Source of the DNA: a virus | Virus record (IMG/VR): IMGVR_UViG_3300032286_000357 | Location: 1 to 23,385 of that record | Length of the DNA stretch: 23,385 nucleotides | Reading direction: 5' to 3' (one strand) | Shown here: piece after piece, positions 1 to 23,385 of the stretch | Layout: each line of letters opens with the position of its first letter | Position numbering within the stretch: position 1 is the first letter of the stretch | Translations under genes and position numbers: made by a program | The notes under the pieces: model-generated | What the model saw: the letters and a program-made list of their open reading frames with translations, nothing else | Database searches by the model: none | Told to the model about the DNA's origin: nothing

Positions 1-291
1 CGTACCAGTCGTACCCGTGGTTGTAGTCGTACCAGTCGTACCAGTCGTACCAGTCGTACCTGTCGTACCTGTTGTGCCCGTGGTTGCAGTCGTACCAGTC
101 GTACCAGTCGTACCAGTCGTACCAGTCGTACCCGTGGTTGTAGTCGTACCTGTTGTACCCGCAGGTTTAGTTCCGCCAGTCGTACCCGTGGTTGTAGTCG
201 TACCTGTTGTGCCCGTGGTTGCAGTCGTACCTGTTGTGCCCGTCGTACCCGTGGTTGCAGTCGTACCAGTCGTACCCGTGGGTGTACCCGC
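1..291 (-). repeat. 9-bp tandem repeat coding Gly-Thr-Thr triplets
   Basis: Minus-strand units such as GGTACGACT and GGCACAACA repeat every nine bases, coding GTT with ATT and TTT variants and one interruption (GGTKPAGTT). The repeat runs past the left edge. The period is an exact multiple of three, so unit gain or loss keeps the frame. Confidence 0.9.
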
Positions 292-3279
292 ATAGAAGTT
301 GCTGATGATACTGGCAGAATCGGGATTTGTGCCGTTTTGGGTAAGCGCTTCCAACTGACCAAATGTGACGGTTTTACCTTTTGCATCAGTGCCAACTATG
401 GAGTTCACACCCGTCAGGGACGGTGGCAATATGTTGGATAGCGTCTCAACGTCAAACCCGGCGTTTATACCCATAGCAGTGAACGATCCCAAAGTAAGGT
501 TTGAGCCGTTAGCTGATTTACCCAACGATATAGAGGTGTTGAACGTATCTGGGTTTACCGCTTTAGCCCCGCTTAAGAAGTCACGGAAGGAGACGCCGAA
601 GCCAGAATAGTCTTTGCCTATGATTGTGAGGTCTTTGATGGCAGCGGGAGACACCATAGCAGCTCCGGTAGCAACGCCAACAATTGCTTCAAAATATCCC
701 GCAGTAGCTGCCGCTACCGTGTTTACCTTACCCGTGGTTTGGTACTGGGTAATTGCATTCTGAGACGCGCCTTCAATCATGTTAGACACTACCTGTGTAG
801 CGGAGGAGGTTCCATATTTGATGGCAAACTCTTTAATACCACCTTTAATACCATCCATGTACGCCCCAATAACCGCTTTGTCTGCGATATATTCGGCTGG
901 CATGGCTACAAGCGTCGCTGCGGACGCTCCCAAAAGGGCTTTATTTCTAGCGTCTGTTGGAGGCACCCCTTGCTTAAGTAGCGCCGTTTCAATCTCTTGG
1001 CCAGTAGACCCCCAAGTCGTAATCCCTTCGGTCAAGGCCATGACTCCTTTATAGGTAGCCACCCCTGCAGCGCCCCCTGCAACAGGTGAAGCAACCAGAG
1101 ACACTACGCCACCAACAAGCATTCCAGCCGCACCGCCCAATAGATGTTGCATACCCTGTTTAGTAGTCTCTGACCCAACTATTCCGAGCATCCCCATAGG
1201 GTTGTCAAGTACGGCTTTACCTAGTATCTTCCCGGCGGAAAATACGTCAGAGGCTTTTTCGGCAGCGTCTACCCCTGCCATTACGTTAGTGATTTCGGTG
1301 GCTAGCGCTGTCCCACTGCTTTTGTTTTCGCCCCACTTAGACAGCATGTTCCCGGCTGTAATTACGGCGTTCTTGTAGTTGGCATCCCCGGTGGCTAGCG
1401 CTATAGCTTTGCCAAAATCAGAAATCATATTTCCTGCGCCTTCGCCCATCTTCCCTATTACGTTGTCGAGCGCGGTACTTCCGTTACTCTTGACCGGTGC
1501 AACACCGGCTTCCAACAAACGCTTGTTTTCTGCAGAAGATTGATCGGGGCCTTTTAAGAACGCATAAGCGTCGGGAACTTTATATATGGTTCCATCAGCC
1601 CACTTAAATGATGTTTTACCCGCGTCTAGGGCAGCTTGCGCAGCGGCACCTAATCCACTGCGGCTCATTGACGAAGCGTCAAACGGTTGAAGCGCTACCT
1701 CTTGCTTTGTATTGGTCGAGAAGGAGCTTGTCTTACCAGTGTCTGGATTTGTCCACTCAAATGTTTTTCCCCCACCGTAGGCAACACGGGCCATAGCGTA
1801 CGCGGTGCTAAAGTCACTTGAGTTTTTAATCAGGTCTTTATTAAACGCATCAGTAACAGCTTTTGGTGCACTAGCTATTAGCGTGGTCATATCTTCGCCC
1901 GGCTTTAGCGTAGGCATTTGAGACCAAGACTCTTTGACTATGGGGGAACGATTAAACCAATCTGTTATTTGTTGGTTTGTTTCAGGTTTTTTAGCTTCCA
2001 GTGTCTCAGCACCAACCCCCATAATGCTAGCAATAGTATTACTAGACCCCGCAATTGCCTTCTCACCTATTTGAGTAGCTAGTAAGTTAGCGGTTTTAGC
2101 AGCTTCGCCTTCAAAGGTAGCTACATCTTCAGAGACTTTAGTGACAAGACCATTCTGCGTTTTGTTTAAAGTTTCAATCTCGGTGTTATAACGATTTACG
2201 GTTTGTATGCGGCTATCGTAGCTAGCTTTATAATCGTTGTACTGAACCAGTGCCGCGTCATACTCTGACTTCTGGGTTGCCAGCTTTGCCTCTGTTGTTT
2301 GTAATATTTTTGCATAGAATTTAGCGTCATTATATGCGGATTCTTTATCTTTAGCCGTAGTAGCTTTTGCAGCGCGATCTGCTGCGCTAACATAGGAGGA
2401 CGCATACTCAGTAACTAATTTTGCTGTGGTATTGTAATCTGAAGTTTTAGTCGTTAGCGTTTTCCATGCTTTAGATACCGTATCCGTAAAAAAAGATTTG
2501 GCATTGCTAACTTGCTGTTTTGTTATTACTTGTAACTGAGTCAGCTTTGTATTGTTCGCTATAATCGTATCTACACTAGTTTTAATGCCCTCGGTTAATG
2601 CGGTTTGTACGACTGAAGAAGTCATAGCTTTACCAATATCCTGCCCTTTGAGGATTGCATTAGTAGCGGATGATATAGCGCTGTTAACTAATTTTGTATC
2701 GAGTTTTTTGGGGTCAGTGACTCCCATTTTTGCGGCAAGTGTTTCAGTTACGTAAGAAGTAATCGCCCCGTTAGCCGCAGCGGCAAGGATGCTACTAAGA
2801 TCAGATTTTCCAGTAAGTGCTGCAACAGCGGCGTTACCCGAGGCGCTAGTAACGGCGGTTGTTATTACCTTGGCAAGTGCGGGATCCACCCCCTTAAGCC
2901 CGGCAGCAAACTGCGAACCTTTGAACGCGTCTCCCGCAGCCTCTCCTACATAATCCCCAATGTACGAGGTAGCCATGGATACTATGGCAGTTTTAAAACT
3001 ACCCCCATTTGCTACGTTAACGAGTGCACTTGCAATCGGTGCAGGTACCCCTACGGCGGTTAGCGCAATTGTTGCAATTGTGGGCAGTGGGTTTTTAGCT
3101 AGTGCCGTAACGGTAGTGCTGAGCCCAAGACTTTTGTCTGCATTTGCTAATTCAGAGTTTATAGACTTATTGAGGTCAGCAAGCCCAGTATTTACCGATT
3201 TATTGAGGTCAGCAAGGCTCCCAAGTAACCCTGAGCCGCTGCGAGTAGTTCCTAGTGGGTCAAAACCGGGGAGACACAT
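1..3279 (-). CDS. Giant internal-virion-type protein, 3' end outside window (partial)
   Basis: The minus-strand frame from ATG 3279 runs 1093 codons with no stop to the left edge, so the gene is truncated on the 3' side. It starts [18 protein letters not shown] with a duplicated ADLNKSxN element (about 22-45). It continues Ala/Ser/Thr-rich and helical, with a coiled-coil-like stretch at about 286-410 ([34 protein letters not shown]). A Gly-rich hydrophobic segment ([21 protein letters not shown], about 711-730, continuing to 745) could insert in a membrane. A (Gly-Thr-Thr)n tail begins near residue 999. Size, position at the end of the tail cluster and composition fit an ejected internal protein of short-tailed phages. 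No transglycosylase motif is visible in this part. Confidence 0.8.
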
Positions 3280-3683
3280 TACAGCACTACCTTCGTTCGT
3301 ACTAACTGCCGACCTGCGGCAGTTTTCCTGTTGGCTACTGGGGACGTTTGCGGTTTGTACCCCGCACGCTCAACCATACGCAGCATTGCGGGGCGGTCAG
3401 TAGCAAACTCAACCTCTATAAACCCACATTTTTTCATAGCTTTAAAAAAGTCTTCGATGCTTTTAGGCATGTCATGGGGTGTATCTGCATTGCACATTGC
3501 AAAGTCAGCGGTTTTGTCCCCGTTGTTAGTAATGATAAACAAGCTATTGTTAGCGCGAAAAATGCGGTGCTTGGGAAGTTTTATCATCTCGTGAATCTGC
3601 GCGTACACAGTGCGCCAATCAACGCCCGGCATAGTGCGTTCTACTTCGGTTTTAACAATATCCTGCGTACTCATTTCTTCCAT
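3279..3683 (-). CDS. Conserved phage protein, acetyltransferase-fold-like
   Basis: This is a 134-residue protein. [20 protein letters not shown] opens a helix, then [20 protein letters not shown] and [20 protein letters not shown] form alternating strands. The helix [14 protein letters not shown] (76-89) is followed by [20 protein letters not shown] (91-110). That last block, with MVERAGY, resembles the end of GNAT acetyltransferase domains, but no acetyl-CoA loop is obvious. It may be a structural relative of that fold. The family is common beside tail genes. The ATG at 3683 has AAGGTG at good spacing; a second ATG three codons in is less likely. Its stop overlaps the next start (TAATG). Confidence 0.75.
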
Positions 3684-3684
3684 A

Positions 3685-3984
3685 CTACACCTTCACTTTC
3701 AATACGTTACCTGCCGTGGTGTCGTAGTAAATGTCTCCTACGCGAAGGTTAGCTAGGTTGGATTGGGTAGGCAGGCTGGGGGTTGTAGAGCCGGGGTTAG
3801 GCGGGAAGCTCAAACCAGCGACAACTGCAGCGCCTTGAAATTGCGATGCTGCGGCTATGGGGCCTCGGTTATCAAGCTGTGTAAAGTACCTACGCAAAAT
3901 AGAAAAGAACTGATCCATGGCGTTGGGATCGTACTCTTCGGTGGCATTGGGTAGCCGAGGGGCGGTTACGTTTACTTGGGACAT
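3685..3984 (-). CDS. Small conserved phage tail-region protein
   Basis: This is a 99-residue protein. An N-terminal proline-rich leader with APRLPNATEEYD (8-19) is followed by a helix (AMDQFFSILRRYFTQLDN, 22-39), a Gly/Pro linker (FPPNPGSTTPSLPTQSN), and a C-terminal strand pair LRVGDIYYDTTAGNVLKVK. The LP...EYD...F.QLDN...LRVGDIYYD pattern matches short conserved proteins encoded right after the nozzle gene. Its role is unknown; it could be a plug or fibre-attachment protein. It starts two bases past the preceding stop. Confidence 0.7.
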   Translation of the reverse strand: MSQVNVTAPRLPNATEEYDPNAMDQFFSILRRYFTQLDNRGPIAAASQFQGAAVVAGLSFPPNPGSTTPSLPTQSNLANLRVGDIYYDTTAGNVLKVKV

Positions 3985-3986
3985 AT

Positions 3987-6122
3987 CTAGCGTCTCCCAT
4001 CAGTGCGCAGGTCGATTCGGGGGCTACCTAGCTGCCACTGGGTGCCTAGCTGAGTGGACGCAATCTTCATAGCCATTTGCCGTGCCCTTACGCGAATGTT
4101 AAGTTGCCCATTGTACGTGTCAAGGTCAATTGGGTACGTCTGGGTCGCAGTTACCGCCTCTTGCGCGTTGGAAGCAACACCGCCTACCGATTTAGGGTTG
4201 GTGTACCCCGAACCTGAGTTTTTGAGTGGTAGGAGCTGCATGGTCAAGCTTGGAGTGGTACCATCTGTAGACCCCCGGAAGGTCAAGTCAGGCAGCATAC
4301 GCCAGACAAATGACATGTTGTTGCCGTCGTCAAGATCAAACTGTGCGCTGGTTATGAACGCACTAATACCTACTGGAGTTTCAAGGGTGCCGTCATCTAC
4401 CCCAAACTCATGGCTGACTAGGTTGTTGACGTATGTAGCTGCAACGGGGTTGTTGCGCAGTCCAGTATCAATCCATGCGGTGCGTGCCAGAGAGCCGTAG
4501 TACCAAACCCCATTGCCGTTGTCTTCCACGTAGTTGTACACCACATAGCTATCAATAGTTACATTCGGGTTTATCGGTGTATTAGTCCCATCAGGCCCAT
4601 AGATAGAGCAGTAAAAAAACCAAACTTCATTAAAGCCTTCGTTGGTAGTGGCAAAAATTTGATCCGCTTGGGCTAGGTTGATGTTGTCGTAGATAAACTG
4701 GCGTAGATCGCACCGTAGGGTTTGTACCCGCCCGTCGTATTTGTAAAACTTGTCCACCCCCATCCAGTACGTTACATCAGACGCTATGGCTGCAGCGTTA
4801 GGCCCCGCAATAGATACGTTGTCCCCAAGTAAAGTACTGCCCCACACGATAGGTGCACCTAGGTACTGCATTGAGTAAATAGTTGAATCAGTCCAAACTA
4901 AAATTTCTTTGCGACTTTGTAACGCCGTTACGATCTCAGACCCGTGCGATAGCTGCAAGCTGCCTGCTTGGTTTGTAGCTGCTGGATACCACTCAACAGC
5001 GTTTTCTTGGTCAGACCACCGAACCAGCATAGGGTTAAATACCGTACTAAGTACGTCATTGGTGCCAAAACAAATTACAAACCGGCTAATATCAGATACA
5101 AGAAAGTAGTTTTGCGTAAGGGGTACACCGTTTGCACCAGCCAAGGAGCTTAGTAACATCCCGCGAGGGGATATGCTTTGTACTCCGGATTGTGTGCCAG
5201 ATGTAGTAATTAGCGCGCCTGTTGGGGTTGCAGACAGATTGAAAGTTGTGGAAGACACAGTACGTGTGTAGTACGTAGCTCCCACAGTTAGACCAGTAGG
5301 TAAGGCCCCCGTAGTCTGTAGGGTAATTGGGGTAAGGTCAGGTATGCTAATAGGGGCGGTAACGAGGGCCGAGGCCCCAATAGATATGGTTACTGTACTG
5401 GCTTGATAGCCAACGCTAGCGCTCCAGTAATAAAGTGGGCCTCCACGGGGGCCGTAGATGAGGTCTTGCCCAAAATTATTTTGATTCCATAGCCTTATGA
5501 CAGCGTCTACAGAAGTCGCCCCAACACCCCATGCACCTGCCCCCCATGCGCCTGCCCCCCAACCGACCGAGGCCCCTGCATACTCTAAGCCGGGATTTAT
5601 CTGGTACACCGCCTGCACTGTGCCCCCGCCGGTAGCGGTTGTAGCTGCTGCGGATATCGTAATATTGTAGGATGTAGTACTAACAAACGCAATTTTGTAC
5701 TCACCAATTATGGTTTGGCCCCCTACCGCAGTGCCGCCGTAAAAGGTTACGTATCCATTGTTTATGTACCCGCCTGAAGCATCAGTAACTAGTACCGTAG
5801 TTGTGCCGTTTGTAGTAAATGGATTGGTTAGAGTGCGGGTTATACCTACAGGGGTGATATCGTAATACGCACCGCCGTTTTCAATGTAGAACTTTAGGTT
5901 AGTCCCCACCCCCATCAAATTTTGAAATCCTAAAGTTACCCAGTTCCACAAAGACCGGCAAACGCCTTGAAAAGTATCCGCTGAAATACGTGCCCAACCA
6001 CCGATCTTTTCGGGCGTGCCTTGGCGAAACCGAACCTTATCGGACTCGTACCAACCGTTCTCACTGGTGTAGCGAGTGTTCTCCCGGTTGACACCGGGCT
6101 TTAGAGTAAGTTTTTTCAGCAT
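3987..6122 (-). CDS. Tail nozzle / DNA stabilisation-like protein (P22 gp10-type)
   Basis: This is a 711-residue structural protein. The start MLKKLTLKPGVNRENTRY, with WYESDKVRFRQGTPEKIGGW (24-43) and VCRSLWNWVTLG...LMGVGTN (54-75), is the hallmark of a large tail protein found in many podovirus-like environmental phages and usually called stabilisation or tail tubular protein. Two beta modules interrupt the core, at about 99-170 (NGYVTFYGG...IIGEYKIAF) and about 243-317 (LPTGLTVGATYYT...SGTQSG). A GWGAGAWGAGAWG repeat (187-199) lies between them. The downstream core (IVWGSTLLGDNVSIAGPNAA, VTYWMGVDKFYKYDGRVQTL, EVWFFYCSIYG) is beta-propeller-like. GGGA upstream starts it. Confidence 0.8.
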   Translation of the reverse strand: MLKKLTLKPGVNRENTRYTSENGWYESDKVRFRQGTPEKIGGWARISADTFQGVCRSLWNWVTLGFQNLMGVGTNLKFYIENGGAYYDITPVGITRTLTNPFTTNGTTTVLVTDASGGYINNGYVTFYGGTAVGGQTIIGEYKIAFVSTTSYNITISAAATTATGGGTVQAVYQINPGLEYAGASVGWGAGAWGAGAWGVGATSVDAVIRLWNQNNFGQDLIYGPRGGPLYYWSASVGYQASTVTISIGASALVTAPISIPDLTPITLQTTGALPTGLTVGATYYTRTVSSTTFNLSATPTGALITTSGTQSGVQSISPRGMLLSSLAGANGVPLTQNYFLVSDISRFVICFGTNDVLSTVFNPMLVRWSDQENAVEWYPAATNQAGSLQLSHGSEIVTALQSRKEILVWTDSTIYSMQYLGAPIVWGSTLLGDNVSIAGPNAAAIASDVTYWMGVDKFYKYDGRVQTLRCDLRQFIYDNINLAQADQIFATTNEGFNEVWFFYCSIYGPDGTNTPINPNVTIDSYVVYNYVEDNGNGVWYYGSLARTAWIDTGLRNNPVAATYVNNLVSHEFGVDDGTLETPVGISAFITSAQFDLDDGNNMSFVWRMLPDLTFRGSTDGTTPSLTMQLLPLKNSGSGYTNPKSVGGVASNAQEAVTATQTYPIDLDTYNGQLNIRVRARQMAMKIASTQLGTQWQLGSPRIDLRTDGRR

Positions 6123-6140
6123 GACTCATTTTCCCATGGA

Positions 6141-6569
6141 TCAGGCAAATGGTCGAGTGCCCGCTTTGTCAATGATAAGCGCCTGCTGCCGGGGCTTTGC
6201 ACCTATAGTGTTAGGCACGCTAATGTGCGTCCAGCGGTCAAACTCACGGATGATCTGGTCGAACGGGAGGTTAGCGGCGATGAGTGTGCGTACTACTTGG
6301 TCAGGCGTCATTCCGGGAACACGAATGTCCGCAGCGCACCCCACTCGATGCTGGGACGTATCTTTAGAGCCGACGGCATCATTGACTTCTTTAGATCGGA
6401 AGGCGGAGTTGACCATGATGGGTTTGCCACCCAGCGTACGTTTTACAACTTCCAGAAACTCAGCCAGTCGTTGAAGATTGGCGAACTCATCCCTGTTGGG
6501 GGTATTATCTAGTGACCGGTGATCGGTGTGCGTCAGCTCTTCAACGGTAAAGTGTTCGGTCAAGTTCAT
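6141..6569 (-). CDS. Endolysin, M15 zinc peptidase
   Basis: This is a 142-residue enzyme of the peptidase M15A type, which cuts peptide bridges or stem peptides in peptidoglycan. The domain runs through the whole protein. LTEHFTVEELTHTDHR (3-18) is the usual N-terminal substrate helix region. SAFRSKEVNDAVGS (55-68) leads to SQHRVGCAADI (72-82), with zinc ligands His74 and Asp81 in the H-x6-D pattern, and the third ligand His115 lies in WTHISV. Glu109 or Asp111 just upstream may be the catalytic base. No signal peptide or separate wall-binding domain is present, so export depends on the holin. It overlaps the holin gene by four bases. Confidence 0.9.
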   Translation of the reverse strand: MNLTEHFTVEELTHTDHRSLDNTPNRDEFANLQRLAEFLEVVKRTLGGKPIMVNSAFRSKEVNDAVGSKDTSQHRVGCAADIRVPGMTPDQVVRTLIAANLPFDQIIREFDRWTHISVPNTIGAKPRQQALIIDKAGTRPFA

Positions 6570-7060
6570 TTGATGGCATCCTTCATCGCGTCGGTCTTGT
6601 CTTTGCTGGACTTAGAACTGCCGTAGAAGAAACTGATGATGGTAGCCACAGCAGTGCCAAGCAGGAAACCCAAGATGATGTTGCCAAAATCTTTTCCGGA
6701 AGCCGGAACTTGACCAAAAGTAATGGCGAAGAAATAGGCCATTGAGCCAACGCTCCAGAACCAAGCAAACCAGTAGATGAAATGCTTGGCGAACTTGTCC
6801 TCGCCGTTAAGGGCGGTCTCTTGCATGTGGCGGGCGTTAGCCCGGTCAGCGTTCTCCAACTCAAACTGGCGCAGGTCTAGCTCAGCCAGTTTTTGCGCAG
6901 CGTCTGGGTCTTCGGCAATTGCTTTGGCGACCGCAGCCACGTCGTCAGCCACGCCAAACTTATCAGCAATTGCAGACACAGCAAGAGCACCAAGAGGCCC
7001 AGCGACAGCAGTTGCAACACTAGGAGCCAGTCCTTTAAGTAATCCGAGTAGGGTATCCAC
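6566..7060 (-). CDS. Holin (GTA-type 3TM holin-like)
   Basis: This is a 164-residue inner-membrane protein likely to release the endolysin. It has a weakly hydrophobic amphipathic N-terminal segment (LLGLLKGLAPSVATAVAGPL), then a cytoplasmic helical region (40-90: VAAVAKAIAEDPDAAQKLAE, DLRQFELENADRANARHMQE). Two transmembrane helices follow (about 93-115 and 127-147), then a Lys-rich tail. The layout matches the 3TM holins described near gene-transfer-agent and phage endolysins. I chose the GTG at 7060 with GAGGAAAT upstream; a nearby ATG (7062) is in another frame. Its stop overlaps the endolysin start (ATGA), supporting a lysis cassette. Confidence 0.8.
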   Translation of the reverse strand: MDTLLGLLKGLAPSVATAVAGPLGALAVSAIADKFGVADDVAAVAKAIAEDPDAAQKLAELDLRQFELENADRANARHMQETALNGEDKFAKHFIYWFAWFWSVGSMAYFFAITFGQVPASGKDFGNIILGFLLGTAVATIISFFYGSSKSSKDKTDAMKDAIK

Positions 7061-7125
7061 ATTATTTCCTCATAAAGTCAACGTATTCTGCCGTTCCCCA
7101 TGCGACGATGGGTCGATCATAGTTT

Positions 7126-10077
7126 TTACACAGAAGTAATTGTCTGCCAAGCAGCGCCGGTATAAACACAAAGTTTTGCAAGCGTGGTGTCAAACACCAT
7201 CAGCCCTGCTGCGGGACTAGCAATCGCATTCTTTTGCGTCGTAGTCATGTTGGGCATGCGCACACCTTTTGTGGTGCTTTGTGCGTCTAAAATTGCAGAG
7301 GCCGAAGGGGCGAGAGTTCCAATACCTACGTTGCCGTTGGAATTAATAACCAGACGAACCGTACCTCCGCCATCGCTTATGACAACCCAGTTACTATTAA
7401 TTCGGGAAATAGGTGCAGCAAGTCCAGTATAGCCACCAAGGATTACATTGCCTACACCTATAGTAATATCGCTACCTGAAAGATTGCCGATAGCTACATT
7501 GCTGTCCCCCGTGCTAGCAGCTAAGGCGTTTGTACCCACAGCGGTATTGCTGTCCCCCGTGCTAGCGAATAAAGCGTTTGTACCCACAGCGGTGTTATCG
7601 GTTCCAATAGTATTGCTATACAAAGATTGGTAGCCTACCGCTACGTTATTATCTGCCGTAGTGTTAAACCGTAAGGCATCACGCCCGAGTGCTACGTTAC
7701 TTGAACCGTTACTGTTAGCGTACAGTGCGTCTGCCCCAAATGCAGAGTTATCGGCCCCTGCACTGTAGTTGTTTAAAGCTTGATAACCGACAGCGGTATT
7801 ATTGTCCCCCGTACTCCCACCACCAACTCCATTTGCCGCTCCTTGCCCTACTGCAGTATTATTACTCCCGGTAGTGTTGTATCGCATGGCCGCATTACCA
7901 ACTGCAGTATTAGAGTCTCCGTCCACACTATTGTATAGCGCGTTAGCCCCAAACGCTGAGTTGCCGTTACCACTAACATTTGAATATAAAGTTTCATCAC
8001 CAAACGCAGAGTTAGCACCTCCCGTGTCATTGGTATACAGCGCAGCAGTACCAACTGCGGTATTGCCGTCACCTGTGTCGTTGGTGTACAGTGCATTGTA
8101 GCCAATAGCAGTATTATTACTACCAGTGCTGTTTAGGTAGAGCGCGGAATCCCCTAGGGCCGAATTATAATCCCCATTGTCATTGGTAAACAGGGCTTCG
8201 TTACCAACAGCGGTATTACTAACACCAGTTGTATTTGCAGTGAGCGCACTATTGCCCAACCCGACGAGAGCACTACCTGAAGTGTTTTCGCGTAGTGCAT
8301 AAGCACCTACAGCTACATTATTATCAGCAGTATTGTTGTACATCGCATCTGTACCCACAGCCACGTTACTGTTTCCGTCAACGGTATATAGCGAGTTGTA
8401 GCCTACGGCAGTATTATTACTACCAGAAGAATTGCTGTACAAAGCGCTGTATCCGAGAGCAGTATTGTTATTGCCTGTGCTATAGCTACCTAAAGATTGG
8501 TAACCCACTGCGGTATTATTACTACCAGTGGTTCCGAGAGGAGTACCGTTTGCCGCTCCGCCCCCTACGGCAGTATTAAAATCCCCACTAGTGGTGTATT
8601 GGCTTGCGTTATTACCAATTGCGACATTGTTATCCCCATTTATGTTACTATTTAGAGAGTATGTCCCAATAGCTATGTTATCATTTCCGCTAGTATTGGC
8701 AGTTAAGGCTTCAAAACCAATAGCGGTATTTTGATTGCCAAGGGTATTATCGGTTAACGCAGTAATCCCTAAAGCTACGTTTTTAGTTCCAGAGGAGTTA
8801 TTTTGTAAAGTATCAGTACCTATTGCAATATTGTTGCTTGCGGTTGTGCTTACGTATAACGCTTGGACACCTATGGCAATATTGTCTGATCCGGTTATAT
8901 TTGCATTTAGCGCTTGGTACCCAACCGCCGTGTTCTGCTGCCCGGTACTGTTAGCCGCCAGATCACCAACTCCCAAGGCGGTATTAGTTGCTTTAGCGCC
9001 CCCACCAAGACCGATGGAGAGTCCTTGTACAGTAGTTGCTCCGGTTATGGTTGGTGTTGCAATTGTTGGGCTTGTGGCTAAAACTACTGCGCCAGTACCC
9101 GTAGCGATACTAAAATCCGTGTACCCAGCTTCCCAGTCAGCGGCAGTTGTGAGGGTTGTACCTATGCAGGTGCACATTACCGTCGTACCGGGTAACACTG
9201 TAATAAGTAGATTACCCCCAGAAGAGTTAACTGTAAGGTCACCTATACTATTGTTGCAGATGTGAAATGTCCATCCCGTCTGCAATGTGCTTGTAACTGG
9301 CAGGGTAATAGTTTGAGTAGTAACCCCCGTAAATAGCTGGTAGTAGCTACTTGTGTTGGTGAAGGTAGTTGTATCCGCTGCAGTAGGGGTTGAAGTAAAC
9401 CCCATCAAGTTTGCCATTGCCCCCGGTGCAGACCCCGAGTTTGTGCCGCCGTTAGCTAAAGGAAGCACTCCAGAGACATCAGTAGCTAAGGCAGCTTTCC
9501 CCCATGCGGGTGGGGCACCAATACCTCCAGACCGCAACACGTTACCAACCGCTACATCAGCTAACCTAGATAGCGCTGTAGCGCTAGAGGCATACAGTAA
9601 ATCACCTATGGTATAGCTACCCTGCCCAGTACCGCCGTTCACTGCAGCAACAACACCCACTATAGATGCTGCATCTACAGTAACCGGTACAAAATCAACA
9701 CCGTTCCATGCTACTACTTTGGTAACGCCTGCAGCAATCGTAACGCCCGTAGTTGGGCCGACACCTCGAATAACGATGCTTTGAGTGCTGGAAGTTTTGT
9801 TGATGACTACGTACGTTTTAGACCGTGCGGGGGCCGTGATGTACCGGGTGGCTGTGCCCCCAGCAGTCCACAAAATTATGGCTTCCCGCGCCTGATTGGT
9901 GGTTAAGGTGGTGGTAGTTAGCGTTACGTCTGCATCCGCACTAAGCGTGGTGGTACCGGCTACCGCAGCGTCAAGCAAGTTAGTGATGGAATTGTTGACC
10001 GTATCACCCCAAGTACCCGAGAGTTCGCCTTGTACTGGAAGGGCAAGACCTAATAATGATGTTGCTGCTGTTGCCAT
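7126..10077 (-). CDS. Tail fibre protein with YadA-head-like repeats
   Basis: This is a 983-residue fibre. The N-terminus MATAATSLLGLALPVQGELSGTWGDTVNNSITNLLD (about 1-36) is a common attachment-domain start in environmental phage fibres. A beta-rich region (60-350) contains the fibre motif NGGTGQ...VLPLANGGTNS. From about residue 362 to 880, around 31 copies of a 17-residue unit (consensus NTAVGYxALxxNxTGxN) resemble the left-handed beta-roll head repeats of trimeric autotransporter adhesins. The C-terminus (GNVGIGTLAPSASAILDAQS, RMPNMTTTQKNAI, LCVYTGAAWQTI) is a typical fibre cap with no S74 peptidase. It is probably a trimeric receptor-binding fibre. AGAGGT precedes the ATG. Confidence 0.85.
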   Translation of the reverse strand: MATAATSLLGLALPVQGELSGTWGDTVNNSITNLLDAAVAGTTTLSADADVTLTTTTLTTNQAREAIILWTAGGTATRYITAPARSKTYVVINKTSSTQSIVIRGVGPTTGVTIAAGVTKVVAWNGVDFVPVTVDAASIVGVVAAVNGGTGQGSYTIGDLLYASSATALSRLADVAVGNVLRSGGIGAPPAWGKAALATDVSGVLPLANGGTNSGSAPGAMANLMGFTSTPTAADTTTFTNTSSYYQLFTGVTTQTITLPVTSTLQTGWTFHICNNSIGDLTVNSSGGNLLITVLPGTTVMCTCIGTTLTTAADWEAGYTDFSIATGTGAVVLATSPTIATPTITGATTVQGLSIGLGGGAKATNTALGVGDLAANSTGQQNTAVGYQALNANITGSDNIAIGVQALYVSTTASNNIAIGTDTLQNNSSGTKNVALGITALTDNTLGNQNTAIGFEALTANTSGNDNIAIGTYSLNSNINGDNNVAIGNNASQYTTSGDFNTAVGGGAANGTPLGTTGSNNTAVGYQSLGSYSTGNNNTALGYSALYSNSSGSNNTAVGYNSLYTVDGNSNVAVGTDAMYNNTADNNVAVGAYALRENTSGSALVGLGNSALTANTTGVSNTAVGNEALFTNDNGDYNSALGDSALYLNSTGSNNTAIGYNALYTNDTGDGNTAVGTAALYTNDTGGANSAFGDETLYSNVSGNGNSAFGANALYNSVDGDSNTAVGNAAMRYNTTGSNNTAVGQGAANGVGGGSTGDNNTAVGYQALNNYSAGADNSAFGADALYANSNGSSNVALGRDALRFNTTADNNVAVGYQSLYSNTIGTDNTAVGTNALFASTGDSNTAVGTNALAASTGDSNVAIGNLSGSDITIGVGNVILGGYTGLAAPISRINSNWVVISDGGGTVRLVINSNGNVGIGTLAPSASAILDAQSTTKGVRMPNMTTTQKNAIASPAAGLMVFDTTLAKLCVYTGAAWQTITSV
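7445..8993 (-). repeat. About 31 tandem 51-bp units in the fibre gene
   Basis: The units code N-[TVIS]-[AV]-[VILF]-G and repeat every 16-20 residues (mostly 17, 51 bp). Two short units at about 7495-7590 are nearly identical at the DNA level (cagcggt...ctgtcccccgtgctag), a sign of recent duplication. Confidence 0.85.
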
Positions 10078-10086
10078 GTTTTACCT

Positions 10087-13000
10087 CTAAGTTGCATTAG
10101 GCGTGGTGTTTATTGGAACCCACGTTGTAGTTTGCGCGTTATCAATTAGGTTCCACAAAAAAGCCGCTGTTACGCTGTCAACGCCCCGTGCCGATTCTAC
10201 GATAAAAGACCCCGCCAATCCAGCGTCCACATCTGCCCCGGAGGTGGCCTCAAACACGTTCCCAGAAAGAACTACCCTTACGCTAACAGAGTCCGCCCCC
10301 ACTGCACTTTCAAACACTTCGGTTGCGGATAGCGGCTGCACGGTTAAGGACGCCCCGGAAGAGGCTTCATCTATCGCCGCTCGGACTACCAGCACTGCGC
10401 TAATAGCATCCAGCCCCGAAGCACTTTCAGTAATTAACCCTGTCTTGGGGGGTACAGCAGTTTCCAAACCGGAAGATGCTTCAGCTATTACCGCTCGGGC
10501 TATTAACACCGCGATAACAGAGTCTAGCCCCGAAGCATTTTCAGAAAGCGAGCTATTTCCCCCCGGTGGGGTACTAGTGTCTACGCCAGAAGAGGCTTCA
10601 GTTATTATTACTTGGACTGTTCGCGCTGCAGTAACAGCGTCCAACCCCGAAGCACTCTCCGTTATAGTTACGCTGTATGTGCCACCACCGAAAGTCCATC
10701 CAAGGTTATTACTTACATTTGTAGACGCTGATGCAGTCCAAGTACCTACAGTTGCATTGGAGTCCTGTATGGACATGTAGCTGCCACTTTTTGCACTGGC
10801 GTCACTTCCAGCAAGTGTGGCTCGCGTCCCAGAGGTTGAACTATTGATTGTGACTAGGTTCCCGCTAGTCCCGTTTACCCCCCATGTGGTCACTGTGGTT
10901 GTTGTTGACGCAGGGAATGTTATGGTTGTGGGCTGTACCGTATTTGATATGCTCGCAAACGTATTTGCACCCGTAATACTAAGTGCGCCTGCACCTGCTT
11001 GTTGTAGCGTTACTCCACTGTATACCAGCCCCCCACCAGCAAAGGTCTTAGATGATGCGCTTGTTAAACTTATGATGCCAGTTCCAGCCGTAGAGAATAC
11101 AGTTGAGCTGTTACTAAACGCGGTTCCAGATGACTGCAGAGTAAGCTTTCCGCTACTACCAAAGTTGATAGCGCTAGTATCATCATTATTTACAGTAAAA
11201 GTAGAGTTATTTGTGAGTGTTTTTCCGTTAAGACTTAATGTACCGGCATTAAGTGTAAACATAGCCCCGGCAGGCTGTGTAAGATTATCTTGTAAAACTA
11301 GATTTGGATAAGGGAAATTACCGGTAGTGACTAGCTGAATGCTGCAACCTACAGATACACCGTTTGTTGTAATATTTTGGGATGCTAAGGTATTGTTAAA
11401 TTCTATAGTCGGGGAACCTGTATTAGATACGGTCATCCCAGCGCCAAATGTTAGGTTACCTTTAAGCGTATTACCCCCCGAAGTAAACGTACCCGAATAC
11501 CCCGTAAAGTTAAGGTCTAGTACATTTCCATTTAAGGAAAGCGCATAGTTTCCCGCCGTGAAGCTGATGTTGGGAACGGTAGAGCCTGTTGCAGTAACCG
11601 TAACGGCAGAAGACCCTGTGTAGTCTACAGATACGAGGTTTGTACCCGTAACAGACCCAAAATATCCGTTATTAGTAAAAATTGAGCCGGAGCCCGTTAG
11701 TGAAAATTTGCCGGTACCAAACGCAAGAGAAAACGCCCCGCTGAGGGTTAGTGTGGTTGTAACTGTAGCAGTAAAATTATTAAGGCTAAAAGTACCAAGA
11801 GTAGGAGTAAGAGTTAGATTGCCTACTGTTAAATTGTCTTGTAGCGTTAGCGTGGTAGCCTTGCTGTCTTTAGTAATAGTGTTGCTAAACGGAACTCCAT
11901 TACTTGTAATACTTTGAGCCGCCGTTCCGTTAAAAGCTAAAGTAGCACTTCCAGTAATGGTTAGCCCAGTACCGTTTGTCCAATTACCAAAAAATGATTG
12001 GTTAGTTGAAAAATTAATTGTGGCTGCGCTTGTCCTTGTACCGGCGCTAAAAGTCCCAAAATCCCAATTACCATCAAGCGTAATTGTTCCAATAGCACCA
12101 GTGTTATCTAGCACCATTGTGTCTTGGGCTAGTGGGAAGTTATTGGCCGCTGGTGTACCTCCAGAGGCCGTTGCCCATCCGGTAGCTGATACAGATTGCG
12201 TACCCGCTAAGTTCCAATACACGGTTTTTGCTGTGGCAAAAGTAATATTGGTATTACCCCCAGCGTTACCTAGCCGAGTACCCGACCAAGTAGCCGCACC
12301 CGCGCCCGTAATATTTTTAAAGTCTACATCTGTTAGAGAAACAGTTGCGGCAGAAAAAGATGTTGCCGAGGTAGCAATAATCTTAAGTCGGTATGTCGCG
12401 TTTGCGCCTGCAGTAGCCGTAAAATTTCCACTTACTGTAACTCCAGAGCCTATATCCAATGTGCCCCTGCCGGTAGCAGCGCGTGCGGCAACCGTTAAAG
12501 ACCCTAAAGTAACCGCTGAACCAGCTCCATTACTTAGTGTTGCGGAAACTAAAGCTGTACTACCAATAGTTAAGTTGGGTATTGTTTTAGCGCCGGTAAC
12601 TATAGAGAGTGTTGCAGCGTTTGCGTTTATCGTTGATGTACCGCCATTAAACGTAAGCCCAGTAGCTGCAAAATTTATTGGTGTAGCACCAGTTAGCGTA
12701 ACTGACGATGCGTTTAAAGTTATTACCCTAGTGCTCGACCCTGTAGATACTAAGCTATCCGCAGTAACACTGTAGTTTGATGCACTAGTATTGAAAGTTC
12801 CAAATGTAACTGTAAGATTGTTTGTTAGGCTTAACGCATCTCCTAATGTTACAGTAATGGCGGATGTATTAACAGTCAAGCCGCCAAGGGTTTTTCCCGC
12901 AGACGTAATAGTGCTTGTACCAATTACAGTCAGAGTCCCGGTTTGACTCATTGTCATACCTGACGCTAAAGTAACCCCCCCGGTACCTGACTGTAAGGTT

Positions 13001-13425
13001 GTAGACCCCGTAAAAGTGCCCGTAAAGCCTGTAAAGTTTAAGCCTTGTACTGCAACGGCTACGTTGGTAGTTATAACCGCTAAAAATGTCCCCGTGCTTG
13101 CATTAGCAGTAATATTAGCAACATCAGCGGTTCCGGGAGCTGTTGCCCCCGTTGTCGCGGCGGTCATAGCTACTGCAACCCCCGTATTTACATATCCGGG
13201 GTAAAGGTTGAAACTTGGTCCCGTCCCGCTGTCTATGACGCCAACCTGTCTAAAAATCCCCCCATCATCAGCCCATACAGTATTGCCACTAGCGGGATAA
13301 GTACCGCTTGTTACAGTAAGTGTCCCAGAACTAGAAGTCCCGGTAAAAGCAACAGGGGCTGCAGTTGACCAGCGAGCAGTGCTATTCCAATTGCCAGTGC
13401 CCCCAGCCCAGTATTTATTAGCCAT
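10087..13425 (-). CDS. Large beta-repeat protein, tail fibre/adhesin-like
   Basis: This is a 1112-residue protein of mostly Ser/Thr/Gly/Asn/Ala beta strands, likely a tail fibre, spike or decoration adhesin. A first module opens MANKYWAGGTGNWNSTARWS. A related YWNLAGTQ...GWAT unit at about residue 400 suggests duplication of the module. Between and after them runs a long parallel-beta-like region of short hydrophobic repeats (LTLQDNLTVGNLTL, TLSGAFSLAFGTGKFSLTG). From about residue 920 to 1090 there are nine degenerate units of the form E-[SA]-[AS]-S-G-x-D. The end, LWNLIDNAQTTTWVPINTT, is a typical phage fibre terminus. Thus it is probably a host-surface recognition protein. GGGGGT precedes the ATG. 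There is no lytic or chaperone motif. Confidence 0.75.
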   Translation of the reverse strand: MANKYWAGGTGNWNSTARWSTAAPVAFTGTSSSGTLTVTSGTYPASGNTVWADDGGIFRQVGVIDSGTGPSFNLYPGYVNTGVAVAMTAATTGATAPGTADVANITANASTGTFLAVITTNVAVAVQGLNFTGFTGTFTGSTTLQSGTGGVTLASGMTMSQTGTLTVIGTSTITSAGKTLGGLTVNTSAITVTLGDALSLTNNLTVTFGTFNTSASNYSVTADSLVSTGSSTRVITLNASSVTLTGATPINFAATGLTFNGGTSTINANAATLSIVTGAKTIPNLTIGSTALVSATLSNGAGSAVTLGSLTVAARAATGRGTLDIGSGVTVSGNFTATAGANATYRLKIIATSATSFSAATVSLTDVDFKNITGAGAATWSGTRLGNAGGNTNITFATAKTVYWNLAGTQSVSATGWATASGGTPAANNFPLAQDTMVLDNTGAIGTITLDGNWDFGTFSAGTRTSAATINFSTNQSFFGNWTNGTGLTITGSATLAFNGTAAQSITSNGVPFSNTITKDSKATTLTLQDNLTVGNLTLTPTLGTFSLNNFTATVTTTLTLSGAFSLAFGTGKFSLTGSGSIFTNNGYFGSVTGTNLVSVDYTGSSAVTVTATGSTVPNISFTAGNYALSLNGNVLDLNFTGYSGTFTSGGNTLKGNLTFGAGMTVSNTGSPTIEFNNTLASQNITTNGVSVGCSIQLVTTGNFPYPNLVLQDNLTQPAGAMFTLNAGTLSLNGKTLTNNSTFTVNNDDTSAINFGSSGKLTLQSSGTAFSNSSTVFSTAGTGIISLTSASSKTFAGGGLVYSGVTLQQAGAGALSITGANTFASISNTVQPTTITFPASTTTTVTTWGVNGTSGNLVTINSSTSGTRATLAGSDASAKSGSYMSIQDSNATVGTWTASASTNVSNNLGWTFGGGTYSVTITESASGLDAVTAARTVQVIITEASSGVDTSTPPGGNSSLSENASGLDSVIAVLIARAVIAEASSGLETAVPPKTGLITESASGLDAISAVLVVRAAIDEASSGASLTVQPLSATEVFESAVGADSVSVRVVLSGNVFEATSGADVDAGLAGSFIVESARGVDSVTAAFLWNLIDNAQTTTWVPINTTPNAT
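10200..10665 (-). repeat. Nine degenerate E-x-x-S-G-x-D protein repeats
   Basis: The units read ITESASGLD, ITEASSGVD, LSENASGLD, IAEASSGLE, ITESASGLD, IDEASSGAS, VFESAVGAD, VFEATSGAD and IVESARGVD. They are spaced roughly 17-22 residues apart in the C-terminal quarter of the 1112-residue protein. Confidence 0.8.
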
Positions 13426-13471
13426 GTTTACCCCCTATGCTACTGCTACGCAGCGCCACGGCTTTGTATTT

Positions 13472-14002
13472 TTAAGATGCAGTCAAGCTAAAGGTGTATG
13501 TCACGTTCAAGGTATCGCCGCTCACAACGCTACGGTCGCCAGTAGTGAAGTCCGATGCAGAGAAGAGCGTTCCGGTTGTGCCAGACTTTGTGTTGTTGCT
13601 TACTAGAAACGCGCCACCAACAGTAGCTGTTGCATTAATGGTGAATGCAGCGGGTGACGCTGAATTTGTTGCCACAGATGGGTTGGCGGTAGTAGCCGCT
13701 ACAAAAGTGCACGCTGGTCGAGTGGCATTGCTGTAAGGTACAGCCTCAGTCCAGCCAGCATGGGAGGCCATTGTGTCGCCAGCAGCGGGGTTATTTGAAG
13801 CGCCAGCGCCATACAGGCCAAGGTACCACGTTGTAAGCTGAGTTACAGCGGTAGCACCTGCAGTCAAGGCGCAGCTCGCCATGTACTGAATGCCTTGGTT
13901 AACCACAAGGTTTGGCAGTTGTTCAGTCCACTTAACGACACCATCAGCGCCAATACACTCTAGGGTAAAAACACCAGCAGCAAAAGTATTTTCTGTCGAC
14001 AT
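13472..14002 (-). CDS. Conserved virion-type protein, beta-rich
   Basis: This is a 176-residue protein starting MSTENTFAAGVFTLECIGAD with AAGGAAC upstream. It contains GVVKWTEQLPNLVVNQGIQY (20-39), LTTWYLGLYGAGAS, GWTEAVPYSNATRP, and a C-terminal beta region (AFLVSNNTKSG, FSASDFTTGDRSVVSGDTLNVTYTFSL). WYLGLYG and the DRSVVSGDTLNVTY end are typical of short phage structural proteins placed just before fibre genes. No enzyme motif is seen. It probably belongs to the distal tail or capsid surface, which is inference from position. Confidence 0.7.
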   Translation of the reverse strand: MSTENTFAAGVFTLECIGADGVVKWTEQLPNLVVNQGIQYMASCALTAGATAVTQLTTWYLGLYGAGASNNPAAGDTMASHAGWTEAVPYSNATRPACTFVAATTANPSVATNSASPAAFTINATATVGGAFLVSNNTKSGTTGTLFSASDFTTGDRSVVSGDTLNVTYTFSLTAS

Positions 14003-14011
14003 AAAAGTTCC

Positions 14012-14425
14012 TTATGCGCTGCGAATTAGCGCCGTAGTTGAAGTATTGCTTGGCATTGTAACCAAGAACGTGGTTCTTGAGGTTTTGTCCGCCCCAAAAT
14101 CAATGACCGCAATGGCACGATTAGCCTTGCTAGCGTTGTAAATCAATGCGCACCGGGTTGTCAATGCAGCAGTCCAAGACACGTTGTTAAAGTTCACATA
14201 GGCTGTGTAGCCCGAGGTATTTAAAGTCACGCCGGTGAGCGTGTTTCCGCCCGCTGTATATCCAGCCGCTACAACTTCACTTGCTGTGCTATATACCGTC
14301 GTGGTTTCGTTCAAGTTAGCGTTAGCTGTGTACAGGGCGATTTTGAGGGTATCCGTAAGCAGGTTGTGGATGGCCTGATACAGCTCTGCCTTGAACGATG
14401 TGGTTTGGGTTTGAACGATTGCCAT
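14012..14425 (-). CDS. Conserved virion-type protein
   Basis: This is a 137-residue protein beginning MAIVQTQTTSFKAELYQAIH and followed by DTLKIALYTANANLN, EVVAAGYTAGGNTLTGVT, TTRCALIYNASKANRAIAVIDFG and FLVTMPSN. The block IALYTA...EVVAAGYTAGG...ALIYNASK.NRA is widespread in environmental phages beside tail genes and is beta-rich with no catalytic motif. A minor tail or fibre-assembly protein is likely; the family function is not established. It is translationally coupled with the adaptor gene (1-base overlap) and followed by a 9-base gap. Confidence 0.75.
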   Translation of the reverse strand: MAIVQTQTTSFKAELYQAIHNLLTDTLKIALYTANANLNETTTVYSTASEVVAAGYTAGGNTLTGVTLNTSGYTAYVNFNNVSWTAALTTRCALIYNASKANRAIAVIDFGADKTSRTTFLVTMPSNTSTTALIRSA

Positions 14426-15075
14426 TAGTTCACCGCCGTCCTAGTCTGGCCGTCACGGTACGCATCAGCCCGCTGCTTGCCATCACCCAGATTCTTAAGA
14501 AGCGCAATCGACTGTACGTACAAGGTCTGATACAACTGCACAAGGTCTTGGTCACCCTTCATAAAGCGGATAGCTTCAACCAGTGCACCATTAAGCAATG
14601 CGGAGTCAAAGTTGTCACCAAGCCATGTACTACCAGCAGTTACGATGGACTCTGGGTAGTAGTAATAGTGCAGCTCTACAGTGTATGTAGCGTTAGGCGT
14701 AGGACCTAGGATAAACGACAGCTCGTTTACTGCGTTTGATTGTGGCCCAAAAATAGCATAGTGTTTAGGTAGGCCTGTAGCAGTTGCGGTAGGGTACGCT
14801 TCCCGTATAAAGTTTACGTCTTTGTTCAACAGGAACGTGTAGTTGCCGCTACCGTCAATGACCGCAAGGGAATACGTAGATAGGAAGTCATTGGGGGTTG
14901 ACAAATATGGAACATTTGTGGTTACCGTACCCGTCTGATTCTTCCGTAGATTGGCCAACTGAACTGTGTTGTATATACGCTGCTCAGCCTGCTGCGTGAA
15001 CATGGCGTACTCATTCGCCGTGAACGTGTTTTCACAGATGCTAGCGATATTGTTGCACAGCTCAGTGTAGGTCAT
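14425..15075 (-). CDS. Head-to-tail adaptor protein 2 (SU10-adaptor/T7 gp11-like)
   Basis: This is a 216-residue protein that joins head and tail in short-tailed phages. Visible features are an N-terminal helix (MTYTELCNNIASICENTF), FTQQAEQRIYNTVQL (26-40), LRKNQTGTVTTNVPYLSTP with PNDFLSTYSLAVID (41-75), VNFIREAYP (87-95) and LPKHYAIFG (102-110). They are followed by FILGPTPNATYTVELHYYYYP (about 121-141) and a helical C-terminus (LNGALVEAIRFMKGDQD, ALLKNLGDGKQRADAYRDGQ). Length and motif order fit the phage adaptor/tail tubular A-like family. It is the second adaptor-like gene in the cluster. Its stop overlaps the next start (TAATG). Confidence 0.8.
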   Translation of the reverse strand: MTYTELCNNIASICENTFTANEYAMFTQQAEQRIYNTVQLANLRKNQTGTVTTNVPYLSTPNDFLSTYSLAVIDGSGNYTFLLNKDVNFIREAYPTATATGLPKHYAIFGPQSNAVNELSFILGPTPNATYTVELHYYYYPESIVTAGSTWLGDNFDSALLNGALVEAIRFMKGDQDLVQLYQTLYVQSIALLKNLGDGKQRADAYRDGQTRTAVN

Positions 15076-15078
15076 ACG

Positions 15079-15345
15079 TTATGCCATCGGGCCCCGAGAC
15101 ATAGTTCCCTTGGTGGCGCAACCAACCCCACGCATTTTGATACCGGAGGTCTTGATAGGCTCGTCTCCTGCAGACTTACTAAACTGACCTAGACTTACGT
15201 CCATGGTCTCCAGCTTGCTACGGTTTGGGCCTTTGCCCGGATTGGCTTCCACCGTCACAGAACCCCCAGACATTGTGTGAGGTTTGGCATACAAGCTAGC
15301 AGAGCCAACTTCTTTACCCATCATTTTCATGCTTTGTGATGCCAT
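15079..15345 (-). CDS. Small protein with C-terminal GCATKGTM element
   Basis: This is an 88-residue protein. The start has AAGGGG upstream. Met-rich MASQSMKMMGKEVGSASLYA leads into a Gly/Ser/Lys region (GGSVTVEANPGKGPNRSK, LGQFSKSAGDEP). IKTSGIKMRGVGCATKGTM then lies close to the C-terminus (65-82), ending SRGPMA. The GCATKG core matches the element in three neighbours. I recall relatives ending in a similar ATKG...RGPMA tail. No function is established. It sits directly before the second adaptor gene, three bases from its start. Confidence 0.7.
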   Translation of the reverse strand: MASQSMKMMGKEVGSASLYAKPHTMSGGSVTVEANPGKGPNRSKLETMDVSLGQFSKSAGDEPIKTSGIKMRGVGCATKGTMSRGPMA

Positions 15346-15347
15346 GA

Positions 15348-15530
15348 TTACCCCTTTTGGTTATTTACGCGGGCCATGTTGCGGCCAACGGCACGCATAG
15401 CTTTACCGGTTACGCCAGCGGTTTTTTTACCGCCTTTGGGGTTTGCAGCTGTAGGGCCACTGTTAGGAAAAATTTTAGCGTCGGTTTTGCCTTTGCTTGC
15501 AATGCCGTCCGCAGATCGTGTGTATGCCAT
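15348..15530 (-). CDS. Short basic protein with N-terminal GIASKGKT element
   Basis: This is a 60-residue protein with a good AGGAGT ribosome binding site. The first third carries RSADGIASKGKT (5-16), the same element found at the C-termini of proteins at 18126-18551 and 17626-18126. It is followed by PNSGPTAANPKGGKK and a basic, helical C-terminus (GKAMRAVGRNMARVNNQKG). It has no membrane segment or signal peptide. Function is unknown. Size and charge fit a DNA-associated virion or ejected protein, but that is inference. Confidence 0.7.
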   Translation of the reverse strand: MAYTRSADGIASKGKTDAKIFPNSGPTAANPKGGKKTAGVTGKAMRAVGRNMARVNNQKG

Positions 15531-15539
15531 GATTAACTC

Positions 15540-15929
15540 CTATGAAACCGTTACGGCTACCGTACCAACACTCGTTGTCCCAACCAGATAATTTGGAGTC
15601 AAGACAGCATCAAAAAAACTAGCTCCCCCAATAGGGGCCCACCCCCATTGAAAGTCCCGTGAACCCCCAGTTGGGAATCCGCCTACGTTATACCCCGCCT
15701 CTATATACGTTGAGTCCCTACGTGGCTCCCGGACGGCTTGTGGGTCATCTACAGGAAACATACCCAACTGCAACTGCGGCTGATCCGGGTCCCAGCATTG
15801 AGGGCAAACCAAGAGATTGTACGTCTTAGTCTTAATAACTTCCTTGCGTAGCTGTTTTAGTTTGTACCGCTGCCCGCAGCGATCACACTCCGCAATGCTA
15901 TTTTTGCCGGAAGCAAACCGGTTGCCCAT
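15540..15929 (-). CDS. Zinc-ribbon virion-associated protein
   Basis: This is a 129-residue protein. An N-terminal Cys4 zinc ribbon, CDRC (15-18) and CPQC (42-45), is separated by a basic stretch (RYKLKQLRKEVIKTK). Next is DPDQPQLQLGMFPVDDPQAV (47-66), which is strongly conserved in relatives I recall. The C-terminal part is beta-rich and ends in TVAVTVS. The opening MGNRFASGKNSIAECDRCGQ is a typical start for this phage family. It is usually found between adaptor-type genes, so a joint- or tail-associated role is plausible; zinc binding is predicted from the cysteine spacing. It follows the adaptor-like gene without a gap (TAA then ATG). Confidence 0.8.
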   Translation of the reverse strand: MGNRFASGKNSIAECDRCGQRYKLKQLRKEVIKTKTYNLLVCPQCWDPDQPQLQLGMFPVDDPQAVREPRRDSTYIEAGYNVGGFPTGGSRDFQWGWAPIGGASFFDAVLTPNYLVGTTSVGTVAVTVS

Positions 15930-16643
15930 TTAGGTGCCCCCACCAATGAACATTTGACGCGGGATGAATCGGATAGCGGCTTTCTCACGATCTTCACCAG
16001 CAGCTAACTCAAAAGCTTCGTCGTACACCTGCTTGAGCATAGGTACTCGGTCCATAGCCTCAGGAATCTTCAATGCGATGTGATACGCCAAACCCGCAGT
16101 TGCGGCGGGTAAGAAGCGAAAGTTCATATCGGCGGTGTTCACCCCGGTACCCGCATCGTCAATACGGCGCAGACGCCAGTACTTAAACACGTAGTATGGC
16201 TGGGCTACAGTGCCTTGGTTAGGAATTGGCCATACAGTAATCCTAGGGTTATCCCTTAGGCGTTCGATCCAAACTTGTATTGGGCGGGCTTGCTGCAGCT
16301 TGTTGGGGATCGTGGCGTAGGTAGAAACACTAATACGCGTAATGGTCAGGTCGGATTGGGTAGACACGCTTCCATCGCCCGTGCGAATCACATGCTCTAG
16401 CAGGTCGATAGTGTCTGCTGGTAAGTCGTAGGTGGCTTGGCCTTGGATGAGGTTAATGTACCCCTCATCAATCGTCCACATGTTGATGCCCTTGTTCTGC
16501 CATTCGATCGTCATGAGGTTGAACGACCGACGCGCTGTGCGCAAATCATAGCCAGACCGCATCTCTCGGCCTGCACGCTCCCATGCCTCTTCAGCGATTT
16601 CGGTGAAGTCGAGATTAAACGCGGTGGTGCCGGAGACTGCCAT
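15930..16643 (-). CDS. Head-to-tail adaptor-like protein 1
   Basis: This is a 237-residue protein. The helical N-terminal part (LDFTEIAEEAWERAG, YDLRTARRSFNLMTIEWQNK) is followed by NMWTIDEGYINLIQGQATYDL, DLLEHVIRTG, PNKLQQARPIQVWIERL and ITVWPIPNQG, with a helical C-terminus (EAMDRVPMLKQVYDEAFELA). The pattern of a Trp-containing N-terminal helix pair, then a beta region, then a C-terminal helix is typical of head-completion/tail-adaptor proteins of short-tailed phages (gp4/gp11-like). It would bridge portal and nozzle. Assignment to one specific adaptor family is inference. A second adaptor-like gene lies at 14425-15075. Start and preceding stop overlap (TAATG). Confidence 0.65.
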   Translation of the reverse strand: MAVSGTTAFNLDFTEIAEEAWERAGREMRSGYDLRTARRSFNLMTIEWQNKGINMWTIDEGYINLIQGQATYDLPADTIDLLEHVIRTGDGSVSTQSDLTITRISVSTYATIPNKLQQARPIQVWIERLRDNPRITVWPIPNQGTVAQPYYVFKYWRLRRIDDAGTGVNTADMNFRFLPAATAGLAYHIALKIPEAMDRVPMLKQVYDEAFELAAGEDREKAAIRFIPRQMFIGGGT

Positions 16644-16876
16644 TATCTAAACCCTGCTGTTTTCTTTGCGACTGATTTAGGCTGCGCCACAAACTGCTTA
16701 CCTGCCATCTTGCCAGCACGCTTGGCTTTTGTGGTTGCGGCATATTCCGCAGAGGTAAGAGATTGTATAGCTTTCTCGGGCAAATACCTCTCTCCCGTTT
16801 TGGAAGACGGCTTGCCAGACTTAGTGCGCCACTTAGCATCCCCCCAGTCTTTAAGAGATTGTTGTGGGGCTTTCAC
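16643..16876 (-). CDS. Small basic conserved phage protein
   Basis: This is a 77-residue protein starting with GTG one base after the preceding stop; AGGGA, within the preceding codons, serves as ribosome binding site. Motifs are QQSLKDWGDAKWRTKSGKPS (5-24), KTGERYLPEKAIQSLTSAEYA (26-46), then a Lys-rich tail AKRAGKMAGKQFVAQPKSVAKK. The SLKDW...WRTKSGKPS and ERYLPEKAI blocks recur in environmental phages. No function is known. The high pI suggests DNA or RNA binding. Its stop overlaps the start of the adaptor-like gene (TAATG), tying its translation to a structural protein. Confidence 0.75.
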   Translation of the reverse strand: MKAPQQSLKDWGDAKWRTKSGKPSSKTGERYLPEKAIQSLTSAEYAATTKAKRAGKMAGKQFVAQPKSVAKKTAGFR

Positions 16877-16877
16877 A

Positions 16878-17153
16878 TTAGTCCCTGTACCCGCCGCCAG
16901 CAGCTTTATATTTCTTCGCTACGAGCTGTGCCTTACGGGCTGACCATTGCCCTGCGCCAGTACCCTGCGTTGCTGCGGACTTAACTTGGCTCACAATGCG
17001 TTTGCGAAGGCTGGGCTTAGTGTAGTTACCCGCAGCGTTAACCTTGCCACCTTCAGCAAACTGGGTAAAGTCAGTATCGTCGCGGCGAGCCTTCTTAACG
17101 CCGCTAGGCATCTTGGATGGGTTGATATCACCCATACCACGACTGGCTCTCAA
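16878..17153 (-). CDS. Small basic conserved phage protein (QWSARKAQL family)
   Basis: This is a 91-residue basic protein. The TTG at 17153 is preferred because GGAGGT lies five bases upstream and MRASRGMGDINPSKMP is the start I recall for relatives; an ATG seven codons in would lose it. A Gly/Lys region FAEGGKVNAAGNYTKP follows, then a helical, DNA-binding-looking C-terminus with LRKRIVSQVKSAATQG and GQWSARKAQLVAKKYKAAGGGY. The family is widespread and uncharacterised in phages. A nucleic-acid or virion-interior role is inferred from charge. The gene begins inside the HNH stop codon. Confidence 0.75.
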   Translation of the reverse strand: MRASRGMGDINPSKMPSGVKKARRDDTDFTQFAEGGKVNAAGNYTKPSLRKRIVSQVKSAATQGTGAGQWSARKAQLVAKKYKAAGGGYRD

Positions 17154-17629
17154 GATGCACCTCCCCAGCGTGCGCCCGTTACAATCCTACTAATCGCGGG
17201 TTGAGTCATACCGTACTCCTTTGCAAGGTTTGTCTGGCTTATGGTTCCCGTAGCATACTTCTTTTGAATATCAGCCACTTGCACCGCCGTTAATTTTGAT
17301 GCTGGATTGCTTTCTCCAAACTGCGCAACTCCTCGCCCTCTATTTTTTAAAGCCTTATCCCTAGCGTTGTCTGCATTGGTACCAAGAAACAAATGTGTGG
17401 GATTGCAACATTTAGGGTTGTCGCAGCGGTGCAATACGTGTAACTCATGGGATAGTGTTGGCAGTAACCCAACAAGGAACGCTGCTACTCTATGAGCCCC
17501 TTTAGACCCTTCAGAGGTGCGGAACCAACCATACCCACTACGCAGCGTATGTGCGGTCCACTCCCAGCATTGTTCAGGGGAGCCGCTGGAAACTTTGCCC
17601 CAAAACCTAGACTCTATAGTGGAGATCAC
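17150..17629 (-). CDS. HNH homing-type endonuclease with C-terminal helix-turn-helix
   Basis: This is a 159-residue nuclease of the HNH_3 type. A DNA-contact beta region (CWEWTAHTLRSGYGWFRTS, 21-39) leads to AHRVAAFLVG (45-54) and then the active site VLHRCDNPKCCNPTHLFLGT (65-84). There His67 is the likely general base, Cys69/Cys74/Cys75 and His79 are metal-region residues, and NADNARD is the following helix. A C-terminal helix-turn-helix (111-155: KLTAVQVADIQKKY, NLAKEYGMTQPAISRIVTG) resembles NUMOD-type DNA-recognition domains. It probably cuts a homologous site in related phages to spread its own gene. It starts with GTG overlapping the previous stop (GTGA), preceded by AGGGG, and ends overlapping the next TTG start (TTGA). 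Confidence 0.9.
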   Translation of the reverse strand: MISTIESRFWGKVSSGSPEQCWEWTAHTLRSGYGWFRTSEGSKGAHRVAAFLVGLLPTLSHELHVLHRCDNPKCCNPTHLFLGTNADNARDKALKNRGRGVAQFGESNPASKLTAVQVADIQKKYATGTISQTNLAKEYGMTQPAISRIVTGARWGGAS

Positions 17630-18126
17630 TTGCGACCCCTAGCCATACCGCCACCGCACATGACCATCGTACCCTTGGTTTTGCCTTTGGTAGCGCATCC
17701 GTCAGCACGAGAGGAAGCGGAACCGGTGGAGCCGCCCTTGGCCATACGTTTAGGCAATAGGGTGTTGGGGTTCATTGCACCGGAAGACTTCTTAGCAAGT
17801 CGGGCTGTCTCTGCCCTAGTGCTTGCACCGTAAGTATCTTTAGCTGCGCTCTGCTCCGCATTTTTGCGATTCATGCGATCATACGGGGTTTCGTACTTGG
17901 CTTTGGGTGGTGTGGGTTTACGGCCCGGGCCAGAAACGGTTTTACTAGGCGCTGCAGCTGCGGGAGCGGGAGCGGGAGTGCGGCTGACGGGTCGACGCGG
18001 CATGGGCATTGCCTTGGGGCCTGCCTCGGTATCAAGGTTTTCGCCCTTGTTTGCCATCTCCATGGCGTCGTCTTCAACCATAGAGCCGTCTTCGCCGTCG
18101 TAGCGTTTAACTTTGTGTTTAGACAT
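17626..18126 (-). CDS. Disordered basic protein with shared GCATKGKT element
   Basis: This is a 166-residue protein from the ATG at 18126; the upstream in-frame GTG at 18132 is less likely because ATG overlaps the previous stop as TGATG. MSKHKVKRYDGEDGSM opens an acidic patch (EDDAMEMANKGENLDTE). A Pro/Ala-rich linker follows (about 41-75, with PAPAPAAAAP), then a charged helix (YDRMNRKNAEQ), then GGSTGSASSRADGCATKGKT (131-150) and a C-terminal MCGGGMARGRK. It is probably largely unstructured. The DNA encoding the element shares 19 identical bases with the same place in the upstream gene. No function is known. The HNH gene starts inside its stop codon (GTGA). Confidence 0.7.
   Translation of the reverse strand: MSKHKVKRYDGEDGSMVEDDAMEMANKGENLDTEAGPKAMPMPRRPVSRTPAPAPAAAAPSKTVSGPGRKPTPPKAKYETPYDRMNRKNAEQSAAKDTYGASTRAETARLAKKSSGAMNPNTLLPKRMAKGGSTGSASSRADGCATKGKTKGTMVMCGGGMARGRK
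17673..17691. repeat. 19-bp direct repeat, copy 1 (codes GCATKGKT element)
   Basis: Plus-strand ccttggttttgcctttggt is identical here and at 18164-18182. It codes the conserved A-T-K-G-K-T part of the shared element in two adjacent genes, suggesting duplication or gene conversion. Confidence 0.85.
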
Positions 18127-18551
18127 CAGCACATCCCGCCTTTCTTCATGACGATTTGAGTAGCCTTGGTTTTGCCTTTGGTGGCAATGCCATTGGCTGA
18201 GGAGCGGAACGCGCCGCCTTTAGCTAGCTTCAAGGTTGTACCCTTGCCGCCTTTGTGCTCTTGGGAATCATGTTGTTTGAAAGCTTTTTTAATCATGGCT
18301 TTGTCTTGGGCCATGTCAGTCGAGCCGCCTTCAGCCATTTTCTTCCCGCCTTTTTTCTTAGCCATCATTGCCATGAAGCCGGGGTTCATTTTGGAAGCCA
18401 TAGTATCACCACCTTTTGAAAACTTACGGCCCTTGTCGGCTTTGTCAAAGTCTTGCCCCACGGACTGTGGAACTCCTACTTTTTTGGCAAACGCAGGGCT
18501 GTGCGCTATAGCCGCCATGAAATTGTGTTGCTTTTTCGAGCTACTGGGCAC
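18126..18551 (-). CDS. Basic Lys/Gly/Met-rich protein with shared GIATKGKT element
   Basis: This is a 141-residue protein. I chose the GTG at 18551 because it lies one base past the previous stop and gives the recognised start PSSSKKQHNFMAAIAHSP; an in-frame ATG at 18578 would overlap that gene. The N-terminal domain (5-45) is SKKQHNFMAAIAHSPAFAKK, then VGVPQSVGQDFDKADKGRKF, which is conserved in many phages. The rest is low-complexity (MAMMAKKKGGKKMAEGGST) with a helix at 80-95. Near the C-terminus RSSANGIATKGKT (116-128) matches elements in three neighbouring proteins. It ends GGMC. Function is unknown; it could be a basic head-interior or DNA-associated virion protein. Its stop shares one base with the next start (TGATG). 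Confidence 0.7.
   Translation of the reverse strand: MPSSSKKQHNFMAAIAHSPAFAKKVGVPQSVGQDFDKADKGRKFSKGGDTMASKMNPGFMAMMAKKKGGKKMAEGGSTDMAQDKAMIKKAFKQHDSQEHKGGKGTTLKLAKGGAFRSSANGIATKGKTKATQIVMKKGGMC
18164..18182. repeat. 19-bp direct repeat, copy 2
   Basis: This is the second identical copy of ccttggttttgcctttggt, in the upstream gene. The flanks differ, so identity is confined to the element. Confidence 0.85.
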
Positions 18552-18552
18552 T

Positions 18553-18735
18553 TTATTTCTTTCGCAATAAGTCAACAAAGTCTTTACCGGTCACCATCTC
18601 AGCAATGCGCATTAGCGCCAAAACTGCTCCTATGAAACCAAACATGGGCGATATCACCTCAAAAAATGACCCAATTGCTGCCAACGGAGCAAATATGTCG
18701 ATGACGTGTTTGATGGTATCTTGGTGTTCGGTCAT
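18553..18735 (-). CDS. Small membrane protein, holin-like
   Basis: This is a 60-residue protein with a short polar N-terminus (MTEHQDTIKH) and a continuous hydrophobic region at about residues 11-48 (IDIFAPLAAIGSFF, then SPMFGFIGAVLALMRIAEMV). The region could span the membrane once or as two short helices with a Pro turn. A charged C-terminus (GKDFVDLLRKK) follows. The shape resembles small class II-type holins or holin partners. It lies far from the endolysin, and another holin-like gene is next to the endolysin, so this one may be an antiholin or another envelope protein. The preceding stop is one base away, so it is coupled. Confidence 0.6.
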   Translation of the reverse strand: MTEHQDTIKHVIDIFAPLAAIGSFFEVISPMFGFIGAVLALMRIAEMVTGKDFVDLLRKK

Positions 18736-18736
18736 A

Positions 18737-18982
18737 TCAGCACTTCCAAGCTTTGAGTGATTTGTTAATCCGGCTGTTTGGGTCTTTCGCGGTCTTCTCG
18801 CTGGTGAGTTTCTTCTTCATCCCACTCATCCTCGCGCAAAAAGAGTCGCGCCTGCTGCCGCCTTCCGGCTGGGGAGGCTTCAAGTTCATCCCTTGTTTTT
18901 TGGCTGACGCGCGCCCCTTGGCGTTCAAGCCACCCTCGGGGTTTTTGCCTTCCTTGCGAGTCCATGCTGGTGACTTAGCCAT
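18737..18982 (-). CDS. Small basic conserved phage protein (DUF6321-like)
   Basis: This is an 81-residue basic protein. I chose the ATG at 18982 rather than the longer upstream frame because MAKSPAWTRKEGKNPEGGLN is the conserved start of a widespread uncharacterised phage family that I believe is DUF6321; the name is from memory. Motifs in order are AWTRKEGKNPEGGLNAKGRA (7-26), NLKPPQPEGGS (33-43), RRDSFCARMSGM (44-55) and a C-terminal RINKSLKAWKC. Length and order fit the family. The gene overlaps the end of the preceding one by eight bases. The high charge suggests nucleic-acid or capsid-lumen contact, but no function is established. Confidence 0.8.
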   Translation of the reverse strand: MAKSPAWTRKEGKNPEGGLNAKGRASAKKQGMNLKPPQPEGGSRRDSFCARMSGMKKKLTSEKTAKDPNSRINKSLKAWKC

Positions 18983-19268
18983 AAAACACCGTAATACCAG
19001 TAACAGAGCCAACACTGAATGTGAGATACAGCCCAGTAGAAGCCAAGATACCTTCACCGGGGATTATCATAGAAAACGTATTAGGCGTACCAAGGCTCGC
19101 TATGTCCATTGTGTATAGCACGGCTGCCGTGGAACTACCATCCCTAATTTCAAAGGTTGCAGCGGTACTTGCTTTGGGGCTGACAATAAACCCTTTAAAG
19201 CGTGTGCGACCGCTATAGTAAGACCCTGCTGCACTCAAATGCGCTGCCTTAACATCAGTCTGTTGCAT
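18975..19268 (-). CDS. Small virion-type protein
   Basis: This is a 97-residue protein with alternating beta strands: RFKGFIVSPKASTAATFEIRD, then VLYTMDIASLG, FSMIIPGEGI and LYLTFSVGSVTGITVFYG. It has no membrane segment. It looks like a compact single-domain structural protein of the kind found beside the preceding gene in environmental phages. AGGAG precedes the ATG. Its stop codon lies inside the start of the next gene (ATGGCTAA), so the two are translationally coupled. The precise function is unknown; a head-surface or adaptor-associated role is possible. Confidence 0.7.
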   Translation of the reverse strand: MQQTDVKAAHLSAAGSYYSGRTRFKGFIVSPKASTAATFEIRDGSSTAAVLYTMDIASLGTPNTFSMIIPGEGILASTGLYLTFSVGSVTGITVFYG

Positions 19269-19281
19269 ACTAATCTCCTGT

Positions 19282-19303
19282 AAAGCAGGGGCCGGAGCCC
19301 CTG
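19282..19303 (-). other. Intergenic hairpin with UCCG loop
   Basis: On the minus strand this reads CAGGGGC-TCCG-GCCCCTG then CTTTA. The 7-bp perfect stem closes a C(UCCG)G tetraloop in the 42-base gap between two virion genes. The T-tract is too short for full termination; attenuation or protection of the upstream message end is more likely. Confidence 0.55.
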
Positions 19304-19310
19304 AGATTAA

Positions 19311-19802
19311 TTACTGTTGGTTAGCAGGAGGAGAGCTATTGCCACTGGAGTCTTTAACGAGGTACTGCACAGTTATCTGAGCCGCACCGCCGCTGGCTGT
19401 ACCCGCGCAAGCGTAGATAACTTGAAGAATCAAGTCGGTCGTACCCACGTTCAGGATGGTAGCCATGTTGGTACCAGACAATGTGGTCGTGGCGCGGCCC
19501 ACAGCCAAGGGAGTGGTAGTTGCTCCACCGACTACAGCCAGAGAAGTACCACCAGCAGTCTGTACGGTAATGGTGTTACCGGTTGAGCCAGCAAATGCAG
19601 TGGTGATATCAACAAAAATACTGGTGATCTGAGCGCCAGCAGGGATAACTGCAAACGTAGTAGCAGTCGTAGTGGCAACGGTCATCGTGCCGGTTTGGGC
19701 TACGGTGGTAACACCAGTGTTTTGGATGGTTCCAGCAGTGGTACCGGTGGTGTTTTTAACAGTGCCAAGTAGCCAAGGGCCGAGGTGAGTTGCAAATCCC
19801 AT
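19311..19802 (-). CDS. Small beta-rich virion-type protein
   Basis: This is a 163-residue protein, poor in charge and very rich in Thr, Ala, Gly and Val. It starts MGFATHLGPWLLGTVKNTTG, a pattern I recognise from uncharacterised phage head-region proteins. Regular beta-strand-like alternation continues through the body (FAVIPAGAQITSIFVDI, then ATILNVGTTDLILQVIYAC), ending in a flexible SSGNSSPPANQQ tail. No signal peptide or catalytic motif is visible. It is the first gene behind the promoter at 19891-19918, with AAGGAAC upstream of the ATG. A capsid-surface or virion-stabilising role is inference. Confidence 0.7.
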   Translation of the reverse strand: MGFATHLGPWLLGTVKNTTGTTAGTIQNTGVTTVAQTGTMTVATTTATTFAVIPAGAQITSIFVDITTAFAGSTGNTITVQTAGGTSLAVVGGATTTPLAVGRATTTLSGTNMATILNVGTTDLILQVIYACAGTASGGAAQITVQYLVKDSSGNSSPPANQQ

Positions 19803-19870
19803 GATGTGTTCCTTACATACAAGCTAGGTGCGTCAATCGGTATGTCGTCTGCTGGGGCAGTTTGGCGCAC

Positions 19871-19898
19871 TGGAAGTCCCAGATGCACACAATATACA
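19871..19898 (+). promoter_or_regulatory. Weak candidate promoter for the plus-strand HNH gene
   Basis: TATACA at 19893-19898 resembles a -10 box, with a poor -35 (TGGAAG, 19871-19876) 16 bp upstream. It overlaps the minus-strand -10 box, so the two polymerases would compete. The match is weak. Confidence 0.2.
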
Positions 19899-19918
19899 CG
19901 AAATTTTGCTAGAGTCAA
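19891..19918 (-). promoter_or_regulatory. Strong sigma70-like promoter for the tail/virion operon
   Basis: On the minus strand, TTGACT (19918-19913), a 16-bp spacer and TATATT (19896-19891) match five of six consensus bases in each box. It lies about 90 bases upstream of the 163-residue protein gene and downstream of two terminator-like hairpins. It therefore probably starts a new transcript covering genes from 19802 leftward. The -35 box overlaps the ribosome binding region of the plus-strand HNH gene. Confidence 0.7.
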
Positions 19919-19922
19919 GGGC

Positions 19923-20288
19923 ATGCCCTACAAAGACCGCGCCATCAATAAAGCTAAGCACAAGGAGTACTCGGCAAAACATTACCAAAACAACAAGGAA
20001 GAGGTGCAGCGTAGGACTAAAGGAAATAATGCGGCGGAAAAAGCTAAGTGGGCTGAGTTTAAAAAGTCACTGTCGTGCACCGTTTGCGGGGCTTCACACC
20101 CTGCCATCATAGACTTTCACCATCCCCCCGGTACAAAAACGTACGGTGTCAACGAGCTTGTCGCAAAGCGTAAGTTTGCAAAGGTCTATGAAGAAATTAA
20201 AAAGTGTGTCGTACTGTGTGCTAACTGCCACCGGATACACCACTACGACGAGAAAGGGGCCGTAGCCCCTCCATTAGCGGCCAATTAA
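19923..20288 (+). CDS. HNH endonuclease, free-standing (plus strand)
   Basis: This is the only plus-strand gene in the window. The 121-residue product is a Cys4-type HNH nuclease: CTVC at residues 52-55, IDFHH at 63-67, and VLCANCHRIHH at 98-107. The paired cysteines would bind structural zinc, and the His residues around 66-67 and 103 would form the beta-beta-alpha-metal active site that nicks or cuts DNA. A basic helical N-terminus (1-45) probably helps contact DNA. The frame is open further upstream, but ATG 19923 is preferred because AAGG lies close upstream and the residues before it look random. Such genes in phages are often free-standing homing endonucleases. Its opposite orientation within a one-direction operon suggests later insertion. 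The stop overlaps the acidic gene's stop. Confidence 0.85.
   Translation: MPYKDRAINKAKHKEYSAKHYQNNKEEVQRRTKGNNAAEKAKWAEFKKSLSCTVCGASHPAIIDFHHPPGTKTYGVNELVAKRKFAKVYEEIKKCVVLCANCHRIHHYDEKGAVAPPLAAN
20251..20270 (-). terminator. Possible weak terminator after the acidic gene (UACG loop)
   Basis: On the minus strand this reads AGGGGC-TACG-GCCCCT followed by TTCT. The stem is 6 bp, extendable with G-U pairs, and has a C(UACG)G tetraloop. It lies 14 bases past the stop of the acidic gene and inside the 3' end of the opposing HNH gene. The T-tract is short, so termination may be partial. Confidence 0.45.
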
Positions 20289-20599
20289 GCTTCGTCTTCT
20301 ATTAACAGCCAGTCGCCCGTTTCTACATCTAGGCAGTACCAAGCGTCTTGGTTTTCGTCGTACCAGCAGTAGCAGTCTTCGTCTTCTTTGTACACGTACT
20401 CTTCACCTTCGGTAAAGTGCTGCGCAATTTCTTCGGGGATTTCAAAGTCATCGTCCTCGTCCTCGTCCTCGGCGTCTTCCACTTCTTCAATGTCGGTGTT
20501 ACCAAACGCCTTCACAGTTTGTAAAAACTGCAAAATAGACGCAGTGGAGTACTCAAAAAATCCGCCTTTTGGCAGTTCAACAGACACAGTAAAAAACAT
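20285..20599 (-). CDS. Small, very acidic hypothetical protein
   Basis: This is a 104-residue protein of unknown function. A beta-strand-like start (MFFTVSVELPKGGFFEYS) and a helix (ILQFLQTVKAFG) are followed by a dense Asp/Glu tract at about residues 36-57. The C-terminal region mixes acidic, Tyr, Trp and Cys residues (DEDCYCWYDENQDAWYCLD). I chose the ATG at 20599 because GGAG lies six bases upstream; an in-frame TTG at 20611 would lie just upstream of that site. Its stop overlaps the stop of the convergent plus-strand HNH gene at TTAA. It lies alone between the capsid terminator and a new promoter, so it may be a separately controlled, perhaps DNA-mimicking or nucleic-acid-competing, protein; that is speculation. 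Codon use looks like its neighbours. Confidence 0.75.
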   Translation of the reverse strand: MFFTVSVELPKGGFFEYSTASILQFLQTVKAFGNTDIEEVEDAEDEDEDDDFEIPEEIAQHFTEGEEYVYKEDEDCYCWYDENQDAWYCLDVETGDWLLIEDEA

Positions 20600-20697
20600 G
20601 GGATTCTCCAAAAATTAAGTACAGCAACTGCGCTGCGAAGGAATCCTACACGAGTTTTGCTACAAATGTTTGTGGGGTTTTGTGGTAAAAGTACAAC

Positions 20698-20720
20698 AAA
20701 AAAGGGCCCCGAAGGGCCCT
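20698..20720 (-). terminator. Intrinsic terminator after the major capsid gene (UUCG loop)
   Basis: Read on the minus strand this is AGGGCCC-TTCG-GGGCCCT followed by five T. The 7-bp perfect stem, closed by a C(UUCG)G tetraloop, sits 24 bases past the capsid stop codon. It should end the capsid transcription unit and separate the capsid genes from the downstream tail genes. Confidence 0.9.
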
Positions 20721-20743
20721 CTCTAGGTCAAAACCAGTCGTTT

Positions 20744-21655
20744 TTAAGACGAACCGGGCGATCCAAAGACACCCAGAGGGTCAGACACGCCGAACGAATA
20801 ACGCTCGCGTGCTTTGTAGCGGACGTTTCCGGTATCAAAATCCCCATCCATGGAATTTGCCAAAGGCGTACGGACAAAGTGCTTCAAACCGTTAGGCACG
20901 TCAGTGGTCAGGAACCAACCGTTGGTGTCGGTCAAGAAGTGGTTAACGGTGTAACCTTCAGGGATCGAACCGTTATTCTTCAACGCGTTAATGTCGTTGT
21001 CGGTGGTACCAACGCGCAGTTCTGTTTCCAGCAGGCGGGTAGCGACGAACATCAAAGCAGGAGGAATAATCAGTTTCTTGGGCTTAGCAGCGATCAGCAA
21101 ACCGCGCTCATCCGTCCAAGCAGCAATCTGAATCACAGCGTTTTCCAACGAAGTTTCATTCAGGTCAGCGCCAGTGGTAGGACGATTGCTGTTGGTGCCG
21201 CCGTTGACCAAGGGGTGAGCCGTGGAGAACAGGGATACGCCGTCACCATAAGTTACAGAAGCAGTGAAGCCGTTGTTCAAAATGGCAGCAGCCTTGACCT
21301 GCTTGGTGTAAGCCATACCACGAGCCAAAGCTTTGGTGTAGCGGCTGGAGAGGCTGTCATACAAGTTATCTTCCACGGCCTCTTCGGTGATGGAGAAGCC
21401 CATCGCAATGGTTTCGTGGTTGTAACGTGCAGTCCAAGCTTCTTGCGCATTGTCATAAGCAATGGCGGAGCCCTCGTTCTTCACCGGAGCGGCGGAGAAT
21501 CCAGACAGCTTGGTTTCCTCTTCAAAGCTACGCTCCGAAGTTTCGGTTTCGTAGATTTCTTTGTGCTCTTCGCCGTAGCGGGCATACTCCAGACCAAACA
21601 AAGCGTTCAGACCGGGGAGCAACTCTTTAAGTAGTTGTGCGCGTGAAATAGCCAT
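20744..21655 (-). CDS. Major capsid protein (Mu gpT-like type)
   Basis: This 303-residue protein forms the head shell. The pattern matches phage major head proteins of the gpT-like group. An N-terminal helix (LLKELLPGLNALFGLEY) is followed by an acidic E-loop-like segment (YETETSERSFEEETK), a central block with NHETIAMGFSITEEAVEDNLYD, and the helix SSRYTKALARGMAYTKQVKAA. After that come FSTAHPLVNGG, the strand KPKKLIIPPALMFVATRLLET, a hydrophobic region GWFLTTDVPNGLKHFVRTPL, and the C-terminal RYSFGVSDPLGVFGSPGSS. Length and order suit the family. The ATG has AAGGAG eight bases upstream, as expected for a strongly expressed gene. A strong intrinsic terminator follows the stop codon. HK97-fold membership follows from the family and was not tested here. 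Confidence 0.9.
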   Translation of the reverse strand: MAISRAQLLKELLPGLNALFGLEYARYGEEHKEIYETETSERSFEEETKLSGFSAAPVKNEGSAIAYDNAQEAWTARYNHETIAMGFSITEEAVEDNLYDSLSSRYTKALARGMAYTKQVKAAAILNNGFTASVTYGDGVSLFSTAHPLVNGGTNSNRPTTGADLNETSLENAVIQIAAWTDERGLLIAAKPKKLIIPPALMFVATRLLETELRVGTTDNDINALKNNGSIPEGYTVNHFLTDTNGWFLTTDVPNGLKHFVRTPLANSMDGDFDTGNVRYKARERYSFGVSDPLGVFGSPGSS

Positions 21656-21669
21656 GATTCAGCTCCTTA

Positions 21670-22515
21670 TTAAGCTACACCGAGACCGGCGTAATAGGCG
21701 TGCTGGCCAAAGTTAACTTTAACCAGCAGCTCACTGTATTGTGTAAACACAATGGTTGCGCCAGACGGGATTTCGCTACCGGCAGACGAGCTGAGGATAG
21801 CTTGGTTAATGGTGATGGACGTTGCACCGGCAGCGGCTGCGGTAGTAACAAACGAACCAGTAGGAACGTTTTGACCGTTAGCGGCAACAAACGACACATC
21901 GGTACCCGCCACAATCGCGCTTGGCAGGCCTGCGCCGGTCAAGGTAATGGTAGTGGTGCTAGACGAACCGGTAGCCGACACAGAGGCTGCAGTCTCACGA
22001 ACCACGTCAAGGACGCGGAGAGGGAAGGTTGCCGTAGTCGCGGGGGTGGCTGTTACGCCTGCGATAGCATTAGCCGAGTTGCCGGTATTGGTACTGCCTG
22101 TGTTGTTAAGCATCTGCAGGTTTTGACCGATAAGGGCAATACTTCCAGAACCAACAACAGTAGTGCCAGAGCACACAACACCTTTAAACACCGTGTCAGG
22201 GTCATCGCAAACGATAGCTACTGCATCACCAGCGGCCACAGAGCCGGGCCAGTATTGCGAAAACGTCTTTTGCTTAGTCACTGGGTTGGTGTACGAACAG
22301 CCCAAGAAAATGCCGACCAAGCCACCTGCGCCAGCGGAAGTAACCGATTTACGGTTGATCTGACCGCGAGTCAAGCTAACAAAGTCACCATAAAAAATGG
22401 CCGTTGTGTAATCGTAAGGGATGGAGTATTCGCGGGTAGACCCTGCAAATACTTGACCGCCGATCAAGTTGATCGGTTTTAGGCCGTAGGGGGCCGAGAC
22501 CGTAGGATATGCCAT
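21670..22515 (-). CDS. Head decoration-like virion protein
   Basis: This 281-residue protein begins MAYPTVSAPYGLKPINLIGG and is rich in Gly, Ser, Thr and Val. The N-terminal half (about 1-130) carries a conserved core with GIFLGCSYTNP, then TFSQYWPG, then a DDPDTVFK block. The C-terminal half (about 165-260) looks like an inserted Ig-like or low-complexity beta module (SATGSSSTTTITLTGAGLP, then ITINQAILSS). Proteins with this N-terminal pattern sit directly beside capsid genes in many uncultured phages and are probably abundant virion proteins. The decoration assignment is inference from position and composition. The start at 22515 has GGAG six bases upstream. The gene is immediately upstream of the major capsid gene in transcription order. 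Confidence 0.7.
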   Translation of the reverse strand: MAYPTVSAPYGLKPINLIGGQVFAGSTREYSIPYDYTTAIFYGDFVSLTRGQINRKSVTSAGAGGLVGIFLGCSYTNPVTKQKTFSQYWPGSVAAGDAVAIVCDDPDTVFKGVVCSGTTVVGSGSIALIGQNLQMLNNTGSTNTGNSANAIAGVTATPATTATFPLRVLDVVRETAASVSATGSSSTTTITLTGAGLPSAIVAGTDVSFVAANGQNVPTGSFVTTAAAAGATSITINQAILSSSAGSEIPSGATIVFTQYSELLVKVNFGQHAYYAGLGVA

Positions 22516-22532
22516 TTAAGACTCCAAAAAAG

Positions 22533-22985
22533 TTAAATACCTCTACCGAAAGTAACCTTTGTGCTGCGCTCTTTAAAAAGCGGCATACGTGGGTCGTTTT
22601 CTCGCATGTACGTGTTATCTACTGAGCTCATCTGACTGTCCGACATTTGGCGGTAGTACGCGTCACGTTGCTCAACAAATTCCACGGGGGTTTTGCACAA
22701 CATCAAACCGCCTACCACAATGCTGTCAGGGAAGCGCCCTTCAGGCGTACCAAACAAGTGCACTTCAGGGTGATCTGACGCTTTTACGGGTTCCCAACCC
22801 TCGCGGAGCTTAGAAGAAACATTAGTCGGGTCATCCTTATTGAGTGTGCTAGTACGAATCCAGCGAAACGCATAGCCTTCTTCCGGTGTGGGATCAGGCA
22901 AAAGCTGGGGCGGCATCCACTTTGTTGGACGAGCGGCTGCTGCACGAGTATCTAGGTCACGGCTCTTACGAATTGTCTCGGTCAT
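22533..22985 (-). CDS. Conserved hypothetical phage protein upstream of capsid genes
   Basis: This is a 150-residue soluble protein with no signal peptide or membrane segment. It has a Trp/Arg motif (YAFRWIRTSTLNKDD, about residues 38-52), a REGWEPV motif, a hydrophobic strand VVGGLMLCKTPVEFVEQRD, and a C-terminal block MRENDPRMPLFKE...TKVTFGRG. These blocks match a family I have seen next to capsid genes in environmental phage contigs, with no assigned function. The ATG at 22985 is preceded by GAGGAAAT. It sits between the partial protein at the right edge and the decoration-like gene, so a capsid-assembly role is likely but unproven. Confidence 0.8.
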   Translation of the reverse strand: MTETIRKSRDLDTRAAAARPTKWMPPQLLPDPTPEEGYAFRWIRTSTLNKDDPTNVSSKLREGWEPVKASDHPEVHLFGTPEGRFPDSIVVGGLMLCKTPVEFVEQRDAYYRQMSDSQMSSVDNTYMRENDPRMPLFKERSTKVTFGRGI

Positions 22986-22987
22986 AA

Positions 22988-23385
22988 TTATTTCCTCATC
23001 TGTTCTGCTATTACTTGCTTTGCGTAAAGCTCCAATGGAACTCCGAGACGCCTAGCAATATCCACCTGCGATTTGGTAAGTACGACTTTTTTGGGCGCAG
23101 TACTACGTGTTGCCGGTGAGACAACATTCGATTTAACTCGTTGAGTTGGCGCATCAACGTCTCTAGCAGACTCGAATTTATCTGCAAATCTTTCCCGCAT
23201 TTCAGTGTCAATACGTTCGTAGTATTTATCACTGCCTGCAGTATAACCTTCTGCTACAACATCGTCATGGAGCCCTACAGCATATGCTGTCATTCCCTTG
23301 TTAGGGCCAAACCACGGATTCCTATCGGTCCACGCTCGTAGTTTGGGGTCCATGTCCGCTTGCTGCGGCTGTTGGGTAGTGTGAG
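22988..23385 (-). CDS. Conserved phage structural-region protein, 5' end outside window (partial)
   Basis: The frame is open to the right edge of the window: ten further codons (H T T Q Q P Q Q A D) precede the first in-frame ATG at 23353, so the gene is probably truncated at its N-terminus, with 131 residues visible. The visible part has the motif NPWFG followed by an alpha-helical stretch (MTAYAVGLHDDVV, then SDKYYERIDTEMRERF) and a basic C-terminal helix (QVDIARRLGVPLELYAKQV). I recall this NPWFG/YYERID pattern from proteins encoded just before capsid genes in environmental phages, but I know no function for it. A scaffold or capsid-associated role is inference from position alone. It ends MRK-stop, and the next gene starts two bases later, using this gene's last codons (GAGGAAAT) as its ribosome binding site. 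Confidence 0.75.
   Translation of the reverse strand, partial: HTTQQPQQADMDPKLRAWTDRNPWFGPNKGMTAYAVGLHDDVVAEGYTAGSDKYYERIDTEMRERFADKFESARDVDAPTQRVKSNVVSPATRSTAPKKVVLTKSQVDIARRLGVPLELYAKQVIAEQMRK

Follow-up and report, generated by a model that had tools for sequence, protein, structure and literature searches.

The window, by which we mean the whole 23.4-kb stretch of the virus record that was analysed, carries, all on the minus strand, an incomplete scaffold-like gene (phrog_28737), the gene for the major capsid protein and a run of small genes, together with an SU10-type adaptor gene, a tail/virion gene and long fibre-like genes. All features described here lie on this strand, and their starts are simple first-start calls. 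The major capsid protein (20744-21655) is the marker of the phage lineage and forms the upstream border of a cluster of genes whose products share a short element, here called the tag; the adaptor protein (SU10_adaptor, 15930-16643) is the downstream border of the main cluster, and a tail/virion structural protein (phrog_2941, 14425-15075) is its outer border. Between capsid and adaptor lie a 141-residue protein (18126-18551), consisting of an N-terminal three-helix domain, a basic middle modelled with low confidence and a C-terminal tag that includes RSSANGIATKGKT at residues 116-128 (18168-18206), and a basic, mostly disordered 166-residue protein (17626-18126) with SSRADGCATKGKT at residues 138-150 (17677-17715). 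Between the adaptor and tail genes, a 60-residue protein (15348-15530) bears an N-terminal tag, RSADGIASKGKT, at residues 5-16 (15483-15518), and an 88-residue protein (15079-15345) bears a C-terminal look-alike, MRGVGCATKGTM, at 15100-15135.

The preliminary description of this DNA had reported one element in four small proteins, with 19 identical bases in two of its copies. The four peptides do lie at the residues and coordinates that it reported, and the shared bases, ACCAAAGGCAAAACCAAGG, fall in the genes for the 141- and 166-residue proteins. The core G[CI]A[TS]KG, found in four window proteins, averaged 0.0018 per shuffle when the 28 predicted proteins were shuffled, and the extended pattern [DN]G[CI]A[TS]KGKT, found in three, was absent from 5000 shuffles. 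A profile built from 31 tag segments of relatives and of Planktothrix phage Pag-Yong1 recognised the 166-residue (E 3e-17), 141-residue (E 1e-13) and 60-residue (E 1.2e-7) proteins. As orthologues of the first two were in the profile and the 60-residue family was absent from it, the match to the latter, at about E 1e-7, represents an independent test; this family is taken as its first-pass members, a second pass having drawn in 150 members through the tag itself.

A single element is therefore supported in three of the four proteins and unsupported in the 88-residue protein, which scores E 0.047 with the profile, so that the tag is C-terminal in two proteins and N-terminal in one, the third reported C-terminal case being the look-alike. 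The 129 homologues of the 88-residue protein had a median of 0.8 bits against the tag profile, which is about background level, with only one scoring above the best reversed-ORF control, and profile-profile comparison of the family with the tag (hhalign) gave a probability of 10.6%. The family has a fixed C-terminus of its own, xTxGIKxRGTGAATKGxMARGPMA, and has only the short core in common with the tag, and the protein is not counted as a fourth copy. As its GCATKG core is nevertheless exact and improbable by chance, the protein is a possible distant variant of the tag. Peptides of HTVC023P (gp32, gp51) and DSL-LC04 with GAA[VI]RG or GCATRG cores resemble the 88-residue family, were unmatched by the tag profile and were likewise set aside.

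A search of viral contigs with the 166-residue protein, from which the best 80 loci were taken, showed conservation peaking, as a rule, in the tag alone. Its pattern is approximately GG-x(3-8)-[SA]-x-R-[AG]-[DN]-G-[IC]-A-x-[RK]-G-K-T-[RK]-G, about 20-25 residues in length, with G-G...[DN]-G-x-A-x-[RK]-G-x-T as its invariants. An early regular-expression scan of these loci (L002-L081) and the window gave 243 forward matches and 1 reversed match, and the same expression gave 249 forward and 0 reversed in 81 further loci, which had been chosen by the tag profile. With reversed controls near zero, Lys/Gly composition fails as an explanation of the matches. By profile (E<1e-3), 460 tagged ORFs were found in 160 related phage fragments, a mean of 2.9 each, with one copy in 10 loci, two in 51, three in 57, four in 33 and five in 9. 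Both the profile and the regular expression thus detect multiple unrelated tagged proteins per genome in relatives, and a single copy per genome elsewhere, which the preliminary description had named as evidence against a shared tag, is not the pattern observed.

The placement of these copies is highly regular. Of the 460 ORFs, 434 have the tag no more than 25 residues from the C-terminus and about 20 are tagged N-terminally, and whole contigs of 44-65 kb contain 1-5 copies in one cluster, multiple copies falling within about 0.3-3 kb. In the 61 loci where all markers were seen, every one of the 182 tagged ORFs was located between the capsid and tail genes on the same strand, 172 of them in the capsid-adaptor interval and 10 in the adaptor-tail interval, with 0 elsewhere and 0 on the opposite strand. 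The bodies of the tagged proteins, once the tag is removed, form about 89 sequence clusters, 69 of them single, a count that is rough because single linkage was applied to low-complexity sequence. Searches of these bodies against Pfam and PHROGs returned almost no known family besides DUF6321 and a phiKZ165.1-like domain. All 89 cluster representatives have net positive charge, with a hydrophobic fraction of about 0.15, and the bodies are mostly predicted to be disordered.

A Gly/Lys/Arg loop that binds or condenses nucleic acid, on disordered basic proteins that coat phage DNA or RNA and have no specific protein partner, would account for bodies that are uniformly basic and low in hydrophobic residues, and for a tag that has a number of basic residues and, by itself, is disordered, with low pLDDT in AlphaFold2 models of the single 141- and 166-residue chains. 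We consider this unlikely, albeit a real possibility. The most conserved positions of the tag are its non-basic ones (D/N, G, A, G, T), whereas the Lys position varies (GKT, GRT, GLT, GHT); a generic binding peptide should not be limited to a single capsid lineage, nor to the interval between capsid and tail genes; and the same interval in relatives also holds basic proteins that carry no tag.

The variable Lys also bears on the formal match of GIAQRGKT to the Walker A (P-loop) pattern GxxxxGK[ST], since genuine copies have Arg, Leu or His in its place. A P-loop would further call for a hydrophobic strand ahead of the motif, and none is present; the low-pLDDT tag and its flanks contain no strands, the proteins are short and mostly predicted to be disordered, and no NTPase family was matched among 85 tagged proteins. 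The chance that the tag is a P-loop is next to negligible, and this reading was rejected for want of a conserved Lys and of a fold.

The same 85 proteins, drawn from separate clusters, align in the tag only, with a mean column identity of 8% and invariant columns G75, G76, D86, G87, A89, G92 and T94. The G, A and G of the tag are invariant in 213/213 copies, and their codons vary freely among all synonymous possibilities. Invariant residues encoded by freely chosen codons indicate that the constraint acts on the protein. Among orthologue pairs, tag identity stays at about 0.72 throughout as body identity drops from 0.7 to 0.2, and it exceeds body identity in 96% of pairs.

T4 propeptides are cut by gp21. 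A tag serving as a signal for processing or removal, for example through cleavage of the conserved Gly-Gly as the head matures, would agree with the Gly-Gly that each of the 85 aligned proteins has ahead of its tag and with the cleavage of T4 targeting peptides (PMC9026906). However, the N-terminal copy of the 60-residue family has no Gly-Gly, and the portal-to-capsid genes tested in one relative (L102) included no recognisable head protease; this region has the portal, GroES, the capsid and unknowns, two of its scanned genes having matches solely to families of unknown function and two having no match. We regard a processing signal as very unlikely.

Direct evidence that one and the same protein may occur with or without the tag comes from DUF6321 (PF19846). 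The window member of this family (18737-19057) is untagged and ends in ...INKSLKAWKC, as do, in the form INKSL-R/K-AW-x-C, the orthologues of 55 phages that end flush at this point. In 18 relatives exactly 22-23 tag residues are added just past it, one of these copies having the degenerate form GGGCEVRGKTKG, and the family model stops before the tag, which lies outside it. A tree of this short protein requires at least 8 tag changes, strong branches making 2 of these unavoidable. An addition of 22-23 residues that is present or absent on the same orthologue shows that the tag is modular. Together with its unrelated carriers and its confinement to the capsid-tail region, this gives good support to the earlier proposal of a portable tag among small virion-region genes.

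It remains to be considered whether the tagged proteins are ordinary paralogues, produced by duplication of one ancestral tagged gene, with later divergence or replacement of the body, such that the common end reflects descent and no shared partner. Some of the bodies do group into families, the copies lie close to one another, and synonymous-codon identity is slightly higher within genomes (0.465 vs 0.434). Simple descent, on the other hand, would not provide for the exact addition or absence of the tag on one DUF6321 orthologue, nor for its occurrence on bodies whose recognised domains differ (DUF6321 in one case, a phiKZ165.1-like domain in another), and the retention of the tag whatever the divergence of the body needs selection. 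Ordinary paralogy is, in our judgement, quite unlikely to be the explanation.

The phiKZ165.1-like domain is the first 44 residues of the 141-residue protein (18420-18551), which match phiKZ gp165.1 (phrog_16759); the domain also occurs N-terminally in large virion structural proteins (phrog_22033, phrog_25121). As the matches to jumbo phages span only residues 1-43, the tag lies outside the shared part. A fold search with the model of the 141-residue protein gave no PDB match below E 0.001, and against a viral fold library its matches were mainly other phage proteins bearing this N-terminal domain. Sequence searches of the PDB with the tag, the capsid and the adaptor returned nothing useful.

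In order to describe the distribution of the tag, loci were sampled by their capsid gene, and thus not chosen by the tag, with capsid identity measured against the window. Tagged loci made up 3/3 at 83-96% capsid identity, 11/33 at 77-83%, 0/5 at 70-77% and 1/71 at 50-70%. As many relatives of the capsid lineage are tagless, heads of this kind do not need the tag. None of the 281-residue, 150-residue, cement and adaptor genes separates tagged from untagged loci, so that none of these capsid-region genes stands out as the docking partner. Searches with the GGIE and DGCC forms of the tag (best 80 each) gave 144 new loci, all 144 of which carry the lineage markers. In a scan of one bacterial or archaeal genome for each of 84,980 species (257 Gb), 57 raw pattern matches were obtained and 5 were confirmed; four of the 5 confirmed contigs bear capsid or adaptor genes of the phage lineage, and the fifth (L090) resembles a chimeric contig end. 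Within the sample examined, which takes in the best 80 loci of each search, the tag is restricted to one capsid/adaptor lineage, and other viruses may carry it on rare occasions.

Among isolates, Pag-Yong1/MinM2/Pra-JY27, HTVC023P and DSL-LC04 have the same capsid and adaptor lineage as the window and a similar gene order. The window capsid is 73% identical to that of Planktothrix phage Pag-Yong1, 65% to that of Pelagibacter phage HTVC023P and 64% to that of phage DSL-LC04, and the window has a major capsid and adaptor homologous to those of Pag-Yong1 and HTVC023P in the same order, which places it in their lineage. Pag-Yong1 has one tag copy only, on a 308-residue protein (L086:35313-36239). 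No tag was found by profile in HTVC023P, CRP-901 and DSL-LC04, or by C-terminal pattern in the regions read of HTVC027P and QDWS535, and tblastn of a 38-residue consensus against isolated phages gave one worthless match (E=7). The untagged isolates infect Pelagibacter, Roseobacter and Alcaligenes and the tagged phage infects Planktothrix, as might be expected if the partner of the tag were not a part of the virion but a host factor or a membrane component. The tight tie of the tag to one phage head lineage across many samples, and to the head gene interval, makes such a host partner highly improbable.

The closest known system is the capsid targeting sequence (CTS) of T4, a peptide of ~10 residues that directs into the head both the small basic internal proteins and foreign proteins to which it is fused (PMC7697877, PMC9026906); T4 relatives encode additional basic proteins with CTS-like ends (PMC9026906, PMC7697877). 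In both systems a short peptide (about 10-20 residues in IPI, IPII and IPIII of T4) is found on several small basic proteins with divergent bodies, the carriers are encoded by variable genes, and the peptide is movable between proteins. The differences are equally clear. The CTS is N-terminal and is removed by the T4-type head protease, whereas the tag is mostly C-terminal, with no such protease recognised among the portal-to-capsid genes scanned in L102, and it is not classed as a CTS. The role of the CTS was proven by fusions and that of the tag is proposed from sequence; in our own judgement the two sequences show no resemblance, and the head lineages are unrelated. By analogy, the tag may nonetheless function like a CTS.

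We infer a docking or packaging role, in which the element would work in the manner of the T4 peptide, and we give an even chance to its being a portable short linear docking tag of this phage lineage. Such a tag would bind one conserved head component, whether capsid interior, scaffold, portal or adaptor, might fold upon binding it, and would, as the particle assembles, recruit to its interior or surface a rapidly changing set of basic proteins, a load that could aid the condensation of DNA, the assembly of the head or ejection. Its evolution would have been separate from that of the T4 sequence. Besides the missing PDB match, the many tagless relatives of the capsid lineage and the capsid-region genes that fail to separate tagged from untagged loci, two further observations count against docking: the Lys, Gly and Arg of the tag would equally suit nucleic-acid binding, and the 60-residue family has its tag at the N-terminus of a protein that lies past the adaptor. 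More tentatively, and a little short of an even chance, the tag may amount to a virion addressing code, a common C-terminal plug by which ~23 codons make cargo of any gene in the hypervariable cluster, its dialects addressing the same head component. No phage paper in the literature searched contained the tag core sequences tried, and none gave virion proteomics of a tagged phage. If the docking reading is correct, virion cargo could be predicted by a simple rule of sequence in aquatic phages of a large and mostly uncultured group, whose small proteins are without annotation, and the principle of T4 targeting would have a second example of independent origin. The natural presence and absence of a 23-codon addition on one protein makes targeting testable.

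Finally, the tag occurs in several dialects, among them DGIA, GGIE and DGCC. Genome-specific dialects were not seen in the freshwater set (identity 0.685 vs 0.692). Many of the loci appear, from their collection, to come from similar freshwater samples. In one locus (L185), two unrelated proteins share the unusual tag VTRGDGACMKGHTKGRMV, and their coding differs by many synonymous changes, as would be expected if the two proteins shared a partner.

Besides the tag, the 141-aa tagged protein carries a second portable module, the 44-residue domain that forms its N-terminal part (18420-18551, minus strand), for which a confident three-helix model was obtained. This domain is 72% identical to phiKZ gp165.1, and large virion structural families also have it at the N-terminus. 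It occurs across jumbo phages.

The tag itself has a GG[IC]Ex[KR]GKTKG dialect, which is found together with the DGIA/DGCA form in single genomes (the related phage fragments L214 and L234), and is borne by a DUF6321 protein of a third fragment, L161. In the window, the DUF6321 gene lies at 18737-19057 (minus strand); the domain is itself a C-terminal module: phrog_3477, 727, 30733, 28131 and 10346, all of them large phage protein families, contain it in that position.

The family of the 88-aa protein (15079-15345, minus strand), which counts 129 homologues in the loci, has its own conserved C-terminus, TxGIKxRGTGAATKGxMARGPMA. Similar RGxG[AC]Ax[KR]G ends are found in two proteins of HTVC023P and one of DSL-LC04, phages of the same capsid/adaptor lineage; these ends perhaps constitute a second tag family.

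An HNH endonuclease gene within the tagged cluster (17150-17629, minus strand) may be part of the reason for gene turnover there. The window also encodes a very long, repetitive, NTAxGxxAL-like protein of tail-fibre type (7126-10077, minus strand).
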